This document shows positions 1-64,000 of a DNA stretch of 64,000 nucleotides, piece by piece. The stretch covers positions 248,001 to 312,000 of the forward strand of contig NZ_JAEHFX010000001.1 in assembly GCF_016623615.1 (NCBI RefSeq). Reading direction: 5' to 3'. The position numbers and the translations under genes are program-made. The number at the start of each line of letters is the position of its first letter. Positions within the stretch are counted from its first letter, which is position 1. Below the pieces are notes generated by a model. It had not been told where the DNA came from. It searched no databases and saw only the letters and a program-made list of their open reading frames with translations. The DNA is from Adhaeribacter terrigena (GTDB taxonomy: Bacteria; Bacteroidota; Bacteroidia; Cytophagales; Hymenobacteraceae).

Positions 1-664
1 GGGGTGGGCAACTTCTTATGTGGTACCCAATCTGCAGAAAAAACTCGACGCTTATAAAGCAGCCGGAATTCCGGTTTATTTTGGCGGCACGTTATTCGAA
101 GCGTTTATTGTGCGCAACCAGTTTGAAGATTACCGCCGCGTGCTCGATAAATATAAAATGGAATACGCCGAGGTTTCGGATGGTTCTATTGAGATGGAGC
201 ACGGCCAGAAGCTGGATTATATCCGCACCTTATCTGAGCAGGTAACCGTACTTTCGGAGGTAGGTTCTAAAGATGCCGAAAAGATCATTCCGCCTTATAA
301 GTGGATCAAGCTGATGCTCGACGAACTGGAAGCCGGAAGCTGGAAAGTGATCGGGGAGGCCCGCGAAGCCGGTAACGTTGGTTTGTTCCGCAGCACCGGC
401 GAAGTTCGCAGCGGTCTGGTAGAAGAGATCTTAACCAAAGTACCTTTCGAAAAAATTCTGTGGGAAGCCCCGCAGAAATCGCAGCAGGTGTTCTTTATCA
501 AATTGCTGGGTGCTAACGTGAACCTGGGTAATATTGCGCCGAGCGAAGTGGTGCCTTTAGAAACGATCCGTTTAGGTTTACGTGGCGATACCTTTAGCCA
601 TTTCCTGAACCAGGGCAAAGACGTTGCCCCGAAATTTAACGGCGTAACCCAGAAATTAGACTAA
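1..664 (+). CDS. Phosphosulfolactate synthase (ComA-like), 5' end missing
   Basis: This gene is cut by the window edge. The frame is open from base 2 and reads GWATSYVVPN before the first possible internal start, which fits the family's conserved K-x-GWGTS region, so the true start lies upstream. The protein also shows GGTLFEAF and ends in QKLD. ComA-type enzymes (family knowledge) add sulfite to phosphoenolpyruvate to give phosphosulfolactate, the first step towards sulfolactate or coenzyme M. Coenzyme M is not expected in this lineage, so the product is more likely sulfolactate or cysteate, possibly feeding sulfonolipids (inference). The visible 220 residues are most of a family length of about 250. 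The next gene starts 27 bases downstream on the same strand, suggesting cotranscription. Confidence 0.85.
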   Translation, partial: GWATSYVVPNLQKKLDAYKAAGIPVYFGGTLFEAFIVRNQFEDYRRVLDKYKMEYAEVSDGSIEMEHGQKLDYIRTLSEQVTVLSEVGSKDAEKIIPPYKWIKLMLDELEAGSWKVIGEAREAGNVGLFRSTGEVRSGLVEEILTKVPFEKILWEAPQKSQQVFFIKLLGANVNLGNIAPSEVVPLETIRLGLRGDTFSHFLNQGKDVAPKFNGVTQKLD

Positions 665-691
665 AGCATTCAATTATCTCCGGAAAATTCC

Positions 692-1369
692 ATGGAAATT
701 ATCAAGTACCTGATCGATTTTATTCTGCACTTAGATGTGCATTTAACGGAGATCATTACCAATTACGGCGTTTGGGCATATGCCATCCTGTTTTTAATAA
801 TTTTTGTGGAAACCGGCCTGGTGATTATGCCATTCCTGCCCGGCGATTCGTTGCTGTTTGCCGCTGGTGCATTTGCCGCTCCGCAGATCATTAACGGGCA
901 GCAGGTGGATGGACCTTTTAATGTTTTTTACCTGATCGGTTTGCTTTTTATTGCGGCTTTTCTGGGCGATACGCTTAATTACGCGATCGGAAACTGGTTT
1001 GGGCCAAAGGTGTTTCAAAAAGATTACCGTTTTCTGAAGCGCGAATATTTAGAAAAAACCGAAATGTTCTACCACAAGCACGGCGGTAAAACGATTATTT
1101 TCGCGCGCTTTATTCCCATTATCCGCACGTTTGCGCCCTTTATTGCCGGCGTTGGCACCATGCGTTACGCAAAATTTCTGCTTTACAACATTGTAGGCGG
1201 GTTTATCTGGGTAGCCGGTTTTGTAATTGCCGGTTATTTGTTCGGCAACATTCCGGCCGTGAAAAAGAATTTTACGCTGGTAATTTTTGCCATTATCATC
1301 TTATCCGTTTTACCGCCGCTTTACGAAGTTGCCAAGCATAAATTTGCCCGCAAAAAAGTGAATGCGTAA
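692..1369 (+). CDS. DedA family membrane protein (VTT domain)
   Basis: This 225-aa protein has several hydrophobic helices and the DedA signatures: an E followed by the PFLPGDSLLF segment near residues 41-55, GDTLNYAIGNWFG near residue 90, and the basic motif ARFIPIIRTFAPF near residue 137. DedA proteins sit in the inner membrane and are implicated in lipid carrier or phospholipid translocation and proton-motive-force homeostasis; the substrate here is unknown. It follows the ComA-like gene by 27 bases without a terminator between them. A GC-rich hairpin with a T tract ends the unit at about 1423-1449. Confidence 0.9.
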   Translation: MEIIKYLIDFILHLDVHLTEIITNYGVWAYAILFLIIFVETGLVIMPFLPGDSLLFAAGAFAAPQIINGQQVDGPFNVFYLIGLLFIAAFLGDTLNYAIGNWFGPKVFQKDYRFLKREYLEKTEMFYHKHGGKTIIFARFIPIIRTFAPFIAGVGTMRYAKFLLYNIVGGFIWVAGFVIAGYLFGNIPAVKKNFTLVIFAIIILSVLPPLYEVAKHKFARKKVNA

Positions 1370-1385
1370 ATAAAAGGTCAGGATT

Positions 1386-1414
1386 AAAACGCTATAGTTT
1401 TATAACGAAAAAGT
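1386..1414 (-). repeat. R29 dispersed repeat copy
   Basis: A 29-nt unit beginning AAAACGCTAT and ending AAAAAGT. It lies 16 bases after the DedA stop codon and 8 bases before the terminator stem. Confidence 0.75.
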
Positions 1415-1422
1415 AAGAAGTA

Positions 1423-1449
1423 AAAGGCGGGATCTGGTTCCGCCTTTTT
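1423..1449 (+). terminator. Intrinsic terminator after the DedA gene
   Basis: The arms AAAGGCGG and CCGCCTTT flank a short loop and are followed by TTTTATTTTTG. The T-rich tail also contains the -7 element proposed for aroE. Confidence 0.75.
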
Positions 1450-1456
1450 ATTTTTG
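1449..1456 (+). promoter_or_regulatory. Bacteroidota -7 element for aroE
   Basis: TATTTTTG matches TAnnTTTG exactly and lies 31 bases before the aroE ATG. No clear -33 TTTG is present because that position falls in the terminator stem. Confidence 0.4.
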
Positions 1457-1487
1457 TAGCAGTTGCAGCAACGTTAAAAGAAGTCTT

Positions 1488-2222
1488 ATGCGCAGATTCG
1501 GGTTGATTGGTTATCCTTTGGGACATTCGTTTTCCGGGAAATATTTCACCGCAAAGTTTCTGTGCGAAGGCATTACAGATGCCGGGTATGAGCTTTTCGA
1601 GCTTCCGGACATTGCTGATTTTCCTGCTTTTTTAAGGCAAAATCCTGGGCTGAAAGGGTTGAACGTAACCATTCCGCATAAGCAAACTATTTTGCCGTTT
1701 CTGAATGAAATTGATCCGGTAGCAGCAAAAATTGGGGCCATAAATACGGTTAAAATTACGAACGGAAAATGCACCGGCTTCAATACCGATTATATTGGTT
1801 TCCGCGATTCGCTCCAAAACTTTCTCCAGGAATTAACGGCTGTAAAAGCGTTGATCTTAGGAACCGGCGGGGCTTCCAAAGCAGTGCAGGCAGCGCTTCA
1901 GGAGTTGCATATTCCTTTTAAAATCGTTTCCCGAAATCCTGAAAACGGTCAGTTAAGTTATGCTGAGCTTGGTCCGGAAATTATGGAAACGCATCAGCTC
2001 ATCATCAATACCACGCCGCTGGGTACTTTCCCGAATACTGAAACCTGTCCCGAAATTCCTTACCAAAACCTGACCGCAAAGCATTATCTCTATGACCTGG
2101 TTTATAATCCGGAAGAAACGCTGTTTATGAAAAACGCTATGGAAAAGGGCGCTAAAACTAAGAACGGCTACGAAATGCTGGTGCTGCAGGCCGAAGCCGC
2201 CTGGCAGATCTGGAACAGCTGA
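1488..2222 (+). CDS. aroE: Shikimate dehydrogenase
   Basis: AroE reduces 3-dehydroshikimate to shikimate with NADPH in the aromatic amino acid pathway. The 244-aa protein shows the substrate-binding GYPLGHSFS (residues 8-16), NVTIPHK with the catalytic lysine at residue 65, GFNTDY with the partner aspartate at residue 101, the nucleotide-binding LILGTGGASKA, and NTTPLG. The length is slightly short of the usual 270 but all motifs are present. The ATG follows a terminator and a -7-like element. The YkvA-like gene begins 46 bases downstream on the same strand. Confidence 0.95.
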   Translation: MRRFGLIGYPLGHSFSGKYFTAKFLCEGITDAGYELFELPDIADFPAFLRQNPGLKGLNVTIPHKQTILPFLNEIDPVAAKIGAINTVKITNGKCTGFNTDYIGFRDSLQNFLQELTAVKALILGTGGASKAVQAALQELHIPFKIVSRNPENGQLSYAELGPEIMETHQLIINTTPLGTFPNTETCPEIPYQNLTAKHYLYDLVYNPEETLFMKNAMEKGAKTKNGYEMLVLQAEAAWQIWNS

Positions 2223-2268
2223 TGCGTTGACATGTTGGCTTTGAGCAGGTTTTTTGCGTACACGGGTT

Positions 2269-2682
2269 ATGAAATTGCTGCAAAAACTTCGCGAAAAAGC
2301 CCGCCACCTGAATACCGAAATTTACGCGCTGTATTTAGCCTACAAGCATCCGGAAGTTTCGTGGGTAGCCAAAATCATCATTGCCATTACCATTGGTTAC
2401 GCCCTCAGCCCCATAGATCTGATCCCGGATTTTGTGCCGGTTTTCGGTTTTTTAGACGATTTGCTGATCGTTCCGGCCGGCATTGCACTTTCCGTTCGCC
2501 TTATTCCGGTTTCGGTTTTGCAGGAATGCCGCGCCAAAGCGCAGGAGCTTTTTCACAGCAACAAACCAAAACTGCGCTACGCCTGGATGATCGTATTTTT
2601 TACCTGGCTCCTGGTAGCCGCAGTTGCCGTTATGCTTTTCTATAAATTCTTCCACGAACCCAAACCTTCCGAAAGTCTGTAA
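2269..2682 (+). CDS. YkvA/DUF1232 family membrane protein
   Basis: This is a 137-aa protein from the ATG at 2269; an in-frame TTG lies 15 bases earlier but the ATG gives a clean basic N-terminus. The DUF1232 signature YALSPIDLIPDFVP followed by GFLDDLL lies near residues 43-65, and a second hydrophobic segment lies near residues 108-130. Members are small membrane proteins of unknown function. The gene follows aroE by 46 bases and is probably cotranscribed with it. Confidence 0.85.
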   Translation: MKLLQKLREKARHLNTEIYALYLAYKHPEVSWVAKIIIAITIGYALSPIDLIPDFVPVFGFLDDLLIVPAGIALSVRLIPVSVLQECRAKAQELFHSNKPKLRYAWMIVFFTWLLVAAVAVMLFYKFFHEPKPSESL

Positions 2683-2706
2683 CTTTCAGGGCGATTCATT
2701 CCTGGC

Positions 2707-2868
2707 TGTCTGAATTGGATTTGTCCGATTATTGGATTTTGGGATCCTTAAGAGATGTCATTTTTGTTCCATTTCATTTTTATGAAATCAATCCTTCAGA
2801 AAAGCAACCGTGAAAAAAGTAGGTATACATCCAATACTCCATGAATCGGACGAATCCGAATTCAGACA
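2707..2868. repeat. Inverted-repeat element of the GTCTGAA family
   Basis: The left arm at 2707-2730 (TGTCTGAATT then GGATTTGTCCGATT) and the right arm at 2844-2868 are near-perfect inverted copies, differing by one base insertion and a few substitutions. The interior has no ORF. Single-ended relatives start with TGTCTGAACACGATTTT at 17915 (plus) and at 58376 reading on the minus strand. The element fills the gap between the YkvA-like gene and uvrB. Confidence 0.6.
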
Positions 2869-2897
2869 AAAACGGTAGCCTTTCAGGGCAAAAAAGT
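2869..2897 (-). repeat. R29 copy upstream of uvrB
   Basis: It begins AAAACGGTAG and ends CAAAAAAGT. It abuts the right arm of the 2707-2868 inverted repeat and is 72 bases before the uvrB ATG. Confidence 0.7.
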
Positions 2898-2969
2898 ATG
2901 TGTTAGCAAACTATTAGCGCTGCCGGAATGTTATCATTTGTCTATCTTTACCAGATTAAATCAGCCTGA

Positions 2970-4997
2970 ATGGATTTTAAATTAACATCTGAATTTCAAC
3001 CGACCGGCGACCAGCCCAAAGCCATTGCGCAGTTAACGGAAGGCGTTTTGAACGGCGAACCCAGCCAGACTTTACTCGGTGCCACCGGTACCGGTAAAAC
3101 TTTTACCGTAGCCAACGTCATTAAAAATACCGGCAAACCTACGCTCGTGCTTTGCCACAATAAAACCCTGGCCGCGCAGCTTTACGGCGAATTTAAATCT
3201 TTCTTTCCCGAGAATGCCGTAGAATATTTTATTTCCTATTACGATTATTACCAGCCCGAAGCCTACATTGCCTCTTCCGATGTTTTCATTGAAAAGGATC
3301 TGGCCATAAACGAAGAGATCGAAAAGCTGCGTTTGCATTGCACTTCAGCCTTGCTTTCGGGCCGGCGCGACATTATTGTGGTGGCTTCGGTTTCGTGCAT
3401 TTACGGTATTGGCAACCCCGAAGAATTTGGCAAGAATGTGATCTTTATTTCGGCCGGGCAGCGCGCCAGCCGCAACAACCTGCTTTATTCTTTTGTGCAG
3501 ATCCTTTATAGCCGCACCGAAGCCGAATTTACGCGCGGAACTTTCAGAGTGAAAGGCGATACGGTAGATATTTACCCGGCCTACGCCGATTTCGCGTACC
3601 GCATTTATTTCTTCGGCGATGAAATTGAAGCCATCCAGCGGATCGACCCGTCCAGCGGGAAAAAGATTGGCGATGAAAGCAGCATTGCGCTCTACCCGGC
3701 AAACCTGTTCGTAACCGGCAAGGATACCTTGCAGCAGGCCATTAAAGAAATTCAGTTCGATATGGTGGCCCAGCACGAATATTTCGAGAAAGAAGGCCGT
3801 GCTGTGGAAGCCAAACGCATAAAAGAACGCACCGAATTTGACCTGGAAATGATCCGCGAACTGGGTTATTGCTCCGGTATCGAGAACTATTCGCGTTACT
3901 TCGATCGGAGGCAGCCCGGCGGCCGGCCGTTCTGTTTGCTCGATTATTTTCCTTCCGATTATTTAATGGTGATCGACGAAAGCCACGCTACTATTCCGCA
4001 GGTGCGGGCCATGTGGGGCGGCGACCGGGCGCGTAAAACCCAGCTGGTAGAATACGGTTTCCGTTTGCCTTCCGCCATGGATAACCGCCCGCTGACCTTC
4101 AACGAATTCGAAAGCATGCACCGGCAAACCATTTACGTTTCCGCCACGCCTTCCGATTATGAATTGCAGCGTTCGGCCGGGGTGGTGGTGGAGCAGATCA
4201 TTCGCCCGACGGGTTTACTGGATCCGGAAATTGAAATTCGCCCAAGCACTAACCAGATCGACGATTTGCTGGATGAAATTGACGAACGCATTAAGATGGG
4301 CGACCGGGTTCTGGTAACTACGCTTACCAAACGCATGGCCGAAGAGCTTTCTAAATATCTGGAAAAACTGCACATAAAAGTAAAATACATTCACTCCGAA
4401 ATTAAATCTTTGGAACGGGTGGAAATCCTGCGCGAATTGCGCCTTGGAACAATCGATGTGCTGATCGGGGTAAACTTATTGCGTGAAGGTCTGGACTTGC
4501 CGGAAGTTTCGTTTGTGGCCATCCTGGACGCCGACAAAGAAGGTTTCCTGCGCGATCAGCGTTCTTTGATCCAGACTGTGGGCCGGGCAGCGCGTAACGA
4601 ACGCGGCAAAGTAATTATGTATGCCGACCGCATGACGGGTTCCATGCAACGCACCATCGACGAAACGAACCGCCGCCGCATGGTTCAGATGGCCTACAAC
4701 GAAGAACACGGCATTACGCCAACCACAGTATTAAAATCGAAGGAAGAGATCTTTGAGCAAACCTCCATTGCCGATGCTAAAAAGCCGGAAGTGAAAATGT
4801 ATGCCGGTCCGGAAGAAGTTTCGCTGGCGGCAGAGCCGGTTATTGCGATCATGAAACGCGATGAGCTGGAAAAACTGATCCGCAAAACCGAAAAACAAAT
4901 GGAAGCCGCCGCTAAAGAACTCGACTTCCTGCAAGCCGCCAAATACCGCGATGAATTAGCCGAACTGCGCCGGATTCTGAAAACGAAACGCGACTAA
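2970..4997 (+). CDS. uvrB: Excinuclease ABC subunit B
   Basis: UvrB is the damage-verification helicase subunit of nucleotide excision repair, loaded by UvrA and partnered with the UvrC nuclease. The 675-aa protein is the normal length. Visible features are Walker A GATGTGKT (residues 37-44), the DNA-pinching hairpin region starting YYDYYQPEAY (about 90-100), the DESH box near residue 335, helicase motif VGRAARN near 535, and a C-terminal UvrC-binding UVR motif with ELDFLQAAKYRDE. A near-consensus -7 TATCTTTA lies at 2943-2950. The gene is monocistronic, closed by its own terminator. Confidence 0.98.
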   Translation: MDFKLTSEFQPTGDQPKAIAQLTEGVLNGEPSQTLLGATGTGKTFTVANVIKNTGKPTLVLCHNKTLAAQLYGEFKSFFPENAVEYFISYYDYYQPEAYIASSDVFIEKDLAINEEIEKLRLHCTSALLSGRRDIIVVASVSCIYGIGNPEEFGKNVIFISAGQRASRNNLLYSFVQILYSRTEAEFTRGTFRVKGDTVDIYPAYADFAYRIYFFGDEIEAIQRIDPSSGKKIGDESSIALYPANLFVTGKDTLQQAIKEIQFDMVAQHEYFEKEGRAVEAKRIKERTEFDLEMIRELGYCSGIENYSRYFDRRQPGGRPFCLLDYFPSDYLMVIDESHATIPQVRAMWGGDRARKTQLVEYGFRLPSAMDNRPLTFNEFESMHRQTIYVSATPSDYELQRSAGVVVEQIIRPTGLLDPEIEIRPSTNQIDDLLDEIDERIKMGDRVLVTTLTKRMAEELSKYLEKLHIKVKYIHSEIKSLERVEILRELRLGTIDVLIGVNLLREGLDLPEVSFVAILDADKEGFLRDQRSLIQTVGRAARNERGKVIMYADRMTGSMQRTIDETNRRRMVQMAYNEEHGITPTTVLKSKEEIFEQTSIADAKKPEVKMYAGPEEVSLAAEPVIAIMKRDELEKLIRKTEKQMEAAAKELDFLQAAKYRDELAELRRILKTKRD

Positions 4998-5036
4998 TTG
5001 AATTGCTGATTGTTAAATGGCTTAATTGTTATAATT

Positions 5037-5076
5037 AAAAACCCGGAACAGACTTGATTCTTTTCCGGGTTTTTTG
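5037..5076 (+). terminator. uvrB terminator
   Basis: Arms ACCCGGAA (5041-5048) and TTCCGGGT (5063-5070) are followed by TTTTTTG. The T tract doubles as the first T run of an R29 copy. Confidence 0.85.
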
Positions 5077-5096
5077 CTTTAAAAGCATAGCGTTTT
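5068..5096 (+). repeat. R29 copy fused to the uvrB terminator
   Basis: Its leading GGTTTTTT is the 3' arm end and T tract of the terminator; it finishes GCATAGCGTTTT. Confidence 0.75.
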
Positions 5097-5118
5097 GCGA
5101 CTTCTGAGGCTTCTGGCA

Positions 5119-5343
5119 CAAGTGTTAAGCGTCAGCGTCACTTGAGCCTCACCATCTCAGAAAGTCTTCAGACTTTCATGAATAAAAAGTTGAGTTTTGG
5201 AGAAAACGGCTAATAATGCTGCAAGTCTGATGTCTTCCCGGAAACAACGGGTTTAAATCTGCCTGGAAAGATGGAAGTATACCCGAAGTCTGAAGATTTT
5301 TTGAAGTTGCTATGACCCACGTGACGCTGACGCTTAACACTTG
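5119..5343. repeat. 225-bp inverted-repeat element, family IR-A
   Basis: Perfect 23-bp terminal inverted repeats (CAAGTGTTAAGCGTCAGCGT then CAC) lie at 5119-5141 and 5321-5343. Inside them are subterminal copies of TCTTCAGACTT (near 5163) and its inverse AAGTCTGAAGA (near 5285). There is no ORF. A second member with the same architecture is at 51041-51214. The form resembles a MITE-like or structured intergenic repeat; no transposase is visible in the window. Confidence 0.7.
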
Positions 5344-5384
5344 CGTCAGTAAACTCGCCCCGTAAAATTTTTACAGTTTTTCAG

Positions 5385-5413
5385 ACTTTTTACGGCCGAA
5401 ACCATAGCGTTTT
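5385..5413 (+). repeat. R29 copy between uvrB and the type A cargo gene
   Basis: It begins ACTTTTTACGGCC and ends CCATAGCGTTTT. It is the best approximation to the consensus in this gap and lies outside the IR-A element. Confidence 0.8.
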
Positions 5414-5434
5414 CTAAAGCGGGCATAAAACAAA

Positions 5435-5470
5435 ACTCCCCGCCTCCAGAAGGAAGCGGGGAGTTTTTCA
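5435..5470 (-). terminator. Terminator of the type A cargo gene
   Basis: Perfect 9-bp arms ACTCCCCGC (5435-5443) and GCGGGGAGT (5456-5464) have A-rich sequence on one side and TTTTT on the other, so they can stop transcription from both sides. Confidence 0.85.
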
Positions 5471-5490
5471 GTTTAAAAAGCTAGCGTTTT
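5462..5490 (+). repeat. R29 copy fused to a terminator
   Basis: It starts with the AGTTTTT of the preceding stem and ends GCTAGCGTTTT, 8 bases from the cargo gene stop codon. Confidence 0.7.
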
Positions 5491-5498
5491 TGCAGCAA

Positions 5499-7484
5499 TT
5501 ATTGTACTACAATACGTTTAACAGCAACTTCAGCGTCAGTAGAAGCTTTCAGCATGTAAACACCGGAAGCTACATTTTTCAGGTTGATGGTTGCGTTATC
5601 TTTAGAAGCAGCAGCGCTGTAAACCAGACGGCCTTGCATATCGCGTACTTCCAGGTTCAGGTTACCGCCTTTCATATCTTTAGCAGATACGTTGAACACC
5701 CCGTTGCTTGGGTTCGGATAAACAGAAACCAGTTTCGCGTTCAGGTCTTCTTTCACGCCGGTGATGTTGGTCAGATTCGCTTCGAATAAGAAACGGTAAT
5801 CATCTTCTGCATCTTCAGGCGCGACAGGTGTTGTACCTGGAGTTGGCATTACGAAATTAGTATTAGGACGGTCTGCATCCCCATTTTGAACAGAAAACGG
5901 AAATGAAAAATCAACAGCAGTTGGTTTAGCTAACAAGCCTAAACCAATGAAATAATCCTGGTTTTCTACAATTGCCGGGGTTGGAAAATTGAAGGTAATA
6001 AAATTGTCAACATCTGCCGCAGTAAGCACCATATCCGCTGATCTTGCCAATTCGTTGCCACTAGCATCTACAACAATTGCATAAACTGTACGAGTAGCAG
6101 TTAATACAGCTGGGTTAAAAGCAGGGCCAGGAATATAAGCACGCATGCTGTTTACTTTTACTTTATTTGTAGCGAAGAAACGGGATAACCTTACGCCTGA
6201 ATTTGCAGCAGCTGTCTGACCAAATGGGCCAGGAATAGCAGTTTCAAGAACCGGATCAGTGGTAGCATCAGCCTGCATAGCATAACTTTCCGCGTTAGTA
6301 GAAACTACCTGTGTGAAATCTTTAGCGTTGTTTAAGTTTACATCATCATTTGGTACAGATACCTCTATGAAGTTAGTGCCGCTACCTGCTACAGGCATAT
6401 AGCTTGCAAAGGAAATAATAGTATCTGCACCAGCTGGTAAAGAGGCTAAAGTAACTGTAGTGCTAAAAGTATTATTTCCAGTTACATCCAGCGATATTAC
6501 TTTATTAGTAGCAGCAGCAGAACCTGTGTTTTTAATTAAGGCCTTTACAACATGCGGAGTACCAGTTGCTGTGGCTACTTTACCTTGAGAGAAAATCGCC
6601 TCAACAGAAAGGTCGTTTGGAGGTAAAGTAAAAGGGGTAAAGCGATAAGTACGGCCTGCGTCTGGTAAGAACGTATTACGTACAAAATGCAAAGCTGGAT
6701 CGCCTGGGAAATTAGGGTCCTGGTTTACAAATGTAGTAGCTGTCCAGGCTGTACCACTGCTTGGCTTTGATGCCAATACCCAATCAATTGGAGCAGCAGT
6801 TGAACCTTTTAATCCAACTAAAAGCGGTTGGCCGCCAGGAGTTGTTGCTGAATTTGAAACCCAGGTACCATATACAAGCTCGATATTGTTGGTTGTTTCA
6901 TAAAGCTTGATTTGGAACTGCATTGTTGTAAATTGTGCCGTAGCATTTGCAACTGTAGTTGCTTTATCAGCCAGGTTTTCGAACTGGATGGTTGTTACAC
7001 GGTTTGGAGCAGTACCCGTAGTTGCTACCCGGAATTCAGTAGGGTTAGCAGTTTGGTCAGCAGCACCCTGTAAGTCAACAAAGGAGCTGGCTGCAATAAT
7101 GTTCGTGTTTGCGGAATTGGTACTCGAAATCGGGTCTAATAACGCAGCAGAAGAAGGAGCTGTTGAACCCAATTTAATATATCCATTTGTATTCAATACA
7201 AACTGGGTAAATGCTTGGCCATTGTAATTAAACGTGAAGCCAATTGGCTGAGCTGCTGAGTTAGCATTATCGTTGTTTGCTACTGTAATTATAGTGCCTG
7301 TAGAGCCTAAATCTGTATAAGTACCAGCAACATTAGTAGAGTTTGCAGGGCGGTAATTCAACTGTGCCATTGCTGGCATTGCGCAAAAAGAACCTGCAGC
7401 AAGGGCTGCTAAAAGCATCCGGCGCTTTAATTTCGAAGCCTTGAAGCTTGGGCTTGAAATGGCATCTTGTAGATGTTTTTTCAT
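5499..7484 (-). CDS. Secreted T9SS type A cargo protein
   Basis: From the ATG at 7484 the protein is 661 aa. A longer frame opens at 7547, but the chosen start gives a typical signal peptide: basic segment KLKRR, hydrophobic LLAALAAGSFC and cleavage near AMAQ. The middle holds a beta-rich region and a CARDB-like stretch (about residues 290-400) with VKALIKNTGSAAA. The last 80 residues form a type A sorting domain with VYPNPSNG, DMQGRLV and a GVYMLKA ending, recognised by the T9SS and removed on export. Binding partners and substrate cannot be read from the sequence. The C-terminal module is more GC-rich than the body. Confidence 0.85.
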   Translation of the reverse strand: MKKHLQDAISSPSFKASKLKRRMLLAALAAGSFCAMPAMAQLNYRPANSTNVAGTYTDLGSTGTIITVANNDNANSAAQPIGFTFNYNGQAFTQFVLNTNGYIKLGSTAPSSAALLDPISSTNSANTNIIAASSFVDLQGAADQTANPTEFRVATTGTAPNRVTTIQFENLADKATTVANATAQFTTMQFQIKLYETTNNIELVYGTWVSNSATTPGGQPLLVGLKGSTAAPIDWVLASKPSSGTAWTATTFVNQDPNFPGDPALHFVRNTFLPDAGRTYRFTPFTLPPNDLSVEAIFSQGKVATATGTPHVVKALIKNTGSAAATNKVISLDVTGNNTFSTTVTLASLPAGADTIISFASYMPVAGSGTNFIEVSVPNDDVNLNNAKDFTQVVSTNAESYAMQADATTDPVLETAIPGPFGQTAAANSGVRLSRFFATNKVKVNSMRAYIPGPAFNPAVLTATRTVYAIVVDASGNELARSADMVLTAADVDNFITFNFPTPAIVENQDYFIGLGLLAKPTAVDFSFPFSVQNGDADRPNTNFVMPTPGTTPVAPEDAEDDYRFLFEANLTNITGVKEDLNAKLVSVYPNPSNGVFNVSAKDMKGGNLNLEVRDMQGRLVYSAAASKDNATINLKNVASGVYMLKASTDAEVAVKRIVVQ

Positions 7485-7706
7485 AAAAGTGATAAATAAA
7501 TAAAAAGTGAAAATTTCAGTTTTGTGAATCAGAGTGGAAATATACACTTTTTCCGAAAAACAAACAGGCTTTTTGTTTAAAAAATGATTTTATAACGAAG
7601 CTAAAACCTGTGTTTTTTCAGGTTCGTGCAGAACCGTTCCAACGAAACACGGTTTCATCATTGACTGGTATGCAAATAATCAGGGTGTTACTGTTTTTAG
7701 AACCGG

Positions 7707-9908
7707 TTACACCAGCAACAAACCTTTTTCCCGGATCTGCTTCCACCAAACGCTATCTAAAAATGCGGTAAAACTCAGCGGCGCTTCGACAGGATACGTG
7801 GTTTCAATTTCTTTCAGGCGCAGCGGTTCACTGTTTCCGGAAGTAAGGTTTTCGAAAATGTTCATTAACCAATCTCCGATAACCAGCGGCAACTCCAGTT
7901 CAAAGTCTTCGGCTTTTTCGTAGAAGGTTAAAGTGCAGGTTGCTACTGCATTTACTTTTTTCGGCTTAAACCCTAGCGTTTTTTCGGGCACGTTGCCAAA
8001 CCAAAGCAGGCGAAGGTTCCGTTTCTCGTAATCAGATTTACCGGGTTCGGCAATGGCATTATAGATCAGGTTTTTAGCAACGGTGGTGCGCGGCACTTTA
8101 AAGTCGAACCAGAATTGAAGGTTTTCTTCCAGCCCGATGCCGTGCATGAAATTGTAAATGGCCTTCGCCAGCCCTTTTCCGAAAGCTTCGTGGTCGGTGC
8201 CTTGCGGATCGTCGTGCCAGAGGTCGTTATACGCAAAGTTGCCTTGCTCCGGACCAATTTTCACCACCCCGAATTTCTCCGGGTGCCGCCCGATGGGACT
8301 GTGCGCCGTCATGGAGAACCGGTGCCAGAAACCCGACTGGATCACGTTATTTTCAAAAAGCTGCCGCACCACTTCCAGGCTGTCGATGGTTTCCTGCGCG
8401 GTCTGGGTTGGGAAGCCGTACATTAAATATGCGTGCACCATAATACCGGCCTGGGTAAAACCTTCGGTTACGCGGGCAACCTGGGCAATGCTCACGCCTT
8501 TTTCCATCTTCGCTAAAAGCCTGTCAGAAGCTACTTCCAAACCACCCGAAACGGCAATGCAACCCGAAAGCGCCAGCAAACGGCAAAGATCCGGCGTAAA
8601 GGTTTTCTCGAACCGGATATTGCCCCACCAGCTGATTTTTACGCCACGGGTTATCAGTTCAATGGCCAGGTCGCGCAAAGCCAAAGGCGGGGCCGCTTCG
8701 TCTACAAAATGAAAGCCGGTTTGGCCGGTCTGCGCAATAATCTGTTCAATTCTATCTACCAATAATGTGGCAGGCGCGGTTTCGTAGCGGGCAATGTAAT
8801 CTAAAGTGATGTCGCAGAATGAGCAGCGTTTCCAGTAGCAGCCGTGCGCCACCGTCAGTTTATTCCAGCGGCCGTCGCTCCACAAACGGTGCATCGGGTT
8901 CATCACTTCAATAAACGAAATGTATTTATCCAGCTTCAGATCCGAATAATCGGGCGTGCCAACTTCCGTATGGGAAATGTCTTTTTCTGTGCAGTTATTT
9001 ATATAAGAAACGGTACCGTTTTGAAGTAAAAAAGTCCGTTGCAGGTTCCCAATTTCGCGTTCGCCGTTCAGGAATTCCAGAATTCTGAGCCACGGACTTT
9101 CGCCGTCGTCGAGCGTTACAAAATCGATGTATTTGAAAAGTTTCGGTTCGTTCAGGCTACGCAGTTCGGTATTCGGGTAGCCGCCGCCCATCAGCGTTTT
9201 TATTTCCGGATTTACGCTTTTTATATGTTTTGCCAACAGCAAAGCCCCAAATAAATTTCCCGGAAAAGGAACCGAAAAACCCACCACATCCGGTTTTACT
9301 TCGGAAAGCAATTCATCTAAACTTTCGAGCAGCATTTCGTCGGGAATGGTAAGCGGCGCGTGCAGGGCTTTTTCGATCGGCTCAAAACTCGTGGCGCTTA
9401 ACCCTAATTTCTCAGCGTAACGGCTGAAGCCAAAATGCGGACAAACGGCTTCCATTATAAAATCGGCAATGTCTTCTAAATAAAGCGTGGCCAGATGCCG
9501 GGCTTTATCGGTAATTCCAAGTTCGCCAAAACCTGCTTCCAGGTCGCCAATTTGGTCGAAACGCGAAGCTTCCGGCAGGAAACGGCTGTAGCAAATTTGC
9601 TGGGCTAAGGTAGAATCCTGGTTTTGCAGAAATTTAATGACCGGTTCTACCGTTTCGAAATAACTTTTCCGGAGGCGGTAAATGCGCTGCGCATTATCGG
9701 AAAGCTTCTGAATATTGGTTACGCTGTTAAACATGCGTTCCAGGCCTTTCCGGCTAAACATTTTCAGCACCATATCCAGCCCCAGATCCGACTGATGCAC
9801 GTTAAAACCGCGGCTTTTCAGGAAACCTTTTAAGTAAGCCGTGGCCGGATAAGGGGTGTTGAGCTGCGTGAGCGGCGGGGTAATAAGCAGGATAACCGGA
9901 GATTTCAA
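7707..9908 (-). CDS. B12-binding-domain radical SAM protein
   Basis: This 733-aa protein has an N-terminal cobalamin-binding-like region (about residues 5-270, with VVGFSVPFPGN and a glycine-rich MGGGYPNTE) followed by a radical SAM core. The iron-sulfur cysteines near residue 355 are in GCYWKRCSFCD, a C-x4-C-x2-C spacing rather than the common C-x3-C-x2-C. Later segments AVSGGLEVASDRLL and AYLMYGFPTQT are typical of this superfamily. The substrate is unknown; relatives methylate or rearrange unactivated carbons. The start is TTG at 9908, with a consensus -7 element 27 bases upstream. It stands alone. It contains one in-frame R29 match. Confidence 0.8.
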   Translation of the reverse strand: MKSPVILLITPPLTQLNTPYPATAYLKGFLKSRGFNVHQSDLGLDMVLKMFSRKGLERMFNSVTNIQKLSDNAQRIYRLRKSYFETVEPVIKFLQNQDSTLAQQICYSRFLPEASRFDQIGDLEAGFGELGITDKARHLATLYLEDIADFIMEAVCPHFGFSRYAEKLGLSATSFEPIEKALHAPLTIPDEMLLESLDELLSEVKPDVVGFSVPFPGNLFGALLLAKHIKSVNPEIKTLMGGGYPNTELRSLNEPKLFKYIDFVTLDDGESPWLRILEFLNGEREIGNLQRTFLLQNGTVSYINNCTEKDISHTEVGTPDYSDLKLDKYISFIEVMNPMHRLWSDGRWNKLTVAHGCYWKRCSFCDITLDYIARYETAPATLLVDRIEQIIAQTGQTGFHFVDEAAPPLALRDLAIELITRGVKISWWGNIRFEKTFTPDLCRLLALSGCIAVSGGLEVASDRLLAKMEKGVSIAQVARVTEGFTQAGIMVHAYLMYGFPTQTAQETIDSLEVVRQLFENNVIQSGFWHRFSMTAHSPIGRHPEKFGVVKIGPEQGNFAYNDLWHDDPQGTDHEAFGKGLAKAIYNFMHGIGLEENLQFWFDFKVPRTTVAKNLIYNAIAEPGKSDYEKRNLRLLWFGNVPEKTLGFKPKKVNAVATCTLTFYEKAEDFELELPLVIGDWLMNIFENLTSGNSEPLRLKEIETTYPVEAPLSFTAFLDSVWWKQIREKGLLLV
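7954..7982 (+). repeat. R29 copy inside the radical SAM gene
   Basis: A full-length 29-nt match (ACTTTTTTCGGC through CCTAGCGTTTT) lies inside coding sequence and encodes KTLGFKPKK on the minus strand. All fixed positions of the repeat agree. Confidence 0.6.
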
Positions 9909-9934
9909 AACCTGGAATTCAAATGTTTAGCCTG

Positions 9935-9942
9935 CAAATTTA
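9935..9942 (-). promoter_or_regulatory. -7 element for the radical SAM gene
   Basis: On the minus strand TAAATTTG matches TAnnTTTG exactly, placing a transcript start about 20 bases before the TTG start codon. No -33 element is obvious. Confidence 0.45.
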
Positions 9943-10011
9943 CGCATTTTTGGCCGGTTTTTGGCCAGGAAGGCCTTGCATCACCCATTATAAAGCAGAA
10001 TTGTATAAAAC

Positions 10012-10043
10012 AGAATGGACAGCGTTTAAAAGCTGTCCATTCT
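10012..10043 (-). terminator. Terminator of the giant cargo gene
   Basis: A perfect 12-bp stem AGAATGGACAGC (10012-10023) with GCTGTCCATTCT (10032-10043); the minus-strand side continues GTTTTATAC. Confidence 0.85.
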
Positions 10044-10062
10044 GTTTTAGGTTACCGGGAAT

Positions 10063-13000
10063 TTATTTTTCAATTACCAGTTTCTGATAGTATCGGTGCT
10101 CCGGAGTATTTATCTGCAACAGGTAAAGACCATTTGCCAGCCCCGATAAGTCTAATGCCTGGGTTACCTCTCCGGCTAAGTTGGTTTTATACGCGCGTTT
10201 ATAAACCTGCCGCCCTAAAGCATCGCTGATTTCTACCGAAATATTGCGAACGCCGGGCTGCTGAAAATAAAGCGTAGTACTGCCTGTGCTCGGGTTCGGG
10301 AATACGTTGAATTTTCCTATTGATATACCGGGTTTTATTCCGTTCATTACAAAACCAAAAACCACGGAAGTATCAGAAGCGCAACCATTATTCCAGATAA
10401 TTACCTGGTAGCTGCCGCTTTGCGTGGGCTTGATGCCGGCGGTGGTTAGGCCGGTAGAGATGCCGTTCAGTAACCATTCATAAGTTCCTGCAACTACTCC
10501 AGAAGTTAAGCTATCGCGGTTAATAGCGGTAATTACCGGGGTAGGTGGTTTGGCCTGAACGATGATTTTTAAGGTATCAGTAGCGAAGCAACCGTTCTGG
10601 GCAAAGGTATAAACCAGTGTATGCAAGCCGGTTCCGGCAACTGCCGGATCAAACCCTGAGCCGGAAATTCCGCTGCTTCCGCTCCAGTTTCCGCCGGCCG
10701 GGGTTCCCTGCAGTGCATAAGGCGCAGTGCCGGCGCAAAGCAAAGTGTCAGAGCCGGCAGAAACCACCGGAACGCCCCGCACAATAATAGAAACCAACGC
10801 GGTACTGCTGCAGCCCGTTAAGGTATCCGTAACCAGAAGCTGCTTTAAAATGGTATCGTTTCGGGTTAAAAAACTGCCAGCGGTAAAATTCGGGTTCGCA
10901 ATAGCCGGGTTACTGATGCCCGAAGTTGGCGACCAGTTGTAAACCAGGCCAGGAATAGGTGTAGTACCGAGCGCAATTGTTTCACCGGAGCAAATATTTC
11001 TGTTAAGGCCTGCGTTGGCAACCGGTCCGGTAAGCACCTGCACATTTTGGGTAGTAGTAGAGGTGCAGCCATTTCGGGTTAAGGTGTAGGAAATAGTATA
11101 ACTGCCCGGAAGCGCCGGAATAAACGTATTGCCAAATACCAGGCTGCCGCTGAAAGTCCCGCCGGGAACAGCTGGAATCAGATTTATAGGTTGCGTGGTA
11201 GTACAATACGTTGGGTTCAGGGTGTTAAAAGCGCTGTTTGGTAAAGGCTTGATGATCACTGTCATTTTTGCCGGAACGCTTTCGCAACTACCGTTTTTCT
11301 GAGTAATAAAATACGTGGTAGTAGCCGTTAAACCTATTGGGGTGTAAGTCGGGCCGCTATGAACCAGGTTGGTTAACAGCGAATCCGAATACCAGCTTAT
11401 ATTACTGCCCGAAACCTGCAAAGCCGCTACTGTTTCGCCCAGGCAATATTCCGGAGGCATTACGATCTGCGGCATTGCCGGTATTGAAGTGATGCTTAGC
11501 GGTATTATTACGGGACTTATATAAGCCGGTCCGGAAGCGGTGAGCCTGAGTTTATAAAGGTTACTTTGCTTGCTGGTGACTGGCAAATGTACCAGCAAAG
11601 TATCCGAATCAATGGAAATCAGGCTGCCCACAATTACCGGGTTCGTAAAACTTCCGGACGAATCGCTTAACTGCGCCTGGAATTCATTGCCTGCCTGAAA
11701 CGACCCGAAAACCCGGTACGGAAGCATAAATTGTTCCCCGGCGCAGAAACTGCTATTGGTAAGTGGCAGCGGCATTACTGCGCGGGAAGAACTGCTTTGC
11801 ACGCAAATGCTAAAGTCGCCGGTTCCGGTTTTCTGGTTGTAGGCATAAACGCGAACGTAATAGGTACTGCCTACGAGTGTGCCAACAGCTTTTAACATTT
11901 CTCCGCCTCCGGCCAGCGCCGTGTCGCGGCACATTACTGAAGACAAAGCCCCGCACGAGCCGGATAGCAACTCTACCACCAGATCGGCATTACCGGGATT
12001 GGTTACGGTAATTACGTTCTCTACGCCAATTGCCGTGAATTTATACCAGACATCGGCCGCCGAAGCTCCGCTACAACCGGCCAGCGTTTGGGTAGCGTTC
12101 AAAACTGTGCCGGTTACCGGTTGGCAGGTTGTTGAAGCCGTTAAAGTAATCGCGCCATTGCAATCATCGTTTACCGGCGGCGTCGGCAGTTCCTGCACGC
12201 AGATCGTAAAGTCGCCGCTTCCCCAGCCAGGGCCGTAATGGTACACCCGCACAAAATACGTGTCGCCAACAGTTAGCCCGGCAGCATCTACGGTTTCAGT
12301 AGCACCCAGAGAAGTATTATCGCTGCAATGCAGAAGCGCCGGATTGTTGCAGTTTCCGCCAAATACCTGCACTACCGCATCAAAACCCGCAGACCCGCTT
12401 ACTTTTATCCGTTGGTTGGCATTGGTAGCCGTAAATCTATACCAGGCATTGCCGGCGGCATTCCCGGAGCAAACCGGCAGGCCTTGATTTAGCAGCGTTC
12501 CGGTAATCGTACCACTCACAGCATTGCAAATACCAGAAGCATTTACCGGTACCGTTACTGCCTGCTGGCAGGTTGCATTTACCGGGGTAGTATCTTCCGT
12601 GATGCATATCGTAAACTTGCCGGTACCATAATTTTCTACTTCGGTAGTATTAACCCGGAGGTAGTAAGTAACGCCCTGAGGTAAGTTGAAGTAGCTATGG
12701 GTTAAGTTATTGCCGCCGTTAAAATTGTAATTACATTCAACCGGCCTCAAGTTGCCACAGGTATCGGCGTATAATCTTAATTGCGGGTGAAAATTAGGGT
12801 TGCCTTGAATCGATACGGTTAGCTTCCGGGCGCTGGTAGCAGTAAATTTGTACCACAAATCTTTTCCGAGGCTTTCCGTGGTATTAAAACAACCTTGAGC
12901 AATTGAAGCAGTAGCTTCGGAAATATTTCCTTCTATTGCTACACAGGTACTTCCGGCAGTTAAATTAATGGCTCCGGCACAATTGTCATTTACCGGCGGG

Positions 13001-16000
13001 TTTACCGTGCGGATGTTCAGCCTGAAATCGGCACAATGAGGCTGAGGCCATGTATCTACTACTAAATAATAAGTGCCGTTGGATGTAAAAGTGAATGGCA
13101 AGGTGGCAGAAGTATCCAGACCGGTTGCAATAAAAGGTTGATTATTCAGCCCCATAAATGTTACCTGGCCATTGCATTGGTTCAATATGCGCAGACCTTT
13201 CCGGATGCTGTTCCCGCCCAGCGTAAAGGCATACGTAACCGGAGCATTGGTAACATTCAACTGGAACACATAATCTTCTCCATCGCCGTAGCGGGGAGAT
13301 TGGCCGTTTATAGGAAAGTTATAACTGCTTTGAATCATCCCAAAATCGTTTCCCTTGCCGCAGGTGGTTTGCAGGCCGCTGTTAAACGGTATGGCCGGAA
13401 TAATAAAAGGATTACTGCAGGAAGAACCAACCGGACGCGGCGGCGCATCGGTTACGCAGATCGTGAATTCCCCGGTACCTCCTCCAGTATCAAATACTTT
13501 AACGAAATACGTGTTGCCTGCTGTTAGATTGGTTGCATACATTACCTGGGCATTAGTACTACTCTGTTGTATATTACAAGCCAGGATGGTTGGTGTTGGG
13601 CAGGCGCCCTGCAAAAGCTGGATACCAGGCTGGAAACCAGCTAAACCCTGCACGGTAATGTTGTGGCTGGAGGCTGTTGCTACGAACTTGTACCAGACAT
13701 CGGTATCGCCGTTTGCCAGTACGCCGGGGTTCATAAAAACCATACAACTTTGGGCTGCGCCCGAACTGGTAGCAAGAATCGTAGTTCCTGAAACCGGAGT
13801 GCAGTTATTGGAAACCGGTAAAGTTATCGCATTCGCACACAGGTCATTTCCGGGAGGCAGCGGTGCCGGATTAATTTTCAGGTTAAAGTTTCCGCAATTG
13901 ATATTTCCTGCGGCCATTCCCTGGAAGAGAGCATCTTCTACCACCAGGTAATAAGTACCGTTGGTGTTAAAGCTGAAGATGTTGCTGGAGGTGGAATCTC
14001 TACCGGCCTGGTTTGTATAAAGGAGCTGACCGAAGGTGTTTATGGCGCAGTTCGTTGGGGAAAAGGCCGGGCTGGGGCAGTTCCGGTAGATATTTAACAT
14101 TTTAGAAGTAGTACTTCCGGAACTTAAGGTCATCTGGTAAGAAACCGGCGCATTGGTAATATCCAGCCGGAAAACATAGTCTTCTAAAGGTAGTGAGCCT
14201 CCGCCCCGACAATCGCTTCCGTAATTATCCTGGCTGCCGCAGGTGCTTACCTGCCCGCTGTTGAAAGGAATAGCCGTTACTGGTACTGCCGTAGCGCAAA
14301 CTGCTCCAACCGGCGCCGGGGAATCTTCCTGTACCGAGATGGTGAATTTATCATAGGTAGCATCAGTCCTGTAATCATAGACTCTTAAATAATATGTGTT
14401 GCCCGGGGTCAGGTTGTCTGTCCTTAATTCTTCCTTTGGGTTTTGGGCATTAATATACCGGTTCATACAAACTAAAGAATTAAGACTATTGCAGCTGCCA
14501 CTGAAAAGCTCAACCACTGGATTGAATGCAAATTCCGGAGTTGCTGCGTTGTTAGGTAAACCAACAACTTTTATGAGCTGGTACGGAGAAGTGGCTACAA
14601 ATTTAAACCATACATCGTCGTTGGCATAAGCTATAGTAGGAGACTGGCAGGAAGGCATGGATTGCGTAGTGCCCTTGGTGCTTCCGGCAAACGGAACCGG
14701 AACGGTGTTTATGGGAGCAACCGGCAACGTTATGGCGCCGATGCAGTCGTCGTTTTCGCGTAATTGGGTAATGCAAAACCGAAGCTGTGAGTTACTAATT
14801 CCGGCTACCGGTAAATAAACCCGGAAATAATACGTCTGGCCGGGAACCAGGTTGGGCAAGTCAGTGCGGTTGGTATTCGAGCCTTGGGTAAAGCAAAGCA
14901 TAGAAGTAAGGTTGCCGCAGCTGCCGGAAAACAATTCGAAACTTCCCTGCACGTAAACCTGATGCTTCGTGCCTTTGGCAACAAAACTGTACCAGGTATC
15001 ATCGTCGGCAAAGGCATTAATAGTATTTCCGGATGGGATGCAGCTTGGCCGCGATTGTGTGGCATAAAGCGAACTTGCGTTCACAAAGCTGCAGGTATCT
15101 CCAACTGTTACAGTTATGGCGTTTATGCATTCATCATTAACCGGGGGCGGCGGAGCATTTTTCAGACTGAACCGGAAATCGCCGCAGGTTTGCCCGTCTA
15201 CTACAAAGTAATAGGTGCCGTTTGTTTTTAAGGTAATAATGCTGCTGTCGGCTACTCCGGACCGGGAAAGAGGACTTTCGCCTACAAAATTGGAAGGCTG
15301 TAGGGCAGGCGTTGGGCAATCTTTAAATACCGAAACCCATAGATTGCTGGCCGTAGCCGAAGGCCGGTCGAGGCGCATCAGGTAAGAAACCGGGGCATTG
15401 GTAACTTCCAGTTTATACACCAGGTCTTCGCCGGGAAGGGAATAATTCCGGAAGTTGCTGCGGTAGTTGTCGCCGCTGCCGCAGGTGGTTTGCAGGCCAC
15501 TTTTAAAAGGCACACCCGGAATGTTCAGCGCATTCACGCATAAGGCTCCGGGCGGCATGGGCCGGTCTTTTACCGAAATGGTAAACGTATTGGTAGTGAT
15601 GTTATGATTGTTTGCATATAGCCGGACGAAATAAGTTTGACCCATTACCAAAGGAGCGAGTTGGATAGTAGCACTGGACCCATAAGCTGCCTGCACCCCG
15701 CATTGGATAGAACTTAAGCTGTTGCAGGTGCCAACTAAAACCTGAGCTTCTATTTGTAAACCTGAAGAGGCTGTAATTTCCACATCATGCGCCACTCCGG
15801 TTGCCTTAAACTTATACCAGACATCGTTAGCCGTATAACCCGGGCCACCGCAGGGTGGCATAGATTCGGTAGCATTCTGAATGGTTCCCGAAACAGGAAC
15901 GTGCGTTGTATTCACCGGAAGGCTTACCGCGCCGTCACAATTATCGTTGGAAGGGTCGGAGATGCAGATGGTAAAGTTACCGGAACCAGCTCCCGCTTTG

Positions 16001-16446
16001 TAATGGTAAACGCGCACATAATAGGTGTTGCCGGGAATCAGGCTATCGGGCTGGGACATTTCCATTGCTCCCAGGCCGGTAGCATCTGTACAGATCAGGG
16101 AAGTAAGATTATTGCAGGAGCCCGAAAAAACTTCGATTACAGCATCGTAGTTAGCGCTGCAGGTTACCCGGATGCCATGCCGCATTTTGGTAGCTACAAA
16201 TTGAAACCACACATCATCATCGGCTATGCCGCCTGCCGCACAAGCAGGCAAGGTTTGGGTAGCCCCCGTCGAAATCCCGTTCGATGGGCTGCATGTGACT
16301 CCGGGGGTTAAAGAAATGGCGCCTCCACAATTATCGTTCACCGGTAAACCCTGCGCTTGTGCGCTGGTACCTTTCAGCAGGCTTAGCAGAAAAATAAGCC
16401 AGAATAAAAAGCTTACATAAGTTCGGGTACAGGAAGGGCTTTTCAT
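10063..16446 (-). CDS. Giant modular T9SS type A cargo protein
   Basis: About 2,127 aa from the ATG at 16446 (an ATG 12 bases upstream would add four residues). A signal peptide ends near TSAQAQG. Then follow about eight beta-sandwich modules opening with N-D-x-C or N-A-T-C and holding DVWYKF and TYYVRVY signatures, like bacterial pre-peptidase C-terminal domains, interspersed with three copies of a second module marked by TTCG and EDxVxxLxxTNAPV. From about residue 1555 Ig/PKD-like modules follow. The last 75 residues are a sorting domain (VFPNPSTG, DALGRQVY, GLYLLQI). The many paired cysteines suggest disulfide-stabilised surface repeats. Adhesin or matrix roles are possible; no catalytic domain is visible. 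Confidence 0.85.
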   Translation of the reverse strand: MKSPSCTRTYVSFLFWLIFLLSLLKGTSAQAQGLPVNDNCGGAISLTPGVTCSPSNGISTGATQTLPACAAGGIADDDVWFQFVATKMRHGIRVTCSANYDAVIEVFSGSCNNLTSLICTDATGLGAMEMSQPDSLIPGNTYYVRVYHYKAGAGSGNFTICISDPSNDNCDGAVSLPVNTTHVPVSGTIQNATESMPPCGGPGYTANDVWYKFKATGVAHDVEITASSGLQIEAQVLVGTCNSLSSIQCGVQAAYGSSATIQLAPLVMGQTYFVRLYANNHNITTNTFTISVKDRPMPPGALCVNALNIPGVPFKSGLQTTCGSGDNYRSNFRNYSLPGEDLVYKLEVTNAPVSYLMRLDRPSATASNLWVSVFKDCPTPALQPSNFVGESPLSRSGVADSSIITLKTNGTYYFVVDGQTCGDFRFSLKNAPPPPVNDECINAITVTVGDTCSFVNASSLYATQSRPSCIPSGNTINAFADDDTWYSFVAKGTKHQVYVQGSFELFSGSCGNLTSMLCFTQGSNTNRTDLPNLVPGQTYYFRVYLPVAGISNSQLRFCITQLRENDDCIGAITLPVAPINTVPVPFAGSTKGTTQSMPSCQSPTIAYANDDVWFKFVATSPYQLIKVVGLPNNAATPEFAFNPVVELFSGSCNSLNSLVCMNRYINAQNPKEELRTDNLTPGNTYYLRVYDYRTDATYDKFTISVQEDSPAPVGAVCATAVPVTAIPFNSGQVSTCGSQDNYGSDCRGGGSLPLEDYVFRLDITNAPVSYQMTLSSGSTTSKMLNIYRNCPSPAFSPTNCAINTFGQLLYTNQAGRDSTSSNIFSFNTNGTYYLVVEDALFQGMAAGNINCGNFNLKINPAPLPPGNDLCANAITLPVSNNCTPVSGTTILATSSGAAQSCMVFMNPGVLANGDTDVWYKFVATASSHNITVQGLAGFQPGIQLLQGACPTPTILACNIQQSSTNAQVMYATNLTAGNTYFVKVFDTGGGTGEFTICVTDAPPRPVGSSCSNPFIIPAIPFNSGLQTTCGKGNDFGMIQSSYNFPINGQSPRYGDGEDYVFQLNVTNAPVTYAFTLGGNSIRKGLRILNQCNGQVTFMGLNNQPFIATGLDTSATLPFTFTSNGTYYLVVDTWPQPHCADFRLNIRTVNPPVNDNCAGAINLTAGSTCVAIEGNISEATASIAQGCFNTTESLGKDLWYKFTATSARKLTVSIQGNPNFHPQLRLYADTCGNLRPVECNYNFNGGNNLTHSYFNLPQGVTYYLRVNTTEVENYGTGKFTICITEDTTPVNATCQQAVTVPVNASGICNAVSGTITGTLLNQGLPVCSGNAAGNAWYRFTATNANQRIKVSGSAGFDAVVQVFGGNCNNPALLHCSDNTSLGATETVDAAGLTVGDTYFVRVYHYGPGWGSGDFTICVQELPTPPVNDDCNGAITLTASTTCQPVTGTVLNATQTLAGCSGASAADVWYKFTAIGVENVITVTNPGNADLVVELLSGSCGALSSVMCRDTALAGGGEMLKAVGTLVGSTYYVRVYAYNQKTGTGDFSICVQSSSSRAVMPLPLTNSSFCAGEQFMLPYRVFGSFQAGNEFQAQLSDSSGSFTNPVIVGSLISIDSDTLLVHLPVTSKQSNLYKLRLTASGPAYISPVIIPLSITSIPAMPQIVMPPEYCLGETVAALQVSGSNISWYSDSLLTNLVHSGPTYTPIGLTATTTYFITQKNGSCESVPAKMTVIIKPLPNSAFNTLNPTYCTTTQPINLIPAVPGGTFSGSLVFGNTFIPALPGSYTISYTLTRNGCTSTTTQNVQVLTGPVANAGLNRNICSGETIALGTTPIPGLVYNWSPTSGISNPAIANPNFTAGSFLTRNDTILKQLLVTDTLTGCSSTALVSIIVRGVPVVSAGSDTLLCAGTAPYALQGTPAGGNWSGSSGISGSGFDPAVAGTGLHTLVYTFAQNGCFATDTLKIIVQAKPPTPVITAINRDSLTSGVVAGTYEWLLNGISTGLTTAGIKPTQSGSYQVIIWNNGCASDTSVVFGFVMNGIKPGISIGKFNVFPNPSTGSTTLYFQQPGVRNISVEISDALGRQVYKRAYKTNLAGEVTQALDLSGLANGLYLLQINTPEHRYYQKLVIEK

Positions 16447-16549
16447 AAGGTGCGGCATAAGGAGTTAGCTTTCGGAATTTATTCCTTACCGGCACAGACA
16501 ATGAAAATGCGAATAGGGTTGTATGGGCCTATAAACTTTTTCTACCACC

Positions 16550-16594
16550 GCCTTGCAAAAAGTAGTTCAGGGCCATTTGCGGCCCCTGCAAGGC
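16550..16594. other. Nested hairpin between two minus-strand genes
   Basis: The outer arms GCCTTGC (16550-16556) and GCAAGGC (16588-16594) enclose an inner CAGGGCC/GGCCCCTG stem. There is no T tract, so this is not a classic terminator. It lies between the M28 peptidase gene and the giant cargo gene. Confidence 0.45.
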
Positions 16595-16612
16595 AGGAAG
16601 TGAGAAAGAACA

Positions 16613-16641
16613 AAAACGCTATGGTTTCGGGCCTAAAAACT
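16613..16641 (-). repeat. R29 copy overlapping the M28 stop codon
   Basis: It begins AAAACGCTATGG and ends CCTAAAAACT. The last nine bases lie within the M28 coding region and encode its final residues (SF-stop). Confidence 0.75.
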
Positions 16642-17889
16642 GCGCGTGAAATCCAGCAGCAATCGAAACAACTCCGGAAACCTGGTAAGCGGCAGGGTTT
16701 CGGGTTTGTCGTTCACGTCGTGGTAGGCGGTAGTGCCGCCGAGGGTGTAAAAGAAAAATGCCGGCACGCCTTTTTCCGAAAAAGGGAAATGATCGGAATT
16801 AGCGGCTTTGCCCCGGCTTTTTATTTCCGGAAAGTAGTTTTTCTGTTTATTGAGCTGCTGCAGTTGCGCAAATTCCTTTTCGTGAATGCGGCCGTTCACC
16901 ACCATTAAACCCGCCTCGCCGGTGCCGGTCAGATCCAGGTTTACCAGGAATTTAATTTGCAGCAGCGGAAAAAAGGGATTTTCTACGTAAAAACGTGAGC
17001 CCACCAAACCGGCTTCTTCGGCCCCGAAAGCCATGAACACGACGGAATAATCGGGTTGGTTTTCGGGTTGGGCATAGTAGTGTGCAAGTTCCAGCAGGAG
17101 GGAAGTGCCGCTGGCATTGTCGTTGGCACCAGGGAAATACGTGTTTTCGTCAATGCGTCCCAAATGATCGTAATGCGCCGTAAAAACCAGAAACGAATCG
17201 GGCTGCGTTTTGCCGGGAATAAAACCGATCACGTTCTGCGTCTGGTAATCCGGAATAAAGTTCGCTTTAACCTCGTATTTGACTTTTTGGGGCGTTTTGC
17301 CTACCGTTTTTTGCAGCAGATCGAATTGCGGTTGCGGGTTCTGATTTTTAGCAACGGTGTACGTCAGTTTCTGCGGGTGGGAAATTAAAACAGCGCCGGC
17401 CGTCTGCATTTTTTGCGCGAACACGTCCGGCAGAATACTCCGTTTTATCCAGAATTTTTCCGGAACCAGTATCGCTTTGCTTTTCAGATTTTGGTTTAGA
17501 AATAATGCGCCCCGTTTTTCATCGGAATAAATAAGCGTATCGAGCGGCAGAATTTTCAGTTTGCCTTTACCGGAACGGATTGCTGCATCCGGAATAAAGT
17601 CCAAACCAGGCTTCAGTTTCTCACCGTCCAGCTTCAGCTCCGTTTCCAAAACGGTATTTACCGGCAATGAAAAAGTCTGAAAATAATCTCCGTGGAATGG
17701 TTTTAAACCAACTTTCTCAAACTGCTTCTGAAGAAATTCTGCTGCTTTTTTATCGCCTTTGTTTACGTAACCGCGGCCGTGCATTTCCGGGGCGCAAAGC
17801 GTTTCAATATTTTTCCGCACCCGCGCCATATCCTGCGCCGGCGCTGAAAACGGTAGGAAAATGAGAAGAAAAACCCAGCAGTTCCGCAT
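16633..17889 (-). CDS. Secreted M28 family metallopeptidase
   Basis: This 418-aa protein has a short signal peptide (WVFLLIFLPFSAPAQ) and an M28 zinc aminopeptidase domain in its C-terminal half. Zinc ligands are seen in TAHYDHLG, GANDNASGT, FGAEEAGLVGS and the late YHDVND. The region between residues 60 and 200 carries an inserted PA-like domain. It probably trims peptides in the periplasm or outside the cell. It stands alone on the minus strand and is not part of the sprA block, from which a repeat-bearing 309-base gap separates it. Confidence 0.88.
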   Translation of the reverse strand: MRNCWVFLLIFLPFSAPAQDMARVRKNIETLCAPEMHGRGYVNKGDKKAAEFLQKQFEKVGLKPFHGDYFQTFSLPVNTVLETELKLDGEKLKPGLDFIPDAAIRSGKGKLKILPLDTLIYSDEKRGALFLNQNLKSKAILVPEKFWIKRSILPDVFAQKMQTAGAVLISHPQKLTYTVAKNQNPQPQFDLLQKTVGKTPQKVKYEVKANFIPDYQTQNVIGFIPGKTQPDSFLVFTAHYDHLGRIDENTYFPGANDNASGTSLLLELAHYYAQPENQPDYSVVFMAFGAEEAGLVGSRFYVENPFFPLLQIKFLVNLDLTGTGEAGLMVVNGRIHEKEFAQLQQLNKQKNYFPEIKSRGKAANSDHFPFSEKGVPAFFFYTLGGTTAYHDVNDKPETLPLTRFPELFRLLLDFTRSF

Positions 17890-17914
17890 GAAGCGAAGAT
17901 AGCAGATTTATTTA

Positions 17915-17990
17915 TGTCTGAACACGATTTTCAGGATTATAAGAAAGGCAGGATTTTTCCGAATTGGGATCTGTCGGATTTGAGGATTGG
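17915..17990 (+). repeat. GTCTGAACACGATTTT-family repeat
   Basis: The segment reads TGTCTGAACACGATTTTC, then AGGATTATAAG and GGCAGGATTTT. A close copy lies on the minus strand at 58333-58376, and a variant forms the arms of 2707-2868. Confidence 0.6.
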
Positions 17991-18198
17991 TAGGTACAGG
18001 GCTTCACCTGTCCGCACGGTATTGCGATAAGTTATTGCAATACCTCTTCGCAATTATTTCTGCCAGTCGCCAACAAGTTCCTTCGCTATTGCGATGCGAA
18101 ATGCTTCGGGACATGCAGGATGGCGGAAAAAACGGTATGGTTTCCGGCCTAAAAAGTATGCAGTACCATCCGGCTTTAGCCCACGGAAAAGAAAAAAC
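17991..18198. other. Non-coding gap between the M28 gene and vanZ
   Basis: I see no credible gene. A perfect 8-bp hairpin (GGTATTGC at 18018-18025 with GCAATACC at 18037-18044) lies within it, followed by an R29 copy. A plus-strand ORF here has no recognisable protein features. Confidence 0.5.
18129..18157 (-). repeat. R29 copy downstream of vanZ
   Basis: It begins AAAACGGTATGG and ends CCTAAAAAGT, 42 bases past the vanZ-like stop codon. Confidence 0.8.
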
Positions 18199-18594
18199 TC
18201 AGAAAGTAAGCTTGCGCCGAAGGAGGATGTAAAAGAGGCAAGCGCCTAAAACCGTACCGATCACATCGCTGATCACGTCGCCGGTTTCGCCGTGGCGGCC
18301 GCGTTTCATAACCGTTTGCAAAAGCTCAATAATAACGCCGAAAAAAAAGCAGATGACTACCGAAATACCAATGGCAAATTGCAGGAACTGGGCCCGGCCG
18401 TAATGAAAATATAAACTGCGGACCAGTAAAAAAGCCAGCAGCCCGAAAACGCCCACATGTGCCAGGGTATCGAAAGAAAGGAGTTTCCACTCGGGCGTTT
18501 TAGGAAGCGATTCTGAGGGCAGCAGCGTTAAAAACAGAATGACTGCTGCCCACAAAATTGCCGGGAAATGATAACGGAGAAAAGTAGTTACCAC
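18199..18594 (-). CDS. VanZ-like family membrane protein
   Basis: A 131-aa protein with four hydrophobic segments and the VanZ-like fold signature: charged turns FDTLAHVGVFG near residue 44 and GVIIELLQTVMKRGRHGETGD near residue 87. The start is GTG, 10 bases after gcvH, so it is translated from the same message. Function in this family is unclear; the name comes from teicoplanin resistance loci, but resistance cannot be assumed. Confidence 0.85.
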   Translation of the reverse strand: MVTTFLRYHFPAILWAAVILFLTLLPSESLPKTPEWKLLSFDTLAHVGVFGLLAFLLVRSLYFHYGRAQFLQFAIGISVVICFFFGVIIELLQTVMKRGRHGETGDVISDVIGTVLGACLFYILLRRKLTF

Positions 18595-18604
18595 AAAAGA
18601 ATAC

Positions 18605-18985
18605 TTAAGCGCCGATCAGTTGGCCATAAGCTTCGGCAGAAAGTAAACCTTCCAGTTCCGCTTTATCGTCGATGCTCATTTTGATCATCCAGCCGTCGCC
18701 GTAAGCATCGGAGTTTACCAGTTCCGGGTTAGAACCCAGTTTTTCGTTCAGTTCCAATACCGTTCCGGTAAGCGGCGAGAACAGGTCAGAAACAGTTTTA
18801 ACGGCTTCTACGGTACCAAAAACTTCGTCTTTGTTTACTTTTTTGTCAACCGTGTCAATGTCCACGTATACGATGTCGCCAAGTTCGCGCTGGGCAAAAT
18901 CCGTGATGCCGATTATCGCTGTGTCGCCTTCAATGCGTACCCATTCGTGTTCTTTGGTGTACTTCAGTTCGCTTGGTAAATTCAT
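18605..18985 (-). CDS. gcvH: Glycine cleavage system H protein
   Basis: GcvH is the lipoylated shuttle protein of the glycine cleavage complex. The 126-aa sequence has the lipoylation site in [10 protein letters not shown] with the modified lysine at residue 63, and the full-length family fold. The other gcv genes are not in the window. It lies between sprA and the vanZ-like gene; co-occurrence with sprA and ruvA is, from my knowledge of Bacteroidota, a recurrent arrangement rather than a functional link. Confidence 0.97.
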
Positions 18986-18992
18986 AATGTTT

Positions 18993-19121
18993 TGATTGTT
19001 AGTTGTTTATTGCTAATTGCTGATTGATTTTGGTAATAATGACCTATCTTGTGAATTGAAAACCAAAAGTAGTTATTCAATTCACAATTAACAATCAGCA
19101 ATTAACAATTAGCAATTTATA
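18993..19121. repeat. AATTGCTGATTGTTAATTG-type inverted repeats
   Basis: Copies of GCTAATTGCTGATTG near 19012 face inverted copies at 19079-19121, and an inner perfect 12-bp pair TTGTGAATTGAA/TTCAATTCACAA lies at 19049-19060 and 19076-19087. A related fragment follows uvrB near 5000. This fills the gcvH-sprA spacer. Confidence 0.55.
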
Positions 19122-19149
19122 GTTTTTTACCTGAAAACGATACCATTTT
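19121..19149 (+). repeat. R29 copy touching the sprA stop codon
   Basis: It begins AGTTTTTTACC and ends GATACCATTTT (one departure from CGTTTT). Its last two bases belong to the sprA stop codon. Confidence 0.6.
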
Positions 19150-22100
19150 ATTGCGATAAACTGTAACGTAACTGCACCCCGCCTTCAGTAACCGTATTTT
19201 TGAACGAAGTCGAAATTTTCGGGTCCGAAATGGTGCGCGTAAAGTAAAGCTGCACGTTTAACCGCTGGTTCACCGTATAGTCAATAGTAGGCCGGAGCTG
19301 CAGCTGCATGTTGCCGTTGGTTACTTCATTGCGGCTCTTTTCTACGATTGCTCCGCTCACACTATCCTGCACAATGCTGCGCTGAATAATGGTATTGTCG
19401 CGGATCGAAAGATCGAGGCGGCCGGTCAGTTCGTTTTTCAGGGTTTTGTATTCGCCGTTGATCTTGAACGGGATCCGGAAATTGGAAGTGCTGTAACCCG
19501 CACCAATTACAATGTCCTTCACGTGGTTTTCGGTTACCTGGGCGTTGCTCAGGTTCAAACTCAGGTTCCGTTCGGTTTTATATTCAATGCGGCCGGTTAT
19601 GTTGTTCTTCGTTTTAAAATTCACCCCTAGCAGTGGCGTAAGGCGTTCCATAATGGTTACCTGGCTCACCACGTAGTACGGTATATATTCGCCCCGTTCG
19701 TTCTCAATGCTCGGGAAACCTAAGTTCGGGGTTAAATACGAAAGCGAGCTGGCAAAATTCGTTACGCCATACGTGCTCTGGTAACCGTGCGAAATGGAGA
19801 TCGAGCTTAAATAACGTTTCACAAATTCCAGGTTCGAAAGCCCCGAATAATCGATCCGCCAGTTTGGCAACGGAATCCGTTTGGTCAGGTCGCTGGCTTT
19901 GGCTCTTTCCGTTTTATAACCCGAAGCATCTTTGCCCTGGTAGGCCAGGTGGAAAGCCGGGATCAGCACATCCTGCGAATTCAGTTTGTAAACCGAATCC
20001 TGTAGGCTGCCGCTTGGGTTGGTAAGCGGGTCGCTCAAAAGTTTGGTCAGAATCTGCTGGCGGTTGATTATGAATTGCTCAAACGCTTTGGAAACGTAAT
20101 TGTCCGGCCGGGCTTCAAACATCGTCTGGATCGTGATGGTAGAAACGCTGAAGGCGCCGGTATTGATCGGGTTCTGCGCTTCGGCACGGCGGTCTGGTAT
20201 CACAACGCCAGTAGTATCATTCACCGGACGGCGGTAGAACACTTCCCGGATATCGGAAACATCTTTCTTGGCATCTACCAGAATGTTGAAATTCCGGATC
20301 GGTTGCAGTTCGGTGCGCATGTTGAGGCTCCAGGTTTTAAGCGAACTCAGCGGCGTTTGCAGATACTGGCTGCTATCGGTGTACCAGCCATTGCGGTCGG
20401 CACGGTCATAAAGTTCATCCAAACCGTATTGTTTTCCGGCTACAAACCCAAGGCCCGGTGCGCCAAAACCTTCTTCAAAACCAAAGAATTTCGTGCCTGG
20501 TAAATAACCCGGCAGTAAGCTTCCTTCGCTGCGCACGTAAGTTACGTTCAAGGTCCGGGCGGTCATTAAACCACGTAAAATGGTTTTCAGCGCTTTCAGT
20601 TCCGGACCTTTGGTGGTGTCTTTCTTTGCTTCCGTTGGTTTTGCGGCAACGGTTCCCGGTTTAACCGGAGCTTTGGCTGCCGGCCGTTTCACCTCGGCTT
20701 GTTTTGGCTGTTCGTTGTTTATCTTGTTCAGGAACTTCACTTTATTGTAAAGTTTTACCAGGTCTATCCGGCCGTTTACGCTCGTTTCTGCATTATTCTG
20801 AATGGTATTACCCAGTTTCAGCTGCGAAGAAGCCGTATCGGAAACGGAGTTCAGGAAGTTGGAGCTCGCCGTCCAGGTGTAGCTTACCTGGTAACGCGTA
20901 TCGGCACTTACCCAGTCCGTAAGCGGGAATTTGTCGAGCGGCAAACGGTAATTAAGCGCAGCCGTCTGGTCGAAGTTCGTATTCCGGCCAAAATTCTTCA
21001 GGTTCTCGAACGCTACCTTGTTGTTTTCTTTGGTCAGCGGGCCGTAAGGTTCATCTACAATGGCGCGGTTCGTGGCTGTATAGTCAAACGAAAGCGCTTT
21101 GGTAAATTCCCATTTCAGGTCGTAGATCCGGTTAAAGAAGAACGTTTTCTGGTAAAGCGGCAAAATTCCGGTAGTGCTCGGCAACTCATACGGGTTGTTC
21201 CGGCGCTGGAACTGCAGCTCGTTGTAGCGGCGGTCCAGGTCGGCCCGGAAAGCCAGACGGCTCGGCAGGAACGTGGCATTCAGTTCTTTTATAGGCCGCA
21301 GATACGGGCTCTGGAACTTGGTGCTTTGTTCGAACGGCGCGTAGTTTTTCGGGGTCGCGTTATAGGTATACGCCAAACCGCCGGTATAAATTTTGGTCAG
21401 GTCGCGGTCCGTTAAAATATCGGTGTGCAGTTTTTCGCTGTAAGCATACGAAAGCGAAATGTTCTCAATGTCGTACACCTTCGGTTTGGAATTCGGGTTA
21501 GTTTTCTCTTTCCGTACGTTCAGTAAACTGATGCTCTTGGTTGTGGTCCGGTCTAAAACTTCTTTTTTATATGCTGCTTTATCTTCCGGACTATTAGCAT
21601 ATTTTTCCAGCGATTGGCTCAGTTCCATATCACCTTCCAGCGGGTCGTAGCGCGGCTCGCTTTCTATTACCCCGTATTGCACCGAAAGCGGAACTTTCAG
21701 GCCCAAAGCAGATGGCAGGAATTTATCGGCTACAATGTTGGAGTTCAGGTCGAACTGACGGGTGTTTTCCCGGGCGCGCTGCGCAATTTTCTGCTGAATG
21801 CCGCCAAAACCTACGGTGGTATAACGCCCGGTAGCAGTAATGTCGGCTACGTCGGCCAGCTTGGCGTTTACGCGAGCTGTGGCCGCCCAGCCAGCGGTTT
21901 TATCAAAATCGGAAACACGCATTTCGTTTACCCAGATACATACACTTTGCTCGGCACCGTCGTCACGCGGGTTCAAAACCCCGATCATGATGCCCTGCAC
22001 CGCACTGAAATCCGGGTTACCGACTACGGTAATCGATTTCCCGTCTTCGCGGGTGATTGTAAATGGTGTGCGACGGTTATCGGTAGTCATATTCCGCCGG

Positions 22101-25100
22101 GCTTTGGCATCTACAAAATCTTGGAAGGCTACGTCTATTTCGTTTTCTTTCGGCCAGATCGCATACGGGTCACTGGTACCCTGCTGGGTCATTTTCAGCG
22201 GAACTGAATATTCGTAATAGTTCTGGGTGTAGTCAGTACCAATGCGGATAAAAGCGCGCATTTGCCCGTCGCGGGTTACGTTGTTCGGGCTTTCGGCGTG
22301 AATGAACATTTTCAGGCGCTTGTAGATCAGCATGTCCATAGAAACGTTCTTGTAAACCGCCTTGCCGTATTTGTCTACCAGGTTCTCTACGCAGATCTGC
22401 ATGGATTGCTCGTTCAAACGGCGTTTGTTCTGCGAAGCATAATCGTCCTGGCGCACGGTACCCGGAGGCAATACATACGGAATAGCACCTGAACTTACTT
22501 CACCGTTCTCTTCAATATTCACTGCCGAAACGTCGAATTTATCGGCGCTCGGATCGCAGATACCGGTACAAGGTTCGTTGTTCTCGATAATGGCCGTCTG
22601 GAATTTACGCCACTGGTTCGCCACAAACTGAAACTGCACAAAACGAAGTACCGCCGGCTGTTCAAAATCGGTCAGGTACATGCGCAGGAAACGAATGGAT
22701 TTGTAACCGCTGATGCCGCCAATATTGCGTGCCAGCGGGCTGCGAACCGGGATCCGGAACTGGTACCAGGTTACCGTTTCGCCGTTAATTTCATTTTCTA
22801 CCTTGTCTACAATGTAAGGGTTGGTACCAACGGCTAACTGCCCCGGTTCCAGCGGAATGGAATACTCGTAATACCGTTCCACATCCGAAACAATATTATC
22901 CTTGTTCAGATCTTCTTTATCCGGGAACGTATACGATGTTTCGATGCTGTTTTCCGGCGAGTTGCCTTCCATACCGTTGTAGTTTTTATAACGGCCCAGA
23001 ATTTTTACGTCGCGGTTGGTATATTCAGCGTTCAGGTGGTGCTTGAAATTATCGTTGGAAGGGTCATCTAAATTGCTGTAGATCCCACTGAAGAATTGCT
23101 TTTCATCGCTGTCGTTCAAACCATCCAGACCAATATCCTGGCGGCTCCGCGAACCGGCATCGTTGTCGAAGGCATCGGTCAGGAACTGCAGCGTGCTTAC
23201 ACGGCCCCATGGCGTGCGTTCGGTATCTTCTTCGGGGTTATCGCCGGTTGGCAGGCCGTTCTCAAATTCATACCGGTTGGCATTCTTCATCAGGTCTTCC
23301 GAAACGTTACCCAGGTTGAAAACCAGGCGGCCGCCGGTGGTGTTGTTCGTAGCCGGATTTTCGCTGTCGTTTACCACGCCGTTCGGGCCGGGCAGGAAAG
23401 GGTCCATCATCCAGAATTCCATGTATTCGATATTGGCATTATCGAAATCGGTATCGAAGGTAATCTCCCGGCTGATGCCGCCGTAATTGCGTTTTAAATT
23501 AAAGCCTTGTTTAAAATGTTTTCCATCATCGGCCACATCCGGAGAATAGTTGTACTGTCCGCGTTCGCCCGGGTAATAGGCTACGTCGAAGGTATATTCG
23601 TTATTGTTGGCAATTTCCGGGTCCCGGTTCGGGAAAAGCTCGCGCTTCTGCACCGCCCGCACATAGTGGTTTTTAACGTCGCCGGTGGCAATATTGCTTG
23701 GTTTCTGGCTGCTGCCGGTATAATAAACCTGGTCAATAGAGTACCAGGCAATCTTTGCCCGGCTATAAGCATACGCACGATCTGGTTGTAAGGCCCCGAA
23801 ACGATCATCCGGCGTAACCGGGGTGGTAGCCAGGCGCCAGCCGGAGGTTCCGAAGCCGCCCAGCGTATAAGGGGTTTTTACGCTTTCAAAATCATCGATG
23901 AACGAAACCCCGTCTTCACCCCGCAGTTTCGATTTAGCTGGTAAAAGCTGGGCGAATTCGCTGTTAATGGTTACTACCGACGGCACTTTGGTTTGAATGA
24001 TCGGCAGTTTATCGATCATTTTGGTCAGGAAACGCGACTCACGGCGGTAATTCAGATCCAGGCCGTAAATGGTGTTGTTTGTTGGTTCATCGCCAATGCC
24101 TACGCGGTAAACAAAGGGTTTTTCGGCCAGATGCAATACCGTTCCGCCTAAGTTGAAATCAGGGTTCAGTTTATAATCGAAGCGGGCACCGAGTAAGGTT
24201 CGCGGCTGCACGTTCACGATCTGGGCTTTTTCGAAATTCACTTTCAGGTTACTGGCTGAATTCAGGTAGCTCGGATTCAGGATCTTTACGCGGCCTAACT
24301 GGTAATTTACCTGGTAATCTACGTTTTCCTGCAGCTGCGTACCGCCCGAAAATACGGTTACCGAACCTTCGGCGATCTGAATGCCTGGCAAAATAATTTC
24401 GTCGGTGGCAGTGGCCTGGTAGCGGCCCTGTAAAAAGAATTTGTTTTTGTTGGCAAACTGCTGCGCATCCGTCTGGGTAGAGTCGTAAAGCTCCTGATAC
24501 ACGTATTTCTGGATCAGGGCATCTTCCGTTCCCGGTTCAAATTTGCTGCGCAGGTAACTCCCGAATGGTTCCACTTCCGGGAAGATAATGCGCCCGTTTT
24601 CCGGATCGATGGTGATATCGGTTAAAAAGTCGAAGTTACCGTCGGATGGTTTATCGTTGTTGCGGTTTACGTTATCGAGGTTGAAAACCGAAACCAATGG
24701 CCGGTCTTTTACCTGGTTGCCTTCGCGGAGGCTGTTAATGTCTACGCCGGTTTCGTCGTCTTTATAAATAATGTTCAGCTGAAAATTATCGCGGCTTACC
24801 TGACTGGCGTTCAGGGAATAAATGTTTTTCATCATCAGATCCCAGGTTGGCAGGCCTAGCGCCGGGTTCGTAGATTTCAGCATTTTCAGGAAGATCACCT
24901 GGTCGTCGGTAATGTTCTGATAATCGTCCTGCAGTTCGCCTACTTTATAGGTCTTGCCGTTCAGGGTGTATTCAAAAGCTACGCCAAGCACCTGCTCCGG
25001 CAGCAAAGCCGAATTCAGGGATATGTAACCAAGCTGCGGGTTGAATTTATATTCGGCCTGGTTTAGTTTTCGGGCTTTTACGTGTTCAAACTCTATCGCT

Positions 25101-26440
25101 TTTACCAGGCCCTGGCCGGCTAAAACGGCGTCGACCTGGTTGTTGTCGCGGGTGCCGCTTTTGGTAACCTGATCAAACAGGCTGTTGGCTTTGTTGTCGG
25201 CTGGTTTGCGCGGGGTGCTGCCACCGGGAAATGAAAGGGAGGTATTATAAACAGCATTACGGTTTCCTTCGGCTAAATCCATTAACGCTACCATATTCCG
25301 CAGGTTTTCAGTTGCGCGGTTATCGTTGGTAATGTAAACTTCCAGGCGGCGGATGGTAATACCGGAATTTACGAGCGGCAGGTCTTTCAGGGCTGCATCG
25401 TAGCGGTCGCGGAAGAACTGAGCAAGGAAGAAGTGGCGGTCTTTTTCGTAATCGCTGGCTTTTATTTCAAAAATACGGTTCTGGGCGCCATTCTGAATGT
25501 TTACTTCATCTACCTGCCCGCGAATGTTGGAGGCAATGGTGGTAACGCCCAGGCGGCCGAACTGCAGCTGGGTTTTTACCCCGAATAAATTCTGGCCGCC
25601 GGAAATCAAGCTGTTATTAAGCGGCAGGCTTACGTTACCGGCTTCGATCTTGCGGATAATCTCTTCGTCGTAACCGGTGTATTCCAGCTTCATGTTGTTT
25701 TCAAACTCGAAGTTGGCTTTGGTATCCCAGTTAAAGGAGAGTTTTAGTTTTTCGCCGATCTGGCCGATCAGGTTCAGGGTAATGTTCTGGTCGAACTCAA
25801 AATCGCCGACGCGCTGCTGGCGCAAGGGTAACTGGCGGTTGAAGTTCCGGTTAAAGCGCGCGCCGAAACGCAGCGTTACGTTCCCGTTCGGACGGATATC
25901 GACGTAATTGCCGCCAAAGATCCGGTCGAAAGCGGAGCTGATGTAAATTTTAGGGATCACGCGCTTGCTGGCCACCACGCTTTCGCCGTCCTGCCCGGCC
26001 GATTTGGTGCGCCAGTAATTCCGAATGGCCTGTTGCTGCTGGAATTTCGAATATTCTTCGAAAGTCATGTAGCTCGGGTTGCGGTAATCGAAACCACCGA
26101 TCTCTTCGTTGATCTCGTAATAGCGCAGGCTATCGTCTAAGGTAACGTTGGTTTTTACGTTGGCCGGGTCGCCCAGCAGCAGGGGGGAGTTACTTCCCTT
26201 GTTCGAGAAAGGATCGCCGGTACGGTCTTTAGGCCGGTAGGTGGGCTGTTTGCTGGGCTGGTAGGGCCGGTTGCGGGTGGTATCCTGCAGGGTGGTATCC
26301 GGGGGAAACAGGTTCCGGAAACTGGTCAGCGTTAAATTGCCGCGTGCGCCGGTAGTAGCCGCCTGCGAAAGCCACGCCAACAGCGAAATAACGACCACCG
26401 AGGCCACAATCGTTTGTGTTCTTCCTTTATTCGAAATCAA
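19148..26440 (-). CDS. sprA: T9SS outer-membrane translocon protein SprA (Sov)
   Basis: SprA forms the very large single-chain beta-barrel through which T9SS substrates cross the outer membrane; it is needed for gliding and for secretion of sorting-domain proteins. The 2,430-aa length is typical. It opens with a basic segment and hydrophobic stretch (IVASVVVISLLAWLSQA), and continues with alternating beta-strand repeats and family segments such as YVDIRPNGNVTLRFG and the VEPFGSYLRSKF region. It ends with barrel strands (LQLRPTIDYTVN, GVQLRYSLSQ). A Lys/Pro/Ala-rich insert lies near residues 1915-1950. ruvA ends 13 bases upstream and gcvH follows after a 162-base repeat-bearing spacer. Confidence 0.97.
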   Translation of the reverse strand: MISNKGRTQTIVASVVVISLLAWLSQAATTGARGNLTLTSFRNLFPPDTTLQDTTRNRPYQPSKQPTYRPKDRTGDPFSNKGSNSPLLLGDPANVKTNVTLDDSLRYYEINEEIGGFDYRNPSYMTFEEYSKFQQQQAIRNYWRTKSAGQDGESVVASKRVIPKIYISSAFDRIFGGNYVDIRPNGNVTLRFGARFNRNFNRQLPLRQQRVGDFEFDQNITLNLIGQIGEKLKLSFNWDTKANFEFENNMKLEYTGYDEEIIRKIEAGNVSLPLNNSLISGGQNLFGVKTQLQFGRLGVTTIASNIRGQVDEVNIQNGAQNRIFEIKASDYEKDRHFFLAQFFRDRYDAALKDLPLVNSGITIRRLEVYITNDNRATENLRNMVALMDLAEGNRNAVYNTSLSFPGGSTPRKPADNKANSLFDQVTKSGTRDNNQVDAVLAGQGLVKAIEFEHVKARKLNQAEYKFNPQLGYISLNSALLPEQVLGVAFEYTLNGKTYKVGELQDDYQNITDDQVIFLKMLKSTNPALGLPTWDLMMKNIYSLNASQVSRDNFQLNIIYKDDETGVDINSLREGNQVKDRPLVSVFNLDNVNRNNDKPSDGNFDFLTDITIDPENGRIIFPEVEPFGSYLRSKFEPGTEDALIQKYVYQELYDSTQTDAQQFANKNKFFLQGRYQATATDEIILPGIQIAEGSVTVFSGGTQLQENVDYQVNYQLGRVKILNPSYLNSASNLKVNFEKAQIVNVQPRTLLGARFDYKLNPDFNLGGTVLHLAEKPFVYRVGIGDEPTNNTIYGLDLNYRRESRFLTKMIDKLPIIQTKVPSVVTINSEFAQLLPAKSKLRGEDGVSFIDDFESVKTPYTLGGFGTSGWRLATTPVTPDDRFGALQPDRAYAYSRAKIAWYSIDQVYYTGSSQKPSNIATGDVKNHYVRAVQKRELFPNRDPEIANNNEYTFDVAYYPGERGQYNYSPDVADDGKHFKQGFNLKRNYGGISREITFDTDFDNANIEYMEFWMMDPFLPGPNGVVNDSENPATNNTTGGRLVFNLGNVSEDLMKNANRYEFENGLPTGDNPEEDTERTPWGRVSTLQFLTDAFDNDAGSRSRQDIGLDGLNDSDEKQFFSGIYSNLDDPSNDNFKHHLNAEYTNRDVKILGRYKNYNGMEGNSPENSIETSYTFPDKEDLNKDNIVSDVERYYEYSIPLEPGQLAVGTNPYIVDKVENEINGETVTWYQFRIPVRSPLARNIGGISGYKSIRFLRMYLTDFEQPAVLRFVQFQFVANQWRKFQTAIIENNEPCTGICDPSADKFDVSAVNIEENGEVSSGAIPYVLPPGTVRQDDYASQNKRRLNEQSMQICVENLVDKYGKAVYKNVSMDMLIYKRLKMFIHAESPNNVTRDGQMRAFIRIGTDYTQNYYEYSVPLKMTQQGTSDPYAIWPKENEIDVAFQDFVDAKARRNMTTDNRRTPFTITREDGKSITVVGNPDFSAVQGIMIGVLNPRDDGAEQSVCIWVNEMRVSDFDKTAGWAATARVNAKLADVADITATGRYTTVGFGGIQQKIAQRARENTRQFDLNSNIVADKFLPSALGLKVPLSVQYGVIESEPRYDPLEGDMELSQSLEKYANSPEDKAAYKKEVLDRTTTKSISLLNVRKEKTNPNSKPKVYDIENISLSYAYSEKLHTDILTDRDLTKIYTGGLAYTYNATPKNYAPFEQSTKFQSPYLRPIKELNATFLPSRLAFRADLDRRYNELQFQRRNNPYELPSTTGILPLYQKTFFFNRIYDLKWEFTKALSFDYTATNRAIVDEPYGPLTKENNKVAFENLKNFGRNTNFDQTAALNYRLPLDKFPLTDWVSADTRYQVSYTWTASSNFLNSVSDTASSQLKLGNTIQNNAETSVNGRIDLVKLYNKVKFLNKINNEQPKQAEVKRPAAKAPVKPGTVAAKPTEAKKDTTKGPELKALKTILRGLMTARTLNVTYVRSEGSLLPGYLPGTKFFGFEEGFGAPGLGFVAGKQYGLDELYDRADRNGWYTDSSQYLQTPLSSLKTWSLNMRTELQPIRNFNILVDAKKDVSDIREVFYRRPVNDTTGVVIPDRRAEAQNPINTGAFSVSTITIQTMFEARPDNYVSKAFEQFIINRQQILTKLLSDPLTNPSGSLQDSVYKLNSQDVLIPAFHLAYQGKDASGYKTERAKASDLTKRIPLPNWRIDYSGLSNLEFVKRYLSSISISHGYQSTYGVTNFASSLSYLTPNLGFPSIENERGEYIPYYVVSQVTIMERLTPLLGVNFKTKNNITGRIEYKTERNLSLNLSNAQVTENHVKDIVIGAGYSTSNFRIPFKINGEYKTLKNELTGRLDLSIRDNTIIQRSIVQDSVSGAIVEKSRNEVTNGNMQLQLRPTIDYTVNQRLNVQLYFTRTISDPKISTSFKNTVTEGGVQLRYSLSQ

Positions 26441-26453
26441 GGTGCGTAAAAAG

Positions 26454-27044
26454 CTATGAAGATTTTAAAGCAAATTTTATGAGCTGTTCCACGCTGAGGT
26501 GGTTTCCTTCGCGTTTCAGGATCGCGTCGAGGGACTTTTCAGCCACGTTTTTGGCAAAGCCCAGCGTTACCAAAGCAGATAACGCTTCGTTCCGGTTTGT
26601 ATTGTGTGATACGGTACTAAAAGCTGCAGCATCGATCGGACTTTCTTTCCGGAATTTGTCTTTTAGCTCCAGAATAATGCGCTGGGCCGTTTTGGCGCCA
26701 ATTCCCTTTACATTCTGAATGGTGCGGACATCTTCCTTTACAATGGCCTGCTGAATTTCGGCCACCGTAAGCGAAGAAACGATCATGATACCCGTGCCGG
26801 GGCCTACGCCGGAAATGGAAATAAGGTGCAGGAAAACGTTCTTTTCGGCGGGGTCGGAAAAACCGAAAAGCGTGTGTGCGTCCTCTTTAATGTGCAGATA
26901 CGTGTAGAGTTTGCAGCGTTCGCCTTCTTTTAAGCTTGAAAAAGTATTCAGCGAAATTTTGATCTGGTAACCGATCCCCCCTACATCGATGATGACGTAG
27001 GTCGGGTCTTTATAGGTTAGTTTTCCGTCTATATATGCTATCAT
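26454..27044 (-). CDS. ruvA: Holliday junction branch migration subunit RuvA
   Basis: RuvA binds four-way DNA junctions and loads the RuvB helicase. The 196-aa protein has the OB-fold start MIAYIDGKLTYKDP, helix-hairpin-helix segments ISGVGPGTGI and VKGIGAKTAQRI, and the flexible linker plus C-terminal RuvB-contact domain (EALSALVTLGF). Its start codon directly abuts the maeB stop codon, and sprA follows 13 bases downstream, so the three genes are probably cotranscribed. ruvB and ruvC are not here. Confidence 0.97.
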   Translation of the reverse strand: MIAYIDGKLTYKDPTYVIIDVGGIGYQIKISLNTFSSLKEGERCKLYTYLHIKEDAHTLFGFSDPAEKNVFLHLISISGVGPGTGIMIVSSLTVAEIQQAIVKEDVRTIQNVKGIGAKTAQRIILELKDKFRKESPIDAAAFSTVSHNTNRNEALSALVTLGFAKNVAEKSLDAILKREGNHLSVEQLIKFALKSS

Positions 27045-29315
27045 TTATAAGCTTCTCTTATAGTTTTGCGCATCTACCACAGCAATGGCCACCATGTTCA
27101 CGATTTCGCGGATCGAGCTGCCCAGCTGCAGAATGTGCACCGGCTTGCGCATACCCATCAATACCGGGCCAATCGCTTCGGCGCCGCCAATTTCCTGCAG
27201 TACTTTATAAGCAATGTTGCCGGAAGTAAGATCCGGGAATATCAGCGTATTAGCGCCTTTTTCGGCAAGTTCGCTGAACGGGTAATGTTCTTTTAGCAGG
27301 TCGCAGTTTAAAGCCGTATTGGCTTGCATTTCCCCGTCAATAATTACATGCGGGTAACGCTCTTTCGCCATTTCGGTAGCTTTACGCGCTTTTTCAGGCA
27401 TTTCCCCGTTATTGGAGCCGAAGTTAGAGTAGGAGAGAACAGCTATTCGCGGTTCGGTATCGAAGAAACGTACGGCACGGGCCGTTAAACCAATAATATC
27501 GGAAAGTTCTTCGGTGGTAGGGTTTACGTTTACGGTAGTGTCGGCAAAGAAATAAGGCTCTTTTTTGCTCAGAATGATGTACATCCCGGCCACTTTATTA
27601 ATGCCTTCTTCCACGCCAATTACCTGCAGCGCCGGTGAAATGGTTTTGGAATAATCGCGCGTTAAACCCGAGATCAGTGCGTCGGCTTCATTCAGTTCCA
27701 CCATAATGCTGCCGAAATAAATGCGGTCGCGTACCAGGCGGCGGCTTTCGAATAAGCTGAGGCCTTTGCGCTTCCGTTTTTCGAACAGGATTTTGGCAAA
27801 TTTTTCGCGTCTTTCGTCTTCTTCAAACGGATCCAGGATCACGCATTCGCTTAAGTCGAGGTTGTTTTCGGCAATGATCCGCCCGATCTTTTTGCGGTTT
27901 CCTAATAAGATAGGCTGGGCAATTTTCTGGTCTTTTACGATCTGGGCTGCTTTCAGAATTTTCACGTGATCGGCTTCGGCAAATACCACACGTTTCGGGT
28001 GTTGTTTGGCCTGGGAAATCATGCGGTTCATGAGTTTCTGGTCGATTCCGATGCGTTTGAGCAATTCGTGGTGATACGCTTCCCAGTCTTCTATGGGCTG
28101 CCGGGCTACGCCGGTTTCCATGGCGGCTTTGGCTACGGCCGGCGAAATGCGGGTGATCAGGCGCGGATCGAGCGGCTTGGGTATTAAGTATTCCCGGCCG
28201 AAAGCAATGGTGTTATCGGCGTAAGCTTTATTCACAATATCCGGCACCGGTTCTTTGGCTAACTCAGAAAGAGCTTTTACGGCGGCCAGTTTCATGGCTT
28301 CGTTAATTTCGGTAGCGCGGACATCTAAAGCGCCCCGGAAAATATAAGGAAAGCCCAGCACATTATTTACCTGGTTCGGATGGTCGGAGCGGCCGGTTGC
28401 CATGATCAGGTCCGGACGGGTAGACATGGCCAGGTCGTAGGTAATTTCCGGGTCCGGGTTGGCCAGGGCAAACACGATGGGGTTTTTAGCCATGGTTTTT
28501 ACCAGTTCCGGGGCCAGTACATTACCAGCCGATAAACCCACGAAAACATCGGCGCCGTTCATGGCTTCGGCCAGCGTAGTGATTTTGCGGAGCGTTACGA
28601 ACTGGGCGCGGTAAATATCCAGATCATTACGGTGCGGGTTAATAATGCCGTCTTTATCGAACATGACAATATTATCGAGCTTGGCACCCAAGGCTACGTA
28701 GAGTTTGGCGCAGGAAATAGCCGCCGCACCGGCGCCGTTCATGACGATCTGGGCCTCGCTGATCTTTTTGCCCACCAGTTCCAAAGCATTCAGCAAGGCG
28801 GCGCCCGAAATAATGGCAGTGCCGTGCTGGTCGTCGTGCATGATCGGAATGCTCATTTTCTCGCGCAGGGCATTTTCGATCTTAAAACACTCCGGTGCTT
28901 TAATGTCTTCCAGGTTTATACCGCCAAACGTTGGTTCCAGCGAAGAAACAATGCGGACAAATTCTTCGGGATCGGTACAATCAATTTCAATGTCGAACAC
29001 ATCGATGCCGGCAAATTTCTTGAAAAGAACGCCTTTCCCTTCCATAACCGGTTTAGAGGCATCGGGTCCGATATTGCCCAAGCCTAAAACCGCAGTGCCG
29101 TTGGTAATTACGCCTACCAGGTTGCCTTTGGCGGTATATTTGTAAACGTCGTCTTTATTGGCGGCAATTTCTTTGCAGGGTTCGGCCACGCCGGGCGAGT
29201 AGGCCAGGGCCAGATCGAGTTGCGTACTTACCATTTTGGTAGGCACCACTTCAATTTTTCCAGCCGGACTCTGGCTGTGGTAATTCAGCGCTTCTTCTTT
29301 ATTTATTTTGATCAT
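27045..29315 (-). CDS. maeB: NADP-dependent malic enzyme (PTA-like C-terminal domain)
   Basis: MaeB decarboxylates malate to pyruvate, producing NADPH. The 756-aa length is that of the fused class: a malic enzyme domain at about residues 1-425 (SPGVAEPCKEI, GNIGPDASKPVMEGKG, DDQHGTAIISGAA, NAD-binding NGAGAAAI) and a phosphotransacetylase-like domain at about 430-756, which in this class is thought to be regulatory rather than catalytic. It is first in the block maeB-ruvA-sprA-gcvH-vanZ and has a consensus -7 element upstream. Confidence 0.95.
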   Translation of the reverse strand: MIKINKEEALNYHSQSPAGKIEVVPTKMVSTQLDLALAYSPGVAEPCKEIAANKDDVYKYTAKGNLVGVITNGTAVLGLGNIGPDASKPVMEGKGVLFKKFAGIDVFDIEIDCTDPEEFVRIVSSLEPTFGGINLEDIKAPECFKIENALREKMSIPIMHDDQHGTAIISGAALLNALELVGKKISEAQIVMNGAGAAAISCAKLYVALGAKLDNIVMFDKDGIINPHRNDLDIYRAQFVTLRKITTLAEAMNGADVFVGLSAGNVLAPELVKTMAKNPIVFALANPDPEITYDLAMSTRPDLIMATGRSDHPNQVNNVLGFPYIFRGALDVRATEINEAMKLAAVKALSELAKEPVPDIVNKAYADNTIAFGREYLIPKPLDPRLITRISPAVAKAAMETGVARQPIEDWEAYHHELLKRIGIDQKLMNRMISQAKQHPKRVVFAEADHVKILKAAQIVKDQKIAQPILLGNRKKIGRIIAENNLDLSECVILDPFEEDERREKFAKILFEKRKRKGLSLFESRRLVRDRIYFGSIMVELNEADALISGLTRDYSKTISPALQVIGVEEGINKVAGMYIILSKKEPYFFADTTVNVNPTTEELSDIIGLTARAVRFFDTEPRIAVLSYSNFGSNNGEMPEKARKATEMAKERYPHVIIDGEMQANTALNCDLLKEHYPFSELAEKGANTLIFPDLTSGNIAYKVLQEIGGAEAIGPVLMGMRKPVHILQLGSSIREIVNMVAIAVVDAQNYKRSL

Positions 29316-29420
29316 CTTCTGCGTTCAGTTCATTCTGACAAACCTGCAGGCGACGGATCTGACGTCCGGTGCGTACAGGTTGTTTATGGTAAAAAAATGC
29401 AAGGCCTTAGCCTTAACCTA

Positions 29421-29428
29421 CAAATATA
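29421..29428 (-). promoter_or_regulatory. -7 element of the maeB operon
   Basis: The minus strand reads TATATTTG, an exact TAnnTTTG match. It implies a leader of about 100 bases before the maeB ATG. A -33 TTTG is not evident. Confidence 0.5.
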
Positions 29429-29594
29429 AGGGTTTGCTCCGGATTGTTGCCACTACGCAGCCGGCACATTTCGGTTATGAGGCCTAAATTTTTGCTGCCC
29501 GGAAGCGTGTCATTTGCAGGCATAAAAGCAGACCGGGCCGGAAAAGGATAGGAAATTAACCGGCAAAAGTCTTTTCCGTCCGGAGCCTGTTTTA

Positions 29595-29623
29595 AAAAAG
29601 GTATGGTTTTCAGCGGAAAAACT
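29595..29623 (-). repeat. R29 copy in the maeB upstream gap
   Basis: It begins AAAAAGGTATGG and ends CGGAAAAACT. Confidence 0.7.
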
Positions 29624-29758
29624 CGTGAAGGCAGGGCCTGGTGGAACTGACAGGAAGAGCTATGCTATTGTTGAGGCTGAAAAGTAGGAGTGGTGCATGG
29701 CAGCTATGGGAATAAGTTGGTATTATCTATTCCAGCAATTTTTCTGCGGCGGGCTTTT

Positions 29759-29787
29759 AGTTTTTAAACCAGAAAGCATAGCGTTTT
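29759..29787 (+). repeat. R29 copy upstream of the type B cargo gene
   Basis: It begins AGTTTTTAAACC and ends GCATAGCGTTTT, 60 bases before the cargo -7 element. Confidence 0.8.
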
Positions 29788-29846
29788 TTTAATGTAAGTG
29801 CCTGAAATAGCTTTTGTTGTATTGGTTTTTTTTGTTACGGGTTTGC

Positions 29847-29854
29847 TATATTTG
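29847..29854 (+). promoter_or_regulatory. -7 element of the type B cargo gene
   Basis: TATATTTG is an exact match; a TTG at 29822-29824 gives a loose -33 partner with 22 bases between. The leader would be about 20 bases. Confidence 0.5.
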
Positions 29855-29880
29855 GTTTCATAAACTGAATCGCACCGACT

Positions 29881-32229
29881 ATGAAAGTAAAGTTACTAAC
29901 GAGTATTCTTTTCCTGTTCGCCGGATTTTGTTTCAAAGTTACTGCGCAAAACCCCACTGGCAAAGAAGCCAATATCTGGTATTTTGGTTACAAGGCTGGG
30001 CTTGATTTCAATTACATTCCTCCTCGTGCATTATTAGATAGTAAATCCGATGGATGGGGAAACTTTGCTTCTATTTGTGATGGGAATGGCAACTTACTTT
30101 TTTATGCTTCGCCAGATTCTATACTAGACAGAAACCACCAGAGGATGCCCAATGGAGCAGTTGCATCCGGAGGACTAACTACTAATTCAGCAGTCATTGT
30201 ACCTTGGCCTTCCAATCCAGGCAAATATTTCCATTTTTCTGCCTTTGCTGTGCCAATGGGATTTAGCTTTTCTGTGGTTGATATGAGTTTGCGCAATGGC
30301 TTAGGCGATGTGGTGCCAACCCAAAAGAATATCCTGATTCAAAACCATGTTTATGATAAAATAACGGGCGTACAACATCAAAACAGACGGGATATCTGGG
30401 TTATTGCTCGAAAGACGCTTTCCAATATATACCATGCATATTTAGTAAGCCCTACCGGGGTAAACAGCACTCCAATTATTAGCCAGATAGGGCCTAATCA
30501 TTATCAAAGCCACATTACACCATTAGGAGCATTTAAAGCTGCGCCGGATGGGCGTACCCTGGCTGATGAAGTTTGTTCGCCATTTTCAACGAATCAGTTG
30601 AAATTTTACCATATCCAGTTAATAGATTTTAATTCCTCTACTGGGGCAATGATTGATAAAGGTATCCTCCCGGATTCAACTGCATTTGGATTAGAGTTTT
30701 CACCCAATGGCTCGCTATTGTATGCAGGCAGTAGACCACTTATGCCTGGTAATGGCGATTATTTATGGCAATATAATCTAAGCTTGCCAACAACCGCAGC
30801 TATGTATACTAATCGAAGTCTTATAGCTCACCGGCCTGCAAATGTTACTGGGCCTCACTATGGCCATATGCAGGTTGGGCCGGATGGGAAAATTTATATG
30901 AGTATGCAAACGAATAATGATTTTAATCCTCCATGGAGACAATACTATCTGGGTGTTATCAATAAACCTAATGAACCAGGAGTTAGAGCAAGTTTTGTCC
31001 CATTAGGAATCAACGTGAATCCTGATAATTTGCAGCCTCGCCCTCGGCATCCAGGTTTTGCTCTTCCCACCTTCATTCAAAGCTACTTTTTCAAGCCAAG
31101 CATTTATCTGCATCAAAGCTGCTTAGGCGATACGGCTTACCATTTCTCGATCAACAACTCGGGCCCCCTCGATTCATTGCGCTGGGATTTCGGCGATCCG
31201 GCTTCGGGCAAGCATAATACCAGTTCGCAATTCAGTCCCTGGCACAGCTATGCTACGGGCGGCACTTACAACGTACAGGTAATTGCCTATTTCCAGTTCG
31301 GCTCCGATACCCTGCAGCAAAGCATCACCATCCCCGGCCCGCCGCTGCGCAACGTTTTAGGCAAAGATACTACCTTATGTGCCGGCTCGGTTTACACGCT
31401 ATCGCCCAACGTACCGCAGGCTCTAAGCTACAAATGGCCCGATAACTCCACCGATTCAGTTTTCCAGGTAAGGCAGCCGGGCACGTATTGGGTAGAGATC
31501 GTTACGGAATGTGGCCCTTACCGGGATTCGGTGCAGGTAGATTTCCTGAACCCGCCATCTTTTTCTTTAGGCTCTGATCTAACGCTTTGCGCCGGCGAAA
31601 GCATAACGCTCAAGCCTCAGATAAAGGATGCGGCTTACTTGTGGCAGGATGGCAGCACTAAAGATAAGCTGGTGGTCGATATGCCCGGCACGTATTGGCT
31701 GCAGGCCTCCAACCGCTGCAGCAGCACCCGGGATAGCCTGGTGGTAACCTTCCGCGAGCCGCTGCCGGCTAATTTGTTAGGCCCCGATACGATTTTATGC
31801 GAAGGAGTAAGCTACACCATCAGCGCAAGCGGCAACTACACGCTTCAATGGCAGGATGGCTCTACAAGTCAAAGCTTCACCGCTACCCAAGCCGGCACCT
31901 ACTTTGCTGACCTTACTAATCCTGAAAACTGCACGGTAAGAGACAGCATTACCGTGAGCTACAGAAATTGCTTCGGTAAAGAGTATTTAATTCCCAATAT
32001 CATCACCCCTAACAGTGACGGCAGGAACGACAGCTTCGTGATCTGGGGAGCCAAGCCCGGTACTTTGGAACTGAGCATTTACAACCGCTGGGGCATACTA
32101 GTTTATCAAAGCGATGATTATAGAAATAACTGGCAGGCAGAAAATGCTTCGGCTGGTATCTATTACTACCTGCTCCAGAACAAACAAACCCGCAAAACCT
32201 ACAAAGGCTGGCTCGAAGTGGTTCGTTAA
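29881..32229 (+). CDS. T9SS type B cargo with PKD domain and propeller-like N-terminus
   Basis: A 782-aa exported protein: signal peptide with SILFLFAGFCFKVTAQ, a repeat-rich, probably beta-propeller region (about 25-410; NIWYFGYKAG, motifs such as FSPNGSLLYAGS), a PKD domain (about 430-490; LRWDFGDPASG), three short Ig-like repeats each opening with DTTLCAG-type strands, and a gliding-motility-associated type B sorting domain from about residue 700 (NIITPNSDGRNDSFVIWG, IYNRWGILVYQS, KGWLEVVR). The first half uses visibly more A/T than the second. A paralogue of the same plan is at 40066-42009. The ligand is unknown. Confidence 0.88.
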   Translation: MKVKLLTSILFLFAGFCFKVTAQNPTGKEANIWYFGYKAGLDFNYIPPRALLDSKSDGWGNFASICDGNGNLLFYASPDSILDRNHQRMPNGAVASGGLTTNSAVIVPWPSNPGKYFHFSAFAVPMGFSFSVVDMSLRNGLGDVVPTQKNILIQNHVYDKITGVQHQNRRDIWVIARKTLSNIYHAYLVSPTGVNSTPIISQIGPNHYQSHITPLGAFKAAPDGRTLADEVCSPFSTNQLKFYHIQLIDFNSSTGAMIDKGILPDSTAFGLEFSPNGSLLYAGSRPLMPGNGDYLWQYNLSLPTTAAMYTNRSLIAHRPANVTGPHYGHMQVGPDGKIYMSMQTNNDFNPPWRQYYLGVINKPNEPGVRASFVPLGINVNPDNLQPRPRHPGFALPTFIQSYFFKPSIYLHQSCLGDTAYHFSINNSGPLDSLRWDFGDPASGKHNTSSQFSPWHSYATGGTYNVQVIAYFQFGSDTLQQSITIPGPPLRNVLGKDTTLCAGSVYTLSPNVPQALSYKWPDNSTDSVFQVRQPGTYWVEIVTECGPYRDSVQVDFLNPPSFSLGSDLTLCAGESITLKPQIKDAAYLWQDGSTKDKLVVDMPGTYWLQASNRCSSTRDSLVVTFREPLPANLLGPDTILCEGVSYTISASGNYTLQWQDGSTSQSFTATQAGTYFADLTNPENCTVRDSITVSYRNCFGKEYLIPNIITPNSDGRNDSFVIWGAKPGTLELSIYNRWGILVYQSDDYRNNWQAENASAGIYYYLLQNKQTRKTYKGWLEVVR

Positions 32230-32354
32230 ATGGCTGAATGGTTAAATGGTTTAATGGTCACTTGGTGTAGATTTCTAACTATCCTTTAGCAGCCTGCTTT
32301 GGTCTGTGCGCCACAGACCAAGGTGAGCGACCAGTGAATTGGTAAATGATTAAT

Positions 32355-32383
32355 AGTTTTCAGGCCCAAAAGCATACCGTTTT
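32355..32383 (+). repeat. R29 copy
   Basis: It begins AGTTTTCAGGCCC and ends GCATACCGTTTT; the following TTCAGGC begins again like the repeat's own start. Confidence 0.8.
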
Positions 32384-32386
32384 TCA

Positions 32387-32433
32387 GGCAGCTAAACCTG
32401 CGAGGTTTAAGAAACCTCGCAGGTTTAGCTGCC
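32387..32433. repeat. Perfect 22-bp-arm hairpin
   Basis: The left arm GGCAGCTAAACCTGCGAGGT plus TT (32387-32408) and its exact inverse (32412-32433) surround a 3-base loop. The AACCTGCGAGGTT core is, to my knowledge, common in Bacteroidota intergenic DNA. Confidence 0.75.
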
Positions 32434-32470
32434 GCCAATGGTTTTCGTTACCGATCTTAGTTTCCCTCCC

Positions 32471-32499
32471 AAAACGCTACCGTTTTGCACCCAAAAACT
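32471..32499 (-). repeat. R29 copy
   Basis: It begins AAAACGCTACCGTTTT and ends CCAAAAACT. Confidence 0.75.
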
Positions 32500-32504
32500 G
32501 ATTG

Positions 32505-32524
32505 CCACGGGTTTTAACCCGTGG
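32505..32524. repeat. GGGTTTWAACCC palindrome
   Basis: CCACGGGTTTTAACCCGTGG is self-complementary except at its centre. The core is shared with the 42-bp palindrome at 50991-51032. Confidence 0.55.
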
Positions 32525-32534
32525 AGCATAAAGT

Positions 32535-32563
32535 AAAACACTATACTTTTAGCCCCAAAAGTA
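32535..32563 (-). repeat. R29 copy next to a terminator
   Basis: It begins AAAACACTATAC and ends CCAAAAGTA, 10 bases from the terminator stem of the lytic transglycosylase gene. Confidence 0.6.
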
Positions 32564-32573
32564 TGGCACAAAA

Positions 32574-32598
32574 AAAGCCCGGCGGTTGGCCGGGCTTT
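32574..32598 (-). terminator. Terminator of the tatA-gatA-transglycosylase unit
   Basis: Arms AAAGCCCGGC (32574-32583) and GCCGGGCTTT (32589-32598); on the minus strand the stem is followed by TTTTTTTGTG. Confidence 0.9.
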
Positions 32599-32617
32599 CA
32601 ATTTTATGTAACTGAAC

Positions 32618-34186
32618 TTAGCTGATCACCAGTTTCTGGCCCGGTTTCAGTTCGTTGGTTTTCAGGTTGTTTTTCTTTTTGATCTCTTCCACCGTTATGC
32701 CTTCGTACTTTTTGGAAATATTCCAGAGCGTATCGCCGGGCTGAACGGAGTGGATGATGATCGGAGCTTTGGGTGCCACTTTGCGGGCTACAGTTTTTTT
32801 AACCGGGCTGGCTTTGGCAATTTGTACCGGGGCTGGTTTGGTTTCTGCTACCGTTTCTTCTGTCGTTTTCACCTCGGCAGATGCCAGGGCAGTGGTTTGG
32901 GCAGAATCTGTAACCGCCGGCTGATGAATTACCAGTTTCTGATTTACCATTACATTGGTAGATTTCAGGTTGTTCCAGGTTTTCAGGTCTTCCACCGTAA
33001 CGTTATGTTCTTTCGCAATCTTACCCAAAAAATCGCCGCGTTTTACCGTATAAGGCAATTTCTGCAGGCTTTCGGCCGAAGAATCCGGCTGTTTTTCCGG
33101 CGCTTGTTTCGCGATCATTACCGGTTCGGGTTCCTGCGGCGTCAGTTTCGGCTGTACCGGTTTTGGGGAAAAATAACGGGAATTATCCAGAATGGTACTG
33201 CGGTTCTGCGCAAGGATCGGGCGTTTTTCGGCCGGCACTTTTATGGCAAAATTCCGTACCGTTTCCGGCAGATAATCTTTCTTTAAAGATGGGTTCAGGT
33301 TTTTCAAAGCTTCCGGGCTCATGTTCAGTTCTGCCGAAAACTTAGCCAGATCAATCCCCTGGTTCAGAAGAACGGTATCGGTAGCAATGGCAAACTGAAG
33401 GGAATCGGAAGTGATCTTGTGGTGCCCGGCATAATTCATGGCGTACATTACAGCCGTGAAAGACGGAACGTAACCGCGCGTTTCTTTTGGTAAATAAGGG
33501 AAGATAGCCCAGAAGGTTTGTTTGCCGCCGCCGGCTTTGGCGATGGCTTTCCGCACGTTGCCCGGTCCGCAGTTATAAGCTGCCAGGGCCAGTTCCCAGT
33601 CGCCGAACATGTTGTGGAGCTGGCGCAGGAATTTGCAGGCCGCTTCGGTCGATTTTTCCGGGTCCATGCGCTCGTCGTAATACGCATTTTGCACCAGTTT
33701 AAAATCGCCGCCGGTGGCCGGCATAAACTGCCACAACCCTAAAGCGCCCACGTGCGATTTGGCTTTCGGGTTCAGCGCCGATTCTACCACTGCCAGGTAT
33801 TTCAGTTCTTCCGGCATGTTGTGCTTTTTGAGGTATTTCTCGAAGAGCGGAAAGTAGAGGTTTTCGCGCTCCAGCATCCGGCGGGTATATTTCCTGTTCC
33901 GGATGGTGAAATAATCTACATAGCTGCGCACAAACGGGTTGAACGTAAGCGGAATGGAAGATTTAATGCAGCTCAAACGATCCTGAATTACTTCGTCCGG
34001 CTCGTTGGGGATCAGCTCGCTGAAGGAAAAGAAACGCTCCGGAAAGGTAAAAGCAGAATCCAGTTTCAGGCTTACCGAGTCTTTGGAAAGCTTTTTTTGC
34101 AGCCCGGGTTTACGTTCGGAATCTGCCCACGCAGGTTGCCACACGCTTACGAATAAGGTTACTAAAAAAAGCTTTCCGAATTTCAT
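32618..34186 (-). CDS. Membrane-bound lytic transglycosylase D-like, two LysM domains
   Basis: This 522-aa secreted enzyme cleaves peptidoglycan glycan strands to anhydro-muropeptides. After a signal peptide (FLVTLFVSVWQPAWA) comes an SLT domain at about residues 100-260 with the catalytic glutamate in YLAVVESALNPKA and the family motifs GLWQFMPATG and LALAAYNCGPGNV. Two LysM peptidoglycan-binding domains follow: VKRGDFLGKIAKEH near 380 and VQPGDTLWNISKKY near 480, with a Thr/Ala/Lys-rich linker between them. Its ATG overlaps the gatA stop codon by one base (TAATG), a translational coupling. Confidence 0.92.
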   Translation of the reverse strand: MKFGKLFLVTLFVSVWQPAWADSERKPGLQKKLSKDSVSLKLDSAFTFPERFFSFSELIPNEPDEVIQDRLSCIKSSIPLTFNPFVRSYVDYFTIRNRKYTRRMLERENLYFPLFEKYLKKHNMPEELKYLAVVESALNPKAKSHVGALGLWQFMPATGGDFKLVQNAYYDERMDPEKSTEAACKFLRQLHNMFGDWELALAAYNCGPGNVRKAIAKAGGGKQTFWAIFPYLPKETRGYVPSFTAVMYAMNYAGHHKITSDSLQFAIATDTVLLNQGIDLAKFSAELNMSPEALKNLNPSLKKDYLPETVRNFAIKVPAEKRPILAQNRSTILDNSRYFSPKPVQPKLTPQEPEPVMIAKQAPEKQPDSSAESLQKLPYTVKRGDFLGKIAKEHNVTVEDLKTWNNLKSTNVMVNQKLVIHQPAVTDSAQTTALASAEVKTTEETVAETKPAPVQIAKASPVKKTVARKVAPKAPIIIHSVQPGDTLWNISKKYEGITVEEIKKKNNLKTNELKPGQKLVIS

Positions 34187-35619
34187 TAGGTTGAAACTAA
34201 AATATTGTCTGTCAGATATTTAGAAAAAGCAAATAATTCCTGTTCTTCAAACGAACGGCCAATTAACTGTAAGCCGATCGGAAGGTTGGTAGCGTCGGTG
34301 CCGGCCGGAACCGATATGGCCGGTACGCCGGCCAAAGATGCCTGTACGGTAAAAATATCGGCCAGGTACATTGCCAATGGGTCTTTCGCATTTTCGCCAA
34401 TGCTAAAGGCCGTAGTTGGCGCCGTAGGCAGAATCAAAAAGTCGAAACGGCTTAATAATTCGTCGGTTTTTTCTTTTATCAAACGGCGCACTTTCTGGGC
34501 TTTGGTGTAGTACGCGTCGTAATAACTGGCGCTCAGTACGAACGTTCCCAGCATAATGCGGCGCTGCACTTCTTCGCCAAAACCTTCGGCGCGGCTTTTC
34601 TTGTAAAGCGAATTCAAATCCGTAGCCTGCTCGCTGCGGTGGCCGTATTTTACCCCATCAAAACGCGAAAGGTTCGAGCTTGCTTCGGCGGTGGTTAAAA
34701 TATAATAGGTCGGCACCATGTAAGCGAGATACGGAAAATCTACCGCTTCCACAGTATGGCCTTCTGCTTTCAAGGCTTCAATCGCGTTTTCCATGGCCGC
34801 TTTTACTTCCGGCTGCAAACCCGGGCTTTCCAGCGTATCTTTAATGTAACCGATCTTCTTTTTACCGGAAACTTCCAGGTGCTGGCTGTAAGCCGGAACT
34901 TCACGCTGACTGGCGGTGCTGTCAAATTCATCGGCGCCGGCCATTACTTCTAAAAGCAAAGCGGCGTCTTCTACGGAGTGCGTTAACGTACCGATCTGAT
35001 CGAAAGAAGAAGCGTAAGCCACTAAGCCGTAGCGCGAAATGCGGGAATACGTTGGTTTTAAACCCACTACCCCGCAAAAAGCTGCCGGCTGACGCACGGA
35101 ACCACCCGTATCGGAACCGATGGAAGCAAAGCAAAGATCTGCCTGCACTGCCACGGCCGAACCTCCCGAAGAACCGCCCGGAACCTTCGAATTATCCGCC
35201 GCATTGAGCACGTTGCCAAACGAAGAGTTTTCGTTCGAAGCGCCCATGGCAAATTCATCGCAGTTCTGGCGGCCAATGATGATCGCATCTTCATTTAAAA
35301 GGCGCTGCACCGCAGTACCTGTGAATAAAGACTTGAAACCGTTCAGGATCTGGCTCGAAGACTGCAGCGTATGATCTTTATACGCCAGCACATCTTTCAG
35401 CCCGATAACCATCCCGGCCAGTTTACCCGCAGAGCCATTTCTGATTTTGGCATCTACGGCTTCGGCCTGGGTAAGGGCTTCGTCAGCAAAAACTTCTAAA
35501 AAAGCATTCAGGTGCGCATTGTCCTGGATGTTCTGTAAATAAAACCGGACCAGATCGCTGCAGGAGGTGTTTCCTGCAGCTATATCGGTCCGGATAGCGC
35601 GGAGGGAGCGGTAACGCAT
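34186..35619 (-). CDS. gatA: Asp-tRNA(Asn)/Glu-tRNA(Gln) amidotransferase subunit A
   Basis: GatA is the amidase subunit that releases ammonia from glutamine for transamidation of mischarged tRNA. The 477-aa protein carries the amidase-signature triad: lysine in GLKDVLAYKD, cis-serine in GSSGGSAVAV, nucleophile serine in GSDTGGSVRQPA. gatB and gatC are not in the window, so the complex is encoded at several loci. It starts four bases after tatA and overlaps the transglycosylase start by one base. Confidence 0.95.
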   Translation of the reverse strand: MRYRSLRAIRTDIAAGNTSCSDLVRFYLQNIQDNAHLNAFLEVFADEALTQAEAVDAKIRNGSAGKLAGMVIGLKDVLAYKDHTLQSSSQILNGFKSLFTGTAVQRLLNEDAIIIGRQNCDEFAMGASNENSSFGNVLNAADNSKVPGGSSGGSAVAVQADLCFASIGSDTGGSVRQPAAFCGVVGLKPTYSRISRYGLVAYASSFDQIGTLTHSVEDAALLLEVMAGADEFDSTASQREVPAYSQHLEVSGKKKIGYIKDTLESPGLQPEVKAAMENAIEALKAEGHTVEAVDFPYLAYMVPTYYILTTAEASSNLSRFDGVKYGHRSEQATDLNSLYKKSRAEGFGEEVQRRIMLGTFVLSASYYDAYYTKAQKVRRLIKEKTDELLSRFDFLILPTAPTTAFSIGENAKDPLAMYLADIFTVQASLAGVPAISVPAGTDATNLPIGLQLIGRSFEEQELFAFSKYLTDNILVST

Positions 35620-35623
35620 TCGC

Positions 35624-35836
35624 TTAGTTTGCTTTTGGTTCGTCTTTTACGCCGTTCTCTATTTCAGATTTAATTTCTTTGGTAGCATCTTTAAATTCGC
35701 GGATGCCGCGGCCCATGCCTCTTGCCAGTTCCGGGATCTTTTTAGCCCCGAACAACAAAAGCACAATTAATAAAATTACCATGATTTCGCCGGTGCCAAT
35801 ATCGCCGAGGAAAGCAAAAACGGTATTTAAAGCCAT
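35624..35836 (-). CDS. tatA: Twin-arginine translocase TatA/TatE family subunit
   Basis: A 70-aa protein with a short periplasmic N-terminus, one membrane helix ([15 protein letters not shown]), the [14 protein letters not shown] hinge and an amphipathic basic helix, then an acidic tail. It forms the pore-side oligomer of the Tat export system for folded proteins. tatC is not nearby. It leads the tatA-gatA-transglycosylase operon; a consensus -7 element lies 35 bases upstream. Confidence 0.95.
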
Positions 35837-35870
35837 AACTTACTGGTTTAAAAGTAAAAAATAAGGACTA

Positions 35871-35878
35871 CAAAAATA
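35871..35878 (-). promoter_or_regulatory. -7 element for tatA
   Basis: The minus strand reads TATTTTTG, an exact TAnnTTTG match, 35 bases before the tatA ATG. Confidence 0.45.
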
Positions 35879-35920
35879 GGTATTATTTCAATACAAGACC
35901 AGAAAACCCGATAAAGTTTA

Positions 35921-35949
35921 AAAACGGTATCATTTTCTTTAAAAAAAGT
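35921..35949 (-). repeat. R29 copy upstream of tatA
   Basis: It begins AAAACGGTATCATTTT and ends AAAAAAAGT, between the divergent tatA and GAF-LytTR genes. Confidence 0.65.
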
Positions 35950-36090
35950 GCGGATGCCTGATGGTAGCTGGTTTCGGTAACATTTTTGGTTCCGGAAAAA
36001 TATTACAGTCGAACGCAGGATACTTCGCGCCAACGTGTAACTTCGCCGGGAAGTAACCCCTTCGGCCACTTTTTCGCTATATTTACGATC

Positions 36091-37077
36091 ATGACCAGCC
36101 AGTCTAAACTGAACACAAGCTTAACGGAAGAACAGCAGGCCTTTGCCGGGAATAAAGTATATGGCCAGCCGCTCCAGGAACTTGCCCGCCTCGAAGCCCT
36201 GGAAAGTTACGATATTCTGGATTCTGCTCCCGAAGCCGATTTTGACGCCCTCACCCGCCTGGCCGCTTACATCTGCGAGACCCCGATCTCGCTTATTTCG
36301 CTCATTGATGCGCAGCGGCAGTGGTTTAAATCGAAACTGGGTTTGGAAGTGCCCGAAACGCCCCGCGAAATTTCCTTCTGCCAGTATGCCATTTTGCAGC
36401 CCGAAGTATTTGAAGTGGAAGACGCCACCCGCAACGATATTTTCCGCGAAAACCCGCTGGTAACCGGCGAGCCGAACATTCGGTTTTACGCCGGCGCGCC
36501 TTTAATTACCCACGAAGGTTTCAGTTTAGGTACGCTCTGCATTATAGACACCGTGCCGCGCAGCCTCTCCGGAAAACAGAAAGATGCCTTGCAAAGCCTG
36601 GCCCGCACCGTAGTAACCCACCTGGAGTTGCGCCGGGCCCGATTGACCCTCGAAAACGAAAAAGAGAAACTGGAAAACCTGCTGAAACTAGCCAACAGTA
36701 CCGCAAATGGAGGCCTGGTAGCCGGCAAGTCCGATATTTTTGTAAAGCAGGAATCGAAACTGGTAAAAGTGAACACCGCCGATATTTTATGGGTAGAAGC
36801 CCTGGGCGATTACGTAAACATTCACACCCACAAAGACCGCTACACCATTTACGCCACCATGAAAGACATGGAAACCAAACTGCCCGGCAACGAATTTGTG
36901 CGCGTTCACCGGAAATACATTATCAGCGTAAATAAGATCAAATCCATCGAAGACGATTCGGCCGTAATAGAAAAGCGCGATACCAGCAACGCCGGCCACA
37001 TGATGAACGGCCTGATGTACGTGCCGATCGGGAGTTCTTACAAAACCACGTTAATGAAACGCCTGAACCTGATCTGA
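36091..37077 (+). CDS. GAF-LytTR DNA-binding regulator
   Basis: From the ATG at 36091 the protein is 328 aa. An in-frame start 105 bases upstream is open but its residues look like spacer sequence, and TATATTTA (36078-36085) sits just before the chosen ATG. Residues about 45-190 form a GAF sensor domain (ALESYDILDS, QRQWFKSKLGL, FYAGAPLI, LGTLCIID), then a helical linker, then a LytTR DNA-binding domain at about 230-325 (ILWVEALGDYVNIHT, FVRVHRKYII). There is no receiver domain, so it may sense a small ligand directly. Targets are unknown. Confidence 0.85.
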   Translation: MTSQSKLNTSLTEEQQAFAGNKVYGQPLQELARLEALESYDILDSAPEADFDALTRLAAYICETPISLISLIDAQRQWFKSKLGLEVPETPREISFCQYAILQPEVFEVEDATRNDIFRENPLVTGEPNIRFYAGAPLITHEGFSLGTLCIIDTVPRSLSGKQKDALQSLARTVVTHLELRRARLTLENEKEKLENLLKLANSTANGGLVAGKSDIFVKQESKLVKVNTADILWVEALGDYVNIHTHKDRYTIYATMKDMETKLPGNEFVRVHRKYIISVNKIKSIEDDSAVIEKRDTSNAGHMMNGLMYVPIGSSYKTTLMKRLNLI

Positions 37078-37281
37078 TGCCAGAACAAGGACATTCGGAG
37101 CATGCTTCAACAATCTGTAGATTTTTGTCAGGCTTGCCTGCGCCGTTTTTCAAACAGGAACGTATAAGTTTCTGGTAGTAACAAAACGTTTACCCGGCAA
37201 TTCGCTCCGTTAATCAGCAAAAAGCATACGTTCATCGAAAAGTTAAACTTTCACCGAAATTAGAAGTTAAATTTGAAAAGA

Positions 37282-37390
37282 ATATCGGAAAAGCTTCCAC
37301 AAAACAAGGCTTTTCGGATCCTGAATTAGAAACATAAGTTTGTTTTCATAGCTCAGAAAGGCATCCTGCAAAGCGGGATGTTTTTTTTTT
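37282..37390 (+). ncRNA. Candidate small RNA
   Basis: TAAATTTG at 37268-37275 matches the -7 consensus, and a strong terminator ends at 37390, which would give a transcript of about 110 nt. It can fold a GAAAAGC/GCTTTTC stem (near 37291-37315), a weak GAAAC/GTTTTC stem and the terminator. No -33 box is visible and no known RNA family is recognised. It could equally be the 3' UTR of the LytTR gene. Confidence 0.3.
37362..37390 (+). terminator. Strong intrinsic terminator
   Basis: CATCCTGC (37362-37369), loop AAA and GCGGGATG (37373-37380) are followed by ten T residues. It is 285 bases past the LytTR stop codon, which is far for a terminator of that gene. Confidence 0.9.
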
Positions 37391-37411
37391 GCCTTTTGCT
37401 TAACAGTTTGT

Positions 37412-37440
37412 GGAACGCTATTGTTTTAAGGCCTAAAACT
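37412..37440 (-). repeat. R29 copy, first of a tandem pair
   Basis: It begins GGAACGCTATTG and ends GCCTAAAACT. Confidence 0.7.
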
Positions 37441-37447
37441 ATCTAGA

Positions 37448-37476
37448 AAAACGCTATTGTTTTGAACCCTGAAACG
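37448..37476 (-). repeat. R29 copy, second of a tandem pair
   Basis: It begins AAAACGCTATTG and ends CCTGAAACG, 36 bases from its neighbour in the same orientation and just past the lipoprotein stop codon. Confidence 0.7.
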
Positions 37477-37489
37477 AGTGCCTAAATCG

Positions 37490-38263
37490 CTATTCTGCTT
37501 TGTAAACGTAGGTTTCGGTTTTAACGGTGCCGTTGCTGAGTGTCTGCGTCCGTTTTACCGGGAAGCCTTTTTCGTTGTAGTCATACGTGTTGGTATAGGA
37601 ACTTACTACCCGGCCGGCCTCGTCTTTCAGCTCCATTTTTAGCTCGTTGCCTGCAAACGTTATCGGGTTTATGTTGGTGTTCGCAAACGGGTTCATTTTC
37701 CCATCAAAGCTAATTTCAATTATATCCTGAAACTGTCCCTGATCGCCGGTTCCGGTGGAAGTTACCGCGTTATTGCTTTTATAAACGTACGTACGGCTGT
37801 TGGTGAGCTGGTTATCCGGCGCCAGTTCGGTCCAGCGGGTTATGTTGCCGTTGGCGTCGAAAAAGTAAAGGCGCTGATGATGCAGGTTTGGCGCGCCGGC
37901 AGCATCGGGGTAGGAATGCAACAATTTCTGGGGAAGATTTCCGCCATTGTACACCATTTCATCCTGCTCCAGGAAAACGCCGGTGCTGCCGTAAATGCGT
38001 TTGCGGTGTAATTTTCCATCGGCCAGGTAGCTGAAAACGCTGTAACGCTCCAAGGCTCCATTGCCAAAGATTTCTTCCTTTATAAGCTGGTTGGCCGCAT
38101 TATAAGTATATTTCAGCTTCACCACATCGGGCGACAGGGAAGTGGTGCGGGTAATTTCTGTGGGGAAGAATACCAGTTCCGGCTCAGGTATGGGGGCAGG
38201 TTTTTCTTTTTCACAGGAAAGGAAAGCAAACGCTAAAAACAGTACAGGCAGGACCTTTTTCAT
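37490..38263 (-). CDS. Putative lipoprotein with YD-like repeats
   Basis: A 257-aa protein with a lipoprotein signal (LFLAFAFLSC, lipidated cysteine at residue 17) followed by a Pro/Glu linker. The body has repeated strands such as YTYNAANQLIKEE, YFFDANGNITRW and YDYNEKGFPVKR that resemble RHS/YD repeats and DUF4595-type proteins. It is probably outer-membrane anchored; function unknown. It has no close same-strand neighbour. Confidence 0.8.
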   Translation of the reverse strand: MKKVLPVLFLAFAFLSCEKEKPAPIPEPELVFFPTEITRTTSLSPDVVKLKYTYNAANQLIKEEIFGNGALERYSVFSYLADGKLHRKRIYGSTGVFLEQDEMVYNGGNLPQKLLHSYPDAAGAPNLHHQRLYFFDANGNITRWTELAPDNQLTNSRTYVYKSNNAVTSTGTGDQGQFQDIIEISFDGKMNPFANTNINPITFAGNELKMELKDEAGRVVSSYTNTYDYNEKGFPVKRTQTLSNGTVKTETYVYKAE

Positions 38264-38474
38264 GGTTTATCAGAATTTTCAGAAGCAGCTATACGGTATT
38301 AAACAGCGCCGCTAACAAAATAGTATTTCCACTGCAAAGAAAAATTTCAGGTTTTCAGAACCTTTCGCAGCAGAAATGCTAGGTATTCAGGCAGAAAAAC
38401 CCGCGATAGTAATTGCAGCACAAAAAGGATAACGTGGAAGCGGAAAAAACAATCAGCAATCAGCAATCAAGCGA

Positions 38475-39746
38475 TTACTGCGGTGCCAGCCAGCTTTCCG
38501 GGTTCAGGTTGCTGCTGTTTTTCCAGATCTGGAATTGGAGTTCGGTGGTGCCTTCGGCGTTGGTATAAACCGTTCCGATCACGTCTTTGCGACTCACGGT
38601 TTGCCCTTCCGAAACACTTACCGTTTTCAGTTTGGCAAACACGGTAAAGTAATCGCCGTGCTGAATCATCACGATGTTGTTCATGCCCGGCACGCTGGCT
38701 ACGGTCAGCACTTTGCCGTCAAAAACCGAACGGGCCGCTTCGCCGTGGCTGGTCTGAATATCGATGCCGCGGTTTTCTATTACAACGCCTTTTAAAACCG
38801 GGTGCGCGTGTTTGCCGAAACGATGCGAAATAAAACCTTTGCCTACCGGCCAAAGTAAACGGCCGCGGTTGCCGGCAAACGACGACGATAGCATGGCCAT
38901 TTCCGGAGTCATGCTCACTTTGTTAGTTTCTACTTTGGTTTCGGCGGAAGAAGTTTTACCGGCGCGGGCATCGGCGGCGCTTTTGGCCTTGGCCGCGCGG
39001 GCTGCCCGGGCAATTTCCTCGCGCACCATATCGGCAATTAAATTATCGAGTTTGCGCACCGACTGTTGCCGGCGGGCCACTTCGCGGCGCAATTCTTCTT
39101 CCTGCTTGCTCAGTTTCTGCACCACCTGGTCTTGCTGGCCTTTCAGATTCAGGAGGCTTCTTTTTTCGGCCAGCTGTTTTTCCAGGGCTTTTTGTTTTTC
39201 CTGCTGCTGTTCGGTAAGGGTGTTCAGTTCCTGATTCAGGTTTTTAGTTACGCGGTTTATCTGGGCCACCTGGGCTTTACGGGCATCGGCGTACTGGCGC
39301 AAATACCGCAGGCGCATGGTAAATTGGTTAAAACTTTCGGAAGCGAACAAAAACATGAGCCGGTTATAGCTGTTGGTCGTTTTTGCCGCCGAATAGATCA
39401 TGAGCGCGTATTCCGCCTTCAGTTTTTCGAGGTCCGACTGCATGGAAGTTACCAGGTGCTCGGTCTTCTTTACGTCTTTCTCGATGTAGTGCAACTCCGA
39501 ACTCACGTTCCGGATCACGCCTTTCTGCACCGTAATTTTTTCTTTAATGGCGTTGAGCTCACCGAGCGAAGCTTCTTTCTGGACGCGGGTTTGTTCCAGA
39601 ATGCGGTTGGCTTCCTGAATGCGGCGCAGGTTTTCGCGTTTTTCCCGTTCCAGCGTAGCCCTGGATTTAGGCTTGCGCTGCGCCGTAGTGGTGAGCGTGG
39701 CTACCAGTAAAAGACAGGAAAGAAAGTAAATAAAGTAACGCCGCAT
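38475..39746 (-). CDS. EnvC-like murein hydrolase activator (degenerate LytM/M23)
   Basis: From the ATG at 39746 (a GTG lies 12 bases upstream) the protein is 423 aa: signal peptide ending LTTTAQ, a coiled coil of about 240 residues rich in Glu, Gln and Arg, and a C-terminal LytM/M23 domain. The M23 zinc ligands are mostly lost: ENRGIDI stands where H-x-G-x-D is expected, FAKL replaces the HxH motif, and LQFQIW replaces LHFEI. That pattern matches EnvC-type activators that stimulate amidases rather than cutting peptidoglycan themselves. It is the last member of the envelope block, separated from the others by the type B cargo gene. Confidence 0.88.
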   Translation of the reverse strand: MRRYFIYFLSCLLLVATLTTTAQRKPKSRATLEREKRENLRRIQEANRILEQTRVQKEASLGELNAIKEKITVQKGVIRNVSSELHYIEKDVKKTEHLVTSMQSDLEKLKAEYALMIYSAAKTTNSYNRLMFLFASESFNQFTMRLRYLRQYADARKAQVAQINRVTKNLNQELNTLTEQQQEKQKALEKQLAEKRSLLNLKGQQDQVVQKLSKQEEELRREVARRQQSVRKLDNLIADMVREEIARAARAAKAKSAADARAGKTSSAETKVETNKVSMTPEMAMLSSSFAGNRGRLLWPVGKGFISHRFGKHAHPVLKGVVIENRGIDIQTSHGEAARSVFDGKVLTVASVPGMNNIVMIQHGDYFTVFAKLKTVSVSEGQTVSRKDVIGTVYTNAEGTTELQFQIWKNSSNLNPESWLAPQ

Positions 39747-39813
39747 GAAATAAACCACTCCTTTTTCAGGATTGCCAGCTGCAAAGATGCGAAATACTGC
39801 AAAGAACTGCTAA

Positions 39814-39842
39814 TAAACGCTATGGTTTTGGCGATGGAAAGT
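39814..39842 (-). repeat. R29 copy
   Basis: It begins TAAACGCTATGG and ends GATGGAAAGT. Confidence 0.65.
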
Positions 39843-39945
39843 GGGGGAGGGATAATTTACCAGTGCTCTAAACCGATAGTTAAAAGTGTTTTGATGGGCG
39901 GGCTTCGCAATTTTATGGTCTGAATTGACAAGACTTTTTGCTTTC

Positions 39946-39974
39946 AAAACGCTATAGTTTTTAAAGTAAAAAGT
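39946..39974 (-). repeat. R29 copy inside a hairpin loop
   Basis: It begins AAAACGCTATAG and ends GTAAAAAGT. Its terminal AAAGTAAAAAGT pairs with sequence just upstream. Confidence 0.75.
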
Positions 39975-40065
39975 CAGCAATACCTTTTGGTGCAAAATTA
40001 AAACATAAAGTAAAGCAACGGTCCTGAAGAATTTTACGACCTATCTGTAAAGTGAAAATCTACCG

Positions 40066-42009
40066 ATGCATTTTAAACTTCTTCTACTGATATTTTTCTG
40101 TGGTTTAACTGTAACTACCAATGCCCAGGAAAAGCAAGGGGCAAATTGGTTTTTGGGAGGTGATTATGATGTTTTTTTAGGGCCTATTCCGGGCGTTCAT
40201 TTAGATTTTAATCATTCAGAAGTATCTAAATCCCAGTTTCTTATTAAATATGGTATGCGTGTGGGAGCAGTTGCTACAATCAGTGATAGAAAGGGCCGGC
40301 TTCTTTTTTTTACAAATGATGGTTATGTGTTCTCCCGGGAAAAGAGCAATAATGAGTATCAACCCATGCTCAATTCAGGTTCCAGAGGTAGCGATTTTTC
40401 AGAACTGATCATGCAAAACCCAAAAGATGAGCAACGCTATTATATTTTTACAACTACCTATTCATGGGAAAATCCTTTGCTTGTAAAGGAAGTGAATATG
40501 CGTTTGAATAATGGTTTAGGCGACGTTGTTCCTTCAGCATCAGGAGCAGTGAAAACGAACATTGGTACTGGTATGGCTGCCATGCTGCATGCCAATAATA
40601 AAGATTTCTGGCTTGTAACTTCAAGTGCTACTGGCGATAGCATCTTTTCTTTTCCAGTTAATGCAGCTGGAATTGGCGCTCGGGTTGTTTCGCTTCCTAA
40701 TAGAAATATCGATTCATTATGCTGGCTCAAAAGTTCACCAAACAGCGAAATGTTGGTTACAGGCGGAAAACAGGGCGTAGAATTATTTCATTTTAACCGC
40801 CACACCGGTGCTGTTTCGCCATTTGTTACACTTGGTATTCCTGATCCTGGAAAAGAAAAAGGCTATTCTTTTTCATTTTCTCCGGATAATAAGAAGTTGT
40901 ATGTTGGCACAAAAAGCATTTTCGACCCAGTTAATAATCAAAATAACAGTTCTTGCTCCATTTTGCAATATGAGCTTACAGCTGGTAACGCTACCCAAAT
41001 TCAACAGACAGTAACTGCCCTTTATAAAACTTCATTACCCAATAGCACGAATGATCCGCTCTTTATTTCGGATATGCAATTGGCAATGAATGGGAAAATT
41101 TACACATCAATTAGAAATCCTTCTTTCAGTTATAATCAAAATTATTTAAGCCAGATCAATTATCCGGACCAAAAAGGATTAAATGCCGGTTTTCAGCTGA
41201 ATACAATACACGTTGGCGCGCTTATTTTAAGCCTTCCATCCCTAAATCAAACAATCTTCCGCAACGTCGGCAAACTACAGGCGCAAGCCAGTAAAGATAC
41301 CATTTGCTACGGCGATTCAGTGCAACTTTCGGCTTATGGCGCGGGTGCAGAACGCTTCCGGTGGCAGATTGTCGATGGCCTGACTTCTCCTAACGATACG
41401 CTGGCTAATCCGATAGTTTGGCCAACGGTTACTACTACCTACCGGGTTATTGCTTCTTCACCATTTCGTACCGATACGGCTTTTGTAAAAGTGGTAGTTC
41501 GGACAAATCCTGAAATAAAGTTAAGTGGCCCCGAAGAAGTTTTTACTTTAGCCGAGAACCAGGAATACCAAGCATCAGGCGAAACGCCCCGAAGCACCTT
41601 GAATTGGCAAGTTTTCGGCGGCGAAATTGTTTCCGGGCAAGGCACAAACCATATCAGGGTAAATTGGGCCGAAGCTGGTTCCGGAACGTTAAGAGTAGTT
41701 GAAATTACTGGCCAAGCGTGTAATTATTCCGAAAGCTTAAATGTTAAAATTACTGGCTCGCCGCCGCCGGTTTTCTACAACATCATTACGCCCAACGGCG
41801 ACAAACTGAACGATGCTTTTGTAATCCAAAATCTGAAATGGTATGCTGAAAACGAATTGAAAATTTACAACCGCTGGGGCGTAGAAGTATTCCGGACTCG
41901 GAATTATAAAAATAACTGGCAGACAGAAGAATTAAGTAGTGGCGTTTACTTCTACCGTTTTCAAGCCGGAACGCAAACCTGGAAAGGCTGGCTCGAAGTG
42001 GTAAAGTAA
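40066..42009 (+). CDS. T9SS type B cargo, paralogue of 29881-32229
   Basis: A 647-aa exported protein with signal peptide (LLLIFFCGLTVTTNAQ), a propeller-like N-terminal half (about 20-395; ANWFLGGDYDV, LNNGLGDVVPS, FSPDNKKLYVGT), an Ig-like middle with DTICYGDSVQLS, and a type B sorting domain from about residue 570 (NIITPNGDKLNDAFVI, IYNRWGVEVFR, KGWLEVVK). The phrase LNNGLGDVVPS corresponds to LRNGLGDVVPT in the first paralogue. The A/T-rich to GC-richer step near 41250 matches the position seen there. It lies opposite in strand to, and inside, the envelope block. Confidence 0.87.
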   Translation: MHFKLLLLIFFCGLTVTTNAQEKQGANWFLGGDYDVFLGPIPGVHLDFNHSEVSKSQFLIKYGMRVGAVATISDRKGRLLFFTNDGYVFSREKSNNEYQPMLNSGSRGSDFSELIMQNPKDEQRYYIFTTTYSWENPLLVKEVNMRLNNGLGDVVPSASGAVKTNIGTGMAAMLHANNKDFWLVTSSATGDSIFSFPVNAAGIGARVVSLPNRNIDSLCWLKSSPNSEMLVTGGKQGVELFHFNRHTGAVSPFVTLGIPDPGKEKGYSFSFSPDNKKLYVGTKSIFDPVNNQNNSSCSILQYELTAGNATQIQQTVTALYKTSLPNSTNDPLFISDMQLAMNGKIYTSIRNPSFSYNQNYLSQINYPDQKGLNAGFQLNTIHVGALILSLPSLNQTIFRNVGKLQAQASKDTICYGDSVQLSAYGAGAERFRWQIVDGLTSPNDTLANPIVWPTVTTTYRVIASSPFRTDTAFVKVVVRTNPEIKLSGPEEVFTLAENQEYQASGETPRSTLNWQVFGGEIVSGQGTNHIRVNWAEAGSGTLRVVEITGQACNYSESLNVKITGSPPPVFYNIITPNGDKLNDAFVIQNLKWYAENELKIYNRWGVEVFRTRNYKNNWQTEELSSGVYFYRFQAGTQTWKGWLEVVK

Positions 42010-42026
42010 CCATTAGTTTTTCAAAC

Positions 42027-42067
42027 AAAAACGCTACCGTTTTACTTCAGAAAACGGTAGCGTTTTT
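42027..42067. terminator. Bidirectional terminator made of two overlapping R29 copies
   Basis: Perfect 17-bp arms (AAAAACGCTACCGTTTT at 42027-42043 and its inverse at 42051-42067) form a hairpin between the convergent type B cargo and DUF4292 genes. Copies occupy 42028-42056 (minus) and 42038-42066 (plus). Confidence 0.8.
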
Positions 42068-42106
42068 CGCTTAAAAAGTCGTGGCTCAAACCTCTTGCCT
42101 CAGAAA

Positions 42107-42880
42107 TTACTTCCGTTGGTAATCAGCCGGAACTGAAAAAGGAAATTGCAGGTCAGGTTCGTTCAAACTGAATTTGCTGTATTTAATCGCCACTGAAGCT
42201 GCTTTGGAATTAGGGTCCGGGTTGGAGGCGCGTTGCAGCAGAATCAAAGATGCCGTCGGGAAAAGGTTATTGCCCTGCGTTTCAAATTCGTTGTAAGTAG
42301 CTACAATGGCGTCGCCGGTTTTTTCGTCTATAACCTGCAGGCGTTTGAGTTTGCGCATTTCCACGTCCAGGAACTGGTTGATGAGCAGGTTGTTGCGCAA
42401 TTGCTGGATCTGCTGCATTTCGCCGCCTTTAATTTCCTTTATCGTGCCCGGTTCGCCCGGCAGGTAATTCCCTAAAAGCATGGCCTGCAACATGTCGAAC
42501 GAAGCGGCAATGTTGTATTTCTTTTGCAGCATCGAAAAATTGCCGGCAATGTATTCGCGCTGCAACCGGTTCAGCACCTGAATGGTATCGGGGGTAATGC
42601 GCACGCGGGCCGCTTCTATGCCCAAAGCCGGCACCACCGAGATCCAGATCACGCTGTCTTTTTTAATGCGGACGGTTACGGCCGAGCCGATCTTTTCATC
42701 GGGCTTTTCTAGTTGCATCCGGCCTTTGGCGCTGAAGGTGGTAAATTCGGTGTTCACCACGTTTACAGATACATTCGGCACCGTAGCTGCGGTAGCCGTT
42801 ACGGGCACCGTTTCCTTCTTGCAGGCGCTTCCTAAAAACGCTATCGAAAAGGCCAGGAAAAGTGCTGCGCGGTTATTCAT
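42107..42880 (-). CDS. DUF4292 lipoprotein
   Basis: From the ATG at 42880 the protein is 257 aa; a GTG 15 bases upstream is less likely. The lipobox AFLGSAC puts the lipidated cysteine at residue 20. The body (FSAKGRMQLEKPDE, IWISVVPALGIEAAR, DTIQVLNRLQREY) matches the DUF4292 family, a LolB/LolA-like fold found next to TPR proteins and M23 peptidases in Bacteroidota. It probably sits at the outer membrane. Its start overlaps the TPR gene by eight bases. An R29-like match (42835-42863) falls in the signal-peptide codons. Confidence 0.88.
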   Translation of the reverse strand: MNNRAALFLAFSIAFLGSACKKETVPVTATAATVPNVSVNVVNTEFTTFSAKGRMQLEKPDEKIGSAVTVRIKKDSVIWISVVPALGIEAARVRITPDTIQVLNRLQREYIAGNFSMLQKKYNIAASFDMLQAMLLGNYLPGEPGTIKEIKGGEMQQIQQLRNNLLINQFLDVEMRKLKRLQVIDEKTGDAIVATYNEFETQGNNLFPTASLILLQRASNPDPNSKAASVAIKYSKFSLNEPDLQFPFSVPADYQRK

Positions 42881-44675
42881 AAAGTTTTTTGTCACGGATT
42901 TTTTTGTCGATCAGGTCCGAAGCGCCGCCGGCTTTTTTAGCTTGCTGCCACTGGCTCAGCGCTTCGTCTTTTTTGCCCAGCTGGAAAAGCACGTCGCCGT
43001 AATGCTCGATCACGGTGCCGTCTTTGCTGGTTTCCAGGGCTTTTTCCAGGTATGTTTTGGCGCTGGTATAGTCCTTCATTTTATACAAAACCCAGGCATA
43101 CGTATCTAAATACGTGCTTTCTTCGGGGGCCATTTTTATCAGTTTTTCAGCCATTTCCTTTGCCTTTGGCAGATCCTGGTTTCTAACCGATAAAAAGTAG
43201 CTGTAATTGTTCAGCACGTGAATATTATTCGGATCAATGGCCAGTACGGCTTCGTAGGCGTTATTCGATTTTTCATATTGCTTCATCGAATTATAAGCAT
43301 CACCGAGCTGCAGGTTGAATTGCGTTTGCAGTTCCGGTACATCCGCAGAAAGCTTTTTGCCGAACTCCAGGGCTTTGGCTGCTTTGCTGAAATTCTTCTT
43401 GATCAGGTGCGCCGTGCCGTTATAGAACCATACCACGGCCTGGTTCGGAAACAGATCGGTCGCTTTTTCGGTGTGCATCAGCAACGAATCATTTTCGCCC
43501 AACTCTGCATCCAATACTATTAGCTGCTGCCAGACCTGGAAATGCGATTTGTCATATTTTAACGATTTGGCATAGAAGTCGCGGGCGGCTTTTTTATTGC
43601 CGCTCAAGGCCTGAATATCCCCGGAAACGGCATAGGCTTTGGCTTCGGTAGGATGCGCTTTTACGGTAAGCTGCGCCAGCTGGGTAGCAGTTGGTTCCAG
43701 CTCTTTGTTAGGCAATTGCTGCATGTAACGCACCAGGATCCCGATCTTATCGTCTATGCTTAAAAGCGGGTTTCCGAAGGCAATTTTAAGTTGTTCTTCG
43801 GCGGCCTGCGGCTGGTTTTTCTGGCGGTAAAGGTCCGAAAGCAGCAAATGTACCTGCGGATCGTCGGGCACATCCGAACGCAGCAAACGGTTCAGCAAGG
43901 CAATGCCTTCGTCGGGGCGGTTATTGGAACCCAGGATCTGGGCCTGCGCCATCACAAACTGCGGTTCGGTGGGGTTATTGTCGATCAGTTTCTGTCCTTC
44001 GGCCAGCGCTTTTTCCAGTTGGTTCTGCTTTAAATAAAGCTGCTGTTTCCGGAAAATGATCTGCTCCAGTTCGCCGAATTGCTTTTCGGCTCTTTCGTAA
44101 ATCCGAACGGCGTCTTCGGTTTTATTCTGCGCTAAATAAAGATCGGCCAGGTTGAAATAATACATTTCTTCCTGCGGAAATTTTTCGAGCAGGCGGGTAA
44201 AAACGTTCGTAGCTTCGGCAAACTGCTGGCGGCCGGCGTAAAGCTGACCTAAAAGCAAGTAATAATAGCTGTTTTCCGGGTCCAGATCGAGCGCGGCTTT
44301 GGCATAAGGCAGCGCTTCGTTCTCTTTCCGGATGTTCAGGTACATTTCCGCGACCTTGAAGTTGACCGCTGCATTTTCCGGGTTCAGTTTATACGCCTGC
44401 ATAAAAGACTCCAGCGCCTGCGGGTAATCTTCGAGCATGGCATATTTTACGCCGTCCAGGAAAAAACTCTCGCTGGCCTGCCGGGCTTTCGCATCGATCT
44501 CGGCAGGAATTACCAGCGCGGTTTTCTTCTTTTTACGGTTCCGCTTTTCGAGTTTTTCCTGCCGTTTGCGTTCTTTCCGTTCTTTTTTTGTTTCAGATTG
44601 CTGGGCAAAAACCGGGGTGCCTGCTGCGGTAAACAACAGGGAAAAGGCAAAAAGGAAAATTCGGATGCGGAACAT
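42873..44675 (-). CDS. Tetratricopeptide repeat protein
   Basis: A 600-aa exported protein: signal peptide (FLFAFSLLFTAAGTPVFA), a very basic stretch of Lys/Arg/Glu at residues 28-50, then about a dozen TPR helical pairs (for example ALESFMQAYKLNPEN, ALPYAKAALDLDPEN, SNNAYEAVLAIDPNN). TPR arrays are protein-binding scaffolds; the partner is unknown, though coupling with the DUF4292 lipoprotein (8-base overlap) suggests they work together. It starts seven bases after the nucleotidyltransferase gene. Confidence 0.9.
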   Translation of the reverse strand: MFRIRIFLFAFSLLFTAAGTPVFAQQSETKKERKERKRQEKLEKRNRKKKKTALVIPAEIDAKARQASESFFLDGVKYAMLEDYPQALESFMQAYKLNPENAAVNFKVAEMYLNIRKENEALPYAKAALDLDPENSYYYLLLGQLYAGRQQFAEATNVFTRLLEKFPQEEMYYFNLADLYLAQNKTEDAVRIYERAEKQFGELEQIIFRKQQLYLKQNQLEKALAEGQKLIDNNPTEPQFVMAQAQILGSNNRPDEGIALLNRLLRSDVPDDPQVHLLLSDLYRQKNQPQAAEEQLKIAFGNPLLSIDDKIGILVRYMQQLPNKELEPTATQLAQLTVKAHPTEAKAYAVSGDIQALSGNKKAARDFYAKSLKYDKSHFQVWQQLIVLDAELGENDSLLMHTEKATDLFPNQAVVWFYNGTAHLIKKNFSKAAKALEFGKKLSADVPELQTQFNLQLGDAYNSMKQYEKSNNAYEAVLAIDPNNIHVLNNYSYFLSVRNQDLPKAKEMAEKLIKMAPEESTYLDTYAWVLYKMKDYTSAKTYLEKALETSKDGTVIEHYGDVLFQLGKKDEALSQWQQAKKAGGASDLIDKKIRDKKLYE

Positions 44676-44681
44676 TAAATA

Positions 44682-45689
44682 TTAGTCTCTGATGGTGTTG
44701 TAATCGCCGACGCTCAGGTCAGACTGCTTTCCTTGTAACGTAACGAAGCTGCCCACCATAGAGTTCGTCAGGTTGCTGTTGCGCACGTCGCTGCTTTCCT
44801 GAACGATGGAATTGCTGATAACGGTATCGGAAATGCCGGTTTTTTTACCAACAGAAACGTGCGGACCCACAACTGAGTTGGTAATTACCGCTTCGTCGCC
44901 AATAAATACCGGCGGAATAATAACCGAATTGGTGATCCTGGCGGAAGGCGAAACGAGGTCTTTTTCGTCTTTAATGTATTCCAGGTAACGCTGGTTGGTA
45001 TAAACGGTCGCGTTTTTGTTGCCGCAATCGAGCCACTCCGAAATTTTGCCCGGCACAAACTTCGTACCTTTGTTCTTCATGTTCTCGAGCGCGTTGGTCA
45101 GCTGGTATTCGCCTTTGTCGGTAATGTTGTTATCGAGCAGGTACTGTAATTCCGAACGCAGATACGCGCCATCCTGGAAATAATAGATCCCGATAATGGC
45201 CAGGTCGGAAACGAATTCGGTTGGTTTTTCTACGAAATCGGTGATCTCGTTCTGTCCGTTCATTTTAATTACCCCGAAGGCGCTCGGATCAGCTACCTGC
45301 TGCACCCAGATGGTGCCGTCAGAAGACGTGTCGAGTTTGAAATCAGCTTTGAAAAGCGTGTCGGCAAAAGCCACTACCACTTTTCCGTCCAGGGCTTCTT
45401 TGGCGCACATAATGGCGTGGGCCGTTCCCAGCGGCTGGTCCTGGTAATGAATGGTACCTTTGGCACCTACTGAAGCCGCAATATCCAGCAGTTTTTGCTC
45501 TACCTCTTTCCCGAAATCGCCTATAATGAAAGCAACCTGTTCGATGGGTTCGTGGCAAACTTTGGCAATATCTTCTACCAGACGCTGCACAATGGGTTTG
45601 CCGGCGATCGGTACAAGTGGTTTCGGAACGGTGAGGGTGTGCGGACGCATGCGCTTGCCCATGCCCGCCATTGGTACAATTATTTTCAT
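44682..45689 (-). CDS. Sugar-phosphate nucleotidyltransferase
   Basis: A 335-aa enzyme with an N-terminal nucleotidyltransferase fold (MKIIVPMAGMGKRMRPHT, KPLVPIAGKPI, catalytic loop FADTLFKADF) and a C-terminal hexapeptide left-handed beta helix (NSVIIPPVFIGDEAVI, VVGPHVSVG). It activates a hexose phosphate as a nucleotide sugar, probably glucose-1-phosphate with dTTP or UTP; the exact sugar cannot be fixed. With the flippase it suggests surface polysaccharide supply. Confidence 0.88.
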   Translation of the reverse strand: MKIIVPMAGMGKRMRPHTLTVPKPLVPIAGKPIVQRLVEDIAKVCHEPIEQVAFIIGDFGKEVEQKLLDIAASVGAKGTIHYQDQPLGTAHAIMCAKEALDGKVVVAFADTLFKADFKLDTSSDGTIWVQQVADPSAFGVIKMNGQNEITDFVEKPTEFVSDLAIIGIYYFQDGAYLRSELQYLLDNNITDKGEYQLTNALENMKNKGTKFVPGKISEWLDCGNKNATVYTNQRYLEYIKDEKDLVSPSARITNSVIIPPVFIGDEAVITNSVVGPHVSVGKKTGISDTVISNSIVQESSDVRNSNLTNSMVGSFVTLQGKQSDLSVGDYNTIRD

Positions 45690-45765
45690 GGTTTTATTTT
45701 TTTAGCCGGCCGGAAAGCCGGTTGGTTTTTTTAGATGAACAGATGCTTATTAAAATCTGGTAAAG

Positions 45766-45817
45766 AGTTTTTATGCCCCAAACGCTATCGTTTTTCCGGC
45801 GAAAACCCTACCGTTTT
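45766..45817 (+). repeat. Two overlapping R29 copies
   Basis: Copies at 45766-45794 (AGTTTTTATGCC through CTATCGTTTT) and 45789-45817 (CGTTTTTCCGGC through CCTACCGTTTT) share six bases: the CGTTTT end of the first is the start of the second. The second ends on the first base of the dut stop codon. Confidence 0.75.
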
Positions 45818-46251
45818 TACTTTTTGCCGGTGCTGCCGTATCCGCCCGCGCCGCGTTCCGTTTCCGAAAGCTGCGCGGTTTCGAGCCAGTTTACGGTTTC
45901 GTGTTTCGCCACAACCATTTGGGCAATGCGTTCGCCGTCTTCAATTAAAAATTCTTCTTCCGAAAGGTTTACCAGCAGCACTTTTATTTCGCCGCGATAA
46001 TCGGCATCTATGGTGCCGGGGCTGTTGAGTACGGTAACGCCGTGTTTGTAGGCCAAACCGCTCCGCGGCCGGATCTGGGCTTCGAAACCTTCGGGCAGCT
46101 CAATAAATAAACCCGTTGGAATTAAGGCGCGCTGCAAAGGTTTTAAACTTACTGCCGCATCGAGGTTGGCGCGCAGGTCGAGGCCGGCGGAAAGGGAGGT
46201 CTGGTAAGCCGGCAACGGGTGCCGCGATTCGTTAATAACTTTTAATTGCAT
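45817..46251 (-). CDS. dut: dUTP diphosphatase
   Basis: Dut hydrolyses dUTP to dUMP, keeping uracil out of DNA and feeding thymidylate synthesis. All five motifs are present in 144 aa: [34 protein letters not shown] and the C-terminal [10 protein letters not shown] lid. The trimeric fold length is normal. It lies 30 bases after the flippase stop codon, in the envelope block, an arrangement I recall as common in Bacteroidota. Confidence 0.97.
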
Positions 46252-46272
46252 GTAAATGCTTGTTTTTCAGAA

Positions 46273-46301
46273 TAAATGGTATTACCTGCGGGTTAAAAAC
46301 T
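46273..46301 (-). repeat. Degenerate R29 copy at the flippase stop codon
   Basis: TAAATGGTATTACC through GTTAAAAACT keeps the 29-nt spacing but departs from CGTTTT. It overlaps the last flippase codons (LTRR). Confidence 0.4.
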
Positions 46302-47793
46302 GCTTGATGAATTTCGGTTTTTCGAAGGCATAAATACTGAGCAGAAATAAGCCGCACAGCAAAATATGAAATATATGCCGCAATATAAAATCTTCGATCT
46401 CGATCAGGAAACTTGCCGCCGTGAGCACGATGGCCAGCATCAGGTAACTGCTGATCGCTTTCACCGGATACGGAACCGGATAATGACGGTTGCCTAAAAG
46501 TAAACAAACCGCCGCCATGGTAAAGTAGCAGATAAGCGTGGTAATGGCGCAGCCCATGTAGCCCAGTTTCGGGATCAAAAACCAGTTGAGTAAAATGGTT
46601 AATGCCGCGCCGCCAAAACTGATGTAGGTGCCGTAATGCGTTTTATCGGTTAATTTAAACCACACCGAAAGGTTATAATAAGCGCCCAGAAATAAATTGG
46701 CCAAAAGTAAAATTGGCACCACTCTTATGCCGGCGCGGTAACTTTCCTGGCCCAGCAGCATCTGGAAATCTTCGAGGTTGGCGGAAATAAAAAGGAAAAT
46801 AAAGGCGCAGCAGATCATGAACCATTTCATAACCTTGGCAAACATTTTCGGCGAATTTTTATCCTGGCTCTGCGAAAAGAAAAACGGCTCGGCGGCGTAG
46901 CGGAAAGCCTGGATGGTGAGCGTCATGAAAATAGAAAGCTTGTAGCAGGCGCCGTAAATACCTACGGCCGCTAAGTTGCTGGTACCCGGATAAAAACCTT
47001 CCGGCAGCCATTCTTTCAGCAGAATTCTATCCAGCACTTCGTTTACCATGCCCGCCAGACCCATGAACATAAGCGGGTAAGCGTATTTTAAAAGCGGCTT
47101 AAGCCAGGCAAAATCAAGCTTAAACCGGAACCTTATAAATTCCCGCCAGAGCATGGGTATGTAAAGCAGATTCACGCCCAGGTTCACCAGGAAAACGTAG
47201 CCCACCCTTAATTCAGGATCGTAAATTCTGGCGATGTAGGGTTGCAATGCCGGTAAAAAATCGCCCTGGTAAATGTGCTGGCAGAAATACAGGAAAAAAA
47301 TATTGGCCGTAACGATCAAGAGCACATTGAGCAAACGCAGACTGGCAAACCGGATAGCTTTATTATCTAAACGCAAACGCGCAAACGGAATGGCTACAAT
47401 GGCATCGGTAGCCAGAATGATGGCCAGCCAGACAATGTAGTGCGCTTTATCGGGGTACTCTAAAAGGCTGGCAATTTGCCCGGAAAACGCTATGAGAATG
47501 CCCGAAAAAAGTAAGCTGCTGCTTAGAAGCAAACTCTGCACCCGGTTATAAGTTTCCTGTTTGGCGTAATCGGGTTTGTTGGCGAAACGGAAAAAAGCCG
47601 TTTCCATGCCGTAGGTGTAAATAATATTGAAGAAGGCAACGTAGGCGTAAAGTTCGGTTACAATGCCGTATTCTTCGGGCGCAAACATTTTGGTGTAAAA
47701 CGGCACCAGCAAGTAATTCAGCGCCCGCCCGACAATGGTACTGATGCCGTAAGCGGCCGTTTGGCTGGCCAGTTTTTTCGCAATTGCGCTCAT
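46282..47793 (-). CDS. Oligosaccharide flippase family protein
   Basis: A 503-aa integral membrane protein with about 12-14 hydrophobic helices, an N-terminal KLASQTAAYGISTIVGRALNYLLVPFYTKMF typical of polysaccharide-biosynthesis (Wzx/MATE-like) exporters. It would move a lipid-linked oligosaccharide to the periplasmic face. It is first in the block flippase-dut-nucleotidyltransferase-TPR-DUF4292 on the minus strand. Confidence 0.88.
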   Translation of the reverse strand: MSAIAKKLASQTAAYGISTIVGRALNYLLVPFYTKMFAPEEYGIVTELYAYVAFFNIIYTYGMETAFFRFANKPDYAKQETYNRVQSLLLSSSLLFSGILIAFSGQIASLLEYPDKAHYIVWLAIILATDAIVAIPFARLRLDNKAIRFASLRLLNVLLIVTANIFFLYFCQHIYQGDFLPALQPYIARIYDPELRVGYVFLVNLGVNLLYIPMLWREFIRFRFKLDFAWLKPLLKYAYPLMFMGLAGMVNEVLDRILLKEWLPEGFYPGTSNLAAVGIYGACYKLSIFMTLTIQAFRYAAEPFFFSQSQDKNSPKMFAKVMKWFMICCAFIFLFISANLEDFQMLLGQESYRAGIRVVPILLLANLFLGAYYNLSVWFKLTDKTHYGTYISFGGAALTILLNWFLIPKLGYMGCAITTLICYFTMAAVCLLLGNRHYPVPYPVKAISSYLMLAIVLTAASFLIEIEDFILRHIFHILLCGLFLLSIYAFEKPKFIKQFLTRR

Positions 47794-47800
47794 TTAGTTA

Positions 47801-47898
47801 AATTATTGAATTAGGGAATGAAAGAATGATTGAGTGTTTAAATGAAAGATTTTTTTAATTTTTATTCTATCATTCAATAATTCTTTCATTCAATCACT
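47801..47898. repeat. ATTGAATGA-type inverted repeat
   Basis: AT-rich arms with GGAATGAAAGAATGATTGAGTG (split as GGAATGAAAGAATGATTG, AGTG) near 47815-47837 face an inverted partner at 47871-47898. A related direct run without the inverse partner is at 62029-62094. Confidence 0.5.
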
Positions 47899-47902
47899 AA
47901 AA

Positions 47903-47931
47903 AAAACGGTATCCTTTTCAGCCGAAAAACC
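47903..47931 (-). repeat. R29 copy fused to a terminator
   Basis: It begins AAAACGGTATCC and ends CGAAAAACC; the last bases are the 5' arm of the terminator. Confidence 0.7.
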
Positions 47932-47963
47932 CACCTGCCGGGTTAAAAGCGAGGTGGGTTTTT
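47925..47963 (-). terminator. Terminator of the enoyl-CoA hydratase gene
   Basis: Arms AAAAACCCACCT (47925-47936) and AGGTGGGTTTTT (47952-47963) are perfect inverse copies and work in both directions. Confidence 0.85.
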
Positions 47964-47983
47964 AGGATTTCTGTTAAATCTGT

Positions 47984-48766
47984 TTAGTTACCGGAAAAGG
48001 CTGGTTTGCGTTTCTCGAGGAATGCGCGGGTACCTTCTTTAAAATCGGCGGAACCGCAGCAGCGGCTGAAAGAGTTGGCTTCGGTCTGGAAACCCTGTTC
48101 TTCTTTGTCGTAAACCGCGTTCACGCAATCTATCACCAAACCTACGGCCAACGGCGCTTTGGCGGTAATTTTCTGCATGATCTCGCGGCATTTGTGCATG
48201 AGTTCGCTTTGCGGCACTACGTGGTTAACCAGGCCGTAACCGTAAGCTTCCTGCGCATTGATCATGTCGCCGGTCATCATCAGTTCCAGGGCTTTGCCTT
48301 TGCCAACCAGTTGGGTTAAGCGCTGCGTGCCGCCGTAGCCCGGTATAATGCCCAAGTTTACTTCCGGCTGACCGAATTTTGCGTTATCGGCCGCAATACG
48401 GATGTGGCAGGCCATGGCCAGTTCGCAACCGCCGCCCAGTGCAAAACCGTTTACGGCCGCAATTACGGGCTTGGTGCAGTACTCTATCATGTCAAAAGTT
48501 TCCTGACCGCGCTCGGCAAAACGGCGGCCAACCACTTCATTCAGTTCAGCAATTTCCGAAATATCGGCACCGGCTACAAATGCTTTTTCGCCGTCGCCGG
48601 TAAAAATAACGCCTTTAATATCGTCGTCGTCATAAACTTCCTGCATGGCAGTTCTGATTTCCTTTACCGTTTCAATATTCAGCGCGTTCATTTTGCTCGC
48701 ACGGTTTATTGTAATCGTCAGGATGCCTTCCTGCAGGTCGAGTTTAAGATTAGAATAAGTAGTCAT
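47984..48766 (-). CDS. Enoyl-CoA hydratase
   Basis: This crotonase-family enzyme hydrates enoyl-CoA in fatty acid or branched-chain degradation. The ATG at 48766 gives 260 aa; an open frame extends 61 codons upstream, but the -7 element at 48809-48816 lies inside that extension and the extra residues look unstructured. Motifs: VAGADISEI, ALGGGCELAMACHIRIA with the first catalytic Glu, GQPEVNLGIIPGYGGTQRL with the second Glu and oxyanion-hole Gly residues. Exact substrate chain length is not resolvable. Confidence 0.93.
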   Translation of the reverse strand: MTTYSNLKLDLQEGILTITINRASKMNALNIETVKEIRTAMQEVYDDDDIKGVIFTGDGEKAFVAGADISEIAELNEVVGRRFAERGQETFDMIEYCTKPVIAAVNGFALGGGCELAMACHIRIAADNAKFGQPEVNLGIIPGYGGTQRLTQLVGKGKALELMMTGDMINAQEAYGYGLVNHVVPQSELMHKCREIMQKITAKAPLAVGLVIDCVNAVYDKEEQGFQTEANSFSRCCGSADFKEGTRAFLEKRKPAFSGN

Positions 48767-48808
48767 AATTTGCGCAAAGGCTTTCAGTTTATGATTTTGA
48801 TTGCAATG

Positions 48809-48816
48809 CAAAGATA
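48809..48816 (-). promoter_or_regulatory. -7 element for the enoyl-CoA hydratase gene
   Basis: The minus strand reads TATCTTTG, an exact match, 42 bases before the chosen ATG. Its position supports the downstream start. Confidence 0.5.
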
Positions 48817-48969
48817 AGCAAAACGCGGCAAACAACAGCTTTTCTTGCTGGTAACTAATAATTCGGCCTTTCAGGAATATATTTACTTTATATATAGTAT
48901 TTGTATTGGAAAAGTACTTACTTAGAGTGGTAAATTGCTGCAATCTCAACTACTTATAACCAAAACATT

Positions 48970-49404
48970 ATGGGATTTATTTCTGAATTTAAAGAATTTG
49001 CCTCCAAAGGAAACGTAATGGATCTGGCCGTGGGGGTGGTGATTGGCGCGGCCTTCGGGAAGATCGTGGCCTCGTTTGTAGAAGATGTGCTGATGCCGCC
49101 GCTCGGCATTATTATTGGCGGCGTTGATTTCAAACACCTGAAAATTCCGCTGAAAAGCGCGGTAATGGAAAACGGCAAAGTAATTTCCGAGGCCGTAACG
49201 CTGAATTACGGTAATTTTATTCAGACCCTGGTCGATTTCCTGATCATTGCTTTTGCCATTTTCCTGCTCATTAAAGGCATTAACCGGCTGAAACGGAAGA
49301 AGGTAGAATCTGTGGCTGCCCAGGAAGTTATAAAGAAACTAACCCACGAAGAAGAATTGCTGACCCAGATCCGGGACCTGCTGGCCGAGCGTCCGCGGGT
49401 TTAA
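48970..49404 (+). CDS. mscL: Large-conductance mechanosensitive channel
   Basis: MscL opens under membrane tension to release solutes on hypo-osmotic shock. The 144-aa protein has the N-terminal amphipathic helix [27 protein letters not shown], the periplasmic loop, and the second helix [26 protein letters not shown], then a charged C-terminal helix ([13 protein letters not shown]). Length and motif order are those of the family. It is monocistronic with its own terminator. Confidence 0.97.
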
Positions 49405-49428
49405 GGATACCATTTTTTTAACCCCCGG

Positions 49429-49478
49429 GCGGGCTTAGCCGTATTCGTTTCCGAATGCCGCTAAGCCCGCTTTTATTT
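49429..49478 (+). terminator. mscL terminator
   Basis: Perfect 11-bp arms GCGGGCTTAGC (49429-49439) and GCTAAGCCCGC (49460-49470) with inner ATTCG/CGAAT pairing, followed by TTTTATTT. Confidence 0.88.
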
Positions 49479-49486
49479 ACTGATTC

Positions 49487-50413
49487 ATGAAAAAAATTCT
49501 CTTCAGCTTTCTTACTTTTTTTACCTTTTTACCTACCGTTTTCGCTCAGGATTCCGATTCTACCAATTACTGGAACTGGGGTGGGGCCGGTACCATAAAT
49601 GTGGGCCAGGTGGCGCTCAGCAACTGGGCTGCCGGCGGGCAAAGTTCCGTAAACGTGCTGGGACTGGCCAGCCTTTTTGCCAATTACAAACGCGGCACCA
49701 GCGCCTGGGATAATACATTGAATGTGAACTACGGCGGCAATAAAACCGGCAAAGAAAAATTCCGGAAAAACGACGATAAACTGGAGCTGAACGCCAAATA
49801 CGGCCGCCATGCGTTCGGGAAATGGTATTATGCCGGGCAGTTCAACCTGAAAACGCAGCTTTCGCCTACTTTTTTTAAAGATACTGATTCTGTGATCTCC
49901 GATTTTATGAGCCCGGCTTTTATCATGACTTCCCTGGGACTTGATTACCGGCCGAACGAAGATTTCTCGCTTTTCCTTTCGCCGGCTACCGGTAAATTTA
50001 CGTTTGTGAAAAGCCAGCGGCTGGCCGATGCGGGCGCTTTTGGGGTGGAACCCGGGCAGCTCAATAAAGAAGGTTTCCGGGTGCCGAATACCGGGGAACG
50101 TTTCCGCGAGGAAATTGGCGCTTACCTGGCCATGCGGTTGCGCCGCGACGTGATGGAAAATATCAAGCTGCAAACCCGGCTCGAACTTTACTCCAGTTAC
50201 AACAATAACCCCAACAACATAGACGTGAACTGGGAAAACCGCCTCGATATGAAGGTGAACAAATTCATTTCCGTAAGTTTAATAACCGAACTGGTCTACG
50301 ACGACGATATTATGATTGCAGTAGACCGCGACGAGGACGGAATTTACGAAAGTTCCGGCCCACGTACCCAGTTTAAGGAAACGCTGGGGGTAGGTTTGTC
50401 TTACAAATTCTGA
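49487..50413 (+). CDS. DUF3078 family outer-membrane protein
   Basis: A 308-aa protein with a signal peptide (ILFSFLTFFTFLPTVFAQ). The mature part opens with WNWGGAGTINVGQVALSNW and AAGGQSSVNV, then alternates hydrophobic strands and ends in a terminal phenylalanine (GVGLSYKF), the usual sign of an outer-membrane beta-barrel. DUF3078 proteins are widespread in Bacteroidota without assigned function. Confidence 0.85.
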   Translation: MKKILFSFLTFFTFLPTVFAQDSDSTNYWNWGGAGTINVGQVALSNWAAGGQSSVNVLGLASLFANYKRGTSAWDNTLNVNYGGNKTGKEKFRKNDDKLELNAKYGRHAFGKWYYAGQFNLKTQLSPTFFKDTDSVISDFMSPAFIMTSLGLDYRPNEDFSLFLSPATGKFTFVKSQRLADAGAFGVEPGQLNKEGFRVPNTGERFREEIGAYLAMRLRRDVMENIKLQTRLELYSSYNNNPNNIDVNWENRLDMKVNKFISVSLITELVYDDDIMIAVDRDEDGIYESSGPRTQFKETLGVGLSYKF

Positions 50414-50554
50414 AGTAATGAGTTGTTTATCAGGTAAAAATGCTGTCTTTTTCGAACTTAACACCGGGTTGGCTGCGTTAGAAAAACATTTGGTATGAAT
50501 ATTGGTTTTCAATAACTTGCCTGTTTATTTTTTTACGCGCTTACCCAATTGTTT

Positions 50555-50860
50555 ATGAATAAGATATTTGGATTTGTTTTTTCGATCATGTTCTTGTGCG
50601 CAGTTGCTTCTGCCCAGGCTCAGAGCCAGGGTGCGCCGCGTGGTCAGGATAATAATGTTTACGGGAATGATGCAGCCACTGCCAAACCGGTTTCGCCTTA
50701 TGCCAGTAATACCGGCAGCTATACAGTAACGAAGTATAAAGAAAGCAAAACCAAAAAGAAGCTGCGCCGCGGCGAAGCCCGTTCCCGCTTATCGGTTCCG
50801 CAGCCCAAAGGCAAACCGCTGAAGCATAAAAAGAAACGTAAATTCCTGTTTTTCGGATAG
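50555..50860 (+). CDS. Small basic secreted protein of unknown function
   Basis: From the ATG at 50555 (a TTG lies six bases upstream) the protein is 101 aa. It has a signal peptide (FGFVFSIMFLCAVASAQAQ), a Gly/Asn/Ala-rich middle and a very basic C-terminus (TKKKLRRGEARSR, LKHKKKRKFLFFG). I do not recognise the family. The signal peptide, the downstream terminator and coding-like composition support a real gene. The basic tail could bind envelope polyanions (inference). Confidence 0.7.
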   Translation: MNKIFGFVFSIMFLCAVASAQAQSQGAPRGQDNNVYGNDAATAKPVSPYASNTGSYTVTKYKESKTKKKLRRGEARSRLSVPQPKGKPLKHKKKRKFLFFG

Positions 50861-50874
50861 AACTTTTAAAATGA

Positions 50875-50911
50875 AAATCCGGCCCTTACCAGAAGAGCCG
50901 GATTTTTTTAT
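50875..50911 (+). terminator. Terminator of the small basic protein gene
   Basis: Arms AAATCCGGC (50875-50883) and GCCGGATTT (50897-50905) are followed by a run of T. Confidence 0.85.
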
Positions 50912-50917
50912 GCCCGC

Positions 50918-50946
50918 ACTTTTTGAGCTGAAAGGCATACCGTTTT
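50918..50946 (+). repeat. R29 copy
   Basis: It begins ACTTTTTGAGC and ends GCATACCGTTTT, seven bases after the terminator T tract. Confidence 0.8.
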
Positions 50947-50990
50947 TTAATCCTGGAAAACGAAGCAAAAAGCTAGCTCATAAATCAAAG

Positions 50991-51032
50991 TTTCTCCGTA
51001 GCGTAGGGTTTAAACCCTATGCTACGGAGAAA
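50991..51032. repeat. 42-bp palindrome with GGGTTTAAACCC core
   Basis: TTTCTCCGTAGCGTAGGGTT and its inverse form one continuous palindrome with a single mismatch. It abuts the IR-A element. Confidence 0.75.
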
Positions 51033-51040
51033 CCCTTTCT

Positions 51041-51214
51041 GGCGCAAGTGTTCAGATGCAGGCGTCACTTGTGACTAAATCATGTTGGCAAGTCTTCAGA
51101 CTTGTGTAAATACTAACAACGGTTTTCAAAGTTTCCGTAAAAGATTCACGAAAGTCTGAAGACTTTTTCACCTGTATGAGTCACAAGTGACGCCTTCGGC
51201 TGAACACTTGCGCC
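51041..51214. repeat. 174-bp inverted-repeat element, family IR-A
   Basis: 36-bp terminal inverted repeats (GGCGCAAGTGTTCAG, four unmatched bases, AGGCGTCACTTGTGACT) lie at 51041-51076 and 51179-51214. AAGTCTTCAGACTTG near 51090 and AAAGTCTGAAGACTTT near 51151 are subterminal, as in the copy at 5119-5343. The shorter length and different arm details show it is a divergent member, not a duplicate. Confidence 0.75.
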
Positions 51215-51228
51215 AGCATATAGCCAGT

Positions 51229-51257
51229 ACTTTTGAGGCTTAAAATGATACCGTTTT
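51229..51257 (+). repeat. R29 copy after the IR-A element
   Basis: It begins ACTTTTGAGGC and ends TGATACCGTTTT. Confidence 0.75.
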
Positions 51258-51282
51258 TTTACTCTGGAAGGAAGTAAAAAAC

Positions 51283-51316
51283 AAAACCCTTCCGCTTTGC
51301 AGCAGAAGGGTTTTTT
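51283..51316 (-). terminator. Terminator of the rimP-nusA-infB operon
   Basis: Arms AAAACCCTTC (51283-51292) and GAAGGGTTTT (51305-51314); the minus-strand side continues with a T-rich run. Confidence 0.88.
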
Positions 51317-51350
51317 ATCTTAAAACGCTACCGTTTTTCGGTTAAAAATT
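51309..51350. repeat. Two overlapping, opposite R29 copies at the infB end
   Basis: One copy (51309-51337, plus) starts with the terminator's GGTTTTTT; the other (51322-51350, minus) ends on the infB stop codon. They share the palindromic AAAACGCTACCGTTTT. Confidence 0.75.
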
Positions 51351-54300
51351 ACAGCGTACGTTTTACTTCTTTCTCGGTGTATGCTTCAATAATGTCGCCT
51401 ACTACCAGGTCATCGAATTTCTTGATGCTGATACCGCATTCGAAACCGGTGCGCACTTCGGCTACATCGTCTTTGAAACGTTTCAGCGCCAGGATATCGC
51501 CGGAGTGAACCACGATACCATCGCGTATGATCCGGATCTTGGAGTTTCTGGTAATGGTACCATCGGTAACCATACAGCCGGCAATCGTACCCACTTTCGT
51601 GATCTTGAATACCTCGCGTACTTCTACGTTGGCTACAATTACTTCCTGAACGGTAGGGGCAAGCATACCTTCCATCGCGTCTTTCAGTTCGTTGATGGCG
51701 TTGTAGATGATCGAGTACAGACGGATATCGATCTGTTCCTGCTCAGCCAGTTTACGCGCATTCAGCGATGGACGAACCTGGAAACCGATAATGATCGCAT
51801 CGGAAGCCGAAGCCAGCAATACGTCGGATTCGGAGATCTGACCCACACCTTTGTTCAGGATATTTACCTGTACTTCCGGGGTAGAAAGTTTTAGTAATGA
51901 GTCGGAGAGTGCTTCTACCGAACCATCCACGTCACCTTTCACGATCACGTTCAGTTCCTTAAATGAACCGATAGCCAGACGGCGGCCGATCTCATCGAGG
52001 GTAATGTGTTTCTTGGTCCGCATGCTTTGCTCGCGCAGTAACTGGGTACGGTTGGTTGCCAGTTCGCGGGCTTCGCGTTCGGTTTCCATTACCTGTAACT
52101 TATCGCCGGCCTGCGGTGCGCCATCCAGACCCAATACCTGCACCGGCGTAGATGGAATAGCTTCCTTCATTTTTCTGCCGCGGTGATCGGTCATGGCTTT
52201 AACGCGTCCGAAATGAGAACCTGCCAAAACGATATCGCCAACTTTCAGCGTTCCGGTTTGCACCAGCACGGTAGTTACGTAACCACGGCCTTTATCCAGG
52301 GAGGCTTCAATAACGGTACCCAGGGCTTTTCTGTTCGGGTTTGCTTTCAGTTCCAGAATTTCGGCTTCGAGCAATACTTTTTCCAACAGGTCTGGAATAC
52401 CCTGGCCCGATTTGGCCGATATTTCCTGGCACTGGTATTTACCGCCCCACTCTTCCACTAAAACGTTCATCGCGGCAAGCTGCTCACGAATTCTGTCCGG
52501 GTTAGCGGCTGGTTTATCTATTTTGTTTATCGCAATTACAATTGGCGAACCGGCGGCCTGCGCGTGATTTAAGGCTTCTTTGGTCTGAGGCATCACGTCA
52601 TCGTCGGCAGCTACCACAATAATTACAACGTCGGTTACTTTGGCACCACGGGCACGCATCGCGGTAAACGCTTCGTGACCCGGGGTATCCAGGAAAGTAA
52701 TACGTTTTCCGGTTTCAGTAAGTACATCGTAAGCACCAATGTGCTGGGTAATACCACCGGCCTCACCAGAAGCTACGCGGGAATTACGGATGTAATCGAG
52801 CAGGGAAGTTTTACCGTGGTCAACGTGACCCATGATGGTAACGATTGGTGCACGATCCTGCAGGCTTTCCGGATCTTCTTCTTCCAGAATACTTTCTTCT
52901 TCTTCTGCGGAAAGGAATTCTACATCGTAGCCAAACTCATCGGTAATGATCGTGATCGCTTCGGCATCGAGACGCTGGTTAATGGAAACGAACATGCCCA
53001 GGCCTAAACAAACCTTAATTACTTCGTTCACCGACACGTTCATTAAAGAAGCTAAGTCGTTGGCCGAAATAAATTCCGTCAGTTTCAGCGTTTTAGATTC
53101 CGACTGTTCCTGCATGCGTTGTGCTTCGGTAGCATCGGCGATAGCAGAACGTTTCTCTCTTCGATATTTGGAACGGTTACCCTGGTTTCCGCCTTTGCCA
53201 CCGCTTAAGCGGGCCAGCGTAGCCTTGATCTGTTCCTGAATCTGTTTGTCGGTAACCTCCGGTTTCGGATTGGCTGCCTGAATTGGACGCTGGTTGCCTT
53301 GCCCCGGACGGTTACGATCGCCTGGACGACCCTGGCCACCGCCGCCCCCCGGACGCTGCCCACCTTGACCTTGTCCCTGGCCACCACCGCCTTGCGGACG
53401 ATCACCTGGTACGTTGGTAGTTGGGGCCTGCGTAATGATGCGCTTGCGTTTTTTCTTATCGCCTCCCTGGCCTGGCTGGCCCGGACGGTTTTTATTGTCG
53501 GAAGAAGCTACCGGCTTGCCGCCTTTTTTGCGGAAAGAATCTTTCGGTAATTCAATTTTACCCAGTACGGTTAAGCCTTTCAGCTGATCGCCTTTGGCCG
53601 CAATGGTTTCTACCGCATCGGCTGCCGGAGTTACCGGCGCTGCTGGTGGCGTTGGCGTGGCCGGAGCAGCAGGAGTAACCGGTGCAGCAGCTGCCGGTTT
53701 GGCGGGCTGTACTTGTGGTGCTTCTGTTTTAGGAGTTTCCGGCTTCGGATTTTCAGCCTTCGGCGTTTCTGCTTTTGGTGCTTCCGTTTTAGGAGCGTCC
53801 GGTTGCTTTGGCGCGGCAGCTACCGGCTGAACGGGTTCTGCTTTCGGTGCTTCTGGTTTTGGTGTTTCAACTTTTGGCGTTTCTACTTTCGGCATTTCTG
53901 CTTTCGGCGTTTCGGCTGGTTTTTCAACGGCCGGTGCCGGCGCTTCTGTTTTAGGAGCCGGGGCTGGATCGGGAGTTTTGGCTTCTGCCGGTTTAGGCGT
54001 TTCGGTTGCTTTAGGGGCTTCCGCTGCTTTTGGTGCAGCCGGTTTACCTTTGGCATCGAGGTCTATTTTACCTAATACTTTTATACCTGGCAATTTTACG
54101 CCGGTGGCCGGAGCTTCTTCCTCGGTTTTAGCCGGGGCGGCTGGTTTGGTTTCAGCAGAAGGGGCAGGCGCTGGTTCCGGAGCTGGTGAAGCAGGAGTTT
54201 CCGCAACTGGTTTAGCCGGGGCAGCAGGCTTGGCCGAAATTTCCGGTTCAGCTTCCTTGGCTTTTTTAACTTCCAGTTCCGGAGCTTTTTTCACTTTTTC

Positions 54301-54495
54301 CAGGGCTTCCAGTTTGTCGGCTACAGAAGATTCAAACGCTTTGAGCAATAACTTGAACTGTTCCTGGGTAATTTTTGCGGTAGGTTTATTCTCGATCTCA
54401 AAACCTTTGAGGGTCAGGAATTCTACCACAGAAGAAATACCTATGTTCAAAGTTTTTGCAGCCTGATTTAGCCTCATTGTTTTTTCTTCTGTCAT
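51349..54495 (-). CDS. infB: Translation initiation factor IF-2
   Basis: IF-2 is the GTPase that places initiator tRNA on the ribosome. From the ATG at 54495 the protein is 1,048 aa: an N-terminal IF2-N module ([19 protein letters not shown]), a long Ala/Pro/Glu/Lys linker with repeated PKAE and PKTE units (about 60-300), a Gly/Arg/Gln-rich stretch (about 345-400), a second IF2-N module, the G domain near residue 550 ([23 protein letters not shown]) and the C1/C2 domains. The low-complexity linker generates long antisense ORFs that are not genes. It is last in rimP-nusA-infB. Confidence 0.97.
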
Positions 54496-54588
54496 GCTCA
54501 ACTGTTCGGTATTATATATTTTAATGGTTAACAGGTAATTCGTTGTAAAATAGTAAACGCAAATTTCGGTAATTTTCCGGAAATAAGC

Positions 54589-54617
54589 ACTTTTTAACGC
54601 CCAAAGGCTAGCGTTTT
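54589..54617 (+). repeat. R29 copy in the nusA-infB spacer
   Basis: It begins ACTTTTTAACGCC and ends GGCTAGCGTTTT, lying inside an operon rather than at its end. Confidence 0.75.
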
Positions 54618-54645
54618 TCCGCCAGCCCCGGGAGTTTTTAAGTAA

Positions 54646-55905
54646 TTAAGCTTCTGGTTCCGATTCCGAATCAAATTCCTGACGGATAATATTCAGGACA
54701 TCTTCTACGGTTTCTTCTTCCAGCTCGGTGCGGCGCACCAGGTCTTCTTTGCTTACAGCCAGTACCGATTTTGCCGTGTCCAGGCCGATCTTTTTCAGTT
54801 CGTCGAGTACCCAGGCTTCAATTTCGTCGGAGAATTCGTCTAAGGCAATGTCTTCGTCGTATTCTTCCTGCTCGCGGAACACATCTATTTCGAGGCCAAC
54901 CAGACGGCTTGCCAGTTTAATGTTCTGTCCGCCTTTACCAATGGCTAAAGAAACCTGATCCGGTTTCAGGAATACGGCTACGCGACCTTCTTCCTGGTTG
55001 ATCTTCATGCTGGTAATTTTGGCCGGGCTCAGCGCGCGCTGAATGTAAAGCTCCAGGTTATCGGTATAGTTAATTACATCGATGTTTTCGTTCTCGAGTT
55101 CACGCACAATGGTGTGAATACGGGAACCTTTCATACCCACGCAGGCGCCTACCGGATCGATGCGGTCGTCGTAAGATTCTACGGCAACTTTGGCTCTTTC
55201 GCCCGGTTCGCGCACAATATTTTTGATCACGATCAGGCCGTCATAAATTTCCGGAACTTCGTTCTCGAACAAGCGCTCCAGGAAAACCGGCGAGGTGCGG
55301 GAAAGAATGATCTTCGGGTTGCCGTTAATTACTTCCACGCGCGAAACTACCGCCCGAACTACATCGCCTTTACGGAAACGGTCTTTCGGGATCTGCTCGG
55401 TTTTTGGAATGATCAGCTCGTTATCTTCGGTATCTACCAGCATTACTTCGCGGTTCCAAACCTGATATACTTCGCCGGAAATGATCTCGCCCACCAGGTC
55501 TTTGTATTTCTGGTAAACGATCTCTTTTTCCATGTCTTTGATGCGCTGGATTAGGGTCTGGCGGGCGGTGAGAACGGCGCGGCGGCCAAAATCTTCCAGC
55601 TTCACTTCTTCGGCCAGTTCTTCGCCGATTTCGAAATCAGGCTCGATTTTCTGGGCTTCGGAAAGCGGAATTTTATCGTGATCCCAGATATCTTCGGAGT
55701 TATCATCCACAATTTCGCGGTTGCGCCAGATCTCGAGGTCGCCCTTCTCTACGTTCAGGATAATGTCGAAATTATCGTCGGTGCCCCATTTTTTACGGAT
55801 CATGGTACGGAATACATCTTCCAGGATCCGCATCATGGTTGGGCGGTCTATGTTCTTGAATTTCGCAAACTCGGCGAACGATTCGATGAGCACTGAACTG
55901 TTCAT
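54646..55905 (-). CDS. nusA: Transcription termination/antitermination factor NusA
   Basis: NusA binds RNA polymerase and modulates pausing, termination and antitermination. The 419-aa protein has the N-terminal polymerase-binding domain (MMRILEDVFRTMIRKKW), an S1 domain (about 139-200; GEVYQVWNREVML), and two KH domains (GACVGMKGSRIHTI near 250, LAIGKGGQNIKLASRL near 325), then an acidic tail. It starts seven bases after rimP. Confidence 0.97.
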   Translation of the reverse strand: MNSSVLIESFAEFAKFKNIDRPTMMRILEDVFRTMIRKKWGTDDNFDIILNVEKGDLEIWRNREIVDDNSEDIWDHDKIPLSEAQKIEPDFEIGEELAEEVKLEDFGRRAVLTARQTLIQRIKDMEKEIVYQKYKDLVGEIISGEVYQVWNREVMLVDTEDNELIIPKTEQIPKDRFRKGDVVRAVVSRVEVINGNPKIILSRTSPVFLERLFENEVPEIYDGLIVIKNIVREPGERAKVAVESYDDRIDPVGACVGMKGSRIHTIVRELENENIDVINYTDNLELYIQRALSPAKITSMKINQEEGRVAVFLKPDQVSLAIGKGGQNIKLASRLVGLEIDVFREQEEYDEDIALDEFSDEIEAWVLDELKKIGLDTAKSVLAVSKEDLVRRTELEEETVEDVLNIIRQEFDSESEPEA

Positions 55906-55912
55906 GCTGTAT

Positions 55913-56386
55913 TTATTTAAATGATATTACAATGTTGGCTTTTACAATATCGGCGAGCGGAATGTTGGTTGGTTCTGCGGCCAGTTTTTTGTTTTTGCCT
56001 TTGCTTTCTTCGGTTAAAAGGATAGCGTTTTCTGATACTTCGTTCAGGATCCCGATCTTTTCGGCACCATCGGCCATTTTAAGCTTTAGCTTGCGGCCTA
56101 CATTGCGCTGAAACTGGCGCGGGCTGGTAAGCGGGTAGTCTATGCCCGGCGAAGTTACTTCCAGCACGTAGCTGAATTCTTCGCCCTGCTGCTCTTCAAT
56201 GCGCTTGGCCAACCGGCGGCTGATGCTGGCGCACTGGTCGATACTGATGCCCTGGTCGCCGTCGGCCATTACAGTTACTTTGGGTTTGATAGGCGATTCG
56301 GATACGGTTACGCCAACCAAAAACAGGTCGCTTTCGGGCAGTATTCCTTCCAGCATTTTCTCAACAGCTGCAACAGTCAGGCTCAT
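55913..56386 (-). CDS. rimP: Ribosome maturation factor RimP
   Basis: RimP assists 30S subunit maturation. The 157-aa protein shows LFLVGVTVSESP, SIDQCASISRRLAKRI, YVLEVTSPGIDYPL and the C-terminal SH3-like domain with KLKMADGAEKIG. It is first in the rimP-nusA-infB operon, and the upstream region carries the clearest -33/-7 promoter in the window. An R29 match (56003-56031) falls within its coding sequence. Confidence 0.95.
   Translation of the reverse strand: MSLTVAAVEKMLEGILPESDLFLVGVTVSESPIKPKVTVMADGDQGISIDQCASISRRLAKRIEEQQGEEFSYVLEVTSPGIDYPLTSPRQFQRNVGRKLKLKMADGAEKIGILNEVSENAILLTEESKGKNKKLAAEPTNIPLADIVKANIVISFK
56003..56031 (+). repeat. R29 match inside rimP
   Basis: GCTTTCTTCGGTTAAAAG through ATAGCGTTTT keeps the fixed positions with changes in the first T run, and encodes ENAILLTEES on the minus strand. 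Confidence 0.45.
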
Positions 56387-56460
56387 GGTTTAAGGTAAAA
56401 ACGAAGTAATAAGAAACAAAACAGGGGACTTCATGTCCCCTCGCTTCCCTGATTTTTCTA

Positions 56461-56492
56461 CAAAAGTAGGAACAAAACTTGATTTTTGCAAA
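56461..56492 (-). promoter_or_regulatory. Promoter of rimP-nusA-infB
   Basis: On the minus strand TTTG (56492-56489), 20 bases, then TACTTTTG (56468-56461) match the Bacteroidota -33/-7 pattern closely. A start near 56454 leaves a leader of about 70 bases. Confidence 0.7.
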
Positions 56493-56496
56493 TACT

Positions 56497-56525
56497 GGTA
56501 TTTTATTCCGTTAAGATACCGTTTT
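56497..56525 (+). repeat. Degenerate R29 copy between divergent promoters
   Basis: GGTATTTTATTCC through AGATACCGTTTT keeps the 29-nt length and the CGTTTT end. Confidence 0.45.
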
Positions 56526-56574
56526 TCTGAGGCATTCGTTACGTGGTGAAGCTGCTTTTTGCGCGCTAATTCGC

Positions 56575-56582
56575 TACTTTTG
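56575..56582 (+). promoter_or_regulatory. -7 element for the EEP-family gene
   Basis: TACTTTTG is an exact TAnnTTTG match 30 bases before the GTG at 56613; it lies inside the longer open frame, arguing against an upstream start. Confidence 0.5.
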
Positions 56583-56612
56583 TTTTTCATTTCTGAACAC
56601 CCTCAAAGCTGC

Positions 56613-57704
56613 GTGCGCCGGACTTTAATTTTTACGATTTATTTATTTACGCTGGCCTGGCTGCTGGTAGGGGTGGTTTGCATTAATACCCCGCCGGCTA
56701 CGTTCTGGCCGGCCGGTTTCATTGCCATGACGCTGCCGGCGCCGCTTTTGCTGAACCTGGGTTTCCTGTTTTACTGGCTCTTTGGTAAATCGGTGCGGGT
56801 TTTAATTCCGGTGGCAGTGCTTTTTCTGGCCTGGGGGTTTTACAAACGCGGTTTTGCCATTAATTTATTTCCGGCCAAAGCAAGTGCCGACGATAAAACG
56901 CTGACGGTGCTGAGTTACAACGTGCGCATTTTTAATTTGTACGAACACCTGCGCGTAGATGGTTTTGAGATCTCGATCGAGGAAATTAACTGGGTGAAAA
57001 ACTACCCGGCCGATATTTTTTGTTTACAGGAATTTTATAACGAACCCGGTCACAATATTTATAACTCGGTAGAGAAGATCTGGAAAGGGAATGCCAAGTA
57101 TGCGTTTGTTTCCAAATCGTTGGTAAACCACGTGGGCGGACAATTCGGGCTGGCTATTTTTTCGAAATACCCGATCGTAAATAAAGGCTCTATAAAATTC
57201 GGGAAGCTTACGCAGAATCACGCCATGTTTGCCGACCTGAAAATTCATGAAGATACGATCCGGGTGTATAATTTCCATTTGCAAAGCATGAGCATCGAGG
57301 AAAAGGAAATTGTGGAAAGTTATTCGGGCGAAAGCCAGGAAAGAATGATGCGGGTAAAACAATTGAGCCGCCGCCTGAAAAAAGGTTTTTTAAAGCGCAG
57401 CGCGCAGGTAGATACGCTGGTAGCGCATTTTCAGGCTTGTCCGTACCCGGTAATTATTGGCTGCGATCTGAACGATACGCCTTACAGTTATACCTACGAT
57501 AAATTTGACGGGCTGCTGAATAACGCTTTTACGAAAGCAGGAAACGGTTTTGGCGCTACGTATAACGGTAAATTGCCTTTTTTGAGGATCGATAACCAGT
57601 TTTACAGCGATGATTTTAAGGTAACGGATTTTAAATTGCATACAGAGGTGCCTTATTCCGATCATTTTCCGGTTTCGGCTACGTATGTTTTAAAAAGGAA
57701 GTAA
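56613..57704 (+). CDS. Endonuclease/exonuclease/phosphatase family membrane protein
   Basis: From the GTG at 56613 the protein is 363 aa (the frame is open from 56559). Three N-terminal hydrophobic helices (residues about 3-85) anchor it; the rest is an EEP-fold hydrolase facing the periplasm, with TVLSYNVRIFN, CLQEFYNE (catalytic Glu), VNHVGGQFGLAIFSKYP, IIGCDLNDTPYSYTY and the final SDHFPV histidine. The substrate could be a nucleic acid, a lipid phosphate or a phosphoinositide-like head group; this cannot be decided here. Confidence 0.85.
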   Translation: MRRTLIFTIYLFTLAWLLVGVVCINTPPATFWPAGFIAMTLPAPLLLNLGFLFYWLFGKSVRVLIPVAVLFLAWGFYKRGFAINLFPAKASADDKTLTVLSYNVRIFNLYEHLRVDGFEISIEEINWVKNYPADIFCLQEFYNEPGHNIYNSVEKIWKGNAKYAFVSKSLVNHVGGQFGLAIFSKYPIVNKGSIKFGKLTQNHAMFADLKIHEDTIRVYNFHLQSMSIEEKEIVESYSGESQERMMRVKQLSRRLKKGFLKRSAQVDTLVAHFQACPYPVIIGCDLNDTPYSYTYDKFDGLLNNAFTKAGNGFGATYNGKLPFLRIDNQFYSDDFKVTDFKLHTEVPYSDHFPVSATYVLKRK

Positions 57705-57731
57705 TGGGGGTTGGATTTAAGGATTGTGCGG

Positions 57732-57760
57732 AGTTTTGGGGTTTAAAACCATACCGTTTT
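57732..57760 (+). repeat. R29 copy
   Basis: It begins AGTTTTGGGGTTT and ends CCATACCGTTTT, 27 bases after the EEP gene stop. Confidence 0.8.
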
Positions 57761-57765
57761 ATTGC

Positions 57766-57794
57766 GTCATCTCGACGATAGGAGAGATCTCATC
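57766..57794 (+). repeat. GTCATCTCGAC-type intergenic repeat
   Basis: GTCATCTCGACGATAGGAGA followed by GATCTCAT resembles a short repeat frequently seen in Bacteroidota intergenic DNA (family recollection, not checked). Confidence 0.45.
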
Positions 57795-58107
57795 CGGATG
57801 GTAGTAATGTTTGCTATGGAGTTTTTGAAGCTTGAAATTATACTGTTTATCATAGCCACCTTCTTTCCCCTAATAAATGGCTTTTAACTTCCATAGTTAA
57901 CTTTTCCCCTCAAGCCGGGTGGCTTCGTTTCTGCGTTCGCGGCTGCAACCTTACCTGCCCTTGCGGGCTGGCTAAAGCCACCGGTAAGCTTGGAGGCCGC
58001 TCTCACAGAAACTGGGATCATACACCTTCGTAGTCAGCTTCTTTTTAGTTTAGCTTCCTTCATTACGTGATCTTCAGGTAACGCTGCGCTGGCGATAGGC
58101 GTGGATA

Positions 58108-58278
58108 ACCACCCCAACCCCTCCTTGAAAAGGAGGGGAGCTGGTAGTAGCCAGCTTAAATGCAGAAGCTATTACTCAAACTATAGAGCGTAAAACGCTA
58201 TGCTTTCAAGCTGAAAAAGTAAAAATAAAGCAGGAAGCAAAAGCTCCCCTCCTTACCAAGGAGGGGTTGGGGGTGGTT
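58108..58278. repeat. 171-bp element with hairpin-in-hairpin ends
   Basis: The left end (58108-58142) reads ACCACCCCAACCCCTCCTTG, AAAAGGAGGGGAGCT and is itself a hairpin; the right end (58242-58278) is its inverse with the same internal CCCCTCC/GGAGGGG pairing. The interior carries an R29 copy. Confidence 0.7.
58192..58220 (-). repeat. R29 copy inside the 171-bp element
   Basis: It begins AAAACGCTATGC and ends CTGAAAAAGT. Confidence 0.75.
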
Positions 58279-58332
58279 GTTTTCGATGCAGAAATTCTCC
58301 CTTTAGAATAAAGATTACAAAGCAGGAAATTT

Positions 58333-58376
58333 AAAATCCTGCCAATCCCTAAAATCCTAAAAATCGTGTTCAGACA
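58333..58376 (-). repeat. GTCTGAACACGATTTT-family repeat
   Basis: On the minus strand it reads TGTCTGAACACGATTTTT, AGGATTTTAGGG and GGCAGGATTTT, matching the copy at 17915. Confidence 0.65.
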
Positions 58377-58463
58377 AACTTCATTGCCGTCTGCTTTAGC
58401 TGACGGGTTTAAGGGAATTTCAGGAAACTGTTTAAGCCCTTCTGCCTTTTATAATTAATCTCT

Positions 58464-58471
58464 TAACTTTG
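58464..58471 (+). promoter_or_regulatory. -7 element for cysS
   Basis: TAACTTTG is an exact TAnnTTTG match; it places the transcript start at about the first base of the R29 copy that follows. Confidence 0.5.
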
Positions 58472-58477
58472 TTCTTT

Positions 58478-58506
58478 CCTTTTTAGGGCTGAAATCCTAC
58501 CGTTTT
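58478..58506 (+). repeat. R29 copy in the cysS leader
   Basis: It begins CCTTTTTAGGGC and ends TCCTACCGTTTT, lying between the -7 element and the cysS ATG, so it should be the 5' end of the cysS mRNA. Confidence 0.7.
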
Positions 58507-58522
58507 AACGAACGAATTGCTT

Positions 58523-60013
58523 ATGAATAGTTTTCCGCTGAAAATATACAATACGCTTACCCGTAAAAAAGAACTTTTTGAACCGCTTGCGGCGCCTTTT
58601 GTGGGCATGTACGTTTGCGGCCCAACGGTTTACGGCGAAGCGCATTTAGGCCATGCCCGCGCGTATGTTTCTTTCGATGTGCTGTATCGTTACCTGAAAA
58701 ATGTTGGTTACAAGGTGCGCTACGTACGCAATATTACCGACGTGGGACATTTGGTGAACGATGCCGACGAAGGAGAAGATAAGATCGGGAAAATTGCCAA
58801 GCTCGAGAAGCTGGAACCGATGGAAGTGGTACAGTATTTTACCAATAGCTTCCATCACGACATGGCGCTGCTCAACATTCTGCCACCGGATATCGAGCCC
58901 CGCGCCTCCGGCCACATCATCGAGCAGATCGAAATGATCAGGGAAATTATGGATAACGGGCTGGCTTACGAAGTAAATGGTTCGGTTTATTTCGATGTGC
59001 CGGCTTATAATAAAGAACATAAATACGGCAAACTTTCGGGCCGCATAATTGAAGAATTGCTTTCGAATACGCGGGAACTGGAAGGGCAACAGGAGAAACG
59101 TTCGCCGCTGGATTTTGCGCTTTGGAAAAAAGCTTCGCCGGAGCACATCATGCGCTGGCCTTCGCCCTGGGGCGATGGTTTTCCGGGCTGGCACCTGGAA
59201 TGCTCGGCCATGAGCCGGAAATATTTAGGAACTACCTTCGATATTCACGGCGGTGGATTGGATTTAATGTTCCCGCACCACGAATGCGAAATTGCGCAAA
59301 GCCAGGCCAGCAACAGTAAGTCTGACGAAGCCAAATATTGGGTGCATAATAATATGATCACGATAAACGGCCAGAAAATGGGCAAGTCGCTGGGCAATTT
59401 TATTACCCTGGGCGAACTGTTTTCCGGCGATCATAAAATGGTGGATATGCCGTATTCGCCCATGACGCTGCGTTTCTTTATTTTGCAGGCGCATTATAGA
59501 AGCACCCTTGATTTCAGCAACGAAGCCTTGCAGGCGGCTCGCAAAGGCTACGTGAAACTGATGAACGCTTTGCGCTTACTCGAAAAACTGGAAGCGGCTT
59601 ATGCGGAAGTTCCGGAAGAAGGCGAAGCGGACCTAGAAACAGTGAAAATGATTGAAAGCTGCTACCAAAGCATGGCTGACGATCTGAATACGGCAAAAGC
59701 GATTTCGGGATTATTTAACGTGGTTTCGTTTCTGAACGGGAAGTTCCGGGAGCCGATACTTTCAGCAGAAGTTTCGAAAGCTACTTTGGCGTTCATTCTT
59801 ACCCATTTCCGCACGCTGGTGCTTGATGTTTTAGGTTTGAAAGACGAAAAAGCGGCCGATGCGGATGCCTTGCTGGAAGTGGTAATGGAGTTCTATAAAA
59901 AAGCCAAAGCTGAAAAAGATTACGCGCAGGTAGATGCCATCCGGGCTGCGCTGAAAAAGCAAAACCTTGTACTGAAAGATTCTAAAACCGGAGTAGACTG
60001 GAGTTATGAATAA
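58523..60013 (+). CDS. cysS: Cysteinyl-tRNA synthetase
   Basis: CysS charges tRNA-Cys. The ATG at 58523 gives 496 aa (a TTG lies six bases upstream). Class I motifs are present: the zinc and HIGH-type region [17 protein letters not shown], the other zinc ligands in HLECSAMS and HHECEIA, and the KMSKS-type [11 protein letters not shown]. The C-terminal anticodon-binding helical domain ends with KTGVDWSYE. It overlaps the downstream M28 lipoprotein gene by eight bases. Confidence 0.97.
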
Positions 60014-61034
60014 AAGACTGATTGCCGCCACTTTTTTAACCGTTTTTAGTTCCGTTTTCTGGAGTTGCGATTCGAGTACTCAGAAGCGGGAAAAAGTAGG
60101 AAAAGCTCCCGAAATTAAAGAACCGGAGATGCTGAAAAGCCCCGCTTTTATTGCCGATTCGGCTTATAAATATACGGCCGCGCAGGTGGGCTTCGGTCCG
60201 CGTATTCCCAATACTGAAGCCCACGTTAAAACCGGCGATTATTTAATTGCCAAGCTGAAGGCCTTTGGCGCTACGGTTACCGTGCAGGAATTCGAAAGCA
60301 TGGCGTTTGACGGCACGATGCTGAAAATGCGCAACATCATTGGCTCCATAAATCCGGACGCCAAGAAACGGGTTATGCTGGCGGCGCACTGGGACACGCG
60401 CCCCTGGGCCGATAAAGATTATCAGCGGAAAGATGAACCCATAGATGGCGCCAACGACAGCGCCAGCGGCGTGGGTATTTTGCTGGAAATTGCTCGGGTA
60501 ATTAACGGGGCGAAGGAAAAACCGAACATAGGAGTAGACATCGTTTTTTTTGACGGTGAAGACTACGGTTACGATGAAAGTACGCAGCACGACAAAGTAA
60601 ACAAACTAGCCAACAGCGGTACCGATACGTGGTGCCTGGGTTCGCAATACTGGGCAAAGAACCTGCACACACCGGGCTATAAAGCCGATTATGGTATTCT
60701 GCTGGATATGGTTGGTTCTAAAACGGCCAAATTTGCCAAAGATGCTTCGTCGCGGAATTATGCCTCGCACGTGCTGAACAAGGTTTGGGATGTAGCCGAT
60801 AAAATTGGTTATGGCGAATATTTCGTGCACGTAAACACGCCAGGCATTACCGACGACCACGATTACGTAAACCAGGCCGGCACCCCGATGATCGATATTA
60901 TTGAGTACAATCCGCTCACCAACGATTATTTTGCGCCCTACCACCACACCCACCAGGATAATATGAATATTATTGAACGCCGCAGCTTAAAAGCGGTAGG
61001 CCAAACGGTGCTGGAAGTGCTTTACCGGGAGTAG
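60006..61034 (+). CDS. M28 family lipoprotein, glutaminyl cyclase-like
   Basis: A 342-aa lipoprotein (lipobox SVFWSC, cysteine 21). The domain resembles zinc-dependent glutaminyl-peptide cyclotransferases and M28 aminopeptidases: [61 protein letters not shown] and HTHQDNM. Bacteroidota QC-type enzymes make N-terminal pyroglutamate on exported proteins whose signal peptides expose Gln, which fits the many A-Q cleavage sites seen in this window's exported proteins (inference). It is coupled to cysS by an 8-base overlap. Confidence 0.85.
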
Positions 61035-61063
61035 AAAACGGTATTACTTTGAAGGTAAAAAGT
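61035..61063 (-). repeat. R29 copy fused to a terminator
   Basis: It starts on the base after the M28 stop codon (AAAACGGTATT) and its final AAAAAGT is the 5' arm of the terminator. Confidence 0.7.
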
Positions 61064-61104
61064 CCTGAATAGCTGGTCTTGTACCGGCAGTTCAGGACTT
61101 TTGG
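61057..61104. terminator. Shared terminator of convergent genes
   Basis: Arms AAAAAGTCCTGAA (61057-61069) and TTCAGGACTTTT (61091-61102) serve the M28 lipoprotein gene and the LD-carboxypeptidase gene. Confidence 0.85.
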
Positions 61105-61130
61105 TTTAGTTGCTTTAGGAATATGTTTTT

Positions 61131-62027
61131 TTAATTTTTCGCTAAATACTCCAACCAACTTCCATCTTTCCCAACTTCCAGTCTAGCTTTCCGGCCGCAA
61201 ACCAAGGCTAAATTATGCGCTTCGTGGCCAACCGGGAAATCGAAACAAACCGGGAAATTGTATTTAGATGTGTGTTCGCGGATAATTTCGTAAGCGTTTT
61301 GCCCGAAAGGAATGAGGTTGTCTTTCATGTCGCTCATGTGACCGATGATGAGGCCGGCGAGGTTTTGTAATTTACCGCAGCGGTCTAAATGCACCAGCAT
61401 CCGGTCGAGGTGATACAGGTATTCGTCGAGATCTTCCAGGAAAAGGATCTTACCATCGTAATCGAAATCGGAACGGGTGCCGATTATGGTGTGCAGGATC
61501 GATAAATTACCGCCAACCAATTCGCCTTCCGCCTTACCCAAACGGTTAAAAGTATGTGCTGGAACTTCGTAGGAAATAGCTTCACCAAACAGAATTTTGC
61601 GCAGACTTTCGATTGCGGCTTCGCTGCCTTCGCGCGGAAAAAGAATGGGCATAATGGCGTGCAGGCTTTCGAAACCAAGTTTATACAGGTGCGCGTGCAA
61701 AGCCGTTACATCGCTGAAACCAATTACCCATTTCGGGTTTCGGGCGAATTCGGTGAAATCCAGATCGTCTAAGATTCGGGCGGTGCCGTAACCGCCGCGG
61801 GCGCATAAAATAGCTTTTACTGAAGCATCGTCGAGGAAACGCTGCAGGTCGCTTCGGCGAAGTGCGTCGGAGCCGGCAAACTGGTGAAATTCCGCGCCAA
61901 TAGTTTCGCCTAAAATTACTTCCAGTCCCCAGCTTTGTAACACCGTTATGGCAGGCTGCATTTCTTCCAGGCTCACTTTTCGGGCAGTAGAAACGATCGC
62001 AATTTTATCGCCGGCTTGCAGGTTCAT
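61131..62027 (-). CDS. LD-carboxypeptidase (S66 family)
   Basis: It removes the terminal D-alanine from tetrapeptides during murein recycling. The 298-aa protein shows the catalytic serine at residue 105 in GFSDVTALHAH, a glutamate near 198 in LFLEDLDEYLY, and a histidine near 268 in FPVGHEAHNLAL, in the order of the Ser-Glu-His triad. No signal peptide is visible, consistent with a cytoplasmic enzyme. It is convergent with the M28 lipoprotein gene. Confidence 0.92.
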   Translation of the reverse strand: MNLQAGDKIAIVSTARKVSLEEMQPAITVLQSWGLEVILGETIGAEFHQFAGSDALRRSDLQRFLDDASVKAILCARGGYGTARILDDLDFTEFARNPKWVIGFSDVTALHAHLYKLGFESLHAIMPILFPREGSEAAIESLRKILFGEAISYEVPAHTFNRLGKAEGELVGGNLSILHTIIGTRSDFDYDGKILFLEDLDEYLYHLDRMLVHLDRCGKLQNLAGLIIGHMSDMKDNLIPFGQNAYEIIREHTSKYNFPVCFDFPVGHEAHNLALVCGRKARLEVGKDGSWLEYLAKN

Positions 62028-62028
62028 T

Positions 62029-62094
62029 TTGTTAATGATTGATTGAGTGAATTAGTGAATGATTGGGTTAGTGAATGAGAGAATAATTGAGTGT
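62029..62094 (+). repeat. GATTGAGTGAATTAGTGAATG direct-repeat run
   Basis: Short units GATTG, AGTGAATTAGTGAATG and TTAGTGAATGAGAG recur upstream of the LD-carboxypeptidase start, related to the 47801-47898 family. Confidence 0.4.
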
Positions 62095-62124
62095 CAGCGT
62101 GGATGAATTCCGGGGTAAATAAAG

Positions 62125-62153
62125 ACTTTTTTAGCGGAAAAGCATAGCGTTTT
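62125..62153 (+). repeat. R29 copy
   Basis: It begins ACTTTTTTAGCGG and ends GCATAGCGTTTT, 19 bases beyond the end of the small membrane protein gene. Confidence 0.8.
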
Positions 62154-62171
62154 GGGGCGTAAAACTACGCT

Positions 62172-62348
62172 TCAGGAACGTCTTTTTTTGAAGAAAAGGA
62201 AATAGATGCCGAGTACCAGCGCCACTAACACAATGGCATAATAATAGAGCGGTTCGCGGTTTTTTTCCTGCACTATATCCGTCACGATCGCGTACAGGTT
62301 TATACCGAAAAGGAGCAACAGGAAAATACCGGCAATTTTATAACGCAT
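62172..62348 (-). CDS. Small two-helix membrane protein (58 aa)
   Basis: A short ATG-to-TGA frame encodes MRYKIAGIFLLLLFG, then INLYAIVTDIVQ, a charged turn EKNREP, a second helix YYYAIVLVALVLGIYFLFF and a basic end KKRRS. Two membrane helices with a charged loop and basic tail, and a clean ATG, support a real gene. I do not recognise the family. It lies between the LD-carboxypeptidase and nucleoside transporter genes on the same strand. Confidence 0.6.
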   Translation of the reverse strand: MRYKIAGIFLLLLFGINLYAIVTDIVQEKNREPLYYYAIVLVALVLGIYFLFFKKRRS

Positions 62349-62363
62349 GGGGAGCTTAATTAA

Positions 62364-62392
62364 AAAACGGTAGGGTTTGGGGTGAAAAAACT
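62364..62392 (-). repeat. R29 copy next to a terminator
   Basis: It begins AAAACGGTAGGG and ends GAAAAAACT, immediately beside the transporter terminator. Confidence 0.7.
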
Positions 62393-62427
62393 AAAAGCTC
62401 CTCTTTTATGCAAAAAGAGAAGCTTTC
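62393..62427 (-). terminator. Nucleoside transporter gene terminator
   Basis: Arms AAAGCTCCTCTTTT (62394-62407) and AAAAGAGAAGCTTT (62413-62426) have one mismatch; the minus-strand side continues TAGTTTTTTC. Confidence 0.75.
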
Positions 62428-62451
62428 AGGTATTCGTTTTTTATTCTGGCA

Positions 62452-63726
62452 TTACATTAACAAACCCGCCAGCGTAGCCGACAGGTAAGAAGCCAGGGTA
62501 CCGCAGATCAAGGCCCGCACGCCCAGGTTCGCCAAATCTTTACGGCGCGTTGGAGCCAGCTCGCCGATACCACCCACCTGAATGGCAATGGAGCTGAAGT
62601 TGGCAAAACCGCAAAGCGCAAAACTGGCGATCAGGAAAGACTTCGGTTCGAGCTTGTCTTTTAAAGCCGTCAGGTCGAGGTAAGCTACGAATTCGTTCAG
62701 CACCATTTTGGTACCCATTAAAGAACCGGCATCGAAAATATCTTTGGTAGGAACGCCCATGGCCCAGGCAAAACCGGCAAAAACGGCCCCCAGAATGGTT
62801 TTCAGGCTTAGCTTACTCAGATCTACGCCTACGCCGGTAAGGTCTAAACCGGCGCTTACCAATAAACCACCAATGGAGCCCAGTAAATAATCTACCAGTG
62901 CAATTAAGGCAATAAAACCGAGTAGCATGGCAATTACGTTCAGGCCTACGCGAAGGCCATCGGATGCGCCGTGCGAAATGGCATCGATCAGATTAGAGTG
63001 CTGTTTGGTTACTTCCAGTTTTACTGTGCCTTTTGTTTCGGAAGGTTCGGTTTCGGGGTACACGATTTTGGAAATCACGAGTGCTGCCGGGGCCGCCATT
63101 AAACTGGCCGCAATTAAATATTCGGCCGGAACACCCAGGGCAATGTAAACCGCCATTACGCCGCCGGCAATACAGGCCATACTTCCGGCCATGGAAGCTA
63201 AAAGTTCGGAACGCGTCATACCAGCCAGGTACGGTTTGATCATGATCTGCGCTTCTACCTGGCCCACAAAAGCACTCGCTACGTTACTCAACGCCTCGGA
63301 ACCGGAAACGCCCATGAGCCAGTGCACGGCTTTGGCAATTACGGCTACAATGCGCTGCATCAGGCCAATGTGGTATAGAATGTTTACCAGCACGGCCACA
63401 AAGATAATGGTAGGAATAATGTTGAAAAAGAAAACGAAGCTGTTGGAAGGACCGAAAACCTGAGCCATGAGTTCGCGGTTTACCAGCGGGCCAAAAACGA
63501 ATTCAGCGCCTTTACTCGAAAAATCCAGGAGTTTGGTTACGCCGGCGCCCAGTTTCCCGAAGATCACTTTACCAATGGGCACTTTCAGAATGAAAATTGC
63601 CAGACCTAACTGCACCAGTAAACCTACTATTACCAGCCGGTAGTTAATGGCTTTGCGATTATTCGACATTAAAAAAGCGATGCCTAAAATAAGTGCTACG
63701 CCAATAAGCCCGGTAAAACGGTCCAT
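62452..63726 (-). CDS. Concentrative nucleoside transporter (NupC/CNT family)
   Basis: A 424-aa inner-membrane transporter with about ten helices. Family signatures are VFFFNIIPTIIFVAVLVNILYHIG, SNVASAFVGQVEAQIMIKPYL, the late MGVPTKDIFDAGSLMGTKMVLNEFVAY and ANFSSIAIQVGGIGELAP, the latter two holding substrate and cation contacts. It imports nucleosides with a sodium or proton gradient; specificity is not resolvable. An exact -7 element lies about 90 bases upstream. Confidence 0.95.
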   Translation of the reverse strand: MDRFTGLIGVALILGIAFLMSNNRKAINYRLVIVGLLVQLGLAIFILKVPIGKVIFGKLGAGVTKLLDFSSKGAEFVFGPLVNRELMAQVFGPSNSFVFFFNIIPTIIFVAVLVNILYHIGLMQRIVAVIAKAVHWLMGVSGSEALSNVASAFVGQVEAQIMIKPYLAGMTRSELLASMAGSMACIAGGVMAVYIALGVPAEYLIAASLMAAPAALVISKIVYPETEPSETKGTVKLEVTKQHSNLIDAISHGASDGLRVGLNVIAMLLGFIALIALVDYLLGSIGGLLVSAGLDLTGVGVDLSKLSLKTILGAVFAGFAWAMGVPTKDIFDAGSLMGTKMVLNEFVAYLDLTALKDKLEPKSFLIASFALCGFANFSSIAIQVGGIGELAPTRRKDLANLGVRALICGTLASYLSATLAGLLM

Positions 63727-63815
63727 AAAATTTGGTTTGTTAAAAAAATAAAAACGCCGAAAATGCTTGCAGCAAGGAGAAAATCAAACTGTTATGCATG
63801 CAGTTTTTAAGCCGC

Positions 63816-63823
63816 CAAAGATA
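63816..63823 (-). promoter_or_regulatory. -7 element for the nucleoside transporter gene
   Basis: The minus strand reads TATCTTTG, with TTG 23 bases further upstream as a possible -33 partner. Confidence 0.5.
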
Positions 63824-63860
63824 AGTAAAATTTGCTAGTTGCTTCACAATGCGTTAACAT

Positions 63861-63896
63861 AAAAAAAAGTCTTCCGGCCACGGCCGAAAGACTTTT
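63861..63896 (-). terminator. Superoxide dismutase gene terminator
   Basis: Arms AAAAGTCTT (63865-63873) and AAGACTTTT (63888-63896) with inner CCGGCC/CGGCCG; the minus-strand side ends in eight T residues. Confidence 0.85.
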
Positions 63897-63919
63897 GGGT
63901 GCTGAAACAATACCGTTTT
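63891..63919 (+). repeat. R29 copy fused to a terminator
   Basis: Its leading ACTTTT is the terminator arm and it ends CAATACCGTTTT, two bases short of the superoxide dismutase stop codon. Confidence 0.75.
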
Positions 63920-63921
63920 GC

Positions 63922-64000
63922 TTAGTTAGCGTTGTAGAGATTCTCTACTTCCTGCCAGTTAATGATGTTAAAAAACGCCGCAATATAATCCGGGCGACGA
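63922..64000 (-). CDS. Superoxide dismutase (Fe/Mn), C-terminal end only
   Basis: The last 25 codons are visible and read RRPDYIAAFFNIINWQEV then ENLYNAN and TAA. RRPDY, AFFNIINW and EV are the conserved C-terminus of Fe/Mn superoxide dismutases, which convert superoxide to peroxide and oxygen. The rest, including the metal ligands, lies beyond the window edge. Fe versus Mn cannot be told from this fragment. Confidence 0.85.
   Translation of the reverse strand, partial: RRPDYIAAFFNIINWQEVENLYNAN

Follow-up and report, generated by a model that had tools for sequence, protein, structure and literature searches.

REPIN-like elements with two hairpins per end in Adhaeribacter terrigena and other Bacteroidota, very probably moved by a REP-associated tyrosine transposase

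Introduction

REPINs and BIMEs (PMC3116915; PMC3733652) are inverted doublets of hairpin-forming ends that lie in extragenic DNA and have the doublet as their unit; singlets and RAYT (REP-associated tyrosine transposase) genes flanked by copies are also reported, as are families with heterotypic partners. RAYTs themselves have been described as domesticated enzymes, i.e., the repeats spread and the gene stays put (PMC8266576). The elements analyzed here share this arrangement, singlets, heterotypic partners and flanked RAYT genes included. They differ in the foot, which is CTGG or CTAG instead of GTAG or GTGG and on which we rejected canonical GTAG REPs as their identity, in having two hairpins per end (~68 nt) versus one palindrome of 20-40 nt, in being present in tens versus hundreds of copies, and in that a RAYT gene can sit inside one pair of ends.

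The transposase genes involved belong by their motifs to a class that has already been tabulated. In Quentin et al. 2018 (PMC6006769), TnpA-Y1 subclass 2.6 (RAYT group 5) is characterized by the motifs NH[LIV]H, WQ and YIH[QN]NP, a median length of 179 aa and a mostly Bacteroidetes distribution, and its genes in Bacteroidetes are flanked by weak "atypical secondary structures" with no GT[AG]G foot. Our elements share with those structures the transposase subclass, the absence of a GT[AG]G foot and the occurrence of copies elsewhere in the genome. Such structures beside subclass 2.6 genes are thus already known, and the element described here is a variant with defined anatomy; set against the text description of those structures, the two-hairpin anatomy, the pairing evidence, the distinct ends and the taxa are additions. 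None of the papers listed by our searches of open-licence literature describes the element in these genera.

Three further systems are comparable in part. The double-foot REPs of subclass 2.4, for which a central deletion of an inverted dimer was suggested as the origin (PMC6006769), resemble our 38-39 bp solo palindromes with a foot on both sides, one of which fits such a deletion (see below), but belong with another RAYT subclass and have another sequence. TIRYT elements (PMC3733652, PMC6006769) likewise carry a Y1 transposase within long inverted repeats and form moderately abundant dispersed repeats; however, 20 of 26 fall into subclass 2.1 and most have GGGG[AT][CG]A[CG] repeats, whereas here we see subclass 2.6 motifs and CTRG ends with paired hairpins. 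IS200/IS605 elements also rely on a Y1/HUH enzyme that acts on subterminal hairpins (PMC6006769), but here one end is the inverted copy of the other, and the transposase is a RAYT.

Results and discussion

Two inverted-repeat elements in the window

The window, a stretch of 64,000 nt from A. terrigena, holds two elements that are inverted repeats, as the earlier note had said. Their single-strand folding exceeds that of shuffled sequences (z -13.0 for 51039-51216 and -6.7 for 5113-5349), the best fold of the whole of element 2 being one long hairpin. The subterminal motif AAGTCTTCAGACTT (≤2 mismatches) occurs eight times in the window, always inside the two elements (0.29 expected; reached in 0 of 100 shuffles), while the short terminus GGCGCAAGTGTT (2 mismatches) is on its own not significant in the window (11 versus 7.84 expected, equalled in 13 of 100 shuffles). 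The two loci had been placed correctly, although the true ends lie 6 bp (element 1) and 2 bp (element 2) further out on each side (Table 1), where the outermost bases are CTGG...CCAG.

Table 1 Features of the two elements (window coordinates).
Feature	Position	Strand	Remarks
Element 1, whole	5113-5349	.	diverged copy, 237 bp
Element 1, left foot	5113-5116	+	CTGG
Element 1, H1, left arm	5119-5144	+	CAAGTGTTAAGC..GCGTCACTTG
Element 1, H2, left arm	5160-5177	+	GAAAGTCTTCAGACTTTC
Element 1, H2', right arm	5284-5301	-	degenerate; 1/3 variable pairs kept
Element 1, H1', right arm	5318-5343	-	
Element 1, right foot	5346-5349	-	TCAG on + strand (degenerate CCAG)
Element 2, whole	51039-51216	.	178 bp
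Element 2, H1, left arm	51045-51071	+	
Element 2, H2, left arm	51088-51105	+	GCAAGTCTTCAGACTTGT
Element 2, H2', right arm	51150-51167	-	AAAAGTCTTCAGACTTTC, read on - strand
Element 2, H1', right arm	51184-51210	-	

Element 1 lies between convergent ORFs, i.e., a + strand ORF that ends at 4997, which we take to encode UvrB, and a - strand ORF with its 3' end at 5499. Element 2 lies past the 3' end (51349) of the - strand ORF 51349-54501, presumably the gene for translation initiation factor IF-2. Each element is flanked on both sides by terminator-like inverted repeats. This position past gene 3' ends would suit structured RNA or transcription-end elements with a host function (terminator, mRNA stability) that were spread by ancient duplication and are now immobile; against such a function, Rfam gave no match at the gathering score in three element loci.

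Two other repeats were seen in the window. The motif TA[CG]CGTTTTT occurs 24 times in the window versus 1.0 expected, with 19 of the 24 outside long ORFs even though ORFs fill ~85% of the window (e.g., 5482-5491, 35816-35825, 42027-42067 and 50938-51338), and several sites adjoin terminator-like inverted repeats. A separate near-perfect palindrome at 50990-51033 (GTTTCTCCGTAGC..GCTACGGAGAAAC) adjoins element 2; among the matches listed, this stretch recurs at seven other places in A. soli (87-94%), which makes it another dispersed repeat.

A dispersed family in Adhaeribacter and Flammeovirga

The "two-member family" of the earlier note is true only inside the window. A blastn-type search of the genome to which the window belongs (hereafter, G000; 4.43 Mb, 24 contigs) with element 2 gave 24 matches, both orientations counted. 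The copies include six two-armed ones, plus half copies, decayed copies and short solo palindromes of ~38 bp (e.g., CTGGCGCAAGTGTTTAGC...GCGTCACTTGCGCCAG), and an arm model recovered at least 23 arms. The search for the termini that had been proposed located the exact terminus CTGGCGCAAGTGTT 12 times in G000, thus beyond the two window loci, and 33 times in Adhaeribacter soli MA2; the reversed control gave no match in either genome. The terminus was present in 11 of 59 genomes searched, G000 included.

Two-armed copies measure 133-237 bp. A scan of named genomes, in which 40 of 98 matching stretches were examined, revealed paired ends 114-261 bp apart in four strains of Flammeovirga (Flammeovirgaceae), and, among the stretches examined, further ends in Fulvivirga and single matches in other genera.

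Several centres of the A. soli elements (L085-L104) hold a second repeat, CCTCCCCT..AGGGGAGG, which also occurs beside copies in the window's genome. In Flammeovirga aprica, a ~390-bp repeat (L284, 5760-6150) makes up the majority of the listed matches in three further Flammeovirga genomes, and contig C25 (L382, ~18350-18790) has clusters of a ~60-nt repeat (..GTAATGG..AAGTAA..TTGACC..), recognized by eye, amid tRNA-like sequence, one of them seemingly inside a tRNA-like stretch.

Each end is composed of two hairpins, and the two ends differ

The elements follow the plan CTGG, H1, H2, variable centre, H2', H1', CCAG. From the outside inward, an arm consists of the foot CTGG, CG, H1 (CAAGTG..CACTTG with an inner GC stem), a linker and H2 (NNNAGTC..GACTNNN), whereas the centre of the element is free and may contain other repeats. 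We aligned 52 arms, drawn from 26 of the 27 two-armed elements of the window's type (hereafter, A-type; five elements of other families were dropped) and from the transposase-bearing locus L129 of A. rhizoryzae. L016, L096, L102 and L142 contributed one arm only, and the A. soli single ends L090 and L092 and the 460-bp copy L104 were left unused. Counted by eye, the foot was CTGG in 41 of the 52 arms, CTAG in four and otherwise in seven. The GTTRRRY-like end letters had also brought integron attC sites into view, an identity that was dropped as the order is inverted and the GTTCAGC copies do not fit.

The named base pairs are kept in 95.6% of the cells of this alignment, and pairing falls to 17-42% when the partner is slid by 1-3 columns. 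In comparison with shuffles that do not keep the relatedness of the arms, there were 40 two-sided changes versus 14.0 ± 2.5 (0 of 500 shuffles) and five pairs with a two-sided change versus 2.7 (10 of 500); most of the changes fall at two H2 pairs (21 and 15 cells). The compensatory changes support local hairpins. An unguided consensus fold recovered five of the seven H2 pairs, and in the outer part it paired GGCGC with GCGTC rather than the named H1, which leaves the exact pairing of H1 less sure. Folded singly, four stretches form H1 and H2 (z -2.3 to -4.5).

The H2 stems of the two arms differ in all 24 elements with both arms aligned, e.g., GCCAG..CTGGC on one side and GGAAG..CTTCC on the other, and in 13 of the 24 both stems are perfectly paired at the three variable base pairs. 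Local hairpins are therefore conserved over and above the long palindrome. Across the linker and H2, all 30 A. soli arms compared, and 9 of the 10 from the window's own genome, resemble an arm in some other element more closely than the opposite arm of their own element. Given that arms differ within an element yet resemble those of other copies (39 of 40), it is a fixed pair of left end and right end that spreads as a unit. By eye, the Flammeovirga elements also have two different H2 hairpins.

Presence, absence and decay of copies

Synteny with A. soli is kept at both window sites, and no such element is present there; the family is thus neither confined to two loci nor shared at these loci with the relative. 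Between the aligned blocks, site 1 measures 366 bp in G000 versus 90 bp in A. soli, and site 2 measures 402 bp versus 244 bp, the latter holding a different repeat. No base-exact empty site was obtained for a canonical element, the intergenic DNA of A. soli being too diverged for junctions. In Flammeovirga, the copies compared were mostly common to several species and hence are old.

At one Flammeovirga locus, a 114-bp form in strain OC4 is matched at exactly the same position by a 39-bp solo in EKP202. In the solo, the left H1 runs directly into the right outer end, the product that a deletion between the CACTTG repeats would leave, and solos can be explained as collapsed long forms, if the change ran in that direction.

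A tail-to-tail form of the element (CCAG, ~17 bp, CTAG, with the hairpins outward) was seen in OC4 (contig C21, 85271-85505) and in SJP92 (contig C99, ~7045-7213). In OC4, ~235 bp are inserted at a small palindrome that EKP202 has intact (85429), and this site is the one sharp case of presence and absence, but of a non-canonical arrangement. Elsewhere in OC4 (L344, 5547-6916, identical to L236), two element copies with intact outer ends and missing inner termini flank ~1 kb with a 299-aa ORF, presumably for a leucine-rich-repeat protein, where EKP202 has a single plain element without the ~1 kb and the ORF; this DNA could be element-borne cargo. The same 1370-bp pair of ends was rejected as a RAYT unit on its content, the 299-aa ORF. 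A 2320-bp pair in A. soli (G001:C12:87391-89710) was likewise rejected as an autonomous copy, as it is one element plus a further right end around a host gene.

These patterns bear on the idea of immobile elements with a host function. Hairpins that covary and the many Flammeovirga copies common to species are what it would lead one to expect; however, the window sites are element-free in A. soli despite kept synteny, exact termini number 12 versus 33 in two genomes of one genus, the arms of an element are heterotypic and are passed on together as left and right, and the elements are linked to transposase genes (see below). We therefore regard immobile elements with a host function as improbable, though slightly less so than the other alternatives.

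No target-site duplication, and skewed flanks

The earlier note had likened the elements to "MITEs or bacterial structured intergenic repeats mobilised in trans", which was right in kind, as no transposase lies inside them, they look mobile, they are absent at the syntenic sites of A. soli, and relatives have a transposase gene enclosed by matching ends (see below). The target-site duplications it proposed to look for were not seen at element copies. Those of 3-9 bp were absent from 29 Hymenobacteraceae copies (at 2 bp, 1 of 29 versus 2.2 expected), and those of 2-9 bp from 16 Flammeovirga copies, orthologous sites included. IS200/IS605 elements likewise are not known to make a target duplication.

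Classical MITEs would be internal deletions of a DDE-transposase insertion sequence that have kept its terminal inverted repeats and move as double-stranded DNA. Long terminal inverted repeats, the lack of a transposase ORF and two-armed copies of 133-237 bp agree with this, but the missing target duplications do not, matching ends were seen to enclose a Y1/HUH RAYT gene, and it is the local hairpins that are kept, not cross-arm complementarity alone. The MITE half of the comparison is therefore improbable, marginally more so than a host function, and the elements come closer to the REP/REPIN half.

The first 6 bp outside the elements are enriched in pyrimidines on the left and purines on the right (0.66 and 0.75 pooled versus 0.41-0.56 further out; the Flammeovirga copies include orthologous sites), which may reflect either a choice of target or an outer stem that has degenerated. 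In register, the two flanks showed no more inverted complementarity than swapped partners did (P 0.37 and 0.97). Direct repeats of 10-59 bp were found in the flanks at 5 of 29 Hymenobacteraceae copies versus 1 of 87 swapped and 2 of 166 nearby windows, and at 3 of 14 Flammeovirga copies versus 5 of 42 swapped and 2 of 83 nearby, with varying lengths and positions.

RAYT genes inside or beside matching ends

The Pfam model PF01797 gave no match over its cut-off in G000 and matches in 12 of 12 relatives tested, IS200-type genes included. No RAYT was found in G000 at E ≤ 1e-20, and weak Pfam matches on its contig C18 (L137, L138) were not convincing as decayed RAYTs (best tblastn E 0.009). The transposase with matching ends that had been suggested was located in relatives, i.e., A. 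rhizoryzae and Flammeovirga OC4, but not in the window's genus among the G000 and A. soli loci examined.

In A. rhizoryzae DK36 (G018), a 183-aa ORF (L129, 1959-2510) lies between A-type ends (1849-2586). Its protein (P0001) has the motifs NHVH, WQ and YIHQNP, i.e., those tabulated for TnpA-Y1 subclass 2.6, RAYT group 5 (PMC6006769). In Flammeovirga OC4, a protein 54% identical to it is encoded between A-type ends (L343, 9465-10257); it has 183 aa from an internal ATG of a 200-aa ORF and the motifs NHIH, WQ and YIHDNP. EKP202 carries the corresponding unit at the same place, with an ORF that lacks part of the HUH motif. The closest relative of the L129 protein, 79% identical, is encoded in G027 (L142), where an element starts seven bases after the stop codon; a third, in G187 (L157), is 73% identical over 143 aa, with an element ~145 bp from the gene match on its 3' side. 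In the parts examined, there is one A-type RAYT-bearing unit per genome, which gives no sign of movement as a unit.

The NCBIfam model for REP-associated tyrosine transposases (NF047646) scored three proteins at 106.6, 97.1 and 102.6 bits (cut-off 80), the last being that of OC4 and the L129 protein also being above the cut-off, whereas the IS200 model gave the RAYT proteins 23.9, 22.9 and 23.4 bits (cut-off 55). A profile of ten RAYT proteins matched E. coli TnpA-REP (4ER8, E 7.5e-6) and an IS200-like transposase (2XM3, E 0.0025), unlike a search with the single L129 sequence, which matched no such structure. A tree of 32 RAYTs unites both A-type proteins of Hymenobacteraceae in one clade (98/91), whereas that of Flammeovirga stands apart on a long branch and does not group with them. 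The tree leaves out L135, L144 and loci without a motif-derived protein, e.g., L152-L155, L157-L163, L165, L171, L172, L178 and L179.

The association extends to other RAYT clades, whose genes have ends of the same plan in other letters, e.g., CTGGCGCGAGTTTAG..GTAACTCGTGCC with GGAGG..CCTCC hairpins, CTGGCGCGAGTCTTAG..CGACTCGTGCC with GGGGAGTC hairpins, and others. CTGGCGC was present in 30 of 60 RAYT flanks of 350 bp, taken from 30 loci that include three of A-type, versus 3 of 59 control windows. A covariance model of A-type arms (E ≤ 0.01) placed arms within 300 bp of 33 of the 45 RAYT genes counted, or 30 of 42 once the loci that fed the model were left out, and four arms elsewhere in the same 170 kb, two of which are far ends at L120 and L131, where the gene spans are too long. 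By script, an outward arm pair surrounds 16 of the 45 genes, several of which lie between two complete elements rather than within one pair of ends (e.g., L154, L159, L165, L178). The 45 exclude L150, L151 and L179, which repeat L129, L142 and L143, and the loci without a gene span (L119, L121, L123-L125, L127, L130, L134, L136-L138, L144 and L146-L148, of which L147 and L148 are IS200-sized genes); among the arm-searched loci outside the count, arms were present in L124, L130, L134 and L146 and in none of the others.

At the genome level, arms were detected in 95 of 120 RAYT-positive versus 28 of 84 RAYT-negative genomes of the family, and at least ten arms in 46 of 120 versus 2 of 84, one of these two being G000. 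These 204 genomes were compared with kinship ignored, with a RAYT threshold of 1e-20 and with the best ≤23 arm candidates scored per genome. Counter-cases exist on both sides, i.e., 25 of the 120 RAYT-positive genomes have no arms, and 28 of the 84 without RAYT bear them. None of the A. soli RAYT loci examined (L117-L121) has an A-type arm within ~2 kb, except for one short motif with two mismatches in L120, which is enclosed by weakly related ends (24.9 and 22.7 bits).

That RAYT genes came by chance to lie in or beside a repeat family moved by another enzyme is the least probable reading, as genes are enclosed by matching ends in two families and RAYTs of other clades are flanked by the same architecture in other letters, although the RAYT loci with an A-type element proper are few (L129, L142, L157 and that of Flammeovirga), and G000 and A. 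soli, in which no A-type RAYT was found, have the element in abundance.

How the elements may spread and decay

Given the observations above, we consider it probable (about 0.8) that the elements belong to a Bacteroidota RAYT system of subclass 2.6 (group 5) as its REPIN-like, non-autonomous units, each end having a CTRG foot and two hairpins. The family very probably owes its movement to a REP-associated transposase, the gene for which is enclosed by these ends in related bacteria. Weighing against this reading are the lack of an A-type RAYT in G000 and at the A. soli loci examined, the age of most Flammeovirga copies compared, the EKP202 gene with its incomplete HUH motif, the separate placement of the Flammeovirga protein in the tree and the counter-cases among the genomes.

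If RAYT/REP and IS200 systems are taken as a guide (PMC6006769, PMC8266576), a Y1/HUH RAYT of subclass 2.6 would recognize the folded, single-stranded ends and may cut at the CTRG foot, which occupies the place of GT[AG]G in ordinary REPs; that CTRG and GT[AG]G both have R in third position is suggestive only. The enzyme, supplied in trans or from a copy that carries its gene between the same ends, would then spread the doublet, which would be copied or moved as a unit, probably by a single-strand route. Where no active RAYT remains, doublets would decay by mutation and by deletion to solos. G000, with its diverged arms, fits the decayed stage, and since no intact RAYT was found in it, its copies look like relics; those of the window may have been moved by a RAYT since lost from the genome. 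A. soli, with near-identical arms, fits recent activity, the main gap being that its examined loci include no A-type RAYT.

To the atypical structures already described beside subclass 2.6 genes, this analysis adds a defined anatomy supported by covariation, a left end distinct from the right one, a probable path of decay to solos and RAYT genes enclosed by matching ends in two bacterial families. Enzyme/end pairs are thereby ready for asking whether RAYTs cut ends with two hairpins, which feature takes the place of the GTAG guide and whether a RAYT is capable of moving as a unit. Tentatively, and at somewhat less than even odds, the Cytophagales may carry a class of HUH transposons of ~690-880 bp (CTRG-H1-H2-RAYT-H2'-H1'-CYAG), in which a group-5 RAYT would move as a unit with composite ends and each RAYT clade would have a hairpin code of its own; the repeats of 130-240 bp and the solos of 38 bp would be the non-autonomous and collapsed forms of this class. 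If so, the boundary that separates domesticated RAYTs from true single-strand transposons would become less sharp.
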